A DNA stretch of 64,000 bases from Candidatus Fermentibacteraceae bacterium (GTDB taxonomy: Bacteria > Fermentibacterota > Fermentibacteria > Fermentibacterales > JCC-6). Under the pieces are notes generated by a model that saw nothing but the letters and a program-made list of their open reading frames with translations, did no database searches and was not told where the DNA came from. The stretch lies in assembly GCA_016744855.1 (NCBI GenBank), contig JADGDO010000001.1:124001-188000 (forward strand), written 5' to 3'. Each line of letters begins with the position of its first letter. Position 1 is the stretch's first letter. Position numbers and translations under genes: made by a program. Positions 1 to 64,000 of this stretch are shown piece after piece.

Positions 1-97
1 TATCATACATTCTGTTTAATCTGAGTTTAAACCAGCCACCAGCCAGAAGCGCCACAGCAAGAATTATAGAGAGCGTAATAAGAAGCTTCTTCCTCAT
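1..97 (-). CDS. N-terminal fragment of a secreted or membrane-anchored protein (partial, runs off the window)
   Basis: An ATG at 97 on the minus strand is preceded by a good Shine-Dalgarno (AGGAAA, about 7 bases upstream) and opens a reading frame that continues past the window edge. The visible 32 residues start MRKKLLITLSIILAVALLAG, a charged n-region followed by a hydrophobic stretch. This is a signal peptide or single N-terminal membrane anchor. The rest of the protein is outside the window, so its function cannot be judged. Confidence 0.6.
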   Translation of the reverse strand, partial: MRKKLLITLSIILAVALLAGGWFKLRLNRMYD

Positions 98-140
98 AAT
101 CACATTTCCTTTCAGGGTTTGTCCATCATCTCAAACCTAT

Positions 141-170
141 AAAAAAACGACCCCGGTTACCCGGGATCGT
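141..170 (-). terminator. Rho-independent terminator of the beta-propeller gene
   Basis: Read on the minus strand, a 10-bp stem (ACGATCCCGG with CCGGGGTCGT, one G-U pair) closes a GTAA loop and is followed by seven T. It lies just after the stop of the gene at 186-971. Confidence 0.85.
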
Positions 171-185
171 TAACGACACCATTGG

Positions 186-971
186 CTAGAAAGTAGTTTT
201 TATAGAACCCCATGTTGTCCGTGTCAAAGCTGTGGCATTTGTGTTTACTTTGTAGATTTCATCCGTATCCATGTTGCTTACCCAAAGGTAACCATCACTG
301 TCGAAAGTCATTCCATGTGCAGCTGGAAGCACAGAAGAGCTGATAGAATCCACAAGGGCACCGTTACCGTCGTACACTCTTACTGGGAACTCTGAGTCGT
401 TGCATGCATACCACCAGAGGTTGTTACTGTATGCTATGTCGTAGAAATCTATACCGAGTTCAAGCATGAATTCAGGACCCGTTTGAATGGAGCCTGAGTA
501 GTTATAGATCTCGAGGCATTCTTTCATCGTCTGTGTATCAACACCTGCACCGTAAATTTTACTGTTTCCAGTTGCGAGACCAGTTACCTCCTGGTCGAGA
601 TCGCTTCCTCAACAGTCCAGTGAGAACGAAGACTGATAGATTCCCTGGTCGTTATACTTGTAGCAGTAGGATGATGTAAGATTGGGTGGAGCGCCGGAGG
701 AAATGTAAACTGTATTGTTAGCGAAAGTGAGACCGCTCGGTACCTTTGTTCCGTTTGCAGCAAGATACCAGCTAAGCTCCACTGCACCTGTGGCAGGATC
801 AAGCTTGTAGGCAAATTCAGTAACCTCGTCAACGGCCCACAATGCACCGTTTCCAAAACCCAGTCCCGAGATGTTCGTGTCCGGTGCATCAATCGTGGCG
901 ACTATCTGATAATCAGCCATAGAGAGCCCGGTAAACAGCAGGAGAGAAAACAGGATCAAAGCAAATTTCAT
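186..971 (-). CDS. Secreted beta-propeller-like protein with an in-frame UGA (pseudogene or recoded)
   Basis: The start is ATG 971, with GGAG 7-8 bases upstream, and gives a signal peptide (MKFALILFSLLLFTGLSMA). The mature part has repeats of the form 'GLxFxNGxLW' and 'GMTFDSDGYLWVSN', as in YncE/NHL-type propellers that bind ligands extracellularly. The frame is interrupted once, by TGA at 609-611 (codon 121), and then continues in the same frame with matching repeat structure to a stop at 186, about 260 codons in total. A hairpin lies 12 bases after the TGA. Whether this is a nonsense mutation, a sequence error or UGA recoding cannot be told from sequence alone. The last residues (TWGSIKTTF) match the C-terminus of the divergent neighbour at 1193. 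A TTGACT box at 1023-1028 (minus) could be a -35. Confidence 0.6.
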
Positions 972-1097
972 GAAAACTCCTTTCGTATGGTGTACCAATT
1001 AAATAAATAAAACAATGAACGTAGTCAACTTGCTGTTCTATAGTTACAAAATAAGGCTTAAATGGCCCATTGTATATTTTTCAAATTCTCTTCATTA

Positions 1098-1126
1098 TTG
1101 CCGCGAAATACAATCCGGATTATTAT
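1098..1126 (+). promoter_or_regulatory. Possible sigma70-type promoter for the 1193 gene
   Basis: TTGCCG (1098-1103), a 17-base spacer, then TATTAT (1121-1126). This would give a leader of about 60 bases before the ATG at 1193. It is judged by eye only. Confidence 0.4.
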
Positions 1127-1192
1127 AGGTGTTACAGTTTTTGGGGAGGATGGGAAGTTACACAGTTACAAAAAACAGATAAGGGAGACCCA

Positions 1193-1789
1193 ATGAAGAG
1201 TTTACTTGTTCTTGCACTGCTGTTTGCAGCGTCTCATTTTGCTTTGGCTGCTACAACAGTAACATTTGGCTGGGAGGGCACCGAGACCATTCTCGGTAAC
1301 TACGGCGATATTATTGCTTCTATTGATACTGATCCTGTTCACGGTGGTTCTCAGTCTCTCAAGCTTGTCGATGATGATGCAACAGGAACTCCACAGGCAT
1401 ATGTTGGTTGGGTTGTAGGTCTTTCCGATGGGGACGAGGTTACTGCATCATTCTGGAGATACGATGTTACACCTGCTGCTGCTCCTTCCTGTAGAATCTG
1501 GGGGGGATGGAATGATGACCCTAATGATATTATGAATTATGCTGGCAGCGCCAGTGGACAGTCTGATTACGGGCCAGGCACAGGCTGGGATCTTGCAGAA
1601 TACACATGGATTGTTGAGGGTGGACATTCTGGTCTTGTTATTCAGGTTAGAACCTACTCAGAACCAGGTGCAACAGTATGGATTGATGACCTTACAATAA
1701 CAGCTCCTGAAACTGCAGAGATTCGCACACCTTCCTATTCCATGGATCTCTCTACAGACACATGGGCGGCCATCAAGGCTACATTCTAG
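1193..1789 (+). CDS. Secreted carbohydrate-binding-module-like protein with C-terminal W-x-x-I-K-x-T-F motif
   Basis: The start ATG 1193 follows AAGGGAGACCCA, and the product opens with a clear signal peptide (MKSLLVLALLFAASHFALA). The mature part of about 180 residues has the pattern of a jelly-roll carbohydrate-binding domain: 'GGSQSLKLVDD' near the start, 'VGLSDGDEVTASFWRYD' in the middle, and 'ATVWIDDLTITAP' as the closing strand. I see no catalytic residues, so binding rather than catalysis is likely, and the ligand is unknown. The C-terminus after a short linker is DTWAAIKATF, matching the last residues of the divergent propeller gene (TWGSIKTTF). That suggests a shared sorting or anchoring signal. 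It is a single-gene unit with its own terminator. Confidence 0.65.
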   Translation: MKSLLVLALLFAASHFALAATTVTFGWEGTETILGNYGDIIASIDTDPVHGGSQSLKLVDDDATGTPQAYVGWVVGLSDGDEVTASFWRYDVTPAAAPSCRIWGGWNDDPNDIMNYAGSASGQSDYGPGTGWDLAEYTWIVEGGHSGLVIQVRTYSEPGATVWIDDLTITAPETAEIRTPSYSMDLSTDTWAAIKATF

Positions 1790-1811
1790 AGTCTCAGCTA
1801 TTGATTCATTG

Positions 1812-1842
1812 CCGGATCCGCGTTAGCGGGTCCGGTTTTTTT
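1812..1842 (+). terminator. Rho-independent terminator after the CBM-like gene
   Basis: CCGGATCCGC, loop GTTA, GCGGGTCCGG (one G-U pair), followed by seven T. It starts 22 bases after the stop at 1789. Confidence 0.88.
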
Positions 1843-1934
1843 ATCTCGTTATTATTTGCGAAAGCATACAGGTTACACCCTATAGTACTTAAAGAGAGGA
1901 AAAAAAGGATTGAAATATAGCTAACATTCGTATA

Positions 1935-1963
1935 TTGACATAAGTATACAAGTATTTTATCAT
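1935..1963 (+). promoter_or_regulatory. Strong sigma70-type promoter for the type IX-type secreted protein
   Basis: A perfect -35 TTGACA (1935-1940), a 17-base AT-rich spacer and TATCAT (1958-1963, 5 of 6 to consensus). The start codon at 2005 lies about 35 bases downstream of the expected transcription start. Confidence 0.7.
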
Positions 1964-2004
1964 TACATTTAGGTGTAATATAAATGCAGAAAGGTGGTCA
2001 ATGA

Positions 2005-3894
2005 ATGAAAGTGTCAACCAAATGCTTACTCTTCCTTCTTCCTCTCTTCCTCTTTTCACTAGAAGGTTTAGGGAACGAGCTCCGGGAATCCAACTTTACA
2101 CAGTTCGGTACCGATGACAGGCCTGAACTATCCTGGGAAGTACACATTCTGGGAAACCTCTGGAGTGCTATTCTCAACAACGGTACATTTGCTGATCCGA
2201 ATGGCAATTTCTCATCAATGGAGTGGCCCGGGGGATCGGGAAATTACTATTTATGGAGCGGTGATTTCTGGAGCGCATGTGCCGGTGAGATAACTTCGAC
2301 CTGGCCGGATAGTGCCGGTAAATGGGCAAGCTGTTCAGATTACGGTGACTATGAGTTTACACCAAGCGACGGTTATCCAATGGAGAGGCTTGTACCAGGT
2401 GATATCGGAGACGAACAGATCCAATGCGGTTATGATGACTGGTACACAGAGGGGGCCCAGGACAATCCATACGGACTTGGAGTGTGGCAGGAGAGCTACA
2501 CATGGACCGCTTCCGGGTATGATAATTTTATAGTTAACAAATTTGCTATCACACATCACAGTGAATTCGGAAATGGTAATCCTCTCGATGGTTACGTATC
2601 TTCCATCAGAGGTGATTGCGATATTTCCACAAGTGATACACTTTCCTGTGCTTTAGATGACATGGTCTATTACGATGGTCATGCTATCTGGGCTAATGGA
2701 AGTTATTCTTTCGAGTACATTTTTGACGGTGGCGTGAACGCCAGCGAACAGGATGTTTACACATATCAGCAGAATCCGGATAATCCACTTCCTTCTACTG
2801 ATCCGCAAAACATCTTCTATCATTACAATTACCTTTCTTCCGACGGTATACCTGATAATGATGTAGATCAGAACGGCGTTAGTGATCATTTCACAATTCT
2901 TGCTAAAGTCGTTGGGAGTGATACCCTTTACCTAACAGATCCCGTGTCAGGCATTGAGCTGTTCTCCGCTGGAATGCCCTACTACCACTACACTCATACA
3001 GTTGCAGACACGACTTACCTTGTAGTACCCAGGAATCTCTCTTACATGTGGGACTCTGATGCAGCCGGTTCTACAGAAGATGATTCTGGAGAACCGATGA
3101 TTTCTGATCCATGTAATGGATTTATTGGCTGGAGACTTCTGGATATGTATGTGGTAAAAGCAGACCAGACGATAGAACGGCCTGCTGATGTATGGGGATA
3201 TCCGATTCCTCTCAGCCATACCTGGTGGAACTGGGAAAGTGATCCCAGCTCAGATACCGAGAAGTACCATTACTCATGGGGGTTAAATCCAGATGCAAGC
3301 GGAGCCACAAGCGGTCCGCTCTATCTTTCGGACTGGGTTGGAAATCCAAATACACCGGTAGCAATGAATGTAGCCAACCCGGGACCATTCCCGATAGTTC
3401 ATGATTCTCCCTTAAATTTAGGATATCCCACTTTCGATTACCGCTTTCTTATTACAACAGCACCGGTTGAACTGTGTGATGGTGATTCACTGTTCGTAAT
3501 AGGTGGATGGGTAATGGGATTGGGTCTTGATGGTTTACGGATGAATGCGGATCTTATGCTAGATGCTTACTACAGAGCTTCTGTATGGGGCCCCGGGCTT
3601 GGGATTGAAGACGGTTCTGGAGTGGGATCGATGCAATCAACTCTCAATATCACTCCAAACCCCTGTTCCGGCAACATGCTTTCAGCAAATTTCATAACCG
3701 GAGAACCATCATCTGCCTCGCTGACAGTCTATGATGTTTCGGGCCGCATGGTGCAGAACAATGACCTTGGCGACTTTGAAGCCGGACTCAATTCTGTTGA
3801 CATAGGAGCTTCAACATTGAGCAATGGCATGTATTTTGCACTTGTTACTACTGAAAGAGGAACTGCAAGAGGAAAGTTTGTTATCCTCCGCTAG
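2005..3894 (+). CDS. Large secreted protein with Por/type IX-style C-terminal sorting domain
   Basis: A 629-residue protein starting at ATG 2005 (AGGTGG upstream) with a signal peptide of about 23 residues. The long middle is rich in Trp, Tyr, Asp and Gly and contains Ca-binding-like stretches such as 'DNDVDQNGVSDHF'. I do not recognise an enzyme family in it. The last 80 or so residues form a typical type IX secretion C-terminal domain: 'LNITPNPCSG', 'SLTVYDVSGRMV', 'LSNGMYFALV' and a terminal 'GKFVILR'. In the FCB group such domains direct proteins across the outer membrane and are then cleaved or attached to surface lipopolysaccharide. No secretion-machinery gene is in the window. The gene stands alone with its own promoter and terminator. 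Confidence 0.72.
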   Translation: MKVSTKCLLFLLPLFLFSLEGLGNELRESNFTQFGTDDRPELSWEVHILGNLWSAILNNGTFADPNGNFSSMEWPGGSGNYYLWSGDFWSACAGEITSTWPDSAGKWASCSDYGDYEFTPSDGYPMERLVPGDIGDEQIQCGYDDWYTEGAQDNPYGLGVWQESYTWTASGYDNFIVNKFAITHHSEFGNGNPLDGYVSSIRGDCDISTSDTLSCALDDMVYYDGHAIWANGSYSFEYIFDGGVNASEQDVYTYQQNPDNPLPSTDPQNIFYHYNYLSSDGIPDNDVDQNGVSDHFTILAKVVGSDTLYLTDPVSGIELFSAGMPYYHYTHTVADTTYLVVPRNLSYMWDSDAAGSTEDDSGEPMISDPCNGFIGWRLLDMYVVKADQTIERPADVWGYPIPLSHTWWNWESDPSSDTEKYHYSWGLNPDASGATSGPLYLSDWVGNPNTPVAMNVANPGPFPIVHDSPLNLGYPTFDYRFLITTAPVELCDGDSLFVIGGWVMGLGLDGLRMNADLMLDAYYRASVWGPGLGIEDGSGVGSMQSTLNITPNPCSGNMLSANFITGEPSSASLTVYDVSGRMVQNNDLGDFEAGLNSVDIGASTLSNGMYFALVTTERGTARGKFVILR

Positions 3895-3911
3895 TTAATT
3901 CTGAAGTCCAG

Positions 3912-3965
3912 GAGAACCGCAGAAAATGAAAGTGAAATCTCTCATTTACTGCGGTTCTCTCTTTT
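3912..3965 (+). terminator. Rho-independent terminator, long stem
   Basis: GAGAACCGCAG (3912-3922) pairs perfectly with CTGCGGTTCTC (3949-3959). A further inner pairing AAATGA/TCATTT extends the stem, and the sequence continues TCTTTT. It starts 17 bases after the stop of the secreted protein. Confidence 0.75.
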
Positions 3966-4078
3966 GCTACAGATTTTTTAAGTAAGCTAGAGGAATTACA
4001 GAATATGACTAGCGGGGAGTATCCTGTTATCTTCAGCCTTTGGTTTCCTGTTGCAGAAATTGGAGTATTTAAAAAACA

Positions 4079-5695
4079 GTGAATAAATCCTTGAATGGTC
4101 TGGGAACACCCGCACAGGAGGGTAGAAGTGTAGCGAAAGCTACTATTCTTCTTGGGGTTCTAACCTTTGTGAGCAGGATGCTGGGTCTCGCAAGAGATAT
4201 TGGTCAGGCTGCTATTCTTGGTACTGGAATGGCCGCAGACGCCTTTACTATCGCATTTATCATACCCAACATTCTTCGTCGACTTTTTGGTGAAGCGACT
4301 GTAGCTTCTGCTCTGGTTCCAACCTATACAGAAACACTTCTTGAATCCGGAAAAGCAGAAGCCGGTAAACTAGCCGGGAAGATTATTACATTTACCGGAG
4401 CTGCACTGCTTGTTGTTGTTCTTCTGGGAATGCTCCTTGCTCCTGCACTTGTTGATCTGTTCGCTGCCGGGTTCAGTAGTGATCCGGGTAAATCTGAGCT
4501 TACAACACAACTGCTTCGTCTTCTTTTCCCATACATTCTTTTTGTAGGTATTGCTTCGATATGTATGGGAATTCTTAACAGTCACAGACATTTTCTTGCA
4601 CCAGCTCTTGCTCCCATTCTTTTCAATCTCTCCGCACTCCTGGGTCTCTTTGTTCTCGCCGGTATGTGGAGGGCAGATATGCCTGTATGGGCTTATTCTA
4701 CTGGTGTCTTAATAGGTGGAGCACTTCAGCTTGCAGTGCAAATTCCATTCATGAAAAGTCGTGGAATCAACTTCAGGCCGGACTTCTACTGGAAAGACGA
4801 AAGGTTCAGAAGGGTATTGAAACTTGCAGTTCCGGCTCTCATCGGTCTTCTTGCTGCTGAAGTGAACATTCTTGTTGATCAGCTGATAGCATCTCTTCTG
4901 TCCGGAGGAAGTGTTGCTGCCCTCTCTTATGGTTTAAGAGTAACCCAGGTACCCCAGGGCATTTTCGCTGTTGCACTGGCCACCGCTCTTCTTCCGACAC
5001 TGAGTAGGCAGACAGCTCTCGGAAAACTTGATGAGGCAGGTAGAACTCTGGGATTCTCCACTCTGGTGATTAGCGGTATCATGCTTCCAGCTTCTCTATA
5101 TCTGATTATAATGGCAGAACCGGTAATAAGAGTGATGTTTTTTAGAGGTGAATTTACCGATTCTTCTCTCCGTCTTACAGCCGCAGCACTCCGTTACTAT
5201 TCAATGGGAATGGTTTTCTATGCTTCTGTAAAGATAACAGCACCAGTATTTTATGCTCTTAAAGATACGAAAACCCCAGTCAAAATAGCCATCGGATGTA
5301 TGGGACTAAACATTCTGCTTAACGCCGCCTTTACCTATACATTTATTAAAACCGGTATTGCAGAGCCCCTGGCTGGACTAGCCCTTGCAAGCAGTGTTTC
5401 TTCGATAGTAAACCTTCTTCTTTTAAAGAAAAAACTTAAAGGGAAAGTCGGTAAATCCGGGGTTCCGCTAAAATCCTGGATTGCTCTTCTTTTCAGCGGT
5501 GTCGGCACTCTCATGCTTCTGCTCTATATAAAACCGGTAGTTTCAGAATTCGCAGAGGCGGGAATACTCAATGGCGCTCTGGCAATAATTTGCTCGGGTC
5601 TTCTGGTTATGCTTTTTTCTATTGCTCTCTTCTTCTTTACAGGAGGGGACGGGGTCAGAGTGATCATCAAGAAAGTTATCAGACGTGGCCGCTGA
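4079..5695 (+). CDS. murJ: Lipid II flippase MurJ (MviN)
   Basis: The 538-residue product matches the MurJ family along its length: 'SRMLGLARDIGQAAILGTG' near the N-terminus, 'ADAFTIAFIIPNILRRLFGE', and 'SYGLRVTQVPQGIFAVALATALLP' in the middle, with about 14 hydrophobic segments. MurJ moves undecaprenyl-linked peptidoglycan precursor across the inner membrane. The start is taken as GTG 4079. A GGAG lies 13 bases upstream, which is rather far, so an alternative nearby start is possible. The end overlaps uvrC by 11 bases, so the two genes are translationally coupled. It begins the + strand run that extends to 14826. Confidence 0.93.
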   Translation: MNKSLNGLGTPAQEGRSVAKATILLGVLTFVSRMLGLARDIGQAAILGTGMAADAFTIAFIIPNILRRLFGEATVASALVPTYTETLLESGKAEAGKLAGKIITFTGAALLVVVLLGMLLAPALVDLFAAGFSSDPGKSELTTQLLRLLFPYILFVGIASICMGILNSHRHFLAPALAPILFNLSALLGLFVLAGMWRADMPVWAYSTGVLIGGALQLAVQIPFMKSRGINFRPDFYWKDERFRRVLKLAVPALIGLLAAEVNILVDQLIASLLSGGSVAALSYGLRVTQVPQGIFAVALATALLPTLSRQTALGKLDEAGRTLGFSTLVISGIMLPASLYLIIMAEPVIRVMFFRGEFTDSSLRLTAAALRYYSMGMVFYASVKITAPVFYALKDTKTPVKIAIGCMGLNILLNAAFTYTFIKTGIAEPLAGLALASSVSSIVNLLLLKKKLKGKVGKSGVPLKSWIALLFSGVGTLMLLLYIKPVVSEFAEAGILNGALAIICSGLLVMLFSIALFFFTGGDGVRVIIKKVIRRGR

Positions 5696-7472
5696 TTCAC
5701 TTAAGCGATCAGTTTCAACAGCACCAGATCTGCCTGGTGTTTACCGGTTTATCGATGAGAAGAACAAAACTCTATACATAGGCAAGGCTAAGAGCCTCAT
5801 AACCCGCTTGCGTGGGCATACCTCAAATCCAGGAGACCTTAGGCACAGAATTCTGCTTGATAAGGCGGTTACGGTAGAGTGGACTGTAACAAGGACTGAG
5901 CTTGAAGCGCTTCTGCTTGAAGCGGAGCTTATAAGAACCCACAAACCTCCCTTGAACGTCGATCTCAGGAGTTCCAGTCGTTATCCATGGCTTGAAGTGA
6001 CAACAAATGAAGATTACCCCAGATTGGTTATTACCAGAAGCCCGGATCGTTCGCTTGATATTCCAAGATTCGGACCATATCCCGACGCGGGAAATCTAAG
6101 GTCTTTGGTATCATTTCTTCTGGAACTATATCCTCTGAGAAAGTGCCAGTCTTCAAAGCTTAAAATGCGCGATCGCCCTTGTCTTATGGGGCAGATGGAC
6201 AGATGCCCTACACCATGCTCCACGAATGGGAAGGAAGAATACACAAGGCGTGTGAACAAGATAATTTTTATGTTGAAGGGGCACTGGGACGAAGTTCGAA
6301 ATGAAATTATCACTCGAATGAAGGATGCTTCAAAAACTCTGGAGTTTGAACGTGCCGCAGAGTTAAGGGATCTTCTTAAACGTCTTGATTCCTTTGGTTG
6401 GCCGACCCCTGAAACCCTACGAGACACGATATCAAGAGATGTTATGGCTATCTCGGGGAATTGGGGAATTATTATTCAGGTGCGAAGTGGAAGATTTATG
6501 GGCAGTCTCAGGCTGCCATTCAGTTCCAAATGGAAATTTGCTTCAGAGCCTGAAAGAATGTCTATTCTACTTAGATCATATTATTCTGAAACCGGTGATA
6601 TTCCAAGGCAGGTTCTTCTTGCCTCTGAAGCGGAAGATCCAAAGCTTCTTGTTCAGTGGCTCCGGGAGAAGAGGGCAAGCGCTGTTGATATTCTTATTCC
6701 GGAGCGGGGAGACCTTAAATCTCTTACAGACGTTGCAAAGCGTGATCTCAGGCATTTTCTGGCCAAACTTGAATGGAAACATCCTGCTGGACGTGGCGAG
6801 AGGCTGGAAGCAGCTCTTGAGGCATTGGCAGATATTCTAGGTCTTGATGCACCACCTAAGTGGATGGTTTGTCTGGATGCCTCTACAATACAGGGTCATG
6901 CATCTGTCGCAGCAATGATCAGCTTTCGTGATGGAAAGCCTGACAAGAATGGCTACAGAAGGTTTTCAATGCCGAAAGAAATAGCTCAGAACGACCCTGC
7001 AATGATCGGGAACGCCGTATTCAGATTTGCTTCTCATCTTGAGGATGAGCATCCTGATGTGTTTCTAATTGATGGTGGAATAACTCAGCTTAGAGCTGCC
7101 TGGCAGGCCGGCGGACATATGATGCCAGGAACAAGGTTTGTTTCAATAGCAAAGAAAGAGGAGACACTTCTCACCTCACCGGAGGAAGAAACAATAAAAC
7201 TGCGGGATGATGCTCCACCTTTACTGTTATTCAAGGCTATGAGAGATGAAGCTCACAGGTTTGTCATCACTTTTCACCGTACAAAAAGAGCGAAGAGTCA
7301 CTTCCATTCAGCGCTAGACGATATCCCGGGTATCGGACCTGCTTTGAAGGCCTCACTTCTCAAGCGATTCGGGAGTGTAGCAAGAATCGGAGCTGCTTCC
7401 GAAGATGAAATTGCATCTGTACCTGGTATTGGGAGGAAAAAAGCTATTGTTCTTAAAAAGGTTTTGACATGA
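5685..7472 (+). CDS. uvrC: Excinuclease ABC subunit C
   Basis: A 595-residue UvrC, the nuclease subunit that cuts on both sides of UvrB-bound DNA damage. The N-terminal GIY-YIG nuclease is at about residues 14-90 ('GVYRFIDEKNKTLYIGKAKS'), followed by the conserved cysteine cluster (C-x14-C-x7-C-x3-C) at about 155-185. The UVR motif that contacts UvrB lies at about 205-235 ('LEFERAAELRDLLKRLD'). The RNase H-like second nuclease contains 'CLDASTIQG' and 'FLIDGGITQL', and the end carries paired helix-hairpin-helix motifs ('IPGIGPALK', 'VPGIGRKKA'). The start is GTG 5685 inside the end of murJ, and the next gene overlaps by 4 bases (ATGA). Confidence 0.95.
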   Translation: MAADSLKRSVSTAPDLPGVYRFIDEKNKTLYIGKAKSLITRLRGHTSNPGDLRHRILLDKAVTVEWTVTRTELEALLLEAELIRTHKPPLNVDLRSSSRYPWLEVTTNEDYPRLVITRSPDRSLDIPRFGPYPDAGNLRSLVSFLLELYPLRKCQSSKLKMRDRPCLMGQMDRCPTPCSTNGKEEYTRRVNKIIFMLKGHWDEVRNEIITRMKDASKTLEFERAAELRDLLKRLDSFGWPTPETLRDTISRDVMAISGNWGIIIQVRSGRFMGSLRLPFSSKWKFASEPERMSILLRSYYSETGDIPRQVLLASEAEDPKLLVQWLREKRASAVDILIPERGDLKSLTDVAKRDLRHFLAKLEWKHPAGRGERLEAALEALADILGLDAPPKWMVCLDASTIQGHASVAAMISFRDGKPDKNGYRRFSMPKEIAQNDPAMIGNAVFRFASHLEDEHPDVFLIDGGITQLRAAWQAGGHMMPGTRFVSIAKKEETLLTSPEEETIKLRDDAPPLLLFKAMRDEAHRFVITFHRTKRAKSHFHSALDDIPGIGPALKASLLKRFGSVARIGAASEDEIASVPGIGRKKAIVLKKVLT

Positions 7473-8464
7473 TCTTTTGTTTGATTTCATCAGTTCTGCT
7501 TTTCACTCCGGTGTCAGGAGTTGTTTCTGGGGGAAGAGAGCTTTCTTTTGAAATAGAAAGCGGTCTAATCCCGGTGCAGGAGTGGATGTCTGTACCTCAA
7601 ATAGCAGCTAATCATTCAGATACATTTACCGAAATCACCCTGCAAAATGGGGTTAGAAATAGTTTCCGTGTTGTTTCATCCGGGCAAACCGCCGGTGTTC
7701 ACCCTTTGATTGCATCAAGGATTACTGAAGATATTTCCAGCTTTCAGATGATTCTCGGTGATTCTAGGATAAATTGTTTAAAGAGCCAAAATATGATGAG
7801 TTACGCTATTGCTTATAAAAATGCTTTACTTGATTTCAGGGGACATTCCTTCAATAGCTTGAGTCCGACATTCGAATACTCAGATAAATATGTTCTTCTT
7901 GCTCTCACAGATAATACCACAGCATTCGGTGTCTCTTTCCCTCTGACAGAATCTTTCTCTTTCGGCCCTGCATATTCTTCAGATTTGAATGGTGGAGATT
8001 TCTGGATATTGGCTGAGACCTTGTGCGGTCCGTTAACGATAGAGTTCGCCCCTTCAATTGATGATGAGAACAGCTACAGGCGGTTTCATGGAGCTTATAA
8101 ATACAAAGAATCGAAGCTCATATGCGGATGGGACGGCATGGATTATTTTGGGCATCTCGTTTATCAGAGAAATAATTTTGTTGCAATGGCATCGTACCCT
8201 GACACTGGAATAATGTTTGGCTGCCGCGTCGATGATGATGTTCTTCTGATTCTTTCTCAGCGTGAAGAGGGTTGGTTTCAAGGAGAGCTACAGGGTAAGT
8301 ACTCTTGTTTTACAGCTGGAATTGAGTTTCTAAGGTCCTCAACTGATGAATTCAGCTGGGGAGTGAGCATTGGTATAGATATGGGATACAACAGTTTGGA
8401 TGAATCAGTTTTTTCAGATTCATACTGGTATGATCAGATAGCGGTCACTTCATTTCTAAATTAG
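7469..8464 (+). CDS. Putative outer-membrane beta-barrel protein, function unknown
   Basis: A 331-residue protein starting at ATG 7469 within the uvrC stop (ATGA overlap). It has a short hydrophobic leader (MIFCLISSVLLFTPVSGVVS) that can act as a signal peptide. The rest alternates polar and hydrophobic residues in short strands with aromatic belts ('GVSFPLTESFSFGPAYSS', 'FSWGVSIGIDMGYNS'), which suggests a small barrel or other beta-rich envelope protein. No family is recognised. The repair-gene context gives no clue beyond co-transcription. Confidence 0.5.
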   Translation: MIFCLISSVLLFTPVSGVVSGGRELSFEIESGLIPVQEWMSVPQIAANHSDTFTEITLQNGVRNSFRVVSSGQTAGVHPLIASRITEDISSFQMILGDSRINCLKSQNMMSYAIAYKNALLDFRGHSFNSLSPTFEYSDKYVLLALTDNTTAFGVSFPLTESFSFGPAYSSDLNGGDFWILAETLCGPLTIEFAPSIDDENSYRRFHGAYKYKESKLICGWDGMDYFGHLVYQRNNFVAMASYPDTGIMFGCRVDDDVLLILSQREEGWFQGELQGKYSCFTAGIEFLRSSTDEFSWGVSIGIDMGYNSLDESVFSDSYWYDQIAVTSFLN

Positions 8465-8495
8465 TATATTTGGTGCGTTAACAAATGCAAGCGGT

Positions 8496-8583
8496 GCCGG
8501 GATGGTGGAATTGGCAGACACAGCGGACTTAAAATCCGCTGCCCCACAAGGGCGTGAGGGTTCAAGTCCCTCTCTCGGCACCA
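8496..8583 (+). tRNA. tRNA-Leu (anticodon UAA)
   Basis: A class II tRNA with acceptor stem GCCGGGA/TCTCGGC (one G-U pair), encoded CCA at 8581-8583 and an extended variable arm (about GCCCCACAAGGGCGT). Anticodon stem GCGGA/TCCGC encloses loop CTTAAAA, so the anticodon is TAA (8530-8532). The T-arm is GAGGGTTCAAGTCCCTC. It sits between the barrel gene and mutL with only 12 bases to the mutL start codon. Confidence 0.97.
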
Positions 8584-8595
8584 CTTTGGAGGAAA

Positions 8596-10323
8596 ATGTC
8601 CGAAATTAGAAAACTACCTGACCATCTTGTTAACCTTATCGCAGCCGGTGAAGTTGTTGAAAGACCGGCATCTGTGGTTAAAGAACTTCTTGAAAATTCA
8701 CTTGATGCCGGTGCTACTGCTGTCGAGATTGATCTGGAAGCCGGTGGTAGAAAGCTGATTACCGTTCGTGATAACGGTGGTGGTATGGACAAGCACGATA
8801 TTCTTCTTGCAATTCAGCGTCATGCTACTAGCAAAATTTCATCACCCTCGGATTTAAATGATATAGCTACTCTCGGGTTTCGCGGTGAAGCACTTCCCAG
8901 TATTGCCAGTGTTTCCAGGATGACTATTTTGACCAGTCGGGGAGATGAGGGCTGGAAATTAATTATTACAGGTGGCAGAATGGATTCTCTCGAACCAGCC
9001 GGACGAACAAAAGGCACAACAATAACAGTCGAGAATCTGTTTTTTAATCAACCGGCCAGAAGGAAATTTCTGAAATCCGAAACAACAGAACTCACCTGGA
9101 TTGAAAGAATTGTAACCGGAGCATCACTCGCACGAATCGAATGCTCTTTCTCGCTTCAGCATAATGGAAGAAAAATATTCAATCTTCCAGTAGTTGATTC
9201 ACCAATTCAGAGATTGCGCGACAGATATGGTCTTGATTCTACTGAGCGTTGTGCAGAGTCATCGGGTGAAAGCGACGGCGTTAAAGCCCTCCTGTATATT
9301 TTTCCGGAAAAGAGGTGGGCAAACAGACGTCACCAGTATACTCTTGTAAATGGGAGGCTGGTTACAGCTCTTCAGGTTACGATGCCACTCAGGGATGCTT
9401 TCTCAGGACCTGCCGGAGAGCCTCTGCTTCTCTGCTCAGTCACTATTGATCCCTCTCAATTGGATGTAAATGCTCATCCTGCTAAAAGAGAGGTACGCTT
9501 CAGGAAACCTTATCAGGTTGAATCAGCTGTTCGATCTGCAATTCCGGGAATTGCAGCACACAGGACCCATTCAACTGTATCACTACCTTATTCAGCACAC
9601 AACTTCACGTCTAACTCTGCTTCCTCTCATGTTTCCTATTCAAAAGAACCATATAGAAGCAATGAAAAAGCCGTTACAGCATCTGCTTACCAAACTGCGA
9701 TGGATTTCGGAATGCCCGGAAAGAACGACTTTCAAACGATTGAGAGCAACAGTAATTCCTGGGAAGATTCTCTGGAAATGATTCGAATTTCCGGTTCGTA
9801 CCTGGTAACAGAAACCGCAACAGGCCTTTTGATTGTTGATCAGCATGCCGCTCATGAGCGAATTTTATACGAGGAAATCATTGCTTCTGTTAAGGGTGCT
9901 ATGTCTGCCGGTCAGCAGAGGATGCTTCTGCCAGAGGAAATCAGTGTCGATGACAATGATAAGAGTATTCTGAAAATCTATAAATCCATGATAACGCAAG
10001 CTGGATATGATTTTCAGATTATCGGAGATACTCTTGAGCTTCTCAGTGTTCCTGTTGGTATTAAACGAGGAACTGAAGCTCTTAGAGAAGTAATAAAAGC
10101 TCTCTCAAAGGGGGTAGATGTTTCAGAGTCTGAAGGAGAGCGAATCGCATCTGCAAGTGCATGTGCAGGAGCTATTAAGTTTGGAGACAAGATTACCCTC
10201 ACAGAAGCCAGGCATCTCTTTCACACCCTTTTTACAATGAACGATCCTTTTCATTGCCCTCATGGAAGACCTACAATGATTGAGCTTCCTTTCAGTGAAC
10301 TGGAGAATCGTTTTGGAAGATAG
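8596..10323 (+). CDS. mutL: DNA mismatch repair protein MutL with endonuclease motif
   Basis: A 575-residue MutL. The start is ATG 8596, with GGAGGA directly upstream; an upstream in-frame codon lies inside the tRNA and is rejected. The GHKL ATPase part is complete: 'NLIAAGEVVERPASVVKELL', 'LENSLDAGA', 'DNGGGMD', 'LGFRGEALPSIASV'. The C-terminal dimerisation part keeps the metal-binding endonuclease motif DQHA-x2-E-x4-E ('DQHAAHERILYEE') and the late 'CPHGRP' motif. It is therefore the nicking type of MutL found in organisms without MutH. miaA begins inside its 3' end, as in many bacteria where mutL and miaA are adjacent. Confidence 0.96.
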   Translation: MSEIRKLPDHLVNLIAAGEVVERPASVVKELLENSLDAGATAVEIDLEAGGRKLITVRDNGGGMDKHDILLAIQRHATSKISSPSDLNDIATLGFRGEALPSIASVSRMTILTSRGDEGWKLIITGGRMDSLEPAGRTKGTTITVENLFFNQPARRKFLKSETTELTWIERIVTGASLARIECSFSLQHNGRKIFNLPVVDSPIQRLRDRYGLDSTERCAESSGESDGVKALLYIFPEKRWANRRHQYTLVNGRLVTALQVTMPLRDAFSGPAGEPLLLCSVTIDPSQLDVNAHPAKREVRFRKPYQVESAVRSAIPGIAAHRTHSTVSLPYSAHNFTSNSASSHVSYSKEPYRSNEKAVTASAYQTAMDFGMPGKNDFQTIESNSNSWEDSLEMIRISGSYLVTETATGLLIVDQHAAHERILYEEIIASVKGAMSAGQQRMLLPEEISVDDNDKSILKIYKSMITQAGYDFQIIGDTLELLSVPVGIKRGTEALREVIKALSKGVDVSESEGERIASASACAGAIKFGDKITLTEARHLFHTLFTMNDPFHCPHGRPTMIELPFSELENRFGR

Positions 10324-11230
10324 AATACCGGTAATTGCCGGATGCACGGCAGTAGGGAAGACGGCTGCTGCTTTCTACATTGCAGAGCGGAGAGGCAATG
10401 TGGAGATAATCAGCGCGGATTCCAGACAGCTGTACAGAGGAATGAATATTGGAACAGCAAAACCATCTACGGACGAGTTGAAAAGATTTCCTCATCACAT
10501 GATCGATGTGGCTGATCCTGATGATCTTCTTTCAGCGAACTGGTTTGCTGAAAAAGCTATCGAGATAATCGAAGACATTCTAAAGCGAGGTTCAATTCCT
10601 CTTGTTGTGGGGGGATCAGGCTTGTATGTGATGTCACTTGCCGGGCTTCTTGATTCACTTCCACACAGAAACGACAGCATACGTAATTCTTTGATTTCAC
10701 TGGAAGATACTGTTCCAGGTTCTCTTCATCGTCTTCTTGAAGGTCTGGATGAGAAGGAGGCCGGGCGTACAGGGATCTCTGACCGGGTACGACTTGTAAG
10801 AGCGCTTGAGATTGCTCTTCTAAGCGGAAACAAACCCTCAGTTCTTAAAAAAGGTGGCACACCGGACAAAAGATTTCGATTTGTTTTCATAGAGAAGGAC
10901 AACACTGTTCTCCGTGAAGGTATCAAAAGAAGAACTTCAGCCATGCTCAAAGATGGTCTTCTTGAAGAGGTTAAAGGTCTTGTTGAGAAAGGGTTTACTC
11001 GTCAGCCGGTATTGGGAGCTACAATCGGATACTCAGAGCTTCTTGATCATCTGGAAGGGCTTTGCTCTCTTGAAGATGCGCAGTCGGCTATCGAAACTCA
11101 TACATGGCAGTATGCCAGAAAGCAGAGAAACATGTTCAGGCGTCTGCCGGGTGTAATATCAGTAAGCAGTGATCCAATTCAGGTTGAAGCTGCACTTTTC
11201 GGTGAGAGGAGAAATGATGGATCGAGATAA
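10313..11230 (+). CDS. miaA: tRNA dimethylallyltransferase
   Basis: A protein of about 305 residues that prenylates A37 of tRNAs reading UNN codons. It has P-loop 'GCTAVGKT', 'DSRQLYRGMNIGTAKP', 'HHMIDVADP', 'GGSGLYV', and the C-terminal 'TWQYARKQRNMFRR' typical of MiaA. The start is taken as TTG 10313, with GGAG at a proper distance, overlapping mutL by 11 bases. An ATG at 10280 is in frame but would add residues with no family counterpart. mtaB and trmO elsewhere in the window act on t6A37-type nucleosides instead. Confidence 0.94.
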   Translation: MEDRIPVIAGCTAVGKTAAAFYIAERRGNVEIISADSRQLYRGMNIGTAKPSTDELKRFPHHMIDVADPDDLLSANWFAEKAIEIIEDILKRGSIPLVVGGSGLYVMSLAGLLDSLPHRNDSIRNSLISLEDTVPGSLHRLLEGLDEKEAGRTGISDRVRLVRALEIALLSGNKPSVLKKGGTPDKRFRFVFIEKDNTVLREGIKRRTSAMLKDGLLEEVKGLVEKGFTRQPVLGATIGYSELLDHLEGLCSLEDAQSAIETHTWQYARKQRNMFRRLPGVISVSSDPIQVEAALFGERRNDGSR

Positions 11231-12425
11231 AAACATTATTACCGAGCATCTGCCTCTTGAAGAGGTAATGTTGGCGGATATTGATGGAATCGAGGCTCCT
11301 CTCAACTGGTCAAGAGACCCAGAGGATGATTCACCTGAAGTACCCCCAGTCGTTATTGAAGAAAACAGAGGATTCTCCCTAGTCGGTAATCATCGTACTG
11401 TATGGCATTTGAAAAAAAGCGGTAAGAGCATGGTAAAATGTCTTATCGTGAGAAGCATTGTTCATGTGAAACCGGCTCATTCTCTGATAAGCAACTGCAC
11501 TGAAGAAGCAATGCTGTTTGAAGCTCTTCTTAGAAGGGATATTGTACCCAACAGAAGCCGTCTTGCTGATATGCTGGGGTATTCCCGAGCAAGGATCACA
11601 CAGCTTCTAAACCAGCTTAAACTTCCCAAGAACATAAGACAAAGAGTTCTCATTACAGATGATGTCAGTGAATTCAAACTCCGACCTCTTCTTAAATTCC
11701 TCGATGATGATGCTCGGCTGCAAATGGGATTTAAGAAACTTATGGAAGGTAAGCTTTCAGGTAGACAGATGGCTGTATTTGCTAACTCTGATCTATTCGA
11801 AACCGCCACAGAGACTCCAGAGAGTACAAAAACACCACTCGAAATCACTCTTGATGATCCGGTTAATTCTATTGCCGAGTTGGAAGGGGTTTTTGCCGGT
11901 GATGAGCTAATGGAGGAGTCGACAGAATTGACTAAAGAAGATGAAGGCATTTCAAGTAAAAGCATAATAGAAGAGGAAGAGAATACCCTCTCAGAGCGAA
12001 CAGTGAAACAACCGAGAGTTGATATGGCTGAGGTTTTGAGGGACATTGGTAATATTCGTGAAAACGACTGGAAAATGAAGTCCATTGTACGAACTCTGTC
12101 TCCTCTCGAAATGATCTTTCTGGATGGTGTTTCTAAAATGCGTACAGGTCTTTATTCTGAAGCGTTGGATCTACTCGGTGAGGTCGTCTCTGAAGATTCG
12201 GATCACCACCTGGCATGGTTTTACCTGGGGCGCTGCTGCAACCTTACAGGCTCACTTCAGGAGGCAGAAGAGTACCTTAGAAATGCGGTTTCCAGACACC
12301 CTGACAACCCTGATTATCTGGTTGAGCTGGCTATTGTACTCGAGAAGCTGAAGAGACACACAGAGGCTGAAGCATTTTATAGAAAATCAGCTATACTGAG
12401 AAAAGCACTGGCAACTGGAAAATGA
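11217..12425 (+). CDS. ParB-like nuclease/HTH domain fused to TPR repeats
   Basis: About 402 residues. The N-terminal 80 have the ParB-like pattern, 'PPVVIEENRGFSLVGNHRTV' followed by 'KCLIV'. A ParB/KorB-type helix-turn-helix lies at about 110-160 ('SRLADMLGYSRARITQLLNQL'). An acidic linker follows, and the last 120 residues are TPR repeats ('AWFYLGRCCNLTGSLQEAEE', 'HTEAEAFYRKSAILRKAL'). It lacks a ParB C-terminal dimerisation domain and no parA or parS-like site is nearby. Chromosome segregation is therefore not assured; a DNA-binding scaffold is as likely. The start is chosen at ATG 11217 (GAGAGGAG upstream); ATG 11214 is the alternative. It overlaps miaA and is overlapped by the next gene (ATGA). 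Confidence 0.7.
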   Translation: MDRDKNIITEHLPLEEVMLADIDGIEAPLNWSRDPEDDSPEVPPVVIEENRGFSLVGNHRTVWHLKKSGKSMVKCLIVRSIVHVKPAHSLISNCTEEAMLFEALLRRDIVPNRSRLADMLGYSRARITQLLNQLKLPKNIRQRVLITDDVSEFKLRPLLKFLDDDARLQMGFKKLMEGKLSGRQMAVFANSDLFETATETPESTKTPLEITLDDPVNSIAELEGVFAGDELMEESTELTKEDEGISSKSIIEEEENTLSERTVKQPRVDMAEVLRDIGNIRENDWKMKSIVRTLSPLEMIFLDGVSKMRTGLYSEALDLLGEVVSEDSDHHLAWFYLGRCCNLTGSLQEAEEYLRNAVSRHPDNPDYLVELAIVLEKLKRHTEAEAFYRKSAILRKALATGK

Positions 12426-14014
12426 GAAAGCCTCTGATTACTTTTCTTGTTTCTCTACTGATCTTGATCTCATGCGCAAAAGTTGTTGCTCCTTCTGGAG
12501 GTCCTGTTGATGATACTCCACCGGAAGTAACTGAAGTCTTTCCGCAACAAGGCTTTGTGGAGGAAACACCTTCTGAAATTACAATCTACTTTTCAGAGAA
12601 GATCAGAGCATCTGAATCTGATATACAGTTGTACCCAGAAAGCGGCGGCATTGCTGTTATTAAGGGTAATGAGGCACACATTACAATTGGTGTTGAAAGT
12701 GCGATAGTTCTGGTGAATCTATCCTCTACTCTTGAGGATATGAGAGGGAACAAGATTGTTAACCCCGAGACTTTTGTTTGGAACAGTATCCCTGAAGACA
12801 GTTTTGCCTCTGTCTCAGTTTCCCTGCTTCGTGACGGTGGAGGCATAGTGACAGCCAATGCACGGTGTGATTTCTTTCTTCTGCCTGATACTGTATCTCC
12901 GGCGATCTCCCATTATCCTGATACACTTGGTGTGATAGACGCCGGATGGCTATCTCCCGGTGATTATATGGTTCTCGGTTACGAGGACTTTGACCAGAGC
13001 AGAACTTGGGACCCTGAACGCGAGCCGGGAACAGCAAGTGAAATTTCTCTGGCTTCGGGTGATTACGCTGAATTCGCTATGACCATGACAATCATCGACA
13101 GCATTGGACCCCGTATATCTGAGCTTCTCGTTACTGATGGATGGCATCTGGAGGTTATCTGGAATGAACAGATCGGTGCAGATTTTGATGACTCCGAACT
13201 TGTTTCGATTACCGGGCCGGATTCTTTGCCGGTTAATATTTACAGTATTGGAACTTCTTCGGGAAGAAGCACCAACGGGAGAATGACTGTCTACACAGAA
13301 CAGATGGCTGACACAATGTACACCATTACTGTTAGAGGAATTACAGATCTTGCGGGCAACCCCTCATTACCTGATACCATAGAGTTTTGGGGAACAGATT
13401 CACTTCCCGCTTCAAAGCTTTCAGTTCAATATGCATTTCCTATTGACGGTGGAATTGACATACCACCAACGGGACCTTTTTACATTACTTTTTCAGACTG
13501 GGTTGATGAAACAGCTGTTGATTCTCTTTATTCGATTTCCAGGGTTGCAGATAGTGTGGTTGTTTCCGGTGAATTTGTGCGGATGTCGGCCCTGGGCTTC
13601 TCTTTCACTCCATTTGATGAACTCCTTGGAAACCGTCAATACCGTACAGATCTTCTTCCCGGCATTGTCTCTCTTCAGGGTGATTCACTGGCCGGAGCGA
13701 GCTGGGCATTTATTCCCGCCTGGAGCGAAAGCCCCGGAATTGTAAGTGGTTCGATATCAGGTACAAGCGCTTCAGTTGTAACAATGGTCTTTGCCCCTGC
13801 TGGCAGCTCCGGAGAGATTCTTACTGGAGATTATACGCGCGGAACTTACAGTTTTCCAGATATCCCTGGTGGAAGATACACCGTTTCTGCTTTCGTAGAC
13901 TGGAATTCAGACAATGTCTGGAATCCCGGAGAACCCTATGGTGCATGGCCAGGAGTTGTAGAGGTTTTCCCTGGAATAGAAACTCCGGACATTCTTATCA
14001 AGGTTCTTCCATGA
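12422..14014 (+). CDS. Lipoprotein with bacterial Ig-like (SbsA-type) domains
   Basis: A 530-residue lipoprotein: 'MRKPLITFLVSLLILISCAK' has a lipobox with Cys at position 18. Directly after comes 'GGPVDDTPPEVTEVFPQQG' and 'ITIYFSEKI', the signature of the SbsA-type Ig-like domain that occurs in FCB-group lipoproteins. Similar repeats recur near residue 230 ('WNEQIGADFDD') and 350 ('IDIPPTGPFYITFSDWVD'). The end resembles a carboxypeptidase-regulatory-like beta sandwich ('GSISGTSASVVTMVFAP' and 'YSFPDIPGGRYTVSAFVD'). It is probably an outer-membrane or surface structural lipoprotein; the ligand is unknown. It overlaps both neighbours by 4 bases. Confidence 0.75.
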   Translation: MRKPLITFLVSLLILISCAKVVAPSGGPVDDTPPEVTEVFPQQGFVEETPSEITIYFSEKIRASESDIQLYPESGGIAVIKGNEAHITIGVESAIVLVNLSSTLEDMRGNKIVNPETFVWNSIPEDSFASVSVSLLRDGGGIVTANARCDFFLLPDTVSPAISHYPDTLGVIDAGWLSPGDYMVLGYEDFDQSRTWDPEREPGTASEISLASGDYAEFAMTMTIIDSIGPRISELLVTDGWHLEVIWNEQIGADFDDSELVSITGPDSLPVNIYSIGTSSGRSTNGRMTVYTEQMADTMYTITVRGITDLAGNPSLPDTIEFWGTDSLPASKLSVQYAFPIDGGIDIPPTGPFYITFSDWVDETAVDSLYSISRVADSVVVSGEFVRMSALGFSFTPFDELLGNRQYRTDLLPGIVSLQGDSLAGASWAFIPAWSESPGIVSGSISGTSASVVTMVFAPAGSSGEILTGDYTRGTYSFPDIPGGRYTVSAFVDWNSDNVWNPGEPYGAWPGVVEVFPGIETPDILIKVLP

Positions 14015-14826
14015 TGGTTTTTAAGCCGGAAGACAGGTTTAATAGAGCTAAGTGTAACAGCTGTGGAATATGTGTCTCTGCATGTCCGGAGTCAGCGATA
14101 GAAACTGATTCTTCGGATGGTATTACAGCATTCACGTCTGCATGTATCGGTTGCGCGCACTGTGGTTGTTACTGTCCACTGAATTGCTTTGATCTTCCCC
14201 TGGCTAAGTCGGATATGTTGCCTCAGGAAGATCAGATACAGAACCTCTATGAGGCTCGGAGATCTACAAGAAAGTTTTTAGACAGAAGAATAGATGAAGA
14301 GGTTCTCAGGTCGCTTCTTGAACCGGTTGGGTTTTCCCCAACTGGGCAGAATGCCCAGGGAGTAACTGTGGATGTCCTTATCGGGAGAGACAATATTGAC
14401 AGCCTCATTCTTAATCCTATTGTAAGACTTGTCAGGGTATTGGATTGCTTCCGTCTCTTGACCCTTTTCGCTGGCCCCGCTGGAAAAATCATAAAGAAGC
14501 TCCGCAGTGGAGAAGATGTAATCTGCTGGAATGCTCCTTGTGTCCTGCTGTTCAGAGCACCAGCAAGAAATGTGACGGGAAAAACCGATTCTGTAATAGC
14601 TGCTACAATGGTATCGATTAAAGCAGAAGCTTTGGGACTTGGTTCCCTATGGAACGGAATTGTACAGATAATCTCACCGATTCTGAGAGTAAGAAGAAGT
14701 CAAGCAGTTCTTTGTGTAGGGTATCCGGCTTTGAAGAGATATCAGCAAATTCCTGAACGGACCTGGAATAGATCAGATGTCAGTCGGAGTAAACAGGACG
14801 CCAGGGGAGATCATCGTGAAGACTAG
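14011..14826 (+). CDS. Ferredoxin-nitroreductase fusion protein
   Basis: A 271-residue protein. Residues 1-65 hold two 4Fe-4S motifs (C15-x2-C-x2-C-x3-CP and C45-x2-C-x2-C-x3-CP). The remainder is an FMN-dependent nitroreductase domain starting 'RRSTRKFLDRRIDEE', with 'SPTGQNAQGV' for flavin binding and 'EALGLGSLWNG' near the end. The family transfers electrons from ferredoxin to a flavin; the physiological substrate is rarely known. The start is ATG 14011 in the ATGA overlap with the lipoprotein gene, with ATG 14014 as alternative. The 3' end overlaps the convergent deacetylase gene by 47 bases. Confidence 0.85.
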   Translation: MMVFKPEDRFNRAKCNSCGICVSACPESAIETDSSDGITAFTSACIGCAHCGCYCPLNCFDLPLAKSDMLPQEDQIQNLYEARRSTRKFLDRRIDEEVLRSLLEPVGFSPTGQNAQGVTVDVLIGRDNIDSLILNPIVRLVRVLDCFRLLTLFAGPAGKIIKKLRSGEDVICWNAPCVLLFRAPARNVTGKTDSVIAATMVSIKAEALGLGSLWNGIVQIISPILRVRRSQAVLCVGYPALKRYQQIPERTWNRSDVSRSKQDARGDHRED

Positions 14827-15703
14827 GTCTGGCATCGCTCTCAACCATTATGTTTGACCAGTTTAGAAGTCTCGGGACGCTGTAGAGTGCCATATCAATC
14901 CTGCTTATTCTGAACTCTCCCAGTCCATCCGGATCAAAGATTCTATTAAAACTGCCAACTGCACCATCAACGAGGTACGCCTGAACTACTGAAGGTCGAC
15001 CCTGATACTCGAGTGATGCTACTGTGCTTTCAGCATTTACGCCTCTTGGAATTCTTCCTCCAGGGTATGCGAATGCATTAATTCCGCTGGTTCGGAGTCC
15101 AAGTTTACCCTGGAACAGGTTGAGTGCAGGTGTTACCTGCTCCCAGTATCTGGATGGAGGTATTTTAGTGAATGAAAGATGATCTGTTGAGTGATTTCCG
15201 ATAACATGGCCCATATCGAGAACAGCATTTAACTTCTCTTCTGAATTATTGCCAAAAGGAATTTTGTCCCAGCTGATAAAGAAAACAACACCTCTGCCAA
15301 AATCAGGATGTTCTTCAATGAATGTATTGACTATAGCGACGGCACAGTCCGGATCTATCTGTTGTTGACCGTCCGGAGATTCAAGATATCTGAAGTTATC
15401 TTCCCAGCCATCATCAAAGGTAATCATTACAGGTCGTCTGTCGAGGGGAACCCTGCTTAGGCCATCCTCTATGTCTGTCGGTTGGATGAGAAAGAATCCG
15501 GCATCATACAAGCGCTGAAGGTCATCTCTAAGTTTGAAGGGAGTTGCACTGTAATCGCTCTGATGGGCTGTTATCTGGTGGTATGTGAGAACAGGAATTC
15601 CACTTGCATAATCAGCAGCTTCCGGGGTTACTCCGTAATCCAGCGGTTGTGGAGTGCCAGTTGATGGAATGAAACCTGCGAGGACAAGTAATAGTATCGT
15701 CAT
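14780..15703 (-). CDS. Secreted polysaccharide deacetylase family protein
   Basis: 307 residues with a short signal sequence (MTILLLVLAGFIPSTGTPQ). The NodB-homology fold is shown by 'GIPVLTYHQI', the catalytic/metal Asp pair in 'MITFDDGWEDNF', the metal-binding His pair in 'GNHSTDHLSF' and 'NAFAYPGGRIP' (motif 3). The enzyme family removes N- or O-acetyl groups from glycans such as peptidoglycan or exopolysaccharide. The substrate here is unknown. It overlaps the upstream lipoprotein gene by 4 bases (ATGA) and is convergent with, and overlaps, the nitroreductase gene. Confidence 0.87.
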   Translation of the reverse strand: MTILLLVLAGFIPSTGTPQPLDYGVTPEAADYASGIPVLTYHQITAHQSDYSATPFKLRDDLQRLYDAGFFLIQPTDIEDGLSRVPLDRRPVMITFDDGWEDNFRYLESPDGQQQIDPDCAVAIVNTFIEEHPDFGRGVVFFISWDKIPFGNNSEEKLNAVLDMGHVIGNHSTDHLSFTKIPPSRYWEQVTPALNLFQGKLGLRTSGINAFAYPGGRIPRGVNAESTVASLEYQGRPSVVQAYLVDGAVGSFNRIFDPDGLGEFRISRIDMALYSVPRLLNWSNIMVESDARPSLHDDLPWRPVYSD

Positions 15704-16410
15704 AGCGGCATCACCGTAATACGATCAAGGTCTGCATTGACTTTGGAGTCGATGAATACACCAATCTGGCCGGTAGGGGGTACAGTGGTTCTCACCACCT
15801 GTATCAGCTGACCATTAACGGAAAAGTCTGTGTAGTTCCCGTGAACTTCAGCTGTGAGCTCTACTTCTGTAAGTCTGTAGGGGAGAAGCCTTGATGATTC
15901 GAACGCATCCAGACCCATTACCGGAATCCAGAGACCGTTAATGCACCTTTGAATTGTGTATTGACCTCTGCCGTTTACCCCGAGAAGAAGAAAGTTATCT
16001 GCTCCATCTGCTCTAAGGACAAGACCTACAACAGAATGTGACTGTGCTTCAACGAGGTTAAAAACTGCCTGAACAAGACCATCTTTTAGCAGACCGGAGG
16101 TACTGAGCAAAACCACCGGCTCGTTGAAGTAATGATTATCAACATGAAGAGCACCATTGTATACATCATAGGTGAGATTCTGCCCGAAGGGCTTATCAAG
16201 AACACTCCCGAAAGTACAGTTTAAAAGGGTGTCATCGGGAGCAGGGGCGATCTGTTCAGCGCTCATCTGTTCAATAGCCTCTGATACTGTTTCAGAAGCA
16301 CCCGCTGTGCTGGATGTGCTGGAGGCACCCACAAAAAAACCACTGGTCTGCTCTGTTGATCCACAGGCCATGACAAGCATTCCAAAAACAATCAAGTATA
16401 TTTTCATCAT
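15700..16410 (-). CDS. Lipoprotein with concanavalin-like (DUF1080-type) domain
   Basis: About 236 residues. The start is placed at ATG 16410, with GGGAAAA upstream; ATG 16428 and 16407 are alternatives. It begins MMKIYLIVFGMLVMACGS, a lipoprotein signal with lipobox 'VMAC'. After a Ser/Thr/Ala-rich linker the rest is a beta sandwich: 'LVQAVFNLVEAQSHSVVGLV', 'YTIQRCINGLW', 'NYTDFSVNGQLIQ' and 'PPTGQIGVFIDS'. This is the pattern of the DUF1080/LamG-like concanavalin fold that often binds or cleaves sugars. No catalytic residues were identified. It is co-transcribed with the deacetylase. Confidence 0.6.
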   Translation of the reverse strand: MMKIYLIVFGMLVMACGSTEQTSGFFVGASSTSSTAGASETVSEAIEQMSAEQIAPAPDDTLLNCTFGSVLDKPFGQNLTYDVYNGALHVDNHYFNEPVVLLSTSGLLKDGLVQAVFNLVEAQSHSVVGLVLRADGADNFLLLGVNGRGQYTIQRCINGLWIPVMGLDAFESSRLLPYRLTEVELTAEVHGNYTDFSVNGQLIQVVRTTVPPTGQIGVFIDSKVNADLDRITVMPL

Positions 16411-16449
16411 AAAATAAAGTTTTCCCATCTTTGTGAAGGCGATAAAATA

Positions 16450-17226
16450 GTGTTGAAAACTATTGTATTTTCTGCTTGCTGTCTAGTGTTGGGTCTCGCG
16501 CTGGGGTGTAGGGAAGAAACCCCCGCAAGAGTGATGATTACTGCTTCAAATGAAGTTGGGTATGTGCATGCACCTCCGCTATATGAAGTAATCATTCCCG
16601 ATTCTCTTCTTACTGGAATACTCTGGGGCAAAAGTTTTCCTCTCCTGGTACATTGGGTAACAGTCGAAGAATCTGTTGAAAAGGGTGACACAGTTCTCAT
16701 GGGAACTGATCCTTTTTTCTCTGTGGAAATGGAGAGAGTCGGTATGGCTTTGAACATTGCAGAGGCTATAGGAGATAGCTCTGCGATAGACAGCCTTTAC
16801 ACCATACTGACTGATTCATCGTCCTATACATACATTACCTCTTCTTCAACAGGAGCCATAGAAAACCTCGCATTTTCTGATCAAGTACTTCAACCCGGAG
16901 ACACTGCCGCAGTAGTTAAAGGTTCTCCTCCTGATTCTGTGTACATTCTTGTTCCAACCTATTCCCATATAAAGTGGCCTGATAATCTTCCAGGTAGCAC
17001 AGTGACTGACCTGGGTCTCCAGTGTTACGGACCGATACCCGGCGCAACAGATTTGATCCCGGGAGTGTGGTCTGTAAAACCTCAGTATGTTTTCGAAAAT
17101 GAATTGAATTCATTTCTTATTTCAGTAGGGGACTCCCTTCCTGTTTCTATTATAGGTACTACCGAAACATCCAGAATCATCTATTCGACCTTTCCTCTGG
17201 ATTCTCTCCCTCTTACTCCCTGGTAA
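16450..17226 (+). CDS. Lipoprotein, function unknown
   Basis: 258 residues from GTG 16450 (TTG 16453 is an alternative). The N-terminus MLKTIVFSACCLVLGLALGC is a lipoprotein signal. A stretch 'VEKGDTVLMGTDPFFSVEME' resembles the hairpin of biotinyl/lipoyl-like domains seen in membrane fusion proteins, but the similarity is short and I do not claim it. It is divergent from the 16410 lipoprotein with only about 40 bases between start codons. It is convergent with, and overlaps by 14 bases, the msrBA gene. Confidence 0.5.
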   Translation: MLKTIVFSACCLVLGLALGCREETPARVMITASNEVGYVHAPPLYEVIIPDSLLTGILWGKSFPLLVHWVTVEESVEKGDTVLMGTDPFFSVEMERVGMALNIAEAIGDSSAIDSLYTILTDSSSYTYITSSSTGAIENLAFSDQVLQPGDTAAVVKGSPPDSVYILVPTYSHIKWPDNLPGSTVTDLGLQCYGPIPGATDLIPGVWSVKPQYVFENELNSFLISVGDSLPVSIIGTTETSRIIYSTFPLDSLPLTPW

Positions 17227-18145
17227 ATCTGTTTGTTCTTCTGTGACAAGAAGCATTTGCCCCATGACTGTCGAAATAGTTCTGGTGGTATTCCTCCGCA
17301 ATCCAGAAACTCTCTTCAGGATTGATCTGGGTAGTAACCTGAAGTCCATTGTTCTCAAGTATGGCAACCAGTTCATTGAGTGTTTCGAGCTGTTCCTGGG
17401 TTGAGTAGAAAACAGCTGATCTGTACTGTGTACCTGTATCAAATCCCTGACGATTACCCTGTGTTGGGTCATGAATCTCGAAAAATGTCATGGCAAGCTC
17501 TCGGTAAGACACCGCAGAATTATCAAAGACAACCTTAACGGTCTCCGTGTGACCTGTTGACCCTGAGCATACCTCTTCGTACTCGGGATTGGAGCGTGTG
17601 CCACCCATGTACCCAGACTCTGCTGAGAGTACTCCAGCTGTGTGATCGTATATGTACTCAATTCCCCAGAAGCATCCACCGGCAAAGTAAGCTGTTTCTA
17701 TTCTATCGCCCGGAATGAAACTCATTGAAATGGAATTTACGCAGTGTCTGGTGTTGGTATCGGTATAACCCTCTCCTGTAAAGACATGTCCGAGATGCCC
17801 ACCGCAGGCATTGCAGAGAATTTCTGTTCTTACACCATCATCATCAGGAATAGATCTAACTGCCCCCTCGATTGCTTGATCGAAAGAAGGCCATCCGCAA
17901 TGAGACTGGAATTTGGTTTCAGATCTGTAAAGAGGTGTGTTGCAACGCTTACATGTGTATAAACCATTTTGGAAATTGTCTACGTGCAAACCGGAATTGG
18001 GCATTTCAGTTCCACCGTGAACAATCACTGCTTCTTCCTCGGCAGTTAGTTCCCTGTATCCCATTGTCTCTTCTCCATTCGCCAATGAACCCGTAAGCAT
18101 TATCAATCCTGCTACCGTAATTAACCCTGTTGCAAATTTCCACAT
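17213..18145 (-). CDS. msrBA: Periplasmic methionine sulfoxide reductase MsrB-MsrA fusion
   Basis: 310 residues from ATG 18145, preceded by a near-perfect GGAGGT. A signal sequence (MWKFATGLITVAGLIMLTGSLA) points to export. The MsrB domain (about 30-145) has zinc cysteines C65, C68, C111 and C114 and catalytic Cys135 in 'RHCVNSISM'. The MsrA domain (about 150-300) has the 'GGCFWGIE' motif with catalytic Cys158 and 'SGYMGG', and 'EEYHQNYF' near the end. Together they reduce R- and S-methionine sulfoxides and so repair oxidised envelope proteins. The B-then-A order and export are seen in other bacteria; the reductant partner is not in the window. Next to an aerotolerance-rich genome region this fits oxidative-stress defence. 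Confidence 0.93.
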   Translation of the reverse strand: MWKFATGLITVAGLIMLTGSLANGEETMGYRELTAEEEAVIVHGGTEMPNSGLHVDNFQNGLYTCKRCNTPLYRSETKFQSHCGWPSFDQAIEGAVRSIPDDDGVRTEILCNACGGHLGHVFTGEGYTDTNTRHCVNSISMSFIPGDRIETAYFAGGCFWGIEYIYDHTAGVLSAESGYMGGTRSNPEYEEVCSGSTGHTETVKVVFDNSAVSYRELAMTFFEIHDPTQGNRQGFDTGTQYRSAVFYSTQEQLETLNELVAILENNGLQVTTQINPEESFWIAEEYHQNYFDSHGANASCHRRTNRFTRE

Positions 18146-18260
18146 TGTATTACCTCCATCATTGAACAATACCCAACTTAGGGCAAAGGTTCCGCATTCC
18201 TGGTGCTGGATTATATTAGCAGTGTATAAAAACTATTTTTGCAGTAGAGAGGGGATAGAT

Positions 18261-19511
18261 TTGTCCGATAACCTTTTCACATTTGAAACTGATTACACTT
18301 GGAGTGATCCTGCTTCAGAAGCATTCAGTCTGTTCAGTAGATGGAGAAGTCAGAACACTTTCGGATTTCTTGATCTTCCCTTGAACCGCCGGCTGCACTC
18401 TGAAACAGTTGAACTGGCGGACAGATACAGGCAGAAATGTGATACCCTTTTTGTTGCGGGTATTGGTGGGTCATCTCTCGGTCTCAGGGCAATCCTTTCT
18501 GCTCTTGATGAAAACTCGGGGGGGAAAGTTGTTGTAGTCGATTCTCCTGATTCCAGGATAATAAATCGAGCTGTTAATTCTTATACCTCTGAAGATCACT
18601 CTGATCCAGTTATCACCATTATCACCAAATCTGGTGGAACTGCAGAAACCCTTTCCATTTTCATGGAGCTCAGGAAAACTTTGGGTGCTGATGTTCCCGT
18701 TGTTGCCATAACAGATCCGGAGAAGGGTGAGTTGAGAAAGCTCGCGGTTTCGAAGGGCTGGGACACTTTACCGGTTCCCTCGAACGTTGGCGGAAGATTC
18801 AGTGTTCTCTCCCCAGTGGGACTTTTCCCGGCAGCTTTTGCTGGAATTGACACAGCTGAACTTCTCTCAGGTGCTGAAGAGGTTCTGGATGACTTTGACT
18901 TGAACGGAAAAGATAGCTTGGCCGGAAGAATAACTGGAGCATTCCTCTCCAGATTCTCTTCGCATCCCGTTCATGTTTTCATGCCCTATTCTGACTTCCT
19001 TTACGACACTGCACTCTGGTTTTCTCAGTTGTGGGCAGAAAGTCTTGGAAAGGGGAGAAGCCTTTCTGGAAACTCCATAAGCATAGGTCAGACCCCCCTC
19101 GCCTGCAGGGGCCCCGCCGATCAGCATTCCCTTGTTCAGCTTTTTATGGAGGGTCCATCAGATAAAACAGTCACTATTATGACCGAAGGTTCTCCTCAGT
19201 GTACTGATTCTAAAAGAGCTGGTGAATTCAGGAGTATTTCCACTATGGGTTATCTTGAGGGTAGAAGCCCTGATGAGTTACGAATGGCCGAAGCCGTGGC
19301 AACAGCGACTTCACTCTCAGAAAGAGGACTTCCTGTTTCCAGAATTCATATCCCCGAGATCTCATCAGGTTATCTGGGGCAGATATTTATGTCTCTCGAA
19401 ATCGCCACAGCTCTTTCAGGGCTTGCACTCGATGTTGACCCTCTGAATCAGCCTGGTGTTGAAATCGGTAAAATCCTGACATACAAAGCTATGGGCAGGG
19501 AGGGATATTGA
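18261..19511 (+). CDS. pgi: Glucose-6-phosphate isomerase
   Basis: About 416 residues with the double SIS fold: 'FVAGIGGSSLGLRAILSAL', 'TIITKSGGTAETL', 'NVGGRFSVLSPVGLFPAAF', and 'GPADQHSLVQLFMEGP' (active-site region with the conserved Gln-His). 'DVDPLNQPGVEIGK' near the end is also typical. It interconverts glucose 6-phosphate and fructose 6-phosphate. The start is taken as TTG 18261, with GAGAGGGG eight bases upstream. An upstream in-frame ATG at 18162 would add residues unlike the family and would enter the msrBA leader. The length is on the short side, as in bacterial and archaeal-type short Pgi. It heads the + strand housekeeping run. Confidence 0.92.
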   Translation: MSDNLFTFETDYTWSDPASEAFSLFSRWRSQNTFGFLDLPLNRRLHSETVELADRYRQKCDTLFVAGIGGSSLGLRAILSALDENSGGKVVVVDSPDSRIINRAVNSYTSEDHSDPVITIITKSGGTAETLSIFMELRKTLGADVPVVAITDPEKGELRKLAVSKGWDTLPVPSNVGGRFSVLSPVGLFPAAFAGIDTAELLSGAEEVLDDFDLNGKDSLAGRITGAFLSRFSSHPVHVFMPYSDFLYDTALWFSQLWAESLGKGRSLSGNSISIGQTPLACRGPADQHSLVQLFMEGPSDKTVTIMTEGSPQCTDSKRAGEFRSISTMGYLEGRSPDELRMAEAVATATSLSERGLPVSRIHIPEISSGYLGQIFMSLEIATALSGLALDVDPLNQPGVEIGKILTYKAMGREGY

Positions 19512-20746
19512 TACTGATACTCGCTGTTGTTGCACTTTTCCCGACAACTCAAACTGAAGACTGGTACTCTCTGCTTCAAAGCAGATATCAGTTGGGATGT
19601 TCAGCAGATTACCTGCTTTCAAGGGAAAATGAAACCGGTGTTCTAGCTGGAGACCTTCCAATGGTTGCAATTGGATCATCGCCTCTATTGCCCTGGCCGG
19701 AGGCACACACTCTTGATCCTTTGAACAGCGGCATTTGGGGAGGTGGAAGATGGAATACAACTGTTGGAGAGAGAACCTTTCAGGATTCCACCAGCAATTC
19801 AAAGATTGGTCTTATACAAAACACGATGGACCATAGCAGATACATTTTTCAACTGGACAGACCCCTCCCATGGAGTATGTCAGGTAATTTCCAGATTCTT
19901 CGCGAAGACACAGTTCGATTGGCTGAAGCGATTCTGAAAAGAGGATCTTTCAACATGCGAACCATGAGCTGGGAAGGTGTTGGTTATGGATGGGGTTCCT
20001 GGGCTGGGTGGAAATCACAGTATGGGTATGCCAGAGCTGGATTTTCCCGACTGACTCCGGGAGACAGACGCCCTGAGCTTCTTGCTGGACTTACTGCTAG
20101 TCTCACGACTATTTCCTTTGAACTGGGGGCAGCAGGTTCATACGTAGACAGTACTTTGCAGGGAAGAGGAGTCGCTGGCATATCATCTGCTCTGGGAAAG
20201 GCACAGGCTTCAGGATACTTTGAATACAATGATCAGGGGGAAAGCGTGTGGGGTGGCATCAAACTCCCAGCAGGGCCGGTTGAGCTCTCAACGGCTCTCT
20301 CAAAGCCTGCTGGTGGTGAATTGTTTCACACTCTTGCAATAAGGCATCCTGACTTCAATATAGTCGCCAGATTCTTTGATGAGACAGCTGTTGCAGCAGA
20401 TGCACAAGCAGAAAGAGGCTTCTTGCGGGGAAAGGGAGCAGTCTGCTGGAATTTCGAAAATGAATCCCTCTCAACAACATCATGGTTACTTCTCGGTGTT
20501 AATTGGTATATGGCACGCATTGAAGCCGGACCACGATTTACCGCGGCTATGGATTCTACCGGAAGCTGGGAGGGAACAGTCGATGCACTCCTGGGTTTTA
20601 CTCTTGCCTCCTTTTCTCTTGAAAGTGCAGTAGAAGACATTACTCATGATGCCAACCGAAACTGGTCATTTGGAATTACCTGGGCCTTTACAGATGAACC
20701 ACCGGTGACCCCAATTGAGGAAACGGAGGGCGAGCGTGGAGAGTAA
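19508..20746 (+). CDS. Putative outer-membrane beta-barrel protein, function unknown
   Basis: 412 residues from TTG 19508, overlapping the pgi stop by 4 bases. The leader (MILILAVVALFPTTQTE) is short and hydrophobic. The body is made of alternating strands with many Gly, Trp and Tyr ('GYGWGSWAGWKSQYGYARAG', 'LATSFSLESAVEDI'-like strands), as in outer-membrane barrels. It ends in an acidic tail after 'WSFGITWAFTDEPP'. I recognise no family. It lies between two cytoplasmic metabolic genes with overlaps on both sides, so it is expressed with them. Confidence 0.5.
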   Translation: MILILAVVALFPTTQTEDWYSLLQSRYQLGCSADYLLSRENETGVLAGDLPMVAIGSSPLLPWPEAHTLDPLNSGIWGGGRWNTTVGERTFQDSTSNSKIGLIQNTMDHSRYIFQLDRPLPWSMSGNFQILREDTVRLAEAILKRGSFNMRTMSWEGVGYGWGSWAGWKSQYGYARAGFSRLTPGDRRPELLAGLTASLTTISFELGAAGSYVDSTLQGRGVAGISSALGKAQASGYFEYNDQGESVWGGIKLPAGPVELSTALSKPAGGELFHTLAIRHPDFNIVARFFDETAVAADAQAERGFLRGKGAVCWNFENESLSTTSWLLLGVNWYMARIEAGPRFTAAMDSTGSWEGTVDALLGFTLASFSLESAVEDITHDANRNWSFGITWAFTDEPPVTPIEETEGERGE

Positions 20747-21329
20747 AATAGCAGTACTTGCCTCAGGAGCAGGATCGAATTTTAAAGCTCTTGCACTTGG
20801 TGATACCGGAGAAGGTAAAGTCGACATTCTTCTCACTGACAATGAAAATGCAGGTGCCTTGAACCTTGCCCGTGAGCTTGGCATCGAGTCACGATATATG
20901 TATCCCGGGAAATTCAGAACAAAATTCGGGATAAAGGAAGAGGAAATATGGGCCCAATATCTTCTGAACAGGGGTGTTGAGCTTGTTTGTCTTGCCGGAC
21001 TTATGAGAATAATTAAGGGCCCTCTTCTTGATGCATTTCAGGGAAGACTTCTGAACATCCACCCTTCTCTTCTTCCATCTTTTCCCGGTCTTGATGCTCA
21101 GGGACAAGCGTTTAACTACGCTGTAAAAGTAGCAGGATGTACTGTACACTATGTAGATAGTGGGACCGATACAGGACCAATTATTCTTCAGGAAGCCGTT
21201 CCTGTTCTCGCTACAGATAACAGAGATTCCCTGGCTGCAAGAATACTGGAAAAGGAACATATAATCTATGCAGAAGCGGTAAAATCCCACTTTCAGGGAA
21301 GAGCAGTATATTCCAAGGTTGTGCGGTAA
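20736..21329 (+). CDS. purN: Phosphoribosylglycinamide formyltransferase
   Basis: About 197 residues. PurN transfers the formyl group from 10-formyl-THF to GAR in purine synthesis. It shows 'VLASGAGSNFKAL' (phosphate loop), the catalytic Asn-His in 'LLNIHPSLLPSFPG', and 'HYVDSGTDTGPIILQE' with the catalytic Asp. The start is GTG 20736 with GGAGGG five bases upstream, overlapping the preceding gene by 11 bases. No other purine gene is nearby. Confidence 0.95.
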   Translation: MESKIAVLASGAGSNFKALALGDTGEGKVDILLTDNENAGALNLARELGIESRYMYPGKFRTKFGIKEEEIWAQYLLNRGVELVCLAGLMRIIKGPLLDAFQGRLLNIHPSLLPSFPGLDAQGQAFNYAVKVAGCTVHYVDSGTDTGPIILQEAVPVLATDNRDSLAARILEKEHIIYAEAVKSHFQGRAVYSKVVR

Positions 21330-21352
21330 CACCGGAGGGGGGTTTTGCTTTT

Positions 21353-22288
21353 ATGAGTTCTATCATTGTTAGTTTTCTTGTTTTTCTTTTGTTCAGCGGA
21401 GCAGATGATCCTGTTCCTCCAGGTCCTGTTTTTGCAATTTCGGTAGATAATGTTCCTATTCAGCCCCATATGATGGCATTTATTGCCTCACCTGGTGAGC
21501 AGCATCGTTTGTCATGCGAAGATTCTCTGAGCTGGTCTATTCCATCTCTGGCTGTCACTGGGTCCGGTAGGGAATTCACATTTGATCTACCAAGATCTCA
21601 TGGTACTTATGAAGTTGTAGCTTCTGATTCTTCATCTGTACAGCATTGGATAATGATAGTCCCTCTTAATAGCAACCAATTCAGAACAGCTACTATAAAT
21701 TCATTTCCAGTAGGGTTTTACGGTGATGGAAATACAAGGGATCATCTTCCCGACAGAGGATTCATTGAACTATGGCCAGACGTTTTTAATGCAAGAATCT
21801 CAACTCATTTGAGCTTTTCAGATTTTCTTGGTCACACAGAAGGCAGTTGGCCGCAGTATATGGTTCTTGATCTCAGGCTTGTGCATAAACTTGAATGTGT
21901 CCTTGAGGAAGTTGCACTTTCCTACCCAGAGGCGCGCGATTTGCATTGCATCAGCGGATTTAGAACACCAGCATACAATGCTGAAATCGGAAATGAGACT
22001 GGTTTCAGTCTTCATCTTTACGGAGCAGCTTCTGATTTCTGGATAGAAGGCTGGCCGGCAAACGATCTAATTGATGATCTTGACAGAAACAAGCGGATTG
22101 ATGTGTTTGACGGTGAGTTCATTGTGGAAGCATCAAGACGACTGGAAGCAACAGGCAGGGTTGCTGTTGGGGGTGGATCAGCCTACCGCTGGATTACCTC
22201 TCACGGTCCCTTTGTGCATCTGGATACGAGGGGCAGCGCTGCTGTATGGCAGACCACGAGAAGTCTGGTTGAGAATCCAGTTATCTAA
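21353..22288 (+). CDS. Peptidase M15-like peptidoglycan D-Ala-D-Ala/endopeptidase
   Basis: 311 residues with a short signal sequence (MSSIIVSFLVFLLFSG). After an N-terminal beta-rich part of about 130 residues, the M15 fold is seen: 'ISGFRTPAYNAEIG', then the metal ligands in 'SLHLYGAASDFW' (S-x-H-x-x-G-x-A-x-D) and the catalytic/metal 'GPFVHLDTRG' (H-x-D). The family cleaves D-amino-acid-containing peptide links in peptidoglycan. The next gene is an L,D-transpeptidase, so the two probably act together on cell-wall cross-links. Confidence 0.8.
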   Translation: MSSIIVSFLVFLLFSGADDPVPPGPVFAISVDNVPIQPHMMAFIASPGEQHRLSCEDSLSWSIPSLAVTGSGREFTFDLPRSHGTYEVVASDSSSVQHWIMIVPLNSNQFRTATINSFPVGFYGDGNTRDHLPDRGFIELWPDVFNARISTHLSFSDFLGHTEGSWPQYMVLDLRLVHKLECVLEEVALSYPEARDLHCISGFRTPAYNAEIGNETGFSLHLYGAASDFWIEGWPANDLIDDLDRNKRIDVFDGEFIVEASRRLEATGRVAVGGGSAYRWITSHGPFVHLDTRGSAAVWQTTRSLVENPVI

Positions 22289-22301
22289 TCGGAGTGTGTA
22301 A

Positions 22302-23084
22302 ATGAAGATACCTATTATTGTTTTAGTTTCATCCCTAATTATTGCTCTTGGAATCAGCTTGACAACCGTTTACCGTATGGATGAAAAGGTTGCTCTGATG
22401 AGAGAAATGGTTGATGAACACAGTGCCAGAACCGATCTGGTTATTGCTCAGCGGGACACGCTTTCACGGATTAACTCTGCCTTCACGGCAAGAATTGATT
22501 CATTACCCGCTCTTAGGCACACAGCAGATTCACTTCAGGTTCGTCTGGATGAGGCAGAGCTTGTTCGTAATTATTTAGGCTACTATTTAATAATAGACAC
22601 TAATCAGAATAGATTCCACCTTCGTCGCGGGGGTCTTCTTGTTAGAAGTGGATACTGTGGAACCGGTAAAGGTTGGACCGAGAATGATAGCGGTCTCGTG
22701 TGGAATTTCAGCACACCAAGAGGTATTCGATATGTGGTTAAAAAGGGGGAGAACCCCTACTGGTATAGACCTGACTGGTATTGGCTCGAACAGGATCTTC
22801 GTCCACCAAGGCCGGGAGAGGACGTTCTTATTCCGGACAGTTTATCATGGGATGAGCAGATTGTTTTTTACAATGATTCTCTTACTTCAACGGAAAGAGT
22901 CTGGGTAAGAGCCGTACCGGGAGCTCTTGGTAACTTCAAAGTTGATCTCGGTGGTGGAATTCTGCTTCACTACGGTGTGGGCAGAGGACGCAATGTCAGT
23001 CACGGTTGTATTCGGTTGGGTAATAGTGATCTTGAAGCTATTTACAGAGCTCTCCCCGTGGGTGCTCCTGTTTTAATTTATTAG
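22302..23084 (+). CDS. L,D-transpeptidase (YkuD family), membrane-anchored
   Basis: 260 residues: an N-terminal membrane anchor (about 1-25), a coiled-coil-like stretch (about 28-90), then the catalytic domain. The active-site signature is 'HGVGRGRNVSHGCIRLGN'-like: in the sequence 'LHYGVGRGRNVSHGCIRLGN' the Cys in SHGC is the nucleophile. The family makes 3-3 cross-links in peptidoglycan or attaches proteins to it. An unusual aromatic insert ('NPYWYRPDWYWLEQ') lies before the core, as in several FCB-group members. It is 13 bases downstream of the M15 peptidase. Confidence 0.9.
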   Translation: MKIPIIVLVSSLIIALGISLTTVYRMDEKVALMREMVDEHSARTDLVIAQRDTLSRINSAFTARIDSLPALRHTADSLQVRLDEAELVRNYLGYYLIIDTNQNRFHLRRGGLLVRSGYCGTGKGWTENDSGLVWNFSTPRGIRYVVKKGENPYWYRPDWYWLEQDLRPPRPGEDVLIPDSLSWDEQIVFYNDSLTSTERVWVRAVPGALGNFKVDLGGGILLHYGVGRGRNVSHGCIRLGNSDLEAIYRALPVGAPVLIY

Positions 23085-23099
23085 AAGAGAGGCTTTCAT

Positions 23100-24380
23100 A
23101 TGTCAGCTATTGTTGGAACAGCATCAAAACGCTCTCGCAGGAGCATCGTATTGATAGCCGCTACACTGGTTGCCGTACTCACTGTAATATTTTTCCTTAA
23201 CGATTCAGAAACAGAAACCCCAATGTTTGGGCAGGAAGCCCCAGTTCAAGCTAACCAGGTTGCTCCTGCTGTTACCCCTGACTCATCGAATCAATCATCT
23301 CTTCCTCCCGACTTGTGGCTTCAGGCTTACGGCTCATCTTCCGGTAATGCAGCATGGGGATCTCCTGTAGTTGCTCCCTTTGATACACTGTGGAATTTCT
23401 CCACTGATAGAGAGTTGTTTTCCCCGCCGGCCTTTGTCGGAGATTTTGTGTTTATAGCAGGCAATGACAAGGTTCTCCGTGCTCTGAACAAAGATTCGGG
23501 TCAGCAGATATGGACAAGAAGTGTTACATGCGGGCTTTCCGGTGGAGTTGCTGCAGACTCTTCTGCTGTTTATTTCAGTGGGCAGGATGGTTATATGTAT
23601 GCCCTGGATTTCGAAACGGGTTCAGAAATATGGAAAACCGGTCTCGGATACCACATTTTTACAGATGCATGTGTTTTCGGTGACAGCCTTGTTCTTGCGG
23701 GAAACTCGATGGGTTCAATCGCTGCTCTTGATAAGAGAACAGGTGTTTTAATCTGGGATGACACAATGGATGGGCTTTTGTTGGGACCTTCTGTTACTGA
23801 CAGCATAGCTGTATTCTCATCTGAAGCTGGGTCAGTAGGGGCCTGGAACATCTCTGGGAACTCACTATGGTCACGAGGTTTTACAACCCAACCCTCTGCG
23901 CCCTCAATAGTATCCAATGTCGTGTTCCTCGGTTTTTCAAGTGGAAAGGTACTTGCCTTATCGCTTTTTACAGGAGAAACGCTCTGGGAAAGTTCTCTGG
24001 ATAATGTGAATGGAAGAACTGTTCTTTCCAGACCAGCCATTACGGATGATTCTCTGCTTGTTGCCGGAACATGTGACGGTAGAGTTTTTTGTCTTGAAAC
24101 AGTAGCTGGAGAGCTACAGTGGGAAACAGAACTCGATAACTGGATTGCTGTTGCTCCCGCAGTTTGCGATACAATCGTTTATGCAAGTTGTGATGACGGC
24201 AGGATCCATACCCTCAGTCTGAATACAGGAATCGCAATTGATACTCTGGAAACAGGATCATATTCCGGAACACCACCTGTACTCTTGGGTGGAGTTCTAT
24301 ATACAGGTAATTCCGATGGTGATTTCACGGCTGTTACCGGCGCATTGCCGGTTAATCCAGAGCCTGCGGAAGAAGAATAG
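23100..24380 (+). CDS. Membrane-anchored PQQ-like beta-propeller protein
   Basis: 426 residues. A cytoplasmic Arg/Lys-rich start and one transmembrane segment (about 17-35) are followed by a Pro/Gln linker. Seven or so PQQ-like repeats follow, each of the form 'A-L-[DN]-x-x-[ST]-G-x-x-x-W' ('ALNKDSGQQIWTRSV', 'ALDFETGSEIWKTGL', 'ALDKRTGVLIWDDTM', 'ALSLFTGETLWESSL'). No dehydrogenase residues are seen, so it resembles BamB-type scaffolding propellers rather than enzymes. BamB itself is a lipoprotein, and this protein has a TM anchor, so the function is left open. It is followed 7 bases later by era. Confidence 0.75.
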   Translation: MSAIVGTASKRSRRSIVLIAATLVAVLTVIFFLNDSETETPMFGQEAPVQANQVAPAVTPDSSNQSSLPPDLWLQAYGSSSGNAAWGSPVVAPFDTLWNFSTDRELFSPPAFVGDFVFIAGNDKVLRALNKDSGQQIWTRSVTCGLSGGVAADSSAVYFSGQDGYMYALDFETGSEIWKTGLGYHIFTDACVFGDSLVLAGNSMGSIAALDKRTGVLIWDDTMDGLLLGPSVTDSIAVFSSEAGSVGAWNISGNSLWSRGFTTQPSAPSIVSNVVFLGFSSGKVLALSLFTGETLWESSLDNVNGRTVLSRPAITDDSLLVAGTCDGRVFCLETVAGELQWETELDNWIAVAPAVCDTIVYASCDDGRIHTLSLNTGIAIDTLETGSYSGTPPVLLGGVLYTGNSDGDFTAVTGALPVNPEPAEEE

Positions 24381-24387
24381 GAGACAA

Positions 24388-25257
24388 ATGCCCAGTGGAA
24401 TGATATCCAGCGGATACGCCCTTGTAGCGGGTTTATCCAATACAGGCAAATCAAGCCTGCTGAATGCCCTGACTGATACCAGAATTTCCCCTGTTGCATT
24501 ACAGCCTGCATCAACAAGAATGCCCATTACAGCGATATGCACACCAGGAAATGCTCAGATTTGTTTCGTGGACACTCCACCACTCGATAGCGGTTATGAC
24601 TGGTCTATTATTGACTGGGTAGATGTTGTCGTTCTGGTGGTTGATATAAAAACTTTTGATGAGGATCTTAAAAAACCTGTAGTAAAACACTTTTTGAGAC
24701 GAACAAACAGAAAACCTGTTGTTCTCGCCATGGGAAGAAGTGATTATGTTAAACCTGAGCACCGTGCAGCCTACGTTGCAAGAGCAAGGCATACTAATCG
24801 ATTCAATGGTATCGTACCTGTAATTCCGATGCTCGACTATGGAATAAAAGATCTGATGAATGCAGTTTTGAAAAACATCCCTATCAGGAACCGTCTCTTC
24901 CCAAGAAGTATCAACACACTGAACTCAAAGCGCTTCCTTATATCAGAGCAGATCCGTACTCAATTGTTCAGTCTGCTTTCACTTGATGTTGCAGGTGAAA
25001 CTGCTGTACAGGTTGAGGAAACCTCTCAAAGAGATGGCAAACTATACGTCAGAGCCAATCTTATTGCATCCAGAACCACTTCCAAGGGAATGCTTATTGG
25101 TCGCAAGGGGCAGACTCTGGAACAGATCAACAAACTTTCATCGAAGGCTATTGGAGAGTTTACCGGGGAGGATTGCCGACTTGACCTCTGGGTAAAAGTT
25201 CGTGAAGCATGGACAGAAAACAAGACAGATCTGCTAGAGTTCGGATATGTCTGCTGA
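24388..25257 (+). CDS. era: Era-like GTPase with degenerate G4 motif
   Basis: About 289 residues from ATG 24388 (AGGAG upstream). Era binds the 3' end of 16S rRNA and aids 30S assembly. G1 is intact ('GLSNTGKSSLL', residues 15-25), and the C-terminal KH domain with 'GMLIGRKGQTLEQIN' is clear. G3 reads DTPP instead of DTPG. G4, normally NKxD and needed for guanine recognition, is GRSD at about residues 116-119. So Asp is kept but Asn and Lys are replaced. It may still bind nucleotide with altered affinity. Gene order era-scpA-scpB, all overlapping, supports the assignment over other TRAFAC GTPases. Confidence 0.85.
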   Translation: MPSGMISSGYALVAGLSNTGKSSLLNALTDTRISPVALQPASTRMPITAICTPGNAQICFVDTPPLDSGYDWSIIDWVDVVVLVVDIKTFDEDLKKPVVKHFLRRTNRKPVVLAMGRSDYVKPEHRAAYVARARHTNRFNGIVPVIPMLDYGIKDLMNAVLKNIPIRNRLFPRSINTLNSKRFLISEQIRTQLFSLLSLDVAGETAVQVEETSQRDGKLYVRANLIASRTTSKGMLIGRKGQTLEQINKLSSKAIGEFTGEDCRLDLWVKVREAWTENKTDLLEFGYVC

Positions 25258-25996
25258 CGGTCGCACAACATGCCGGATTAACATAGAAGATTTTGAAGGT
25301 CCGCTTGATCTTCTTCTCTTTCTTATCAGAAGAGATGAACTTGATGTTACGACAATTAATGTTGCTGAAGTTGCAGATCAGTATCTCGAATACATCAGAG
25401 AGACCGAAGAACTTAATCTCGACATTGCCGGTGAATACCTGGTAATGGCCGCCACCCTTACCAGAATGAAGAGCAGGCTGCTTCTTCCTGTCGAGAGAGC
25501 CCTGATGGAGGACAGCGAGGATCCTATGCAATCTTTGATGAGGCATCTGGTTCTTTACAAAGCTTTTAAAGAGGTCGCACTGGAGCTGAGGGACAGCGAA
25601 TCAGTCTGGCGCGAGGTGTTCACTCCACCAGGAGAACGAGATAGGTATGAGGAAGAAATTGTGGAATTTGACCCCGGTCAGACTTCTCTGATGGATTTGC
25701 TTCTTGCTCTGGAGAATATGACTGAGAAGAACGCTCCACCACCACAGCACCGTGTGCGCAAACCGCTTCTCTCTCTTTCTGAGTGTGTTCATACATTGAA
25801 TACTCTTCTACCCACTGGGAGCACAATGGGTTTCAGTACTGCTGTAGGGGAGCACCCTGATAACGCTGTCGTAGTATCTTTCTTTGTTGCAGTTCTTGAA
25901 TTGGTAAAGCGGGGATGGCTTTCTACAGAGCAAAGCTACCCCTTTTCAGATATCATCATGAAACGAAAAGAGAAAAGGTGGGAAATGAATGCTTGA
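25247..25996 (+). CDS. scpA: Segregation and condensation protein A
   Basis: 249 residues. ScpA is the kleisin that bridges the two SMC heads. It begins with the diagnostic 'INIEDFEGPLDLLLFLIRRD', then 'EYLVMAATLTRMKSRLLLP', and ends with a winged-helix region. The start ATG 25247 overlaps era by 11 bases, and scpB overlaps its 3' end by 8 bases. smc is not in the window. Confidence 0.95.
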   Translation: MSADGRTTCRINIEDFEGPLDLLLFLIRRDELDVTTINVAEVADQYLEYIRETEELNLDIAGEYLVMAATLTRMKSRLLLPVERALMEDSEDPMQSLMRHLVLYKAFKEVALELRDSESVWREVFTPPGERDRYEEEIVEFDPGQTSLMDLLLALENMTEKNAPPPQHRVRKPLLSLSECVHTLNTLLPTGSTMGFSTAVGEHPDNAVVVSFFVAVLELVKRGWLSTEQSYPFSDIIMKRKEKRWEMNA

Positions 25997-26579
25997 TCAG
26001 CTTGCAAGGCAGATAGAAGCCCTTCTTGTTGCCACCGAAACACCGGTAACGATAAGCCGTATCTGTGAGTTAACCGGTTGCGGTACCGAATCTGCAGAAC
26101 AGGCAGTGGAGCGCATAGAAGCCGAGCTTGCGTCAGGTGGACACGCTATTGTAGTAGCAAAACTTGCTGGAGGATACAGGATTGTTACCGATCCTGATCT
26201 TGGCTTTATAGTAGGTCAGTTGTTTGAGGGAAGAAGGCACAGTCGGCTTTCCAGAGCCTCTCTGGAAACTCTTGCAGTAATTGCCTACAGACAACCAGCA
26301 ACTCGTGCGCAGGTCGAAGCTGTTCGTGGAGTGAACAGCGATAGTGCAATGCGCACATTATTGGAAAGAGATTTAATAATAATAACAGGACGACAGGAGA
26401 CCCCGGGAAGACCTCTTCTATACGGGACAACTTCGCGATTCCTGGAGTACTTTGGTCTCAGTAATCTTGAGCATCTGCCCAGGATGGATGAGATGGAGAA
26501 CCTTCTTAAGCTGTCAGTGGATGATATAGAGCGGATGGCTTCTGAGTTATCGGGGGAAGAAAGTGACCAAAGCATCTAA
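25989..26579 (+). CDS. scpB: Segregation and condensation protein B
   Basis: 196 residues with two winged-helix domains. 'QIEALLVATETPVTISRICEL' opens the first. 'SRASLETLAVIAYRQPATRAQ' and 'RDLIIITGRQETPGRPLLYG' are the ScpB hallmarks, ending 'SRFLEYFGLSNLEHLP'. ScpB dimers bind ScpA within the SMC condensin. The start ATG 25989 lies inside scpA. Confidence 0.95.
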   Translation: MLDQLARQIEALLVATETPVTISRICELTGCGTESAEQAVERIEAELASGGHAIVVAKLAGGYRIVTDPDLGFIVGQLFEGRRHSRLSRASLETLAVIAYRQPATRAQVEAVRGVNSDSAMRTLLERDLIIITGRQETPGRPLLYGTTSRFLEYFGLSNLEHLPRMDEMENLLKLSVDDIERMASELSGEESDQSI

Positions 26580-27312
26580 GAAAACAGCATCTGCAAACGC
26601 TGATGGAATGAGACTGAATCGTTTTGTTGCAAGATCAGGAATTGCTAGCAGACGTAACTGTGATACAGGTATCAGGAATGGTATGGTTACTGTTAATGGA
26701 CGACTTGTTGTTAACCCCGCAGAGAAGATTTCTGAGGGAGACATTGTGTTATGGGACGGTGCAGCCGTAACTCTACCAGACATCTTTGTGGCTGCAATGA
26801 ATAAACCTTCCGGATACGAAACAACAATGAATGAAAGTGCTTCAAGACCAATTTCACAGCTTTCAGTTGGAATGCCAAGGGGAGCTGCTCCGGTGGGACG
26901 TCTTGATATTAGAACCGGAGGGCTGATTCTCTGGAGCAATGATGGAGAACTTGTTTACAGGCTGACTCATCCCAAATGGCGGATTGAAAGAGAATACGCG
27001 CTTATCCTTGCTAAACCTCCCGAGAGGGAAGCAGTGGAAAAAATGCGCAAAGGTGTATACATTGCACCAAGAGAATTCTCAAAGCCAAAATCAGTAGAGA
27101 AAACAGGGTTGAAGAGCCTTAGTGTTGTCCTTACAACCGGGCGAAACAGAGAAGTCAGAAGATTATCCAAGTTTTCCGGCATTCCTCTGATCGGACTGGA
27201 AAGAACAAGATTTGGACCCATAAATCTTACCGGTATTGAAAGAGGAAAGTGGAGAGTACTCGATCCCGACGAGGTAGCATCACTTTGCAGGGCAGTAAGA
27301 CTTAACAGATAG
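26563..27312 (+). CDS. rluB: rRNA pseudouridine synthase, RluB/RsuA family
   Basis: 249 residues from GTG 26563, overlapping scpB by 17 bases. An S4 RNA-binding domain occupies about 15-75 ('RLNRFVARSGIASRRNCD'). The catalytic domain has 'GRLDIRTGGLILWSNDGEL' with the catalytic Asp. Late 'TGRNREVRRL' matches the family KIII-like motif. Gene order scpA-scpB-rluB-cmk is common in bacteria and favours RluB (23S rRNA) over RsuA, though sequence alone cannot fix the target base. Confidence 0.9.
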   Translation: MTKASKKTASANADGMRLNRFVARSGIASRRNCDTGIRNGMVTVNGRLVVNPAEKISEGDIVLWDGAAVTLPDIFVAAMNKPSGYETTMNESASRPISQLSVGMPRGAAPVGRLDIRTGGLILWSNDGELVYRLTHPKWRIEREYALILAKPPEREAVEKMRKGVYIAPREFSKPKSVEKTGLKSLSVVLTTGRNREVRRLSKFSGIPLIGLERTRFGPINLTGIERGKWRVLDPDEVASLCRAVRLNR

Positions 27313-27397
27313 ATTCCCGGAAAACGATTGCAGGACTTGACGAACGGCTTGTATTACAGGATATTCGCACCATCTGAAAGAGGGGATGTGAATTTGA

Positions 27398-28042
27398 CTG
27401 CCTGAATTAATTGCTGTAGATGGTCCTGCTGCTTCCGGTAAAAGTACTACTGCGAAGAGAATAGCGGCAGAATTAGGTTTTGAGTATCTGGACACCGGCG
27501 CAATGTATAGAGCGTCGGCTTTTCTTGTTTCTGAATCAGGAATTGATATTCAGGACGGCTCAGCGGCATCCGCACTCCTTTTGAAGCACACTATTGATGT
27601 ATCAAGCAGAGGTGTTTTTCTCGACGACGAGGACATTTCCGGTTTGATAAGAACACCTGCTGTAGGTGAAGCGGCAAGCATAATATCCACACACCCTTCA
27701 GTTAGAGAAGCAATGGTTTGCTTGCAGAGGGCTTTCGGGCTGAAGCACAACACAGTTGCAGAGGGAAGAGATATGGGTTCTGTTGTTTTTCCTGATGCTA
27801 CCCTCAAAGTCTATATTGTTGCAGATATTGCTATAAGAGCTATTAGACGATTAAAAGATCTTGGTGATAACGATATGAGCAAAATGGTTCATTCAGTATT
27901 CAAGCGCGACTACAGAGACAGAAATCGCTCAGAAAGTCCTCTTCGCCTTTCACCAGGAGCCCTCTGGCTTGACGGAACAAATATGACTGTGAATCAGCAG
28001 GTAGTTTTCATCCTCGACCATTACAGACAGCGGTGCCTTTGA
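27398..28042 (+). CDS. cmk: Cytidylate kinase with an apparent non-canonical start
   Basis: About 214 residues, phosphorylating CMP and dCMP. It has 'AVDGPAASGKSTTAKRIA' (P-loop), 'LDTGAMYRA' and 'AEGRDMGSVVFPDA'. The P-loop begins only about 27 bases after an in-frame TGA at 27395-27397, so the start must be CTG 27398 or a rarer codon, since no ATG, GTG or TTG is available in frame before the P-loop. An AGAGGGG lies at 27379-27385. A short GTG frame (27388-27405, five codons) overlaps the start in another frame. A single-base error at the 5' end is the alternative. It overlaps plsC by one to three bases. Confidence 0.85.
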   Translation: MPELIAVDGPAASGKSTTAKRIAAELGFEYLDTGAMYRASAFLVSESGIDIQDGSAASALLLKHTIDVSSRGVFLDDEDISGLIRTPAVGEAASIISTHPSVREAMVCLQRAFGLKHNTVAEGRDMGSVVFPDATLKVYIVADIAIRAIRRLKDLGDNDMSKMVHSVFKRDYRDRNRSESPLRLSPGALWLDGTNMTVNQQVVFILDHYRQRCL

Positions 28043-28689
28043 TGAAAAGATCACGCCTGGTAGACATAATTCTAAGGCCTATAATAATTACAATCGCTAC
28101 TGTAGTATTCAGAATGAAGGTATCGAACCGCAAGAATTTTCCAAAGGGGAATCTTATTCTTGCCGGTAACCATATTTCCAACTGGGATCCACCATTCATC
28201 GCGGCTGCTACTCCTAGAGCTGTCCACTTCATGGCCAAGTCAAGCTTATTTAAAACTAAGTTTTTATCGTGGTTTATGCAGAAACTGGGTGCATTCCCGA
28301 TTTACAGAAGATCAACAGTTAACTCCGGTGCGCTTAACAGAGCTATTGAGCTTGTTAATGAAGGCGCTGCAGTTGTTATTTTTCCCGAGGGAACAAGAAG
28401 TCATGATGGTAAAATGCTACCTGCCAAACCCGGAGTGGGTTACATCGCACACGCAACAGGTGCCCCTGTGCAGCCCTTTCTTCTCGAGGGAATGGATGAT
28501 CCAGTTGGCACACTGCTTTTTAAATCCAGATTCAGAGTTACATTCGGTACGATAATTACTGCCGATGAGCTTGAAACTCAGCATGAAGAGGGTGGAGCCA
28601 GAAAATCTTCTGAATTTATTTTAGCCAGAGTTAAAGAATTAAAAGATAGTATAGAAATAAGTAGAAAAACAAAGAAGAAAGGAAAGTAA
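28042..28689 (+). CDS. plsC: 1-acyl-sn-glycerol-3-phosphate acyltransferase
   Basis: About 215 residues. Acylates lysophosphatidic acid at the membrane. The acyltransferase blocks are plain: H-x4-D in 'GNHISNWDPPF', 'GAFPIYRRS' and 'FPEGTRSHDG'. A hydrophobic N-terminal segment gives membrane association. The start is set at ATG 28042 in a TGATG junction with cmk; GTG 28033 is an alternative. The very basic C-terminus (RKTKKKGK) is followed immediately by rpsA. Confidence 0.9.
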   Translation: MKRSRLVDIILRPIIITIATVVFRMKVSNRKNFPKGNLILAGNHISNWDPPFIAAATPRAVHFMAKSSLFKTKFLSWFMQKLGAFPIYRRSTVNSGALNRAIELVNEGAAVVIFPEGTRSHDGKMLPAKPGVGYIAHATGAPVQPFLLEGMDDPVGTLLFKSRFRVTFGTIITADELETQHEEGGARKSSEFILARVKELKDSIEISRKTKKKGK

Positions 28690-30612
28690 ATGAGTGAAAT
28701 GAAAGAGTTTGTGGTTGGCCTTACAGCCGAAGAAATTGAAACCATAGAAGGACACGATTATACTGCCAGTGAAAGAAGTGATTTTGAGGCTGCATATGCA
28801 GGCACAATTGCTAACTTCACAGTCAAGGTCGGTACAATCATTTCCGGAACAATTTTGAAGACCGCAAACAATGAGGTTATCGTTGATCTTGGATACAAGA
28901 GTGAGGGTGTTATTCCTCTGCAGGAATTCCGTGATGATGACGCTCCTCAGGCTGGTACCAAGGTTGATGTTTTTGTTGAGAGTCTCGAAGACACAGACGG
29001 CAGAGTTACCGTCTCCAAAGAAAAAGCACACTTCCATACTGTCTGGAATGACATCAAAGTTGCTTACGATGAGAATCTTATCCTTAAGGGTAAAGTTCTC
29101 AAGCGTATCAAAGGTGGTCTCACAGTCAGAATTATGGGTGTCGATGCATTCCTTCCCGGTTCTCAGGTTGCACTTCGCCAGGTTCCTAACCTGGAAAAAT
29201 TCTGCGGAGAAGAGCTTGACTTCCGCGTAATCAAGCTTAACAAACGTCGTAGAAACATTGTAGTGAGTCGCAGACAGGTTCTTGAAGAAGCAAGAAGCGA
29301 GCTGAAAGAGAATCTTATCAAGGAGCTCGAGGAGGAGCAGGTACGCAAGGGAATCGTTAAGAATATCACCGATTTCGGCGCATTTGTTGATCTCGGCGGT
29401 ATTGACGGTCTCCTTCACATTACAGACATGAGCTGGGGCAGAGTTCGTCACCCATCTCAGCTTCTCACCATCGGTGAGGAAATTGATGTTAAGGTTCTTA
29501 AGTTTGACAAAGAGCGTGAGCGTATTTCTCTCGGTCTCAAGCAGCTTCAGCCATTCCCATGGGAAGGTGTTGCCGAGCGTTATTCTCACGAGACAGTTGT
29601 AAATGGCAAAGTAGCATCTATAACTGATTACGGTGCCTTTGTTGAAATCGAGCCAGGAGTAGAGGGTCTTATTCACATCTCTGAAATGTCTTGGACAAAG
29701 CATGTTCGTCATCCATCCAAGATTCTTAATGTTGGGGATGAAGTTGAAGCTATCGTACTCAGCGTGAATGAAGAGGAGAGAAAGATTTCTCTCGGTTTGA
29801 AGCAGACTATGGAGAACCCTTGGAATTCCATCGAAGAAAGATACCCAATCGGGTCTTCTGTTGATGGTAAGGTTCGCAATCTGACAAACTTTGGTGCTTT
29901 CGTTGAGATTGAAGATGGTATTGATGGTCTTATCCACATTTCTGACATGAGCTGGACCAAAAGAATCAGCCATCCTTCCGAAATCGTTCAGAAGAATCAG
30001 CCGGTAAAAGTTGTTGTTCTCAGTATCGACAGAGAAAACCACAGAATATCTCTCGGCCTCAAGCAGACAGGCGAGAATCCTTGGGATTCTATGAGTGATC
30101 GCTACCCTGAAACCAAAGAAGTAAGCGGTACAGTTACTCAGATTCTCGACAGAGGTGTTGTTGTTGATCTTGAAGATGGAATTGAGGGATTTGTTCCTCT
30201 CAGTCAGCTTGGATGGGATGAACTTGAAAATCCTGCTGGTGTTCTTCGCAAAGGAGACAATCTTCCTCTCAGAGTTATTGAGGTTGTTCCTTCCAGCCGC
30301 AGAATCGTTCTCAGCGTAAGAAGCTATTTCAACGGCCGTCCAATGGAAGAGCTTCAGGAATTCAGAACCTCTCTTGAGGGTCGCCCTGTTGAAGAGGTAG
30401 AAGTAGAAGAGACAGTTTCAGAGGATAAGTTTAGCGACTATCCAACTGAAGAAGAAGCTGCAGTTGAAGAGACAGTAGTAGAAGAAGCTGCTGAAGAAGT
30501 TGTTGAAGAAACAGTAGTCGAAAAAGCTGTTGATGCAACACCAGTGGAAGAACCGGCAGAAACTGTAGTCGAAGAAGAACCAAAGATTCTCGAAGAATCT
30601 ACAGAAGAATAG
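28690..30612 (+). CDS. rpsA: 30S ribosomal protein S1
   Basis: 640 residues with six S1 (OB-fold) repeats at about 45-110, 130-195, 215-283, 303-371, 388-457 and 475-543. The most conserved repeats read 'GIVKNITDFGAFVDLGGIDG' and end 'RISLGLKQ'. S1 binds mRNA at the ribosome. The last 80 or so residues form an acidic, Glu/Val-rich low-complexity tail, likely disordered. ATG 28690 follows an AAGAAAGGAAAGTAA stretch at the end of plsC. cmk-plsC-rpsA is a familiar order. Codon use is biased as in highly expressed genes. Confidence 0.95.
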   Translation: MSEMKEFVVGLTAEEIETIEGHDYTASERSDFEAAYAGTIANFTVKVGTIISGTILKTANNEVIVDLGYKSEGVIPLQEFRDDDAPQAGTKVDVFVESLEDTDGRVTVSKEKAHFHTVWNDIKVAYDENLILKGKVLKRIKGGLTVRIMGVDAFLPGSQVALRQVPNLEKFCGEELDFRVIKLNKRRRNIVVSRRQVLEEARSELKENLIKELEEEQVRKGIVKNITDFGAFVDLGGIDGLLHITDMSWGRVRHPSQLLTIGEEIDVKVLKFDKERERISLGLKQLQPFPWEGVAERYSHETVVNGKVASITDYGAFVEIEPGVEGLIHISEMSWTKHVRHPSKILNVGDEVEAIVLSVNEEERKISLGLKQTMENPWNSIEERYPIGSSVDGKVRNLTNFGAFVEIEDGIDGLIHISDMSWTKRISHPSEIVQKNQPVKVVVLSIDRENHRISLGLKQTGENPWDSMSDRYPETKEVSGTVTQILDRGVVVDLEDGIEGFVPLSQLGWDELENPAGVLRKGDNLPLRVIEVVPSSRRIVLSVRSYFNGRPMEELQEFRTSLEGRPVEEVEVEETVSEDKFSDYPTEEEAAVEETVVEEAAEEVVEETVVEKAVDATPVEEPAETVVEEEPKILEESTEE

Positions 30613-30620
30613 ATTGAGAA

Positions 30621-30648
30621 ATCGGGGCGGAGATCACTCCGCCCCGAT
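30621..30648 (+). terminator. Strong stem-loop after rpsA
   Basis: ATCGGGGCGGAG and CTCCGCCCCGAT form a perfect 12-bp stem with an ATCA loop, 9 bases after the rpsA stop. There is no T run (ATACAATT follows). It may be a weak terminator or a 3'-end stabiliser that separates high rpsA expression from mtaB downstream. Confidence 0.6.
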
Positions 30649-30671
30649 ACAATTCAATCCACTGAGACACA

Positions 30672-31937
30672 ATGAATCTGCCTGAAAATACAGCAGTATT
30701 CGGTTATACCCTCGGGTGCAGACTTAACTCATATGAGACAGAAGCACTTGTTGGGGAAATAGTTGAGAAAATTTCTGGAAAAAGGGTCACTTCCCCTGAG
30801 GAAGCTGATTTGATTCTTGTGAATACCTGCGCCGTCACGGGGCGGAGCCAAGCAAGATCAAGAAAAGCTGTTCGTTCATACGTAGCAAGATGTCCGAACG
30901 TTGCTATTATTGTAACAGGTTGTGTTGCAGTAGTATCGCCTGGTGATTTTTCTGAAATGGACCGCGTAACTGTTATCCCGAACGACAAGAAGCAGTTAAT
31001 TGCTTCAATAGTCAGCGGAGCGCATGAAGAGGCTTCAGATAAGAATCTGTATCCTGTATTTGCTCCGATTACAACATCAAAAACCAGGGGTTTTCTTAAA
31101 ATACAAGATGGATGCAGTAACAGATGTTCTTACTGTATTGTTCCTCTTGCAAGGGGTGACTCTAGAAGCCAGCCAAGAGAGCTGGTATTGAGTCAGGCCC
31201 GTGAAATGGCCTCAGCTGGTTATCGCGAGATATGCCTTACTGGGGTAGATATAGCAGATTACGGCAGAGGGCTTTACTCAAATGGATACGGCCTACCACA
31301 ATTGGTTAAAGATCTTCTAGATATCGGAGGTTTCCGTCTTCGAATCGGTTCAGTTGAACCTCAATACCTCACAGTGAAAACCTTGGAGGAACTCGTTATA
31401 CCTGGTCTTTGTCGACATTTTCATATTCCCTTTCAAAGCGGCTCGAACTCAATATTAAGCAAAATGGGTAGACGATACAGCAGGGAAGAGGAGAATGATC
31501 TTCTTAATGCTGTTGTTTCTCTCTTTCCAGGAGCATGTATAGGCAGTGATATTATTGCAGGTTTTCCCGGGGAATCAGAAGAGGACTATCAGCAGAGTTT
31601 ATCTTTAGCTACAGACAAAAGAATTAACTACCTGCATGTCTTTCCCTTTTCTCCAAGACAGGGGACACCAGCTGCAGAACTAAAACCGCTACATACTGAA
31701 AAGATTACGATCAGATCACAAGAGTTGAGAAGGGTTTCCTCCAGTTCCAGGAGAGAATTCAGGAAAAGTAATCTCTCCACGAAACAGACAATGCTGGTGG
31801 AAAGCCGACAGATTGATGGTAGAATGATCGGTCTTACCGATAACTATATCCCTGTTTTTGCACCTGAAACAGCAGAAGCCGGTGAACTCACTGAAGTATT
31901 CCTCACAGAGGAAACAATTTGCTGGGGGCAACGCTAA
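30672..31937 (+). CDS. mtaB: tRNA t6A37 methylthiotransferase MtaB
   Basis: 421 residues of the MiaB-like radical SAM family. 'TLGCRLNSYETEALVGEI' and 'VNTCAVTGRSQARSRKAVR' in the UPF0004 domain and 'VTGC' provide the three cysteines of the second Fe-S cluster. The radical SAM motif is 'CSNRCSYCIVPLARG', and a TRAM-like C-terminus follows. The 'CRLNxxE' opening distinguishes MtaB from MiaB. It converts t6A37 to ms2t6A37 in tRNAs reading ANN. It ends in a TAATG junction with the next gene. Confidence 0.92.
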   Translation: MNLPENTAVFGYTLGCRLNSYETEALVGEIVEKISGKRVTSPEEADLILVNTCAVTGRSQARSRKAVRSYVARCPNVAIIVTGCVAVVSPGDFSEMDRVTVIPNDKKQLIASIVSGAHEEASDKNLYPVFAPITTSKTRGFLKIQDGCSNRCSYCIVPLARGDSRSQPRELVLSQAREMASAGYREICLTGVDIADYGRGLYSNGYGLPQLVKDLLDIGGFRLRIGSVEPQYLTVKTLEELVIPGLCRHFHIPFQSGSNSILSKMGRRYSREEENDLLNAVVSLFPGACIGSDIIAGFPGESEEDYQQSLSLATDKRINYLHVFPFSPRQGTPAAELKPLHTEKITIRSQELRRVSSSSRREFRKSNLSTKQTMLVESRQIDGRMIGLTDNYIPVFAPETAEAGELTEVFLTEETICWGQR

Positions 31938-32569
31938 TGCTTATTGGTATTACCGGTTGCAGTGGAACAGGTGTATCTACAGTTGCATCTGTCTGGAAGA
32001 CCCTGGGTGCTGAAGTTTGTTCTCTGGATAAGAAAGGGCACGGATTCCTGGAAAAATCTTCTGTCAAATTTGCTTTGGAAAATGAACTTGGTGTCCGAGG
32101 TCTAGCTGGGAAAACACAGCAGCAAATTCGGGAAGAACTGAGGGAAAGAGCTTTTGTTTCTCCTGAAATTCTTTCTGGGATCAATAGAGTTCTCCACCCA
32201 AGATTATCAAGGTGGGTTTCAAGTTCAGCAGAGTTGCTAAGGAAAAGAAGAGGCATTTTTGTTCTCGATGCAGCGCTTATATTCGAGCTTGGTCTCGAGC
32301 ATTGTTTCAATTTTGTGGTAACAGTTACAGATGATCTTGAAAGAGTTGTGACGAGACTTGTTGAGCGCGATGGCATATCTACTGAAACGGTTACCGGAAG
32401 ATGGAAAAACCAGCTAAGTCTGGTTGAGAAGGCAAATTGCTCTCACTTTGTGATAAGTAACTCTGGGACTCAGGACGTATTGAAGAAGAAAGCAGATAAT
32501 TTTTATAAATCCGTAATACAAAGAATGGAGGAGGTCCATGGCACACAGGACGAGACAAAAGTTAACTAA
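31937..32569 (+). CDS. coaE: Dephospho-CoA kinase-like protein lacking the Walker A lysine
   Basis: About 210 residues from ATG 31937 (overlaps mtaB stop). The overall layout is CoaE-like: an N-terminal 'LIGITGCSGTGVSTVASVW', 'NRVLHPRL', 'FVLDAALIFELGLEHCFNFV' (the VPLLFE region) and 'RDGISTETVTGRWKNQL'. The P-loop reads G-C-S-G-T-G-V-S, so the Lys that contacts the phosphates is Val13. The codon is GTA, two changes away from any Lys codon. The usual DAD motif after strand 2 is also altered ('CSLDKKGH'). It may be an inactive paralogue, a different kinase or use another Lys. The name is by similarity only. Confidence 0.7.
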   Translation: MLIGITGCSGTGVSTVASVWKTLGAEVCSLDKKGHGFLEKSSVKFALENELGVRGLAGKTQQQIREELRERAFVSPEILSGINRVLHPRLSRWVSSSAELLRKRRGIFVLDAALIFELGLEHCFNFVVTVTDDLERVVTRLVERDGISTETVTGRWKNQLSLVEKANCSHFVISNSGTQDVLKKKADNFYKSVIQRMEEVHGTQDETKVN

Positions 32570-33275
32570 AAAGGAAATAGAGCGGGATCCAATCGGAGAG
32601 AAATTGGAGTTCGCGGCAGTTTTCATGCAGACACACTACAAGGAAGTATTTGGCGGGCTTGCTGCTCTGCTGATAATTGTTCTTGTAATGCAGTACATCG
32701 GTGGAAAAAGAAACGCAGCGGCCGAGGAATCAATGGCAGGCTTTATCACTGCAAGCCAAATTTTCGATCAGGCAATGAATGCTGCAGGTTCAAATCAAGC
32801 TGAGCAGGCTTTCCAAGCCCTGGATGCTGCTTATTCGATGTCTATGCAGACATGGAATAACAACCCCCAGAGTGATTGGGCACGAAAATCAGCAGTTCTT
32901 GCAGCGAAAATTGATATCATTCGCGGCAGCCATGATGCGGCAATCTCAACTTTGTCTGCAGTTCTAGCAACAAACCCTGATGAAGCAATTAAGGTTCCTG
33001 CATTACTCCACATGGGCATCGTTCTTGAAAACCGCGGTAGTGAACAGGATTTAACAAATGCAGTTGCATCCTATCTTGAACTCGTTGAACTAACAGAAAA
33101 TAATGATGCCGTTGAAGCTGAAGCACTTCTCGGATTATCAAGAGTGTATTTTATTCAGAATAATTTTACTGAAAGCCAGAATGCTCTTAGCAGTGCGCTT
33201 GAATTGTCTCCGGATACTACACTATTCGAAGCATACCAGATTGCAAGACTTGCAGCGGTAAACAGCGGTATATAG
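32538..33275 (+). CDS. Membrane-anchored TPR protein (YfgM-like)
   Basis: 245 residues from ATG 32538, with GGAGGAGG upstream, overlapping the CoaE-like gene by 32 bases. One transmembrane helix (about 38-56, 'EVFGGLAALLIIVLVMQYIG') follows a basic cytoplasmic start. The rest is tetratricopeptide repeats ('VPALLHMGIVLENRGS', 'EALLGLSRVYFIQNNFTESQ'). The layout matches the YfgM/ancillary SecYEG-subunit type, which acts as a periplasmic chaperone scaffold. It is followed by a terminator and closes the + strand run. Confidence 0.7.
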   Translation: MAHRTRQKLTKKEIERDPIGEKLEFAAVFMQTHYKEVFGGLAALLIIVLVMQYIGGKRNAAAEESMAGFITASQIFDQAMNAAGSNQAEQAFQALDAAYSMSMQTWNNNPQSDWARKSAVLAAKIDIIRGSHDAAISTLSAVLATNPDEAIKVPALLHMGIVLENRGSEQDLTNAVASYLELVELTENNDAVEAEALLGLSRVYFIQNNFTESQNALSSALELSPDTTLFEAYQIARLAAVNSGI

Positions 33276-33281
33276 AGTGTA

Positions 33282-33308
33282 AGCGGGTCCGAAAGGGCCC
33301 GCTTTTCT
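33282..33308 (+). terminator. Rho-independent terminator ending the + strand run
   Basis: AGCGGGTCC, loop GAAA, GGGCCCGCT (one G-U pair), then TTTTCT, beginning 7 bases after the stop at 33275. Confidence 0.85.
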
Positions 33309-33330
33309 CTAACCTACAATGTCCGATAAT

Positions 33331-33393
33331 GGATATTATGTAAAACAGGAAATATTACATAATATCCACATATCCACAACAGGCTAAAACAGG
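33331..33393. repeat. Perfect inverted repeat plus DnaA-box-like direct repeats in an intergenic region
   Basis: GGATATTATGTAA (33331-33343) and TTACATAATATCC (33355-33367) are exact inverted copies separated by 11 bases. The right arm runs into two copies of ATATCCACA, 8 bases apart and overlapping by one base. Each matches the DnaA box TTATCCACA in 8 of 9 positions. TAAAACAGG occurs twice (about 33341 and 33385). An AT-rich stretch follows to about 33420. This may be an operator or a DnaA-binding cluster. No dnaA, dnaN or rpmH gene is near, so an origin is not claimed. Confidence 0.5.
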
Positions 33394-33505
33394 CAGTATT
33401 TGATATTTTTAAAAAAACACTGAAACTGGTTCCCCATCGTAGGGTGACTTATATTCACTTTTCAATTCAAGACTATCAACACGATTCATTTTATGGAGGA
33501 TTACG

Positions 33506-33856
33506 ATGCGCAGATTGCAATGGGTTTTAGTAGTAGTTTCACTTCTGCTTGTTCTCGTTGGATGTAAAGAAGATCCTTTCTCCCCCTCTGTTACTCTAAG
33601 GTACAAAGTATCCGGAACAGCAGAAACTGTGAATATTGATTACTTCGATTCGAATGGTGATCTTGCAATTCTTACAAATATTGACAGTCCCTGGGAGATC
33701 TCATTTTCGGCAAATCATGGAGACGAAGCCTATCTTTATGCTAAGCGCATTGGTGAAACCGGAACCGTTTCCGTTGCTATATATGTAGACGGAGTACTTC
33801 TTGACGAAGCACTGAGTTCCGGTTCTGAAGGGGCTACTGCACAGGGTACTCTCTAA
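33506..33856 (+). CDS. Small lipoprotein with MmpS-like beta fold
   Basis: 116 residues from ATG 33506 (GGAGG upstream). The N-terminus (MRRLQWVLVVVSLLLVLVGC) is a lipoprotein signal. The mature part shows the pattern 'LRYKVSGTAETVNIDYFDSN', 'SPWEISFSANHGDEAYLYAK' and 'VSVAIYVDGVLLDEA'. This resembles the MmpS-type accessory domain found as small secreted lipoproteins in many bacteria. Its role is unknown. It is convergent with the Mpv17-like gene, with one base between the stops. Confidence 0.6.
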   Translation: MRRLQWVLVVVSLLLVLVGCKEDPFSPSVTLRYKVSGTAETVNIDYFDSNGDLAILTNIDSPWEISFSANHGDEAYLYAKRIGETGTVSVAIYVDGVLLDEALSSGSEGATAQGTL

Positions 33857-33857
33857 G

Positions 33858-34391
33858 CTACTTTTTCCGGTTAGCAATCCCGAGAATAAGGCCGAGTGCG
33901 AGTGACCATGCAGCTGCAAGACCAACCTGAACATCATGGTTTGCTATGCTGAATGTCAGGGTATGGGCTGGAATCCAGAAGAAAATTAAGCTCTTCATGG
34001 CTATATCCATACCTTTGTAACCCTTAGTCCCCTGCATTAGATTGTCTTCCCAACGGTGAAAGAACATCATTTGGGGGCCAAAAATAACATTTGTGAATGT
34101 GCTCATGCAGAAAGCAACAAATATGGGGCTTGTAGTTGACCAGTGAAATTTTACGAAGATTGCTTCGGTAAAACCGTGCATACCGGCGAATCCTACCTTG
34201 ATAAGCATCCCGAGTATTCCCCAGCCGAGCATTTTGAGCACAAACTTAACGGGTGTGTAGTGAAATTTCTTTCGCATAACAGTAGCAGCTATCCAATCGC
34301 CGACCATTCCAAGAACAGCAAACTGCACAAATGCAGCCTGAAAGGGATACTGGGTCACTGTTTCCATGTACCAGGATAAAATTCCACTCAT
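33858..34391 (-). CDS. Integral membrane protein, Mpv17/PMP22-like
   Basis: 177 residues with four or five hydrophobic helices. It starts 'MSGILSWYMETVTQYPFQAA' with 'FAVLGMVGDWIAATVMRK', and ends in short basic residues. 'HRWEDNL' and a 'W-x-P-A-H' segment in the last third resemble the W-P-x-x-x motif region of the Mpv17/PMP22 family. That assignment is tentative. It is the last gene of the minus-strand run, five bases after batD. Confidence 0.45.
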   Translation of the reverse strand: MSGILSWYMETVTQYPFQAAFVQFAVLGMVGDWIAATVMRKKFHYTPVKFVLKMLGWGILGMLIKVGFAGMHGFTEAIFVKFHWSTTSPIFVAFCMSTFTNVIFGPQMMFFHRWEDNLMQGTKGYKGMDIAMKSLIFFWIPAHTLTFSIANHDVQVGLAAAWSLALGLILGIANRKK

Positions 34392-34396
34392 AAGTA

Positions 34397-35983
34397 TTAT
34401 TCCTTTTCGTCGTTTGAATTAAGATCTTCTCGGAGCTTATCAAGAAGTTCATCTGCATTATTTTTAAGTTTTTCAAATGCCTCGCCAGTTATCTCTCTAT
34501 CCGAAAGCGATTGTTCAAGGTCTCTCCAGAATCGTAAGATTCTTCTTGAGAGGAAACTGTCTGCATCGCACTTATTAAGGAATTCATCAAGTTCCTCATA
34601 ACCAAGATATTCCTTTTTCCCAGTGAGCATTTTAGAAAGCTCACTCTCAAGTCCTGAAAGCAATTCATCAAGATCGGAAGCACTGGTAACTGATGCCAGC
34701 CTTTTGTCTTTTTTTCTAGCTGCGGTTCCGAAAAGAACCGTCATACCGAGAACTCCTACCACACCAATTGTTACCCAGCAAAGAGGTGAACCTTTGGAGT
34801 TTACCGTATCCAGTTCTATTACCCTGTCCGCCCATGGGATAACAGAGACTTCAAGTGTGCATGGTTCAACAACTTCAGTTTGATATGTGTAACTGTTGCG
34901 ATCGAGCCACACAACTGAATCAGGTCCAAGTATACATAATCCGGTTTCCTCCGGCTCAAGAATGAAATCCCACCATTTCTTGTTATCGGCGACACCCTGG
35001 TCCGCTTCGGTCAATGTTGCGTTCCCCTGTATCGTAAGAGGTGGTGATTCATGCATATAAATGCTACCTGGGCCAAGGCATGTGACTCTCAAAGAGAGCT
35101 CTCCCCCCTGCCCGGGTGGCGCAGGAAGCTGCTGAATTCTAACAGAAACACTGTCAAGGAGAGTTTCGTCCCAGTTAACAGGAGGGTTATCGGGGAATGG
35201 GAATACTGGTAAAACAATGGGTGTGCTTTCTATAGTCCATTCTGAAACTTTGCCCCAACGATTGTAATCTGTTCCGGTAATATCTGCTCTAAAGCCTGCT
35301 GCAAGAAGGCTGCCGGCAGCTGCTGGAGCCATCTCAATCCTGGCAAGAAGGCTACGAGTTATACTGTCATGTTTTGAATCAATTGACTCCCAGTTGCTGT
35401 CCGGGATTGTTTCAATATCAAGTATAGCTCCGAGTTCAGGAGCTTCCCACCAGTAGGTAACATTTTCAACCTCTACCCTGCTGTAGACATAATAGTCTAT
35501 AGAGAGTCTAGTTCCTGGATAGATACGCCCACCGGGATCATGAAGGTCTCCAGCGAGCCATACATCTTCTGTTGGTTGTGGGAAAGTGCTTGTACTTGAT
35601 GTACTGACTGAGCTGGAGGATTCGATAACCAGAGTGATCTCATCCATAGTGTAGGAACCAATTCCATGGAGATTAAGTTGAATGGGGCCGATTGCTTGAA
35701 CGCCAGGGGTCAAGGAAGCAGAGTAAACCATCTCAAGTACAACAACTTGAGTGAGCTGTCTGCCGCTAGGTGTACTTATTGTTGAAATACTGGTTGATGA
35801 AGAAGTTCCAAGAAGTGTAAGACCCTGTGACACCGGTACACGGCCAGCAGAAATACCAGCGCATCCGGCTTCTGAACAACTTATAAGCAGCGAAAAAGTT
35901 TCTCCCGGTTGAATTGAGTCAGGACACTCCCAGCTGAATGGTTGACCGGATCCAAGAAGTAGTATTAGTAAAAACCCTACCAA
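34397..35983 (-). CDS. batD: BatD-like aerotolerance protein
   Basis: 528 residues. A signal sequence is followed by large beta-rich periplasmic domains: 'PGETFSLLISCSEAGCAGIS', 'STSISTISTPSGRQLTQVVV', and 'YPGTRLSIDYYVYSRVEVEN'. A transmembrane helix lies near 395-415 ('CWVTIGVVGVLGMTVLFGTA'), with a charged cytoplasmic helical tail. This is the layout of BatD in Bacteroides-type aerotolerance operons, and position next to BatC, BatB and BatA supports it. The start ATG 35983 overlaps the batC end by 7 bases. Confidence 0.8.
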   Translation of the reverse strand: MVGFLLILLLGSGQPFSWECPDSIQPGETFSLLISCSEAGCAGISAGRVPVSQGLTLLGTSSSTSISTISTPSGRQLTQVVVLEMVYSASLTPGVQAIGPIQLNLHGIGSYTMDEITLVIESSSSVSTSSTSTFPQPTEDVWLAGDLHDPGGRIYPGTRLSIDYYVYSRVEVENVTYWWEAPELGAILDIETIPDSNWESIDSKHDSITRSLLARIEMAPAAAGSLLAAGFRADITGTDYNRWGKVSEWTIESTPIVLPVFPFPDNPPVNWDETLLDSVSVRIQQLPAPPGQGGELSLRVTCLGPGSIYMHESPPLTIQGNATLTEADQGVADNKKWWDFILEPEETGLCILGPDSVVWLDRNSYTYQTEVVEPCTLEVSVIPWADRVIELDTVNSKGSPLCWVTIGVVGVLGMTVLFGTAARKKDKRLASVTSASDLDELLSGLESELSKMLTGKKEYLGYEELDEFLNKCDADSFLSRRILRFWRDLEQSLSDREITGEAFEKLKNNADELLDKLREDLNSNDEKE

Positions 35984-36738
35984 TTAGGAACTCCAATCAC
36001 TTCTCCGGAGGATGCCTCAGTTGTATCAACAGGGGCCTCCTCGACCATATCAAGTATCATCTGAGCCACTTCCGGAGTCATCTCGGATTCAGATGGTGGT
36101 GGAGGCTGACTTTCCTCGCTGTCATCCGGTTCTTCCTGATCCTCTGGTTCCTCCTGATCTTCGTTATCCTGAGGTTCTTCCTGATCGTCATTGTTGTCTT
36201 CCGGTTCCTGCTGGTCCTCATTGTCTTCGGACTCATCCTCCGGATTATCACTCTCGTCCTCGGATTCGTCCTGATTCTGATTTTCTTCCGGAGGAGGAGG
36301 CTCATTTTGCATCAGCCACTTGAGGGCGACTTCGTAATTTTGACGAATTCGTTCTGAAGATTCTCCAGTTGCTATTTTTGGAAGGAGCATTTCTACAACA
36401 CTTTCCACTCCGGCATAGTCAGTGTTGAGCATGGCAGTGCCCAGTCTTGCAGAAGAACGGGCTTCAAGGAGTGTGTCACCATCAAAAACTTCATCCGGAA
36501 TCATAGAAAGCAGGCTGTCTGCTGCTGGAAAATCACCCATAATCATTCTGGAAACAGCCTGATTGTAGAGTGCTCTCCGGTTATCAGGCATTCGAGAGTA
36601 GATTTCATTGAATATCTCTGCAGTGTCCTCGTGGTTACCAGCTTCAATAAGTTCACCTGCTTGAAGGTATAGGTCCAGAAGAGGAGTGCGTTGAGTTGAA
36701 AGTGTAATTGAAAATATGAGCATTGTGATGTACATCAT
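35977..36738 (-). CDS. batC: BatC-like TPR protein with acidic repeat tail
   Basis: 253 residues. A hydrophobic start is followed by TPR-like helices (about 25-145: 'AGNHEDTAEIFNEIYSRMP', 'RALYNQAVSRMIMGDFPAAD', 'RQNYEVALKWLMQN'). A 65-residue stretch of Glu, Asp, Gln, Asn and Pro follows, with motifs such as EEPEDQEEPDD. This acidic low-complexity block is typical of BatC/BatE proteins. The last part ends 'GEVIGVPNW'. It overlaps batB by 4 bases. The function is as an accessory of the VWA complex; the details are unknown. Confidence 0.75.
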   Translation of the reverse strand: MMYITMLIFSITLSTQRTPLLDLYLQAGELIEAGNHEDTAEIFNEIYSRMPDNRRALYNQAVSRMIMGDFPAADSLLSMIPDEVFDGDTLLEARSSARLGTAMLNTDYAGVESVVEMLLPKIATGESSERIRQNYEVALKWLMQNEPPPPEENQNQDESEDESDNPEDESEDNEDQQEPEDNNDDQEEPQDNEDQEEPEDQEEPDDSEESQPPPPSESEMTPEVAQMILDMVEEAPVDTTEASSGEVIGVPNW

Positions 36739-37712
36739 GACTCCCTCCTCTCGAGTGCAGCTGCAATCAGTATCAGGAGTAGAGCAGCTCCGAGGAAGTA
36801 CTGAAATCGTCGTGCTCCGGAAGCTCCTGCAATATCGGCATCTGCCTGTGCAGAACTACGATGAAGCATTTCTTCGACTGGTTGCGCAAGGTCTCCGGCC
36901 TCTGACACTCTTGTATAGAAACCGCCAGTTCCTTCAGCAATCTCCGTGAGCCAATCCTCTTCAAGTACTGTTTTGACTGTGTCTCCCTGCCAGATTAATG
37001 GACCGTTGTCGCCGGGGACGGAAACAGGTGTGTCGCCACCAGCTCCCACAGTTATCAGGGTCATTCGGCGGTCAATTGCTTCATCAATGGCCTCATTTAG
37101 AGAATAGTCATGGAATCCACCGTCAGAGAAGATGATTCCAACTCTGCCTTCCATGTCCATATCAGGAAGAGCGGTAGCCATAACATCAACAAGGTTGCTT
37201 AGGGCTGTTCCCTGCGGAAGTGAAACCCCATCAGACGGACTCGAGGGAATTCTTGTAAGTATGAAATCATTATCCATGGTAATGGGCACAGCAAGTCGGG
37301 AGTGGCCGCTGAAAAGCACCAGACTGAACCTTGTTCCCGGCATTGAGTCTATCAATCTTCTTATCTCAATGGCTGAGCGTCCAAGACGAGTTGGAGCTTC
37401 GTCATCGCTCCACATTGAACGGGAGACATCAAGGGCAATTACAACATTTTCACCACTGTTTGGAATGTATGCCTCGGAAGTTCCCCAAACCGGCCCAGCA
37501 GCGGCAAATGCCAAAAAGACTATTGCAACTGATATTAACAACCGGGACAACTTGTGCTGTGCAGGAGGCGTGATATTCACCCTCTCCCAAAGAACAGGTC
37601 GAACAAATCGGCGGAGTCTTTTCTCGTCATCCCTTAGCCAGTGAAGTCGTAACCACCAGTAGAGAGGTCCGGCAAGGGCGAAAATGATCATCCATGATCT
37701 CTGAAATTCCAT
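36735..37712 (-). CDS. batB: Aerotolerance protein BatB (von Willebrand A domain)
   Basis: About 325 residues from ATG 37712 (GGGGAGGG upstream). Two N-terminal transmembrane helices flank a basic cytoplasmic loop, followed by a VWA domain with MIDAS 'ALDVSRSMWSDD' (D-x-S-x-S) and 'GIIFSDGGFHD', then a C-terminal membrane helix. BatA and BatB are paired VWA membrane proteins. MoxR and DUF58 partners are encoded upstream in the same run. It overlaps batA by one base. Confidence 0.85.
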   Translation of the reverse strand: MEFQRSWMIIFALAGPLYWWLRLHWLRDDEKRLRRFVRPVLWERVNITPPAQHKLSRLLISVAIVFLAFAAAGPVWGTSEAYIPNSGENVVIALDVSRSMWSDDEAPTRLGRSAIEIRRLIDSMPGTRFSLVLFSGHSRLAVPITMDNDFILTRIPSSPSDGVSLPQGTALSNLVDVMATALPDMDMEGRVGIIFSDGGFHDYSLNEAIDEAIDRRMTLITVGAGGDTPVSVPGDNGPLIWQGDTVKTVLEEDWLTEIAEGTGGFYTRVSEAGDLAQPVEEMLHRSSAQADADIAGASGARRFQYFLGAALLLILIAAALERRES

Positions 37713-38656
37713 TATTGCCCTCCCCCTGTGATCCGGAAAGCTTTCCACCGGGAGAACTCACCGATTGCAAGCAGGAGCAGTCCCCATATGAGCCAACCAA
37801 GGTAGTGATCTTTATAGACAAAGAGACCCTTTGCAGGAAGTGTTGAGGCCTCGAGAGAATCGATAGAAGCGTATACCCCCTCGAGATCATTCTTGTTGTA
37901 TACATTGAATAATCTGCCGTTGTTGAGACGGGCAATGTCAGAAAGTGTTTCTCTGTCAACTTCGTAACCGCTGTTTTCTCGTCCTATAGCAACTGTGTAG
38001 ACTGCAATACTGTCTCCGTGAAGAGTACTTACGGCTTCGGCAACTGTTACAGGATCAACTACTCCTGCCGTTTCAACCCCATCAGAAAGCAGGATAATCA
38101 CACGCCTGTCTGTGCTTGAAGCACCGAGACCACGGGCAGCTGTTGCAAGCCCGGACCCTATAGCAGTTCCATCTGTCAGAAAGCCAAGTTCAGCATTTTC
38201 TATAAATCTGGTCAGTGTCTCGTGGTCAAACGTAGGTGGGCAGATCGTTATAGGCTCTGCTGCATAAAGAACAAGACCGATTCTATCATTGGGTCTGTTT
38301 TCAATGAACTCCAGAGCAGCATCCTTTGCCACTTCCAACCTGTTTGGGTTGTAATCTTCCGCAAGCATGCTTGTAGAAACATCGAGGGCTAAAACAATGT
38401 CTACGCCCTCCCCCGCATCAGGCAGCCTCTCAAACCCGCTCTGAGGTCTTGCCAGAGCAATTATCAGAAGAAGAAGCCCTGTCCAGGGAAGAAAGACGGT
38501 GAAGAACCCACCTGATGTTACAGTAGGCGTGTTTATAAAGGGCCCTGTAAACACAGCACCTTTTCTCACCTTTGAAGAAGCGTTTTTCAGAAGAAGCGCT
38601 ACCAAAACAATTACAGGGTAGAGAAATAAAACTGGCCAGAAGGCAAATCTGATCAT
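37712..38656 (-). CDS. batA: Aerotolerance protein BatA (von Willebrand A domain)
   Basis: About 314 residues. Two N-terminal membrane helices, a VWA domain with MIDAS 'ALDVSTSMLAEDY', 'LEVAKDAALEFIENRPNDRI' and 'VIILLSDGVETAGV', and a C-terminal membrane helix near 290-305. The start is ATG 38656 in a TAATG junction with the upstream gene; GTG 38665 is possible. The protein is homologous to BatB encoded directly downstream, so the pair is an old duplication. Confidence 0.87.
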   Translation of the reverse strand: MIRFAFWPVLFLYPVIVLVALLLKNASSKVRKGAVFTGPFINTPTVTSGGFFTVFLPWTGLLLLIIALARPQSGFERLPDAGEGVDIVLALDVSTSMLAEDYNPNRLEVAKDAALEFIENRPNDRIGLVLYAAEPITICPPTFDHETLTRFIENAELGFLTDGTAIGSGLATAARGLGASSTDRRVIILLSDGVETAGVVDPVTVAEAVSTLHGDSIAVYTVAIGRENSGYEVDRETLSDIARLNNGRLFNVYNKNDLEGVYASIDSLEASTLPAKGLFVYKDHYLGWLIWGLLLLAIGEFSRWKAFRITGGGQ

Positions 38657-39501
38657 TATGACCACTCCCTTCTGAGCTTTGCAAGTCGTCTGATATAACC
38701 AGCCGCACGTTCCTGAGAACTTCCCCAGTCTGCATACCTTTGGAGCGTAGTTTCCTTGATAAGTGGTGACGCCTGTTCAAGAAATTTGCGACCTTTTCCA
38801 GTTGAAGCGAGTGACCTCGAAATCTGAGTTAAAGTAAGTGCCTTGTTAATAATTCCAAACTTCCCTGCAATTGTAGTTCTGAAAAGCGCATCAACTTCGG
38901 AGTACAGTTCGGGCCAGTGACCGTGTAGGAAGTTCTCCGATTCAAGGAGGGCAAGTGCCTCGTTTTCAGCAACTTTACCTGCTGGAGCTCCTATGCCTGG
39001 TACTGATTCTGGTATGTTTTTTCTCTTTATCCGTTTAACAATGAAAAAAGCAAGTGCAGCTAAAACAAAAATGCCACCGATTACCCATAACCAGGGAAAT
39101 CCGGGAGGTTTGCCCCATACGAGCCAGAAGGAAAGGTTTCGGGCGTAATCTTCAGGTAAGCCCGGAGGGATACTTATAAAGCCAGGGAAAGGCGGTAGAG
39201 AGGGAACCATTATTGAATCTGGAAACCAACCGGTAACAACTATTGGTTGCTCTGAAAGGTAGATTCTCAGTGTATCACCGTCTTCATTGAGCGTTGTAAA
39301 AAAATCGGGAAGAGGAAGACTGTCTGAGAAACCAAGGGGTATTATTGTGAAGGTGCCGTTTTCTTCCGGGATAACCTCAAAGAGGGAATCAGAAAGCGTC
39401 TCGGTGCAGGTATAGCCATTCGGGAGATTTAAGTTAATCTCAAAAGGAACACCCGGAAATGAAGTGGAAAATGCTGAAAGAATTAAAAGGAGATGAAGCA
39501 T
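38656..39501 (-). CDS. Bat-operon membrane protein, DUF4381-like
   Basis: 281 residues: a signal sequence, a periplasmic beta part of about 120 residues, one transmembrane helix at about 135-158 ('WLWVIGGIFVLAALAFFIV') and a cytoplasmic helical part ending 'YIRRLAKLRREWS'. Genes of this shape sit between DUF58 and batA in many MoxR-type operons and are annotated DUF4381 or hypothetical. The role is unknown. The start ATG 39501 overlaps the DUF58 stop. Confidence 0.6.
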   Translation of the reverse strand: MLHLLLILSAFSTSFPGVPFEINLNLPNGYTCTETLSDSLFEVIPEENGTFTIIPLGFSDSLPLPDFFTTLNEDGDTLRIYLSEQPIVVTGWFPDSIMVPSLPPFPGFISIPPGLPEDYARNLSFWLVWGKPPGFPWLWVIGGIFVLAALAFFIVKRIKRKNIPESVPGIGAPAGKVAENEALALLESENFLHGHWPELYSEVDALFRTTIAGKFGIINKALTLTQISRSLASTGKGRKFLEQASPLIKETTLQRYADWGSSQERAAGYIRRLAKLRREWS

Positions 39502-40388
39502 CAGTGTGCTCTCCTTTTCTTTCTTAGATGGAAAAACCTTCTTAGCGGGAGAATCAAATCATCAGTTGTGGAAATACTGACGACATCCATTTTACTTCGT
39601 TTGCAAAGCATCTCTCTTCGTGCAGTTTCTTCCTGGACCTTAGCTGCAAATGCTTTCTGCCAGGAAGGAGAAGAGGTGTTTACAATAGATTGCTTCCCTG
39701 ATTCGGGATCTCTGAATCTAATTTTGCCAACATCCGGTACCCTGAGCTCTCTGGGATCAAACACGTGGATACCGACCATGTCATGTTTCCTGGAGAATAC
39801 TTTTAGTTGCCTCTCCCCTTTTGTTCCGAATCGGAAATCACTTACAAGAAAGATCAATGCCCTCTTCTTTAGCACTCTTCCAAGGAACTTGAGGGCAGTT
39901 TCGACATCTGCCTTCTCCTCGTAATCACTGGCCTGGAGAACCCTTCTTATCAGTGCAAGAGAGTGTGCTCTACCCTTATCAGGGGGAACGTAATCATGAA
40001 CTTTGTCCCCGTATGTCAGTAAGCCTACCCTATCATTACTTCTGGCAGCAGAAAGTGCTAGAACAGCTGCAGTTTCAGCCACCCTGTCTGCCTTTGTAAT
40101 ATTGATTGAGCCGAAATTAAGACTTCCGGAAACATCTACAACAAGCATAACAAGCAACTCCCGTTCCTCGGTGAGCAGCTTTACAAAGGGCGTGTTTGAC
40201 CGTGCTGTTACATTCCAGTCTATGAGCCTAGGGTCATCGCCCTCTACATAGGGTCTGTAATCACTGAATTCCATACCCTGACCACGGAAAACCGAGCGGT
40301 AATCTCCTCCAACGAGTTGATCAACAAGTTTTCTTGTGTGAATTTCAATTCTCTGCACCCGCTTGAAGAGATTATGAGTAGTTTCCAT
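39501..40388 (-). CDS. DUF58 family protein (MoxR-associated VWA-like)
   Basis: 295 residues. It has the DUF58 hallmark 'FSDYRPYVEGDDPRLIDWNV', preceded by 'GGDYRSVFRGQGMEF', and a VWA-like core 'VDVSGSLNFGS' and 'IFLVSDFRF'. DUF58 proteins are the invariant neighbours of MoxR ATPases and probably bind metal through the VWA fold in a chaperone-like complex. It is 5 bases downstream of moxR. Confidence 0.9.
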   Translation of the reverse strand: METTHNLFKRVQRIEIHTRKLVDQLVGGDYRSVFRGQGMEFSDYRPYVEGDDPRLIDWNVTARSNTPFVKLLTEERELLVMLVVDVSGSLNFGSINITKADRVAETAAVLALSAARSNDRVGLLTYGDKVHDYVPPDKGRAHSLALIRRVLQASDYEEKADVETALKFLGRVLKKRALIFLVSDFRFGTKGERQLKVFSRKHDMVGIHVFDPRELRVPDVGKIRFRDPESGKQSIVNTSSPSWQKAFAAKVQEETARREMLCKRSKMDVVSISTTDDLILPLRRFFHLRKKRRAH

Positions 40389-40393
40389 GTAAA

Positions 40394-41392
40394 TTACCTT
40401 TTTGTAACAGGAACCTTGTCGAGGATGCTTGTAAGCATTTCCTCAACGGTTACTTCCTCAGCTTCTGCCTCAAATGATCTCATTATTCTGTGTCTGAGAA
40501 CATCAGGAGCAACTTCTTTTACCAAATCAGGTGTTACAAATGCCTGGCCGGTAAGCAATGCTCTTGATCTTGCTGCTGCGAGAATAGAGAGAGATCCTCG
40601 CGGACTGGCCCCTACAGTTATTAGGTCTTCAAGATCACGGAGTCTGTGAAGCTTAGGGTGCCTGGTAGCGTCGACAAGCCTGACTGTATAATCAAGAATG
40701 TCATCTTCCACCAGAATTCTTTTTGAGAGTTTTTGAAGCTCCAGAAGTTTTTCAGGGGTAAGTACAGGAGATGCTGAAGGCTTAGAAGACCCTCCCATTC
40801 GTTTCAGGATTTCAATCTCCTCGTCGGGAGTTGGGTATGTAACAATGAGTTTCAGCATGAATCGATCAATTTGTGCTTCCGGGAGCGGGTATGTTCCCTC
40901 CTGCTCAATTGGATTCTGAGTAGCCATCACAAAGAATGGTTTGGGAAGGGGATGTGTTATCCCTCCAAATGTGACCTGTCTTTCCTCCATTGCTTCGAGT
41001 AGTGCACTCTGAACCTTTGCCGGTGCTCTGTTAATCTCATCCGCAAGAATCATCTGGGCAAATATTGGTCCCATTCTTTCAACAAATGTCCCCTTTGATG
41101 GCTGGTATATCATTGTTCCGGTTATGTCCGCGGGAAGAATGTCCGGAGTGAACTGAATTCGGCTAAACTCAGCATTCAGACATTTAGAAAGTGTTCGTGC
41201 TGCAAGGGTTTTTGCAAGGCCTGGAACGCCTTCAATCAGTACATGTCCATTAGAAAGAAGGGCAGTCATCAGACCTATTCTGAATTCTTCCTGTCCGACC
41301 ACAACAGATGAGAATTGTTTTCTCACTTCTTCGAGAACTCCAGCTGCTTCAGCGACTTCTCTTTCTATCTGTTCAACTCTTTCTTTTGCCAT
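40394..41392 (-). CDS. moxR: MoxR family AAA+ ATPase
   Basis: 332 residues from ATG 41392 (GGGAGG upstream; TGATG junction with the mutase gene). Walker A is 'GVPGLAKT', as in MoxR. Walker B is 'MILADEINRAPAKVQSALLE', and 'FVMATQNPIEQEGTYPLPEA' with 'DRFMLK' are diagnostic. It acts as a chaperone-like ATPase with DUF58 and the BatA/B VWA proteins. 'SPRGSLSILAAARSRALLTG' near the end matches the family lid domain. Confidence 0.95.
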   Translation of the reverse strand: MAKERVEQIEREVAEAAGVLEEVRKQFSSVVVGQEEFRIGLMTALLSNGHVLIEGVPGLAKTLAARTLSKCLNAEFSRIQFTPDILPADITGTMIYQPSKGTFVERMGPIFAQMILADEINRAPAKVQSALLEAMEERQVTFGGITHPLPKPFFVMATQNPIEQEGTYPLPEAQIDRFMLKLIVTYPTPDEEIEILKRMGGSSKPSASPVLTPEKLLELQKLSKRILVEDDILDYTVRLVDATRHPKLHRLRDLEDLITVGASPRGSLSILAAARSRALLTGQAFVTPDLVKEVAPDVLRHRIMRSFEAEAEEVTVEEMLTSILDKVPVTKR

Positions 41393-42741
41393 CACAATTC
41401 CTCCCTGGCTTTATCAAGAATAGCTCTCATTTTACCTTCATACTCATCAAGCTGTTCAAGGGTTCCAGCTTCGAAACGCATCACGAGAACCGGCTGTGTA
41501 TTTGAAGCTCGGAGCAAACCCCACCCATTCTGGAATTCTACTCTCACACCATCAATTACGTTAACAGTGTATCCCTGTTTATACAGTATCTGCTTCACCT
41601 TTTCAACCAGATCGAATTTTATTGAATCATCACAGTTTTCTCGAATTTCAGGGGTAGCCATAACCGGTGGCAGATGATCTGTTAAAGAAGAAACAGGTCC
41701 CTTGGCTTTCTCAGCAATTTCAAGGAATCGCAGGGTAGCATATAGAGCATCATCGTAGCCGTAATATCTGTCCCGGAAGAATATGTGACCACTCATCTCG
41801 CCTGCTAGCAGAGCATTCTCTTTAAGCATTCCCTCTTTGATTATCGAGTGTCCGGTTGGTAGCATCAGGGCTTTTCCGCCATGAGCTTCAACATCAGTGA
41901 AAAAGACGCTTGAAGCCTTAACCTCGCTTATGACAGTAGCTCCCGGATTATCAAGAAGAAGCGCGTCTGCAAGAACACAAAGGATTCTGTCTCCAAAAAT
42001 AACATCCCCGTTTTCATCCACAATTCCTATCCTGTCCGCGTCACCGTCGTAAGCGACTCCAAGATTGCATTTCTCTTTCACAACAGTTTTACGTAGAATC
42101 TCCAGGTTTTCAAGAACTGTCGGATCGGGATGATGATTGGGAAAAGAACCGTCAGGTGTGCAAAAAAGTGGGACAACCCTGTGCCCCAACTGCTCGAGGA
42201 GTTCAACTGCGCAATCCCCTCCTGTTCCGTTTCCAGCGTCTACAGCTATTTTCAGGGAAACAGGTGGTGCAAATTCACTTCTTAACCTGTCCATATAGGA
42301 GGCTCTTATGCTGACTTTTTCAATCTCAGGAATTGCTTCAGTTACCGATGGAGCCTGTTCAACCTGTGCCTGAATGTCGGTGATTGCCTCACCCCACAGG
42401 GTGTGAAGCCCCTTCATTGTTTTAAAACCATTGTATTCTGCAGGATTGTGACTTCCTGTGATCATTACGGTGATTTCCGGTTTAAGGGTATAAGCAGCAA
42501 AGTAGGTCATCGGTGTTGTCTGTTCGCCAAGGTCAATAACAGTACAAGAGGTTGCAGAAGCACCCTTTGCAAGTTGGTCTCTCAACCTGATTCCACTTGG
42601 TCTGCAGTCCCTGCCTATTGCAAGAACACCGTTACCGGCCATTTCGCCAAGAACGTATCCAAGCTTTGAAACTGTGTCATTGTCGAGATCTGTTTTTGCT
42701 ATTCCCCTAATGTCGTATTTTCTGAAAATTGCTTTATTCAT
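41392..42741 (-). CDS. Phosphomannomutase/phosphoglucomutase
   Basis: 449 residues of the alpha-D-phosphohexomutase family. It opens 'IFRKYDIRGIAKTDLD', has the phosphoserine loop 'MITGSHNPAEYNGFK', the Mg loop 'YDGDADRIG', the sugar-binding 'GEMSGH' and the C-terminal phosphate-binding 'VEFQNGWGLLRASNTQP'. The close similarity to AlgC/PMM-PGM bifunctional enzymes suggests it interconverts mannose or glucose 1- and 6-phosphates for glycan synthesis. It overlaps the histidine-kinase-like gene by one base. Confidence 0.92.
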   Translation of the reverse strand: MNKAIFRKYDIRGIAKTDLDNDTVSKLGYVLGEMAGNGVLAIGRDCRPSGIRLRDQLAKGASATSCTVIDLGEQTTPMTYFAAYTLKPEITVMITGSHNPAEYNGFKTMKGLHTLWGEAITDIQAQVEQAPSVTEAIPEIEKVSIRASYMDRLRSEFAPPVSLKIAVDAGNGTGGDCAVELLEQLGHRVVPLFCTPDGSFPNHHPDPTVLENLEILRKTVVKEKCNLGVAYDGDADRIGIVDENGDVIFGDRILCVLADALLLDNPGATVISEVKASSVFFTDVEAHGGKALMLPTGHSIIKEGMLKENALLAGEMSGHIFFRDRYYGYDDALYATLRFLEIAEKAKGPVSSLTDHLPPVMATPEIRENCDDSIKFDLVEKVKQILYKQGYTVNVIDGVRVEFQNGWGLLRASNTQPVLVMRFEAGTLEQLDEYEGKMRAILDKAREEL

Positions 42742-43499
42742 CAGTTTTCTCCTGCAATGGGAAGAATCAGAGTGATATGCCCATTAGCTGTGTCTTCGCT
42801 CAGCCAACCTCCGTGAGAGGATGCTACGAGCCTTACAAACCCCAGACCTAATAGATCCTGGTCTTCTGAGGTCTGCTGTTTCTTAGTGTCCCAGCTTACT
42901 ATAAACTCTATGTTGTTTTCAACTTGAAGCTGAATTGTCATTACGGTACCGGGTTCGGCAAATTTTAGAGCGATCCTCAGGATTGAAGAAACCGTTTCAT
43001 ATAGCTGTGCTTTATTGCCGGAAACTATAACGGTTCCACAGATTGCTACTGAAAGAGAAATCATTTTATTGGCAGCATCTTCTGAAATATTCATTGCTAT
43101 CTCTGAGACAATATCATCTATTTCAACTGCTTCTGCTTCTAATGAACCTTCTTCTTCTGTTGACAATTCTTCAAAAACACCGAGAATTCTTATCAAAGAC
43201 CTAACCTCATCAGAGAGATCATTCAGATCGTTGAGAGTTTTTTTTGAAATGTCGGAACCTGTTGCTGTCAATCTGCTCGAGGAGGCTTCAATAGCTTTCA
43301 ATGGTGTTATGAGAACTTCTCCGATTCTGCCGAGAAATTCAGACTTGAGTATCTCCAGTGATGCAAGCTCACGGCTGGAATCAGCAAGGAGCTTTTCAAG
43401 CTTGCGGACGGTTCTTATCCTTTTGTCAAGTCTGTAGTGAATTATTCCTATGCTAAGTATCAGTATTGTAAATATCAAGGCAGCAATAGGTAGAGGCAT
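42741..43499 (-). CDS. Degenerate histidine kinase-like membrane protein
   Basis: 252 residues. One N-terminal transmembrane helix (about 5-22) and a coiled coil lead to a HisKA-like helix, 'FLGRIGEVLITPLKAI' (55-70). In active kinases the equivalent reads F-x4-S-H-E-L-R-T-P-L; here the His position is Glu61. The GHKL part keeps 'LGLGFVRLVASSHGGWL' and 'HITLILPI', but the N-box Asn (position 176, now Ile) and the G1 D-x-G-x-G are absent. It is therefore probably unable to autophosphorylate or bind ATP in the usual way. No response regulator is nearby. TAATG overlap with the DUF512 gene. Confidence 0.65.
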   Translation of the reverse strand: MPLPIAALIFTILILSIGIIHYRLDKRIRTVRKLEKLLADSSRELASLEILKSEFLGRIGEVLITPLKAIEASSSRLTATGSDISKKTLNDLNDLSDEVRSLIRILGVFEELSTEEEGSLEAEAVEIDDIVSEIAMNISEDAANKMISLSVAICGTVIVSGNKAQLYETVSSILRIALKFAEPGTVMTIQLQVENNIEFIVSWDTKKQQTSEDQDLLGLGFVRLVASSHGGWLSEDTANGHITLILPIAGEN

Positions 43500-44725
43500 T
43501 ACAACAAATCCCCAATCGAATTCATGGTAAATGTTTCTTTACCAGTTTGCTGCGAGATTGAGAGTGTGGTGTACTCGTCCAGTGTAACGTGGTCATGATT
43601 AAACATTGCAGAAGGCAGATAGACTGTTTGACCTTGAAATTGTTTTTCATTTAGGGCATCAATCACATCTATGCCGGACAGAAGACCGGCAACACTAACC
43701 AGTGGGCCCATCAAAGTGTTTCCAACAGGAAGAACAGTATAATGAGAATCTTTAAGAATGTTTCTTATGAAAGGAGCAGCCATTACACCAGTGACAACCG
43801 TTCCAGTGCCGTGAAATGTTCTATCTCTGCATTCATCAATCATTTTAGCCAACAGACCTATTCCATTCGCAGCAAGAGATCCCCCATTGTAGAAGTTCAA
43901 AGGAGGGACAGGGATTCCGGTAATTGCGTAGTACTCATCTGCAGGATATACCCAGCGACTTCCTTTTTCCTTAAGGGCTCGGGATTGCCATTTCATTATT
44001 ATTCTCAGAGTTTCTTTTGCCTGTTCAGATGTAGCTCTTGAGAGAGGTTCAAGGTTGTCACGCCACCTGGTAAGACCAACTGGCACAATACCCAGAATCG
44101 AAACATTTTCTCGACCAAAAAGGTCAGCGATTGTTTTGTCCAGTTCATCGCTGTCATTCCAGCCCGGAACTTCAACAATCTGAGCCTGAATCTCAATTCC
44201 CGCTTCAGCTAGTTTGTCTATGTTGGGAAGAATAGGAAGTGGATGTGGTAAACCAAGCATTCTTCCACGCAAGGCAGGGTTTGTTGCTTGAACAGATACA
44301 TGAAGCGAAGAAAAGCCTCTGTTTATGGCTTCATCGGTCTGCTGAGAAGTCAGCGTGATGTATGTTCCGCTTAGAAATGAAAATCTCACATCATCGTCTT
44401 TCACTGCCAAAGAGCTTCTCAGTGAGGGAGGCTGTTGATCAATGAAGCAGAAAATGCATTTATTTCTGCAAGTTTTTGCTGTTGACTCTGATAGTTCGAA
44501 TCCCCACCCTACTCCCGGTCTTCGTCTTAGTTTAACTGTTCTACGTAACGGGCCCCTGATGATTGAAAGATTAACTGCAGTTTCGGAAGACATAGATAGA
44601 AGATCAACCCAGTCTCTGATAGGCGTTCCATTGCATGAGAGAATTATATCACCACAGCGAAGCCCAGCCCTCGAGGCTGGGGAAGCTGATTTTACTTTGA
44701 GGATTGATGCTCCGGAGACAGACAT
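43499..44725 (-). CDS. PDZ-radical SAM DUF512 protein
   Basis: 408 residues. The N-terminal 60 are PDZ-like ('SPASRAGLRCGDIILSCNG'). The radical SAM cluster motif is 'CRNKCIFCFIDQ', and the C-terminal DUF512 part contains 'SRWVYPADEYYAITG', 'TGTVVTGVMAAPFI' and 'DHVTLDEYT'. The family is widespread and of unknown reaction. ATG 44725 directly abuts the TAA of the upstream TPR gene. Confidence 0.9.
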   Translation of the reverse strand: MSVSGASILKVKSASPASRAGLRCGDIILSCNGTPIRDWVDLLSMSSETAVNLSIIRGPLRRTVKLRRRPGVGWGFELSESTAKTCRNKCIFCFIDQQPPSLRSSLAVKDDDVRFSFLSGTYITLTSQQTDEAINRGFSSLHVSVQATNPALRGRMLGLPHPLPILPNIDKLAEAGIEIQAQIVEVPGWNDSDELDKTIADLFGRENVSILGIVPVGLTRWRDNLEPLSRATSEQAKETLRIIMKWQSRALKEKGSRWVYPADEYYAITGIPVPPLNFYNGGSLAANGIGLLAKMIDECRDRTFHGTGTVVTGVMAAPFIRNILKDSHYTVLPVGNTLMGPLVSVAGLLSGIDVIDALNEKQFQGQTVYLPSAMFNHDHVTLDEYTTLSISQQTGKETFTMNSIGDLL

Positions 44726-46675
44726 TTATTCGAGCTGAAGCGCCTTTGCCATAACCGGATCCAGCTCCATAGCGAGTTTCTTCTCGGCTTCGGCATGACC
44801 GCTTCTTCCAGTAAAGTCATATACTCTGAAAAGATTAACATGAAAACCGACAATTGCGCTTTTGTTATCTTCAGCAGAGGCAAGAACAAGTCCTTTGCGG
44901 AAATGATCTTCTGATTCATCATATCTCTTCATATCGAAAGTGCATCTGCCAAGCATCTCTCTTGATCTGGTTCTGTATTTAGGACTGACGAGAACCCTCT
45001 CGAATTCCTGAATTGCCTCTCTCAGAAGACCCATCTCTCTGTAAGCAATTCCAAGATCAAAATGAGTTGAGTAATCTTCTGATGAAATACTGGAATCAAC
45101 ACCCTGTTTGAACTCCATGATTATGTCAGCAAGGGCTTTCTTTGACGTATCCATTTTTATATTGTCAATATCGTCCAGAATATCTGCAACACCGGAGACA
45201 CCCTCTTCATTGTGCTCCTCTGGCCTCAAGCCATTCATAAGATCTCTAGCATCTGAATAATCAGGATAAACATCAACCGCAGCCTCAAGTGAAGCTATTG
45301 CCTCATACTGGCTATCGTTGAGAAGATATGCAACAGCAAGCCTGTAAAAAGCCCTTGCCTGTCCTTCTTTATCAATTGTGTGCCTGATTCGGACAATTTC
45401 CTTAGCTGCTGAAAGGGATTCAGGACAGATATCCAGAACACCTTCAAGAAGCTCGAAAACCATATAGTCTCTCTCATCGTTACGATAGATTTCAGCCGCT
45501 CTCAAGTAGGCCCCTACGGCACCGTAAAAATCTCCCACATCAAGAAGGAGATTAGCCATTTCTATATACCCGAGTGCATCGCCGGGGTCTCTGTCAAGGC
45601 GATTACGCATATCAGCTACCTGACGGGACAGAGCTTCACGGACTTGTCTGACTGAGACAAGGTTCATTGCTACAAGTACATCACCAAGCCTGGCGTCTTT
45701 GTATTCTGTCGATTGTTGGTCTAGAGCTCTGAGAACATCACCGGCCTTGAGGAGACCGCAGGCGACGAAGTATTCACCTATTCTTTGAGGTCCGGTATTT
45801 TCAAGTTCAGCAATGCTCCAATCTTCACCGTCTTCTGAAGTAATATCTTCAAGAATGTTGTCAGAAGATTCTCTTCTTCCCCGCATGATATCATCTTTAT
45901 CGAAAGAAAGGTTTTTTGCAACTTCTTCACTGCTGCTTATCTCCTGAGCGGCAGTTAAGAGATCGTCTTCCACACTGAACTGATCATCATCTTGAAGCAC
46001 ATCACCCTGATCAAATGAAAGATTTGTGAGAAGAGCGCTGCTGTCAACATCTTGTTCAGATTTGCTTTTTGCTTTTTTCTTTGGTGCTGGATGCAGTTTT
46101 GCGCGAAGCTTTTTCAGCATTGCTGCAGTTTTGTCGTGTCCTGCAAGATTTCTTTCCATGGAAGTGGAGACTGCATAGTCTAGGAATGCTTCGTTACTCT
46201 GCTTGTAAGCAACTTTTGCGAGATTAGTAACCCATTTGGGAGAATCAGGATCAAGAACTGTCAGAATTTTTAGAGCGTTAGCTACATCAGGTGAGTCCAG
46301 TGAAGGCTTTCCTTTAAGATAGCTGACAAATTCCTTCTTTGCCTGTTCATGCTTTTCCTGCTGATAGAAGCAGTTACCCATTATGAGATTTGCTTCAATC
46401 TCTTTCGGAAAAGATCTTATGATTTTTCTGCAAATAGAGAGAGAAACCATCTGAAGTCCCTCGTTGTTGTAGAGATTTGCAGAGATCAGAAAATGCTCTT
46501 TGGCTTTGTCATCCCTTTTAAGCTTCAGGAGTATATCGCCAACTTTGTTGTGTACAGAAGCATCTTCAGGATCTTTTTCGACAACAAGATTAAATATTTT
46601 CAGAGCACTCTCAAGTCGGCCCTTCTGAACAAGATCATGAGCTTTCTTTTTCAGCGAAGTGACATTTTCCGTCAT
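44726..46675 (-). CDS. TPR protein with central MshEN-like domain
   Basis: About 649 residues from ATG 46675 (six Gs upstream; ATG 46693 has no ribosome site). N-terminal TPRs (about 1-190) begin 'AHDLVQKGRLESALKIF'. An acidic linker with repeats of 'LSFDKDDI/QGDV' follows. A segment at about 305-365 ('RIGEYFVACGLLKAGDVLRA' and 'RLGDVLVAMNLVSVRQVREA') matches the paired helices of the MshEN domain, which in PilB/MshE binds c-di-GMP. C-terminal TPRs complete it. No pilus or c-di-GMP enzyme is near, so ligand binding is inference. Confidence 0.72.
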   Translation of the reverse strand: MTENVTSLKKKAHDLVQKGRLESALKIFNLVVEKDPEDASVHNKVGDILLKLKRDDKAKEHFLISANLYNNEGLQMVSLSICRKIIRSFPKEIEANLIMGNCFYQQEKHEQAKKEFVSYLKGKPSLDSPDVANALKILTVLDPDSPKWVTNLAKVAYKQSNEAFLDYAVSTSMERNLAGHDKTAAMLKKLRAKLHPAPKKKAKSKSEQDVDSSALLTNLSFDQGDVLQDDDQFSVEDDLLTAAQEISSSEEVAKNLSFDKDDIMRGRRESSDNILEDITSEDGEDWSIAELENTGPQRIGEYFVACGLLKAGDVLRALDQQSTEYKDARLGDVLVAMNLVSVRQVREALSRQVADMRNRLDRDPGDALGYIEMANLLLDVGDFYGAVGAYLRAAEIYRNDERDYMVFELLEGVLDICPESLSAAKEIVRIRHTIDKEGQARAFYRLAVAYLLNDSQYEAIASLEAAVDVYPDYSDARDLMNGLRPEEHNEEGVSGVADILDDIDNIKMDTSKKALADIIMEFKQGVDSSISSEDYSTHFDLGIAYREMGLLREAIQEFERVLVSPKYRTRSREMLGRCTFDMKRYDESEDHFRKGLVLASAEDNKSAIVGFHVNLFRVYDFTGRSGHAEAEKKLAMELDPVMAKALQLE

Positions 46676-46705
46676 CCCAGACAGACCCCCCATTTTTGAT
46701 GTATT

Positions 46706-47947
46706 TTAGGTACTATATACCTTTCGACCGGCACAGTACACCACCGCTACATCCGGATTACCCAGATGGTAAGGAATAGTTCTGAAATCATTGCTATTCC
46801 ATATTACAAAATCAGCATCAAAACCCGGAATAAGTCTTCCCTTTTGTGCTCCCAATCCCAGTGCTGCAGCTCCGTTTGCGGTAGCTGAAACCAATGCTTC
46901 CTCTACAGTAAATCCACACTGACATACAGCAAGGCTTACGATCAGTGGCATTGAATCGCAAAAGCAGCTTCCCGGATTAAAATCTGTAGCGAGAGCTACC
47001 GATGCACCGGAATCAAGCAATTTACGCCCGGGCGGGAAAGGTTTATTGAGAAATAGAGCAGTTCCAGGAAGCAGAGTAGCTACTGTATTGCTTTTTGCAA
47101 TCAGTTCAATATTCTCTTCAGAGATTGATAGAAGATGATCTGCACTCACAGCCCCGGTATTCACGGCAACAGCTGCCCCTCCTGTGTCATAGAACTCATC
47201 AGCGTGTATTTTGAGAGAGAATCCCTGCTGAGCAGAAGCGGAAAGATATCGGGTTGCCTGCTCGGGAGTGAACACACCCTTTTCGCAGAAAATGTCTACA
47301 AATTGTGCGATACCCTGATCTCTTACAAGGGGATTAACTTCATTGATAAGGAAATCTATGTAATCGTCTGCCCTACCCTTGAATTCATCTGGAACTTCGT
47401 GTGCCCCCATGAATGTGGGAATTACAGTTTGGGGGACAATTGCAGCGACTTCACCGGCGATCTCAAGACATTTCAATTCTGTACTGATATCAAGACCGTA
47501 GCCGCTTTTTGCCTCAACAGTTGTTGTACCGTTGGAGAGCATCAGAGAAAGGTGATGCATCATATTGTTTCGGAGAAGGTCATCAGAGGCAAGTCTGGTT
47601 CTTTTTACACTGTTCAGAATTCCTCCGCCAGCTGCTGCTATGTCTTCATAATCCGCACCGGCAGCACGCATTGCAAATTCAGCCTGACGAGTAGCTCCGA
47701 AAATAGGATGTGTGTGAGAATCAACAAAGCCGGGGGTTACAATAAAACCCCCGGCTGATACTATTTCAGTAGTGTCGCTAACACTGCAGCAGGTATCCAG
47801 ATCATTTTTAAAACCGACCCAGACTACTTTACCATTTTCCATGGCAAGAGCTGCATCTGCTAAAACACCTATTCCTGAAGAGCCGCTACCATCAATCGTA
47901 AGAAGCTGTCCGATATCATTCAGAACAAAATCTGTTCTAATTTTCAC
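46706..47947 (-). CDS. hutI: Imidazolonepropionase
   Basis: 413 residues of the amidohydrolase superfamily. It carries 'VTPGFVDSHTHPIF' (metal HxH), the HutI-specific 'TTVEAKSGYGLD', 'IHADEFYDTGGAAVAV', and 'ATDFNPGSCFCDSMP' with the metal Asp. It opens the imidazolone ring in histidine degradation. The other hut genes (hutH, hutU, hutG or formiminotransferase) are not in the window. It begins 6 bases after rpmA. Confidence 0.93.
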   Translation of the reverse strand: MKIRTDFVLNDIGQLLTIDGSGSSGIGVLADAALAMENGKVVWVGFKNDLDTCCSVSDTTEIVSAGGFIVTPGFVDSHTHPIFGATRQAEFAMRAAGADYEDIAAAGGGILNSVKRTRLASDDLLRNNMMHHLSLMLSNGTTTVEAKSGYGLDISTELKCLEIAGEVAAIVPQTVIPTFMGAHEVPDEFKGRADDYIDFLINEVNPLVRDQGIAQFVDIFCEKGVFTPEQATRYLSASAQQGFSLKIHADEFYDTGGAAVAVNTGAVSADHLLSISEENIELIAKSNTVATLLPGTALFLNKPFPPGRKLLDSGASVALATDFNPGSCFCDSMPLIVSLAVCQCGFTVEEALVSATANGAAALGLGAQKGRLIPGFDADFVIWNSNDFRTIPYHLGNPDVAVVYCAGRKVYST

Positions 47948-47953
47948 CGGGTA

Positions 47954-48208
47954 CTATGCTTCTGGAATTATGGAAGCAACCTTTCTGGCTCCCATGCGGT
48001 GAAACTTTACACGACCTTCAATCTTTGCAAAAAGAGTGTCGTCGCTTCCCTTGCCCACATTGAGACCAGGATGGATTCTAGTACCCCTCTGGCGAATAAT
48101 AATTGTTCCGCCACTTACATACTGACCGGATGGTGCTTTTACGCCGAGTCTCCGTCCAGCGGTATCTCTTCCATTCCTGGAACTCGAGGATGATTTTTTA
48201 TGTGCCAT
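47954..48208 (-). CDS. rpmA: 50S ribosomal protein L27
   Basis: 84 residues: '[20 protein letters not shown]', '[16 protein letters not shown]', '[19 protein letters not shown]', all typical of L27, which contacts the peptidyl-transferase centre. The ATG is preceded by AAAGGTAGTGAT. The usual upstream partner rplU (L21) and downstream obg are absent; instead a peptidase gene is upstream and hutI downstream. Confidence 0.95.
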
Positions 48209-48235
48209 ATCACTACCTTTCTATAAAACTCTGTA

Positions 48236-49834
48236 TCAATCTGCAACAACCATCCTGGTAGATGCAGAGTGCCCGCCGGATGTGTACACTACATGGTACA
48301 CGCCCTCAGGAAGTGTCGAACCGGCGTTGAATGAGTGAGAAACAACTCCGGCAGATATGTTTTTCTCGTATGCAGTTCTGCCGGAAATATCATAAATTTT
48401 GATGCTTCCATCAATACCTGTGTTCGGAAGTGAGAATATGCATGATGCATTTACCGGATTTGGTGCAACGCTCATCGTTATAAACACATCATTTGAACCT
48501 GATTCTTCAATTCCAGTACTGAATGTGAAATTAACCGGAACCATCTCTTCAGAGCCTACAGAAATACCATTCTGTGCCTGTGAGCCCATACCGTCAACAG
48601 TAGCAACTATGTTGTAAGTCCCTGGAACTAGAGCTTTGGAGTATCCCCCATCTACAACATCTGTTCTGCAGAACCTGAGAGGTGAAGAATCGAGAGCGTC
48701 TACTACCTCAACTTCAATAAGAGCGTCCAGCGGGTTTCCACTTCCATCTGTGACTGTTCCGTAGAAGCCATATGTGCTTGTTACGCAAAACTCGAGAATG
48801 GGCATGTAATTTGCATTGGCAATTCCGGGCCAGTCGGGATCTGATTTTACATTTGAAACTTCGATTGTATGGTCAACTGTACCTACTTCGCCGTAGGACC
48901 AGTCGTTAACGTCACCCTCAGTTGGGTACCAGTCTGCGCCGGGGATCCAGATGTCCCAGGCACCGCTACCATAGTATGTGCTGATTGAAGGGTGATTGCC
49001 GTATGCATTACCTTGTGCTGTTACAAGCTCAAGATCCTGTATTGTTGCGGAAGCGCTGTAGTTCCACACACAATTCACACATTCGGCTCCACTATGGAAA
49101 GAAAGGCCGGTTGCGAAGTTATTGATATAATTATTCTGAGCCGGCCAGTCCTGCATGGTAAGGTCTCTGATTGCAACGCTTTCAGGACCCTGCCAGTAGG
49201 AAGAAGTGTTCATGTAACTGAAATCACGATTCAGATCAACTCCGTTTGCATTGTAGCGTGAGCTGCTTGCATAGCCATCGGGATTCACGAAAGCAATAAC
49301 CCACAGCTCGGAATTATCTACTACATAGGTGCACATGTCACTTGTACCGTAATTATCGGTAAGAACTTCGATGAAGTTGAGACAGGACATTCCACCTGTC
49401 TTCTCATCACCGTGAATGTTACCGGTTATTCGGATCTCAGGCTCTGCTTCATCATCATTTACATTATCACTGATGATCATTGCATAAATAGGTTTACCCT
49501 GAACAGAAGAACCGATTTGCTCCATTCTGGCAATGGAAGGGTGTGCAGAGACTACTGCATTCAAAGATGCGGTAATTTCTGTTATTGACGGGTAGGCAAC
49601 AAGAGCAACGGGTGTTTCTTCAAGAACTGGTCTGTAACCGAGGTTAGTCAGAGTTCTTTCCTGCTGGTCTGTTACAAAGAGTCTCACTTTGGTCCCGAAA
49701 ACATTTTCAATATCGTAACCGTTGTTGTGGAAGTAGTCGAGATCAATAGCAGTTACATTAGGCACTATAACTGAATGCCATCCTGCTACCGCCATAGAAG
49801 CGATAAAAACAAGCAATAAAACTGTGTTCTTCAT
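48236..49834 (-). CDS. Secreted zinc carboxypeptidase (M14) with type IX-style sorting domain
   Basis: 532 residues. A signal peptide (1-18) is followed by a propeptide-like part. The M14 catalytic domain has zinc ligands His141 and Glu144 in 'GNIHGDEKTGG', the conserved 'NANGVDLNRDF', a third ligand in 'LSFHSGAE' and a catalytic Glu in 'HTIEVSNVKSDPD'. A carboxypeptidase-regulatory-like beta sandwich follows (about 360-430). The end is a Por/type IX-type domain: 'MSVAPNPVNASCIFSLP', 'SIKIYDISGRTAYEK', 'LPEGVYHVVYTSGG'. It removes C-terminal residues from external peptides. It heads the minus-strand run. Confidence 0.88.
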   Translation of the reverse strand: MKNTVLLLVFIASMAVAGWHSVIVPNVTAIDLDYFHNNGYDIENVFGTKVRLFVTDQQERTLTNLGYRPVLEETPVALVAYPSITEITASLNAVVSAHPSIARMEQIGSSVQGKPIYAMIISDNVNDDEAEPEIRITGNIHGDEKTGGMSCLNFIEVLTDNYGTSDMCTYVVDNSELWVIAFVNPDGYASSSRYNANGVDLNRDFSYMNTSSYWQGPESVAIRDLTMQDWPAQNNYINNFATGLSFHSGAECVNCVWNYSASATIQDLELVTAQGNAYGNHPSISTYYGSGAWDIWIPGADWYPTEGDVNDWSYGEVGTVDHTIEVSNVKSDPDWPGIANANYMPILEFCVTSTYGFYGTVTDGSGNPLDALIEVEVVDALDSSPLRFCRTDVVDGGYSKALVPGTYNIVATVDGMGSQAQNGISVGSEEMVPVNFTFSTGIEESGSNDVFITMSVAPNPVNASCIFSLPNTGIDGSIKIYDISGRTAYEKNISAGVVSHSFNAGSTLPEGVYHVVYTSGGHSASTRMVVAD

Positions 49835-49916
49835 TTTTTCTTTCCTTTAAGAGGTATATGTTATTTGTAAATGCAGGGATACGCGATTATCATTAACACG
49901 ACCTTCATGGTCAACC

Positions 49917-49946
49917 TTGCCATTGGGGGTAAGGATTGATTAGTAT
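49917..49946 (+). promoter_or_regulatory. Promoter for tRNA-Pro
   Basis: TTGCCA (49917-49922), an 18-base spacer, TAGTAT (49941-49946). The tRNA begins 12 bases later, close to the expected start of transcription. Confidence 0.5.
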
Positions 49947-49957
49947 CGGGCTGCGGT

Positions 49958-50034
<77 letters not shown>

Positions 50035-50167
50035 TCTTTTTTTTTGAAAGATCAAACTTCCAGTTTCTTTTCATCCCTAAAACAAAATAATCTTCACCCA
50101 CAAAACACGGATCACCTGTTAAAGGTTCCCGTTGGTTGATTCTTTTCGTTTGATGAAAGTCACAACT

Positions 50168-52531
50168 TTATTTCAGAATTTTGTTGCCCTCTTGCCAGAT
50201 TGTTTCAAAGGCACTGTGCCAGTCGTGTTCGAGGCCGCGCAGTCTTGCCTTCTTCCCCATCGACTGTCTTAACTCCTCGTCCCTAAGCAGCGTCAGAATC
50301 GCTTCAGCTAGGCTGGATGAATCCAATCCTCTGCATACAATTCCGGTTTCATCAGGAATGATGATTTCCTGAGGACCACCCTTATCAGTTACGACGCATG
50401 GAATACCCGATGCTTGAGCTTCAAGGACTGAATTGCCATAGGTGTCTTTGGTTGAAGGGAAAACAAACACGTCGCACGAGGCACAGACTCTGGAGAAGTC
50501 ATCTCCTGAGAGGGTTCCGCAGAAGTAGCCACCATTGCCGAGAAGATCCTTGCCCAGTTCTCGTATATATGGACCGTCACCAGCAAGGAAAAGTTCGACG
50601 CCGGGAAATTCTTTCCTGACTTTGAGGAAGGCTTCAGCAAGAACATCAAGGTCTTTTTCCCTCGAGATCCTTCCGGTGTATAGCAGTTTCAGTGAATTGT
50701 TGCTTCCACCAAAACGGGACATGAAGTTTTGTGTTTTCCAATCAGGAGAAAAGGCTTCGTGATCGGTGCCTCGAGGGAAATGAACCATTTTAGATCTGGC
50801 GACACCAAGAGCTTCGAGATCATCCATGTAGAATTTACTTGGAACCATAACAATTTCCGAAAGGGAGTAAACCCAACCAGTTCCACCACTTATCATTTCA
50901 GCTATTCTTGAATCTTCAACGATATCATTCGCATGCCTCGGCCAGTCTGTGTGATAAACGGAAACAGTTGGAATTCCCAGCAGTTTTGCTATACCGAGAG
51001 CCGCAAAGCCGAGTGGACCCGGTGTCGAGAGGTAGATCATCTCAAAGTCATTCTCTTCGAAAAACCTGAGCATTTCCAGGAAAGGAGGAATTGAGAATTT
51101 CTTAGTGGGGTAATCCGGAAGACTGAATTCTTTAATGGGTTTGAAGTTAACTACCCAACCCGGGAAGGAGACAGCCTTCTCCTGGCAGGCCAGTATCGCC
51201 AGCTCATGATTTGTTTCAAGAGAGAGCATGCCGAATTTCTGTATGGTTCTGGATACTCCGTTAAGATCAGTAATTGTGTCTGTTACCCATGCTCTTTTCC
51301 CGGATCTTCGTGCTGCAGGGGATTTTGTTCCAAGTTCGAGACACATGCGGTTAACCTGATCTCTACCTCTTTTCCGATCCATATAAGTGACTGGGAAAGG
51401 AATATTCATAATAAGTATTGGAATCATCGCTGTTAATGCATCAAGGGCCTCAAGCACCTTGCCATTGCTCAATCGGGTGGCGAGGAGTTCAGATGATCTT
51501 CTTAACAGACTGTTTGTGAGTCTGTTGAGTATCTCGTAGGTTCTTTCCTCGATCCCCTCCTTCTCCATTTCAGGGCTGCCTTTGCGAAGATTGAGATCCT
51601 TACCTATTTCAATGAGCTCATCTGCAAGGAAGCTCTCGAGGTCGTTACTGTTACCCTTGGCTTTCTTAAGAATGTGATGGAATAGAAAGTCAGCTTTGTG
51701 CCAAAGAGTTGGTTCCTCCGGTTCATCCTTCGAACCGGGGCCGAGGAAATTATCTATTGCTATGGTGGCTGCTGTAGGAACTCTTTTAGACATCAGCCGG
51801 TCTCTGTAGAATGAGTATGCTATCGAGTAGACCGCATAGGCGGACCTTACGGCGCTTCCGTGCTCACCGTACAATTCGGCCCGTCCTTCGGCGACATTCC
51901 TCAGGAAGCCCTTGTAAGTGCCGTCAGAGTCAACCTCGGTCCAAGTTCTTCCGATGAATCTTCCACAGTGATCATCGCTTCCAGCGGTGAAACCATTGAA
52001 CTCATTGCCTCTAATCAATTTAGAAGTTTGCAGAGAAGCCTGATTCTCCCAGATTGCTCGTGAACCATTTCGTCCTTCTACCAGCATAACCCGATTAATC
52101 AGTTCTTTCCATTCGGCAGATGAGAGGTCTTCCCCGGCGAAGTAAAATGGATGGGCGAGTGAGTTGACGATCTTCCTGTCGGACATGTAATCGAGAAGCT
52201 CAAAAGCATTGTCTCGTAGTCTTGCCATTTCAGCATGATTCTCTTCTGTAATATCATAGGCAAGAATGTGAATTGGTTTTTTTGATTCAGGAAGTAGGGC
52301 GCTGATTTCCTCACTGATGAACACACCGGGTAGATCCTTTATTTTTAGGACACCTTCGATTGTATTAACATCTGTGATGGTAACAAAATCCATTCCCTGC
52401 TTTTTTGCAAGATGATATATCAGTTCAGGAGGTGTGAAACTCTCAGGGGCTTTCAGAGTTCTGAGTATCCAGCGAGCTGATTGTTTGGAAGCAGAAGAGT
52501 GAACATGCAGATCGCACTTTGTATTCTTCAT
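50168..52531 (-). CDS. PHP phosphoesterase-glycosyltransferase (GT4) fusion
   Basis: 787 residues. Residues 1 to about 230 are a PHP domain with its metal ligands intact: 'CDLHVHSSAS', 'DFVTITDVNTIEG', 'SLAHPFYF' and 'GSDDHCGRF'. A helical middle of about 150 residues follows. From about 385 onward it is a GT-B glycosyltransferase family 4 protein with 'LYTGRISREKDLDVLAEAF' and 'VFPSTKDTYGNSVLEAQASG' (nucleotide-sugar site). It likely transfers a sugar to a lipid or glycan acceptor. The PHP part may hydrolyse a phosphoester on the same pathway. It is a stand-alone gene. Confidence 0.85.
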   Translation of the reverse strand: MKNTKCDLHVHSSASKQSARWILRTLKAPESFTPPELIYHLAKKQGMDFVTITDVNTIEGVLKIKDLPGVFISEEISALLPESKKPIHILAYDITEENHAEMARLRDNAFELLDYMSDRKIVNSLAHPFYFAGEDLSSAEWKELINRVMLVEGRNGSRAIWENQASLQTSKLIRGNEFNGFTAGSDDHCGRFIGRTWTEVDSDGTYKGFLRNVAEGRAELYGEHGSAVRSAYAVYSIAYSFYRDRLMSKRVPTAATIAIDNFLGPGSKDEPEEPTLWHKADFLFHHILKKAKGNSNDLESFLADELIEIGKDLNLRKGSPEMEKEGIEERTYEILNRLTNSLLRRSSELLATRLSNGKVLEALDALTAMIPILIMNIPFPVTYMDRKRGRDQVNRMCLELGTKSPAARRSGKRAWVTDTITDLNGVSRTIQKFGMLSLETNHELAILACQEKAVSFPGWVVNFKPIKEFSLPDYPTKKFSIPPFLEMLRFFEENDFEMIYLSTPGPLGFAALGIAKLLGIPTVSVYHTDWPRHANDIVEDSRIAEMISGGTGWVYSLSEIVMVPSKFYMDDLEALGVARSKMVHFPRGTDHEAFSPDWKTQNFMSRFGGSNNSLKLLYTGRISREKDLDVLAEAFLKVRKEFPGVELFLAGDGPYIRELGKDLLGNGGYFCGTLSGDDFSRVCASCDVFVFPSTKDTYGNSVLEAQASGIPCVVTDKGGPQEIIIPDETGIVCRGLDSSSLAEAILTLLRDEELRQSMGKKARLRGLEHDWHSAFETIWQEGNKILK

Positions 52532-52581
52532 TAGTCTAAATTCCCTTCAGATACATATTGCCACACCAGAAAGGAAGATAC

Positions 52582-53571
52582 TCAGTTTGAGGGAACAATA
52601 GCAATTATCCCCTGAGGTCCCTCTCCACCCGCTTCAAGGGAATCAATGACGGTTAAGGATACTTCATCAATCATGTACACCTTGTTCGCAGTAAAGGAGC
52701 TGGCGTAAAGGGTGCTTTCGCATACAGCTAAATTAGTGGGAGCAATTGGCAAATCTACTTCGGTGAACTCACCGGACTCTTTGAATCTGATGATTCCACC
52801 ACTTCCCCAGCCATCGGGGCTGATGTACCAATTTCCTCTTCTGATGGCCTCTCCCGGTGCTCCTCCGCATTCAATCACCGCTTCAATCGATATACTGGAG
52901 GGGTCTATGATTGTGATCTTCCCATCATCGGTATAGGTCGTTGAGTAGCAGTGAAGCATTCCGGAAGGTTGCAATTTAAGCCAGTGGGTATTCACTCCTG
53001 TATCTATCCAGCTAATCTCAGTACCGGTGGATGGATCAATCACAGAAACACCTCCAGGAGATTGTGTATCAGGATAACTGGAATAACTTACAAAGATTTT
53101 GCCTTGGCTGTATTCAATACCGCTGGGATTGGTTCTTGAGTCCAGGAAAGCTGTAATCTCAGCTGTTTCAGTGTTTACTACAGCAATCCTTTCTTCCAGA
53201 AGTAATGCCACATAAGCGGTTGTGTTATCTAAAACAAAACTGTAGGGATTACTTCCCTGTGGGAGAAATATCGTCCCTTCCGTTGTACCTGTTTCCTCTC
53301 CGGAGAAAAACCGCAACTCGGCTGATGCGGAAGAAAGAACTGCAAATTTAGAGCCCCCTGTGTGAAGGATGTGATTGGGGACTTCACCTGTTACCCAGGC
53401 AATTTGAATAAGAGAATCCGATTCCGGGAAGTAAGCATCTGCATTACCGGAAAGACCGTTGAACCAGACAACAAAGGGACCCTTCGGAGTGTTACCTTCA
53501 ACTGGACCTATGGCATCTCTGCATGAGACCGTGAGAAGCAGAATAACCGCAAAAAAGATAAATCTATTCAT
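52582..53571 (-). CDS. btuG: BtuG-like surface beta-propeller lipoprotein
   Basis: 329 residues. The N-terminus 'MNRFIFFAVILLLTVSCRD' has a lipobox. The body shows propeller repeats ('AYVALLLEERIAVVNTETAE', 'GKIFVSYSSYPDTQSPGG', 'VSVIDPSTGTEISWID', 'KVYMIDEVSLTVIDSLEAGG'), as in YncE-type seven-bladed proteins. Bacteroides BtuG is a surface lipoprotein of this fold that captures B12 and passes it to BtuB. Here the gene follows a BtuB-like receptor one base after its stop, both under a cobalamin riboswitch. The BtuG assignment is therefore an inference from fold and context. Confidence 0.7.
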   Translation of the reverse strand: MNRFIFFAVILLLTVSCRDAIGPVEGNTPKGPFVVWFNGLSGNADAYFPESDSLIQIAWVTGEVPNHILHTGGSKFAVLSSASAELRFFSGEETGTTEGTIFLPQGSNPYSFVLDNTTAYVALLLEERIAVVNTETAEITAFLDSRTNPSGIEYSQGKIFVSYSSYPDTQSPGGVSVIDPSTGTEISWIDTGVNTHWLKLQPSGMLHCYSTTYTDDGKITIIDPSSISIEAVIECGGAPGEAIRRGNWYISPDGWGSGGIIRFKESGEFTEVDLPIAPTNLAVCESTLYASSFTANKVYMIDEVSLTVIDSLEAGGEGPQGIIAIVPSN

Positions 53572-53572
53572 T

Positions 53573-55516
53573 CTAATCTCCTGTGTATTCAGCTGTTATA
53601 CGGAGAGTTCTTCCTCTGCCGTTGTAACCATTTGACTCGCTGTATTCGGTATCAAGGATGTTCTCCAATGCAATTTCCAGGGAAACACCAGCTGCTATAT
53701 CCCTTTCTATGGATGCGCCTGCGATCCAGTATTCTTTTAAAAAAATTGTTTGGGTTCTGTTTGTGAACCTCTTTGCCACTCCCCTCGCTGAAAGACTGGC
53801 TAGTAAACTTCCAGGAAGCTCTGCAAAAGTTGAGATACCCCAGGTATACTCTGGTCTGTAAGGAATTATCATTCCCTCTCTCGGGGTGTTTTGTGTTTCA
53901 TCCGTTGCAAGATTCCATGTGAATGTGCTCTGAATGGAAAAACTGCCGGAAGTGAGCCCTGTTGATGTTTCCAGACCTCTTGAGAAAGCTGAAGAAAGGT
54001 TAGAAGGGGACCAGAGACCCGATTCATCGGGAAGCCAGAGAATCATGTTGGAGGTTGTTGTAGCAAACGCACAGACTCTACCGTTGAAAAAACCGGTGTT
54101 CCAATCAATTCCTGCTTCCCCCCCGCTGGTTCTCTCACTTTTCAGATATGGGTTTCCTGTTGCGAATGCGTCTGTTGGCCAGTAGAGGTCATTTACAGTG
54201 GGAGAACGATGATCTGAGTATGCCGAGAGCTCTGCTGTAAAAATACTCTCTTTGAAGTCTCTGAAAACAGTTGCCCGACCAGAGAAGTGGATATCGCTGA
54301 AAGAGTCGATCTTGCAGCCTAAAGAGGCACGAAACATGGACCTTTCACAGTTTGCATGAAGAGAACCGAAAGAAACTGAACGATCAGAAGTTGAAGTGCT
54401 TTCAAGCCATGTGGTGTTAAATCCTCCTCTTAGAGCAAGTGGCCCCTTCCATAGAAGTGATGTGCGCAAAGAAAGATCTTTGTGTGTGTCATCAACTGCA
54501 GAAGGTTCACTCTGATCAAAGGACATAAAGCTGGCTCCAGCACTGATATCAGCCTCGAGTTGGTCTCCGTAGATAGTACTCCAACCCTCTATCTGCCCCT
54601 GTTTTCTCTCTCCGTCACTGGGTACAGACCAGTCGGGCCCTTCTGTTTCTCCAACAGCCCAGGAACCCAGAAAACCTGCACTGAAGAACCTGTAATTCTT
54701 CGTAGTAAGGAGAGTTGAGCTGTATCCCTCTGTTCCATTGTTACCTATATTCCGCCTCAGGGAAAATCCTGTTTCTTTGAATTTGGCTGCAATGTAAGAA
54801 GCGCCGTCTGATAACCCTGAGACTCTGATGGACAAAGGTTGAGATGAGAGCGGAGGAAGGTAATTCACAGCGCCGGAACTTCCGGTGCCATTGCCGCCCG
54901 GAGCAGCTCCTCCCCTGGCGATCTCTACTGAGGAAAACACTGCTGGGTCAAAAAGTCCAGTGAGCATACCATCGCGCTGAGAGACTACAGAAATTCCGTC
55001 GATCATGTAGTCTACCTGACCGGAGTCTCCCCCTCTGAGAGAAATGGAGACAATCGGCATAGACCCTCCATATTCCCTTACAGTAACGCCAGAGACTCTC
55101 CCGTTGAGGGAACTCATCCCTCCTGTAGAGAGTTTTGATAGGGTGTTTTCATCAAGCGTTTCAGTCGATGGAATTTGTCCTGCGAGTGATCCTCGGGTTG
55201 CGGTAACGGTAATTGTCTCTCCTGAATTGATTACTGTGCTCTGAAGAAGTACAATATTGTCATTCTCAGGCTTCAAACCCTTCCAGTCTTCAAATCCAGT
55301 GAAATGAACCGTTAGAGAATCAGGCTCAGAACCCGAATACTGGTAGAAACCAGCGGTGTCAGTAAATCCGAACCATGAAGCCCCGTCGCCAATCCAGGCA
55401 CCGGCAATCGGTTCACCGCCAGCTTGAACAAAAAAGCCAGATGAAACTGCGGAAAGAAGAATGAGATAGAGCAAAAAATCCCGCCTTTCACGGAATGAGT
55501 GAAAGTCGCGGGACAT
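53573..55516 (-). CDS. btuB: TonB-dependent cobalamin receptor (BtuB-like)
   Basis: About 647 residues. The signal region ends '...SSGFFVQA'. A carboxypeptidase-like 'GAWIGDGASWFGFTDTAGFY' domain (about 30-85) precedes the plug, which has 'ETITVTATRGS' (TonB box-like), 'LNGRVSGVTVREYGGSMPIV', 'SLRGGDSGQVDYMIDGISVV' and 'EIARGGAAPGGNGTGSSGAV'. The barrel ends in alternating strands and 'GRTLRITAEYTGD'. The start is uncertain: ATG 55516 is used, ATG 55534 is in frame, and neither has a clear Shine-Dalgarno. The first 40 bases of this frame also form a terminator hairpin, so a TTG just after it (55476 region) is a further candidate. Confidence 0.85.
   Translation of the reverse strand: MSRDFHSFRERRDFLLYLILLSAVSSGFFVQAGGEPIAGAWIGDGASWFGFTDTAGFYQYSGSEPDSLTVHFTGFEDWKGLKPENDNIVLLQSTVINSGETITVTATRGSLAGQIPSTETLDENTLSKLSTGGMSSLNGRVSGVTVREYGGSMPIVSISLRGGDSGQVDYMIDGISVVSQRDGMLTGLFDPAVFSSVEIARGGAAPGGNGTGSSGAVNYLPPLSSQPLSIRVSGLSDGASYIAAKFKETGFSLRRNIGNNGTEGYSSTLLTTKNYRFFSAGFLGSWAVGETEGPDWSVPSDGERKQGQIEGWSTIYGDQLEADISAGASFMSFDQSEPSAVDDTHKDLSLRTSLLWKGPLALRGGFNTTWLESTSTSDRSVSFGSLHANCERSMFRASLGCKIDSFSDIHFSGRATVFRDFKESIFTAELSAYSDHRSPTVNDLYWPTDAFATGNPYLKSERTSGGEAGIDWNTGFFNGRVCAFATTTSNMILWLPDESGLWSPSNLSSAFSRGLETSTGLTSGSFSIQSTFTWNLATDETQNTPREGMIIPYRPEYTWGISTFAELPGSLLASLSARGVAKRFTNRTQTIFLKEYWIAGASIERDIAAGVSLEIALENILDTEYSESNGYNGRGRTLRITAEYTGD
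55473..55513 (-). terminator. Intrinsic terminator overlapping the 5' end of btuB (riboswitch expression platform)
   Basis: On the minus strand TCCCGC-GA-CTTTCAC, loop TCATTCC, GTGAAAG-GCGGGA form a stem of 13 bp with a two-base bulge, then six T. It lies about 45 bases after the end of the cobalamin riboswitch, so it is likely the switch-controlled terminator. It includes the codons after ATG 55516. Confidence 0.7.
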
Positions 55517-55554
55517 CGTTAAGCATAGCTGCATTTATGCGATACAGATCAGCA

Positions 55555-55660
55555 TGATGCGCGGCACAGTGTCTGACTCCCGGAAGTGTTCCAGTTACAG
55601 TGGCGCTACCGTGACGGAATTTCACCGCACTTCCTGTGCCCGCGACTCGGGTAATATAGT
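55555..55660 (-). promoter_or_regulatory. Cobalamin riboswitch
   Basis: Read on the minus strand, the element has the B12-box core 'GCCACTGT', preceded by 'GGTGAAATTCCGTCACGGT' and followed after a hairpin by 'GGGAGTCAGACAC'. Outer pairing of GCGGGCACAG with CTGTGCCGC closes it (a bulge in the stem). These are the conserved parts of the AdoCbl aptamer. It precedes btuB-btuG, so B12 should repress both genes. Confidence 0.92.
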
Positions 55661-55682
55661 CGATCTAACCCCGTGAGACATT

Positions 55683-55709
55683 AAAAAAGGGGCTGCTGTA
55701 AGCAACCCC
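55683..55709 (-). terminator. Rho-independent terminator after the DUF302 gene
   Basis: On the minus strand GGGGTTGCT, loop TAC, AGCAGCCCC (one G-U pair), then six T. It lies about 20 bases after the stop of the DUF302 gene and just upstream of the riboswitch. Confidence 0.85.
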
Positions 55710-55728
55710 ACTATAAATCAGTATTTCA

Positions 55729-56214
55729 TCAGTTGATAACAGAGCTGACAATACTCTCTGTCTGGTCTGTGGCCATAGCCATAACACTCTGAACTTTACC
55801 ACCGAATACGCTGCTCATGAGACCTGTATTCATTCTTGACACTATGACTCTACCGTCAGAAGTCTCGTAAACAGCGACTCTGCATGGCATCATTGACGAT
55901 ACTATTCTGTTTTCGTCTCCGGTGAGGATGTCACCAGCGAGATCTACATTACAAAGTTCGATAACAGTGACTTTTTCAACATCCCAGCCCCCCTGGGCAA
56001 CTGAATTGTGAATTTCGTGCGTTGCAGGTACTTTCCATCCTATTTCTTCAGCATTTGCAATAATGGTCGCTACTGTTTCATCGTGTGACAAATTGCTTTC
56101 TGATTCTGTTATCATTGCATTGGGAGCGCGCAGAAAGCCGAATACTGCCATAAAAACAGCCCCCATAAGCATCCCGGCAATAGCTGTAAAAATATAATTC
56201 TTGTTCATTTTCAT
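55729..56214 (-). CDS. Membrane-anchored DUF302 protein
   Basis: 161 residues. One N-terminal membrane anchor (about 6-28, 'YIFTAIAGMLMGAVFMAVFG') and a DUF302 domain: 'DETVATIIANAEEIGWKVPA', 'VTVIELCNVDLAGDIL' and 'MPCRVAVYETSDGRVIVSRM'. The conserved Met-Pro-Cys-Arg around 108-111 is typical of the family, which is tied to redox or heavy-metal/sulfur contexts. It overlaps the regulator gene by one base, so the two are one operon. Confidence 0.85.
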   Translation of the reverse strand: MKMNKNYIFTAIAGMLMGAVFMAVFGFLRAPNAMITESESNLSHDETVATIIANAEEIGWKVPATHEIHNSVAQGGWDVEKVTVIELCNVDLAGDILTGDENRIVSSMMPCRVAVYETSDGRVIVSRMNTGLMSSVFGGKVQSVMAMATDQTESIVSSVIN

Positions 56215-56846
56215 TATTCTTTTCCTTTTACTAGTGGTTTTTTTGTAGCCATTCTGGCTGAAACACTGTCTTCAAGGCGCCATGCATTGAAACCTTTGTC
56301 TTTGAGTATTTTAACGGCCTTGTCTGCTATATCGCAGTATTTATCCCTGCAGTAGGCGATAACAGAAGCGCCTTCGGGGATGGATTTTATATTCTTTTCA
56401 AAATTTTTGAAAGGAATACACACCGCTCCGGGGATGTGTGCCTTGTTGTATTCCTCCGTAGGACGAACATCGATAACAATGGAGTTTACCGGTAGCAGAG
56501 ATTCGTCTAATGAGATTCTGTCGGCCCTCATCTTCTGGAGAGAAAGAGCGAGTTCCGGGAATATCAATTCCGAGAGTTGTTTCATCTGATCTAAAAAGGT
56601 TGCAATTTCCTTACCGGCAATAGAATAAATGACGAATCTCCCCTGTTTCTCAGAGACGACAAACCAGTCCTTCTTTAATTTTTGAAGATGATGTGAAACA
56701 GTTCTTACCGGAAGGCCGGTTACTCTGGAGAGAGCTTCGACAGATCGGTCGGCCTGACATAAGGCATCGACAATCCGGATTCTTTCCGGGGATTCAACAA
56801 GTTTACCTATTCGGGACAGGCAATCGTAGAGACGGGATCGTTCCAT
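56214..56846 (-). CDS. ArsR-family regulator fused to rhodanese domain
   Basis: 210 residues. Winged helix at about 15-95 with 'DALCQADRSVEALSRVTGLP' and 'VRTVSHHLQKLKKDWFVVSE'. The rhodanese domain (about 115-205) has 'VIDVRPTEEYNKAHIPGAVC' and active-site loop 'AYCRDKYCDIADKA'. Such fusions sense reactive sulfur or sulfane species and pair with sulfur-handling genes. The catalytic Cys follows Tyr, as in active rhodaneses. ATG 56846 has GGAGAAGAT upstream. A short ATTCC/GGAAT palindrome near 56871-56890 might be its operator. Confidence 0.85.
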   Translation of the reverse strand: MERSRLYDCLSRIGKLVESPERIRIVDALCQADRSVEALSRVTGLPVRTVSHHLQKLKKDWFVVSEKQGRFVIYSIAGKEIATFLDQMKQLSELIFPELALSLQKMRADRISLDESLLPVNSIVIDVRPTEEYNKAHIPGAVCIPFKNFEKNIKSIPEGASVIAYCRDKYCDIADKAVKILKDKGFNAWRLEDSVSARMATKKPLVKGKE

Positions 56847-56932
56847 ATCTTCTCCTTAAATCATTACAACATTCCTAGGGGCGTTGGAATATAAGGAAAG
56901 AGAAGGTACTGTCAATGGTTAGCGGAGCAGGT

Positions 56933-58243
56933 TTATCTTTCGTTCCAGAAGTCCTGTCTGAATTCAGCACCCTTCACGATAGAAAGTGCCTGATCTATAG
57001 AATGATCCATATTGTTGTACCAGAAGGCACCACATCTACCGGTAAGAAAGAGTCCATCGGGAACAGTTATGGAAGAAAGCTTTTCTTTGTAGTCGAGAGT
57101 GTAGACTGGATAGGTTTCTGCTATTCGTCGCCAGTCTATAAATTCGATATCATCTCCCCTGATGGCACCGACACTCTTCAGGTCATTGATCAGTCGTTGC
57201 TTTATGGTTTCAGGGTTCTTCCACATTTCTGCTTCAGAATTGCATGTTATCTCAACAATCAGGCTGTCTTTGCCCTCAGGTACGCAATCTTGTCTGAAAT
57301 TGCGGGGAATTGTGAGTCGGCTGAAAATGAGGTCTTCGTGACCGAAGTAGCACCACTGGTAGTCGTTTTGGTGAACTTCAGTCTTGAGCGCAATGTTTAC
57401 TATCAAAGTGTTTATGAAGGTTAATCCTGTTTCTGGATATAGAAGAGTAATCGGAGCACTCCAGAAAACCCGATCCGCTGGAATTACGTCACCGTTTATC
57501 AGTTTAACACCGGAAACAGAACCGTTCTCAAGGACAAGCGTTTCTACAGAGGTGTCATAGAGTATGGTTCCACCGAGGTCCTTGATTTTGCTGCATTGCA
57601 TGTCACAAAAAGTTTGGATTCCACCGGAGTCGGGATAGTAGAATTTTGTTTCAACTGGCTTGGGGAGCAGTAAGCCCTTAACAAGAGAGAGCAGAGAATC
57701 TGCCTTCACCCTTTTGTCGATCACAGCACGGTTTACTCCAGCCTGAGCCCAGTCAATGTGAAGCTGTTCTGCATCAATGCCGGTGAATTTTCTCGTGTAT
57801 CCGGAGAAGAAATAATTGTAGAGGTTATCTCCATATCTGGATCTGATGAAATCTGCAAAGTTCTTTATCACAGGAATATTCGGTTTGTTAAAAAGATCGA
57901 GAAGACTTTTCCAGAGGACAGAAAAAGGAAGTCCCATTACTGAACCAATAGTAAGTGGCCAGTTTCTGTATTTGCCTGCCATGTGAACACTACTTTTGCG
58001 GCTGATCTTAACATAGTGACCATCAAGAATGTCGCGAAGATATTTGTCTACTTCTTTGTTGAATGTATGAAAACGGTGTGGTCCGATATCAAAATCATAT
58101 CCGTTTACATGGAAGCTTCTTGCTAATCCACCAGGTGCACTTTCTCTTTCAAGAATGATAATTTCATCATCAGCTCCTGACGATAGAATGCGCTCAGCAA
58201 GGGTAAGACCTGAGAGGCCGGCTCCAACAATAACTGTTTTCAA
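56933..58243 (-). CDS. FAD-dependent oxidoreductase (UDP-galactopyranose mutase/amine oxidase-like)
   Basis: About 436 residues from TTG 58243 (AAGGAG 6 bases upstream); an upstream in-frame region starting at 58408 is rejected because it has no family match and overlaps the flippase gene. The Rossmann FAD site is 'TVIVGAGLSGLTLAERILSS', then 'ILERESAPGGLARSF' and 'DIGPHRFHTFNKEV', the last of these typical of UDP-galactopyranose mutase-like and protoporphyrinogen-oxidase-like proteins. The end 'LFLTGRCGAFWYNNMDHSID' is the second FAD motif. The exact substrate is unclear; a role in sugar-nucleotide or glycan metabolism is plausible beside the flippase gene. Confidence 0.75.
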   Translation of the reverse strand: MKTVIVGAGLSGLTLAERILSSGADDEIIILERESAPGGLARSFHVNGYDFDIGPHRFHTFNKEVDKYLRDILDGHYVKISRKSSVHMAGKYRNWPLTIGSVMGLPFSVLWKSLLDLFNKPNIPVIKNFADFIRSRYGDNLYNYFFSGYTRKFTGIDAEQLHIDWAQAGVNRAVIDKRVKADSLLSLVKGLLLPKPVETKFYYPDSGGIQTFCDMQCSKIKDLGGTILYDTSVETLVLENGSVSGVKLINGDVIPADRVFWSAPITLLYPETGLTFINTLIVNIALKTEVHQNDYQWCYFGHEDLIFSRLTIPRNFRQDCVPEGKDSLIVEITCNSEAEMWKNPETIKQRLINDLKSVGAIRGDDIEFIDWRRIAETYPVYTLDYKEKLSSITVPDGLFLTGRCGAFWYNNMDHSIDQALSIVKGAEFRQDFWNER

Positions 58244-59223
58244 ATGTTTCTCCTTCTTCCAGACACAAGCAGAGCAGCAGTTCCGCCTAACATTAGCAAA
58301 ACAGCCATGGAAAGCCATAGCAGATGCACACTGAATCCAGCTTCCACTACAGATAGACCGCCCGGTAGGGTTCCTGAAACGCCTGTGAGTGCAAAACCGG
58401 CAACCCACCCAGCTTCAACTGTTCCAAGGCTGAGAAGGCCATGAACGGGAAGGGCCATAGTTAAGTCGGTGATTGCACTAGCAGTAAATATCTGCCACAT
58501 AGGTAGACCGGTTACACCCACTGCCCGAAGAAGAGCATAAAACATAAGAAGCTTGAAGGCCCACCCAGCAATACTAAGACCCATTGCACGAGCAACATTG
58601 GATCTGCGCTTTGATGTGATTTCTGTGGCTTCTCTCATTTCATTCCATGCGTCTGTTAGTTTTCCTGGACCGAAAAGAGCCTGTATAGGTTTCGTAAAAA
58701 CAGACAAGATTGAAGGCAGGAAGAAGAGCGAAAGGAGACCCGCAAGAGAAGCAGCAACTGCAACATAAACTACCGGCCCAGAGAGCCCGGCAGCAAAACT
58801 GCATCCCACTACGAAACCCATTGCTATAACATCCATTATTTTTGCCAGAATCACCGTTGCTGCTCCATTACCGACAGGCAAGGATGCATATTTCTTAAAG
58901 AGACCTACAAGAGCAACATCTGAAAGACGAACTGGCAAGATGTGACCAAGACCGACATGTACAGCCGTCAACGGAAGAGATTGCTTTAATTCAATAATGT
59001 GGTCCCAGGAGAGCAGCTGCCATCTCCATGCTCGGAGTAGTTGAGTTACTGCAAACAACAGAAGAGAAACGATTAACCACATTGGGTCAGCTTTGCCCAG
59101 CGCTGAAAAAATGTTTGAGACCGTAGATTCTGCTGATCCTGATTTAGACAACAGGTAATATGTAAGTAGCGCTCCCGCAATAAGAAAAGCGATCATCCTT
59201 GCATTACGCATACGTTTTGTCAA
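58240..59223 (-). CDS. Lysylphosphatidylglycerol synthase TM region/UPF0104 flippase-like protein
   Basis: 327 residues with about eight transmembrane helices. It has the family pattern 'LLRAWRWQLLSWDH' and 'VGLGHILPVRLSDVALVGLF', then 'GNGAATVILAKIMDVIAMG'. Proteins of this type (AglD-like, MprF membrane part) move lipids or lipid-linked sugars. The start is TTG 59223 with GGAGGA 6 bases upstream. It is 38 bases from the divergent ABC gene. It overlaps the FAD gene by 4 bases. Confidence 0.8.
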   Translation of the reverse strand: MTKRMRNARMIAFLIAGALLTYYLLSKSGSAESTVSNIFSALGKADPMWLIVSLLLFAVTQLLRAWRWQLLSWDHIIELKQSLPLTAVHVGLGHILPVRLSDVALVGLFKKYASLPVGNGAATVILAKIMDVIAMGFVVGCSFAAGLSGPVVYVAVAASLAGLLSLFFLPSILSVFTKPIQALFGPGKLTDAWNEMREATEITSKRRSNVARAMGLSIAGWAFKLLMFYALLRAVGVTGLPMWQIFTASAITDLTMALPVHGLLSLGTVEAGWVAGFALTGVSGTLPGGLSVVEAGFSVHLLWLSMAVLLMLGGTAALLVSGRRRNI

Positions 59224-59261
59224 ATATTCCTCCTAAATGAATGCAGGAGGTAATATAGGAT

Positions 59262-60164
59262 ATGACGAACAAGGCAATAAGCGTCGAAGGTATCTCTAAG
59301 CGTTTCGGAAAAACAAAGGCTCTTACAGAAAACTTCAATATTGAAGTATCCAGAGGGCAATCTCTGGCTATTCTCGGTGCAAATGGAGCTGGTAAAACAA
59401 CTCTTATGCGCGCAATTCTCGGCCTCACTATTCCGGACTCGGGTACTATCAGGTTAAATGGTCTTTCCCCTATTGATCCGAATTCCAGAGCGGGTGTTAG
59501 ATTTCTTCCGGAAAGAATATCCTTCCCCAAATGGGCAACCCCGTTGCAGATGTATCGACAATTTGAAAGAGTCCGCCATGAGGGAAGAGAAATTGATTTT
59601 ATCCACACAGCTGAAGGCCTTGCCTGTGGCGATCTTCTGAACAGAAAACTTGGCAAAATGTCCAAAGGACAGCGACAGAGAGTTGCAGTTGCTCTAATGA
59701 CTTGCGGCACACCTAAAACTGTTTTTCTTGATGAACCATCTTCGGGACTGGATCCGGCCGGAAGAATGCTTGTAAGAAGTACCGTGGCAGAACTGGTGAA
59801 TCAGGGCTCCACAGTAGTACTTAACAGTCATCTTCTGGGAGAGGTAGAGAAGGTCTGTGATTGGGCAGCTTTCATCCACAAGGGAGCTCTTGTAGCTCAT
59901 GACAGGCTTCAGGATCTTTCACGTTTTAAGGGCAGTGTTCTTATTGAAACTCCTCATCCCGATCAGATGAACAGTTTTCTCGGTGGTTCCGGACGGGTTA
60001 AGGGCAGTTCCCTGGTTTATCCTCTGGCTGAAGAAATCGGATTTTCAGCGCTTACTGAACAGATTGCAGCCAGCGGAGTCGAGTTCACCGGGATACAGCT
60101 TCACAAAGAATCCCTCGAGGACATATTCATGAGAATAATTGAAGGAGAAACAGATGTTTCTTAA
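59262..60164 (+). CDS. ABC transporter ATP-binding protein
   Basis: 300 residues. Walker A 'GANGAGKTTL', signature 'KMSKGQRQRVAVAL', Walker B 'TVFLDEPSSGLDP' and switch His in 'STVVLNSHLLGEV'. A C-terminal extension of about 70 residues ends 'KESLEDIFMRIIEGE', as in ABC-2 exporters of the NatA/CcmA type. ATG 59262 is preceded by GGAGGT. The permease gene overlaps its end by 11 bases. The substrate is unknown. Confidence 0.92.
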   Translation: MTNKAISVEGISKRFGKTKALTENFNIEVSRGQSLAILGANGAGKTTLMRAILGLTIPDSGTIRLNGLSPIDPNSRAGVRFLPERISFPKWATPLQMYRQFERVRHEGREIDFIHTAEGLACGDLLNRKLGKMSKGQRQRVAVALMTCGTPKTVFLDEPSSGLDPAGRMLVRSTVAELVNQGSTVVLNSHLLGEVEKVCDWAAFIHKGALVAHDRLQDLSRFKGSVLIETPHPDQMNSFLGGSGRVKGSSLVYPLAEEIGFSALTEQIAASGVEFTGIQLHKESLEDIFMRIIEGETDVS

Positions 60165-60984
60165 TGCACTTGAACACATGACTCGAAGGAAACTGCTTCT
60201 GATCGTTGGAATTCTGTCATTGTGTTACCTTCTTCTGTTTTGGCGCGGAATCGCTTCAGCTGACCCGCAATCTCTAAGAACCGAGAGTGGAGTTCCTGCT
60301 TCCAATGCGGATATGGCTTTTGCCGCACTCTCTATTGCTGGCTCTATGCTTTCTGTCATGGTCTGGGGTCTTACGATAATACTTGGTGCGAGTATTCTTC
60401 CGGATGAAATGGATGCTGGAAGAATGTCGATATGGGCAGCTCTCCCTCAATCAAGATTCAAAATCTACGCCTCAACCACTCTCGCCCCTTTACTGGTTTC
60501 CGTGATTGTCGGATACATTCTTTTCGGTTTTACGGCACTGATTACCTCGTTTTATGCTCCTTTCACTCCCAACAGTATTCCACTCGCAGTAATAAGCATG
60601 CCGATTTGGCTCTCTGCTACATGGGCTTTTGTTATTCTGTTTTCCATGATTGTCGGTAAGATTCCAGCCATGCTGATAACATTTATTCTTGAGGGTTTTG
60701 CCGTGGGAATGGGTAACATGGTTGAGCTCGCCAAGGGAGTCCCGGAACTCCATGAATCCACTTTTTACACCGTCGCTAGAATAGTGACTTTTATACTGCC
60801 TTTTGAAAGAGGTTACAGGTCTGTTCAAATGGGTCTGCTGCCGAAGGCAAGTCTTCTGGAAGAAGCACTGGCCTTTCTAGGATTCGGAGGAGACATCCCT
60901 ATGTGGGAGGTTATCTACCCTTTAGTATGGGCCTCAATCCTGTTCTTCATCGGGTACAGAATCTTTCTTCGGAAGGATTTGTAG
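60154..60984 (+). CDS. ABC-2 type transporter permease
   Basis: About 276 residues from ATG 60154 (AAGGAG upstream). Six hydrophobic segments, with 'ILPDEMDAGRMSIWAALPQS' after the second, typical of ABC-2 permeases whose first cytoplasmic loop contacts the ATPase. Long final helices run to 'LFFIGYRIFLRKDL'. It pairs with the ATP-binding protein encoded just upstream. Confidence 0.82.
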   Translation: MFLNALEHMTRRKLLLIVGILSLCYLLLFWRGIASADPQSLRTESGVPASNADMAFAALSIAGSMLSVMVWGLTIILGASILPDEMDAGRMSIWAALPQSRFKIYASTTLAPLLVSVIVGYILFGFTALITSFYAPFTPNSIPLAVISMPIWLSATWAFVILFSMIVGKIPAMLITFILEGFAVGMGNMVELAKGVPELHESTFYTVARIVTFILPFERGYRSVQMGLLPKASLLEEALAFLGFGGDIPMWEVIYPLVWASILFFIGYRIFLRKDL

Positions 60985-60993
60985 GACGATAAA

Positions 60994-61410
60994 GTGAAAA
61001 TTGTATACAACTCAATCGGGGTCATTCACTCACCATATCTTGATATGGCCCCTTTTCAGGCTATTGAAGATGATCCCAAAGGTCCCTTCATTGTTGAACT
61101 AGACGAACAGTATGCGTCAGGATTGAAAAATCTCGATAAATACAAGTATGTAATAGTGTTGTTTCATATCGATCGGGCGAAAGGCTATAACGGTTCAAAC
61201 ATTGCCCACCCACCAAGCATGAATGGTGGAACTACAGGTCTCTTTGCTTCAAGGTCTCCCAACCGCCCCAACGAAATTGGAATTGATGTTGCAAGGCTGC
61301 TGAGAATAGAGGGAAACAAAGTTTTTACTTCGGGTCTTAGTGCGTTGGACGGAACACCGCTTCTGGACATCAAGCCCTACATCAGTCTTGACAGGAAAGA
61401 ATTGGACTGA
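60994..61410 (+). CDS. trmO: tRNA t6A37 N6-methyltransferase TrmO (TsaA family)
   Basis: 138 residues from GTG 60994 (AGGA upstream). 'YNSIGVIHSPY' starts the beta-barrel fold, and 'GLFASRSPNRPNEIGIDVAR' and 'GLSALDGTPLLDIKPYI' are the TrmO signatures. It uses SAM to methylate t6A at position 37. Length matches the short bacterial form. The last 29 bases overlap the convergent gene at 61382. Confidence 0.88.
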   Translation: MKIVYNSIGVIHSPYLDMAPFQAIEDDPKGPFIVELDEQYASGLKNLDKYKYVIVLFHIDRAKGYNGSNIAHPPSMNGGTTGLFASRSPNRPNEIGIDVARLLRIEGNKVFTSGLSALDGTPLLDIKPYISLDRKELD

Positions 61411-62815
61411 GCTCATCTCTCAGAAGAGGATTGAGAGAAACGGCTTTTTCTGCAGCAAACAAAGCATCTTGGCGATACCCATAATTCCATAGCAGTGCAG
61501 CCATGTTTTTCCAGGCAGTGGGTGACTCAGGTGCTGATTCAAGCGCTAAACCAAATTCTCTAGCAGCTTCATTGAAACCGCCACCGGAAGAGGCGATACA
61601 TGCTCCTCTTATCGAATGAATGTCTGCTCCTGTGTAACCCTCAATCTCTGCTTTTTTAAGACTCTCAAGAGCTGCTTCAGGTTCACCCGATTCAAGCTGA
61701 TTCTGAGCAATTTGAACTTGTGTAAGACCCGAACGTACCCTTCCGGGGTAACTGATTAGAACAGATGTCAGAAGGATTGTCACAGCTACTGGTAGTGCTA
61801 TTTTCCAGCTAAATCTCGTTGAGGCAGATAGGGCTAGAATGGGAATATAGATCGATCTGTGTCTTATTGACGGAAAGAAGAGGAAAGCTGCAACGAGCCC
61901 GGTAACTAAGAGGGCTGTTTCTCTATTCTTGCCAGCCGCCGCAAGTCCAAGAGCAAGAAGAAGAAATGTGAGTGGAAGCAAATACTTAAGAACTGTTGAA
62001 GCGAGCAGTTTTGGAGCTTCTATGTTGCGCCCCGGTCCAGGAACGGAAACAAAGGCAGCTATTTTTAGTGCACCTCTCCCAAGCCAGCCGGGAAAGTCAT
62101 TTCTGATTGCTGTGAAAGCATTGTCCGTAAATGAGTCATCTCCCATAAGCTCTTCAAATTCAATACCTGGTGGAGTTTGAAGGAGTTCCCATGAGGAACC
62201 AAGCCAGAGGTTCATTGGGCCGTTTTCAGCTAGTGCAAAGGAACCGTTTGAAAAGAAGTTTATCAATAGCACAGGCAGAATAGCAATCAATAAGCCGTAT
62301 GAAGAAGTGAGATATTTCTTCCAGGGACGAATGAAAAAAGCAGATATTGGTAAAAAAAGAAGAATTTCTCCCCTGAAAAGAACCGCACAACCAATAAGCC
62401 ATCCGGCAAGGAGAGATCTGTTCCTGCCTGCCGTAAGCGCTAGAGCAAGGAAGGCCGCGGCGGGTGCAGCCGGTAGGATTTGCAACCCTGAGAAGAGAAG
62501 AGTTGGTTCTATAGCAAGAATTCCAGCAAAAACAGTGTTTCCGATGCTTTTCTTTCGAAAGAAAAAAAGAGCTATAGCAGGTATCAGTGAAATTGCACTG
62601 AAAACGGCTCTCAGTACATCGGGGTTCGATGAAACAGCAGCAAGAAGATAGGTGCCTGGCGGTCTCTCAAATGGAGGAGAATCTCCCATTGTGTACGTGA
62701 TTTCATCTACATGAAGGTTTGAACCGAAAAACCAGTCGAGTTGATTGAGTACGGTGATTCTCGCTGTAATACCTGCAAGTAGGAACAGGCAGAAAATAAT
62801 GCTCTGTTTTTTCAT
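61382..62815 (-). CDS. Polytopic membrane protein with C-terminal TPR repeats (glycosyltransferase-like)
   Basis: 477 residues. The first 360 contain about ten hydrophobic helices, with 'DWFFGSNLHVDEITYTMGDS' in the first external loop and 'RPPGTYLL' after it. This layout (an acidic motif after helix 1 and PPGTYLL) resembles GT-C mannosyltransferase-like proteins. The last 110 residues are TPRs ('SPTAWKNMAALLWNYGYRQD', 'ALFAAEKAVSLNP'). The glycosyl donor and acceptor are unknown. It is one ATGA overlap from the transglutaminase-like gene. Confidence 0.62.
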   Translation of the reverse strand: MKKQSIIFCLFLLAGITARITVLNQLDWFFGSNLHVDEITYTMGDSPPFERPPGTYLLAAVSSNPDVLRAVFSAISLIPAIALFFFRKKSIGNTVFAGILAIEPTLLFSGLQILPAAPAAAFLALALTAGRNRSLLAGWLIGCAVLFRGEILLFLPISAFFIRPWKKYLTSSYGLLIAILPVLLINFFSNGSFALAENGPMNLWLGSSWELLQTPPGIEFEELMGDDSFTDNAFTAIRNDFPGWLGRGALKIAAFVSVPGPGRNIEAPKLLASTVLKYLLPLTFLLLALGLAAAGKNRETALLVTGLVAAFLFFPSIRHRSIYIPILALSASTRFSWKIALPVAVTILLTSVLISYPGRVRSGLTQVQIAQNQLESGEPEAALESLKKAEIEGYTGADIHSIRGACIASSGGGFNEAAREFGLALESAPESPTAWKNMAALLWNYGYRQDALFAAEKAVSLNPLLRDELSPILSCQD

Positions 62816-64000
62816 CTGCTTATTGTTCCGTTTTCATGGAGAACATTCAAGTATTCTCTTGTGATAACACCCTCTCGGCTCCAGTTGAGAGATGGAGCTC
62901 TTTCCAACCAATTCTCACCGGCTTCCGATGAAAGTACTCCACTTATTATTATCCACGCGGGTTCAGTAAGGTCGAAAAAATCAGATAGCTGTACATTATC
63001 AGGATAGAAGTAAACAGAAGAGGAACGAAACCAGTCTGCTGCGGTAAGAAGAAGATCTTCATTATTCATCCCTGCAAATTTCCTTCTCAACTCCCTGTCA
63101 AAACCACCCTCCGTCTGAATAGAAAGGCTGAATGTGCCACTGGATGGTGATATATCCCATGTCTCTGTGCCATGCTCGGGTTCTTGAAGAGGTGGTAATT
63201 CTGCCAACATGCCTCCCGGCAGAAGTAACCAGAGGGTATCGGGAGCATCCACCCATCCAGCTGGTGAAAGGTATTCTGAAGGCTCCTCAAGTTCCCCTTC
63301 AACTAAAATGAATGATCTATAGAATCCCAGTGGTGACGGTACAAGCGGAAGGATATCGGTTGCGGGAATAACAGGGGCCTCTATGCTCATTACTCTGCAC
63401 ATTGCTGAAAGCAGAGTTGCAGCTTCAATAGGAGTAGCTCTTCTTGAATCGAGTATTTCCTGAAGAGAGCGAACAGTAAATCCGGCGTCGCCTCCTGGAA
63501 AGGGAAGTAACTGAAGTGATTCTGTTATAAGAACACGTCCTCTGGAAACCCTCATTCTCGGAAGGGCACCCGCAGCTCCTGCCTCGATAGCAGCTTCCCG
63601 GAGATCGGGAGGTGTTTCCATTGAAGAAATTCTGGAAGATTCAAGCAGGATGTCCTGTACTTCTGCCCAGTCGGTCGCAGTTGAGAGCCATAGTTCTTTA
63701 GACTCCTGATCAATGGAAGAATAAATTCTTCTATTCCTTCTTTCAGTTTCGGTAAACCCTAAAGAACCTACAGAAAGGTTGTCTACATCCGGGCAGCTGA
63801 CTGTGATTGTGTCCGGTTCATCCCCTGCTATGTATGCGTAAAACAAACCGCTCTCTGCCAGCTTGCCTCTCTCTATCACTTTGAATGTCCATTCCATTGT
63901 CATTCCGGGGCGGAGCCCAGGGAAAGCGACTACTACTGCAAGTGGCCATCCAGTGCTTCCTGTAAGGGTATCGACAGCCCATTCTGGAACCTCTCTCGAC
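62812..64000 (-). CDS. DUF3857/transglutaminase-like protein, partial at the 5' end
   Basis: The frame is open to the window edge, so the start lies beyond 64000. The region 'LAVVVAFPGLRPGMTMEWTF' fits the DUF3857 pattern found before transglutaminase-like domains, and 'TPIEAATLLSAMCRVMSIEA' fits the start of the transglutaminase fold. The catalytic Cys of active members sits before this helix and is not seen in 'DSRRATPIEAATLL', so the protein is probably non-catalytic. It overlaps the downstream membrane protein gene by 4 bases, and the two could form one envelope system. Confidence 0.6.
   Translation of the reverse strand, partial: SREVPEWAVDTLTGSTGWPLAVVVAFPGLRPGMTMEWTFKVIERGKLAESGLFYAYIAGDEPDTITVSCPDVDNLSVGSLGFTETERRNRRIYSSIDQESKELWLSTATDWAEVQDILLESSRISSMETPPDLREAAIEAGAAGALPRMRVSRGRVLITESLQLLPFPGGDAGFTVRSLQEILDSRRATPIEAATLLSAMCRVMSIEAPVIPATDILPLVPSPLGFYRSFILVEGELEEPSEYLSPAGWVDAPDTLWLLLPGGMLAELPPLQEPEHGTETWDISPSSGTFSLSIQTEGGFDRELRRKFAGMNNEDLLLTAADWFRSSSVYFYPDNVQLSDFFDLTEPAWIIISGVLSSEAGENWLERAPSLNWSREGVITREYLNVLHENGTISR

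Follow-up and report, generated by a model that had tools for sequence, protein, structure and literature searches.

A predicted riboswitch-controlled cassette of a BtuB-type receptor and a BtuG-like propeller lipoprotein for cobalamin uptake in Fermentibacterota

BtuG of Bacteroides is a surface lipoprotein which binds corrinoids very tightly and caps the outer-membrane receptor BtuB (PMC6143338, PMC10404256). From a set of 313 gut genomes, it was described as exclusive to the Bacteroidetes (Wexler et al., 2018; PMC6143338). Two papers report it only from Bacteroidetes or as missing from other BtuB users (PMC6143338, PMC12751083), and it has been discussed as having arisen in response to the crowded gut. 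No literature on cobalamin in Fermentibacter or on BtuG outside the Bacteroidetes was found in the searches made. A locus in a Candidatus Fermentibacteraceae genome (94.9% complete), lying in a 64,000-nucleotide stretch of DNA referred to here as the window, raises the question of whether a comparable capture cassette operates in the phylum Fermentibacterota. The original prediction, made from the sequence of the window, was that a B12 riboswitch, a TonB receptor and a lipoprotein propeller together form such a cassette.

Organization and predicted riboswitch control of the locus

The locus (52582–55662, minus strand) consists, from 5′ to 3′, of an AdoCbl riboswitch, a TonB-dependent receptor, and a 329-aa lipoprotein, with the following features:

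55520–55662, minus strand: AdoCbl/cobalamin riboswitch aptamer RF01482 (cmscan 56 bits, gathering score 50; same place in orthologous loci)
55639–55646, minus strand: 5′ strand GTCGCGGG of the candidate antiterminator, inside the aptamer (8 pairs with 55505–55512; covariation in 8 loci)
55473–55513, minus strand: terminator-like hairpin TCCCGC..GCGGGA followed by T6, the putative expression platform (−15.7 kcal/mol; conserved in 8 loci)
53573–55474, minus strand: btuB-like TonB-dependent receptor, 633 aa, probable start TTG at 55474 (Pfam, PDB sequence matches, AF2 model matched to PDB)
52582–53571, minus strand: BtuG-like lipoprotein, predicted seven-bladed beta-propeller, 329 aa (AF2, Foldseek, invariant lipobox Cys17)

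The riboswitch predicted upstream of the receptor was recovered as a full-length match to the Rfam model (positions 1–149, E 1.4e-7; clan CL00101). Riboswitches were found at the orthologous place in all the scanned complete loci except L041, matching RF01482 within the genus and RF00174 in other genera. The predicted adjacency of the two genes was also borne out, a single spacer base (53572) separating the receptor stop from a gene with a significant propeller repeat signature and a predicted seven-bladed fold. All 13 of the orthologous loci that allowed placement of both genes retain the order receptor then propeller, with a gap of 1–47 nt; hence, the pairing is not due to chance. Receptor–propeller fusions of 1026–1036 aa in two genomes (G039 and G040) were rejected as an artefact, the genes there being separate within long open frames of GC-rich DNA.

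Among named loci, the nearest are those of Candidatus Sabulitectum, Aegiribacteria, and further members of Candidatus Fermentibacteria. The host falls in Candidatus Sabulitectum/Fermentibacterota. The order glycosyltransferase, propeller, receptor, riboswitch, and FAD-oxidoreductase was seen in two genera from a different family of the order. The window has this order as well, with two additional genes, for DUF302 and ArsR-rhodanese proteins, between the riboswitch and the oxidoreductase. Within the window's family, 33 of 36 genomes gave matches at E ≤ 1e-20, as did three of the five genomes of a second family (f3). As the cassette occupies one conserved place across the order, its distribution points to vertical inheritance within the Fermentibacterota.

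Immediately 3′ of the aptamer, the sequence TCCCGCGACTTTCAC-TCATTCC-GTGAAAGGCGGGA-TTTTTT forms a terminator-like hairpin, the 40 nt containing it having a folding energy with a z-score of −3.26. The 5′ arm of this hairpin, CCCGCGAC, is exactly complementary to GTCGCGGG, a strand on the aptamer's 5′ side. Across eight loci of the genus, the eight pairs of this long-range helix were formed in 98.4% of cells, as compared to 41–61% for slid versions of the helix; three pairs showed compensatory changes, and the covariation score was reached by none of 500 shuffles. Since the covarying helix shares the 5′ strand of the aptamer, the ligand-free RNA could form an antiterminator, and the terminator would be freed once the aptamer closes. 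The expression platform thus appears able to switch, with a terminator-like hairpin and a covarying antiterminator, and the switching itself we infer from these shared strands. In the cobalamin riboswitch class, B12 switches the downstream operon off. By analogy, B12 would be expected to turn off the window operon.

The start of the receptor gene was reassigned. The open reading frame extends to ATG 55534, which falls inside the aptamer, while ATG 55516, just 5′ of the hairpin, is out of frame with the receptor in four relatives owing to a 1-nt deletion; both were rejected as starts. The likely start of the receptor is TTG 55474, retained in seven of the eight loci and preceded at a usual spacing by a Shine–Dalgarno-like AAAGG on the 3′ arm of the hairpin.

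Receptor and propeller lipoprotein

The receptor ORF (53573–55534, minus strand) contains Pfam Plug and TonB_dep_Rec domains, both over the cut-off. The original prediction of a TonB receptor with a CarboxypepD-like extension holds for the plug and barrel; the extension gave no score in the window protein, but 10 of the 14 aligned orthologous sequences matched PF13620 (best E 3.8e-4). The best sequence matches in the PDB were Bacteroides BtuB chains (8bmx_C, 8p97, and 8p98; E 1e-10). The AF2 model was of moderate confidence (pLDDT 73.8), and its 15 best PDB matches were all BtuB, from E. coli (2gsk, 1nqe) and Bacteroides, with heme and siderophore receptors ranking behind. The TIGR01779 equivalog was not reached (56.4 bits against a cut-off of 599.7). 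By its modelled structure and by sequence, the receptor is of the BtuB type.

The downstream protein carries the lipoprotein signal MNRFIFFAVILLLTVSC, in which the lipobox Cys17 is invariant in 21 of 21 orthologues. The TIGR02276 propeller repeat was detected above the cut-off (E 4e-9), and the Pfam families YNCE and DUF5074 were both matched below it. Membership by sequence in DUF5074 (PF16819), the BtuG family, was tried and not obtained for the window protein (15.9 bits against 27.2); an orthologue of the same genus (G010) passes with 28.1 bits. The nearest BtuG by sequence was BtuG1, at E 0.016 with the window protein alone and E 1e-12 with the family profile (BtuGH of B. theta; 8blw_B, 8ptd), and in the profile-to-PDB sequence search, it was the generic YVTN propeller 1l0q that outscored BtuG.

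AlphaFold modelling with 19 orthologues gave a confident model (pLDDT 90.7, pTM 0.87) with 28 strands forming seven four-stranded blades. In a Foldseek search of 350,542 PDB chains, BtuG1, BtuG2, or BtuG3 occupied 16 of the 17 top places (E 8.8e-16 to 9e-14, TM 0.70–0.76), the sole exception being the YVTN surface protein 1l0q at rank seven; propellers of other families (AztD) came next, at 2e-12. The original prediction had named a mismatch to the BtuG fold as the result that would count against it, and the comparison was favorable. When aligned by structure, the propeller shares only 14–17% identity with BtuG. Two independent structure predictions, each of a single chain, name the two halves of one known complex, BtuB and BtuG. 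The protein is called here BtuG-like and not BtuG because it scores under the DUF5074 cut-off and its corrinoid binding is only predicted.

Conservation among the orthologues was concentrated on one face of the propeller. With the strands of each blade lettered A–D by our own assignment after the YVTN pattern, the D–A and B–C loops showed a conservation of 0.71 as compared to 0.60 for the A–B and C–D loops (p = 0.002), and the strongly conserved non-glycine positions numbered 18 in the former and 3 in the latter. The conserved aromatic residues W36, Y110, Y213, W255, and F293 lie in or beside the loops of one face. Such one-sided conservation is as would be expected if the modelled face binds a ligand or a partner. 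The cobalamin-binding pocket of BtuG2 is formed by Trp194, Tyr239, Trp272, Tyr316, and Tyr335 together with hydrogen-bonding residues.

Related cassettes and the origin of the propeller

For the distribution beyond the order, a 156-aa stretch of BtuG1 (PDB chain) was used as the query against 385 genomes, giving 58 matches; the loci retrieved comprised 40 from outside the Fermentibacterota and three from an earlier genome search. Only the best one or two matches per genome were followed, so that the counts are lower bounds. At least 16 loci, from at least 14 families outside the order, combine an RF00174 riboswitch, a receptor, and a propeller on the same strand within a few kb of each other:

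Loci with the three-part cassette: L033, L034, L035, L093–L100, L102, L103, L105, L106, L120

A riboswitch and a propeller, with no receptor found, were present in L101, L104, L107, L108, and L129, and a receptor and a propeller, with no riboswitch in view, in L114 and L119. One of the 14 families, that of genome G094 (L103), has a propeller identified as classical BtuG through its PDB match (E 4.5e-18) and may belong to the Bacteroidota. The original prediction that the strategy is wider in the FCB group is secure for the Fermentibacterota, where the cassette occurs across the order; the cassette was also encountered in a range of other families. B12 capture by this type of cassette is probably much wider than published.

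The propellers differ in the way they would be anchored, as assigned by motif search and reading by eye. Lipoprotein propellers were found in L093, L103, L105, L114, and L119 and in all the Fermentibacterota, C-terminal sorting motifs in L035, L094, L095, L097, L098, L106, and L120, and dockerin-like ends in L034 and L099. In the phylogenetic tree, the Fermentibacterota propellers formed one clade (support 100), nested within a larger group of 34 propellers that has weak support (81); 33 of these 34 are located at a B12 riboswitch or adjoin a BtuB-like receptor.

Whether these propellers share their origin with BtuG is less certain. A generic YVTN propeller could have been recruited independently, in which case B12 capture by this fold would be convergent. 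The low identity to BtuG and the DUF5074 score given above are in line with such an origin, as is the position of classical BtuG elsewhere in the tree, apart from the other cassette propellers, although that separation is only weakly supported (73). Against it, a single clade of all the B12-linked propellers was not rejected and fitted slightly better (p-AU 0.63–0.65; 0.645 for the clade of all the B12-linked propellers), the profile–profile alignment to the classical-type BtuG set extended over 307 columns with a probability of 99.7%, and the cassette propellers aligned co-linearly across the entire propeller. Convergence is a serious but somewhat doubtful alternative. We lean slightly toward a common origin, in which the riboswitch–BtuB–propeller cassette would be old and widespread, Bacteroidetes BtuG would be one of its branches, lipid anchors and C-terminal sorting or dockerin-like domains would have been exchanged while the propeller was kept, and the cassette would not have been born of gut competition.

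A second alternative concerns the side of the membrane on which the lipoprotein resides. It could be an outer-membrane lipoprotein facing the periplasm, receiving B12 at the inner side of the receptor and handing it to BtuF, and not a surface catcher. This would agree with the residues following the lipobox cysteine: no Bacteroidetes-type lipoprotein export signal was conserved after the Cys among the 21 orthologues, which show CRDxxGP (CRDAIGP in the window), CNSPxEP, CSSP, and CGSSTGP variants, an acidic residue near the Cys being missing in most other genera. However, the export signal of BtuG2 is itself short (MKWD; PMC6143338), the fold matches that of the surface-exposed BtuG, and the same gene slot is occupied elsewhere by the propellers with C-terminal sorting or dockerin-like domains and no lipobox, which argues for a location outside. 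A periplasmic-side position is hence considered unlikely.

Cobalamin supply of the host and the proposed function

As originally stated, btuF, btuC, and btuD are absent from the window, and a search of the genome, proposed at that time, located a single btuF-btuD-btuC set of adjacent genes on contig 20, which holds the sole full FecCD in the genome. The metH gene belongs to a methionine cluster that lies downstream of a second riboswitch operon. The biosynthetic genes cbiC and cobS were not found in the window's genome, nor was cobS found in 30 of the 32 genomes of the order, and one of the two cobS-bearing genomes (G038) is without the propeller. With cbiC and cobS missing, the host looks like a B12 auxotroph, and this is likely from its gene content. 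A function of the receptor and propeller for another ligand, such as heme, a siderophore, or a cobalt/nickel chelate, with the riboswitch merely coupling it to the cobalamin status, would accord with the slight lead of NCBIfam TonB-hemin (E 1.7e-16) over TonB-B12 (1.9e-15), both far below their cut-offs, but is very improbable in view of the BtuB structures heading the receptor matches, the single complete btuFCD-type transporter, the cobalamin-class riboswitch kept across genera, and the signs of auxotrophy.

A role of the cassette in B12 uptake is well supported, and a BtuG-like capture role of the propeller we infer from its modelled fold. The locus is probably a B12-repressed outer-membrane cobalamin uptake cassette with a BtuB-type receptor and a BtuG-type capture lipoprotein, feeding BtuFCD and MetH. 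When corrinoids are scarce, the 5′ strand of the aptamer would pair with the 5′ arm of the terminator-like hairpin and the operon would be transcribed; with B12 bound, the aptamer would close, the hairpin would form, and expression would stop, the antiterminator helix being seen in the covariation. The operon would supply a BtuB-type TonB-dependent receptor together with a BtuG-type seven-bladed lipoprotein which, judging from fold, gene order, and conservation, probably covers the receptor like a lid from the outer face of the outer membrane, where its conserved face would bind corrinoids and pass them on to the receptor. Onward transport into the cell, which presumably cannot make B12 itself, would fall to BtuF and BtuCD, for which the genes are present, and the vitamin would serve MetH.

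As far as can be computed, the cassette works like BtuBG. It resembles BtuB2G2 and BtuB3G3 of Bacteroides thetaiotaomicron (Wexler et al., 2018, PMC6143338; Abellon-Ruiz et al., 2023, PMC10404256) in having a B12 riboswitch, a BtuB-type TonB receptor, and an adjacent seven-bladed lipoprotein, and differs from them in the 14–17% identity of its propeller, the placement of that gene one base after btuB, and its phylum. In BtuG2, blade 6 has two strands (PMC10404256), whereas all seven blades of the window propeller were modelled with four. Unlike in Bacteroides BtuBG, the lipoprotein has no recognisable Bacteroidetes export signal, and the cassette is flanked neither by btuFCD nor by any of the further lipoprotein genes present in the Bacteroides loci. 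Unlike BtuGH, the window propeller is without a fused BtuH domain. The btuB of E. coli shares the control by a cobalamin riboswitch and the receptor fold (2gsk, 1nqe) but is not accompanied by a capture lipoprotein (PMC6143338). The predicted BtuB-BtuF operon of Caldithrix abyssi is likewise a B12 receptor under an AdoCbl riboswitch in a deep lineage without de novo B12 synthesis; unlike in the window, no propeller is described for it (PMC5317091). The cassette in the Fermentibacterota and 14 further families extends the published Bacteroidetes-only range of BtuG and makes cell-surface B12 capture a general feature to test. The survey provides dozens of propellers that are candidates for corrinoid binding, with two modes of anchoring, and the origin of BtuG becomes a question that wider sequence sampling could answer.

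The second riboswitch operon of the same genome has a cobalamin riboswitch of 98.8 bits followed by genes for a 414-aa propeller and a 267-aa secreted protein, both conserved in two relatives. The 267-aa protein had no relatives found in Pfam or PDB. The propeller ends in a Por_Secre_tail domain (E 3e-8), and a homologue of SprA (type IX secretion) is encoded in the genome. From its riboswitch only, this operon looks like another, secreted set of corrinoid binders.

Orthologous riboswitch and its upstream genes

The cobalamin riboswitch at window 55520-55662 and its orthologues differed in their top Rfam score, which was obtained with the compact AdoCbl model RF01482 in Sabulitectum versus RF00174 in other genera (loci L044, L047, L049, L050, and L054). 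This difference suggests remodelling of the aptamer's periphery at a single orthologous locus, and the preferred ligand may vary between Sabulitectum and the other genera. At the orthologous locus L041 (4860-5140), the riboswitch fell below the Rfam cut-off, and the aligned position of the receptor's otherwise conserved TTG start codon reads ATT. Two genes lie between the window riboswitch and the FAD-oxidoreductase gene, and both were absent from the corresponding place in loci L025 and L026:

55729-56846, minus strand: DUF302 protein gene and ArsR-rhodanese fusion gene

Second cobalamin riboswitch operon

Locus L028, on contig C96 of the same genome, contained the following features:

1635-1812: tandem pair of c-di-GMP-I riboswitch aptamers
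7742-9961: second cobalamin riboswitch operon (riboswitch, 98.8 bits)
10127-16148: methionine cluster (HcyBio homocysteine enzyme, metF-like, metH)
12220-12324: SAM-I/IV riboswitch near the methionine cluster

In the operon, the riboswitch is followed by genes for two secreted proteins: a propeller that carries a Por_Secre_tail domain, and a protein of 267 aa for which no relative was found in Pfam or PDB. This arrangement was kept in loci L036 and L032. The methionine cluster adjoins the operon.

Variant loci and BtuG paralogues

In two other families, a small membrane protein gene adjoins the propeller gene (L103, 4292-4951; L034, 4428-4955). Its products share a motif (RLMPHPWNFVP/RLLPHAPNFAP) and are possibly part of the B12 locus. 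Locus L035 (6011-12399) encodes an ECF-transporter-S-like protein, two consecutive TonB-dependent receptors, and a propeller, all seemingly served by a single riboswitch. Classical-type BtuG paralogues were observed in three related genomes (L136, L137, and L138), each reported with one in-frame TGA.
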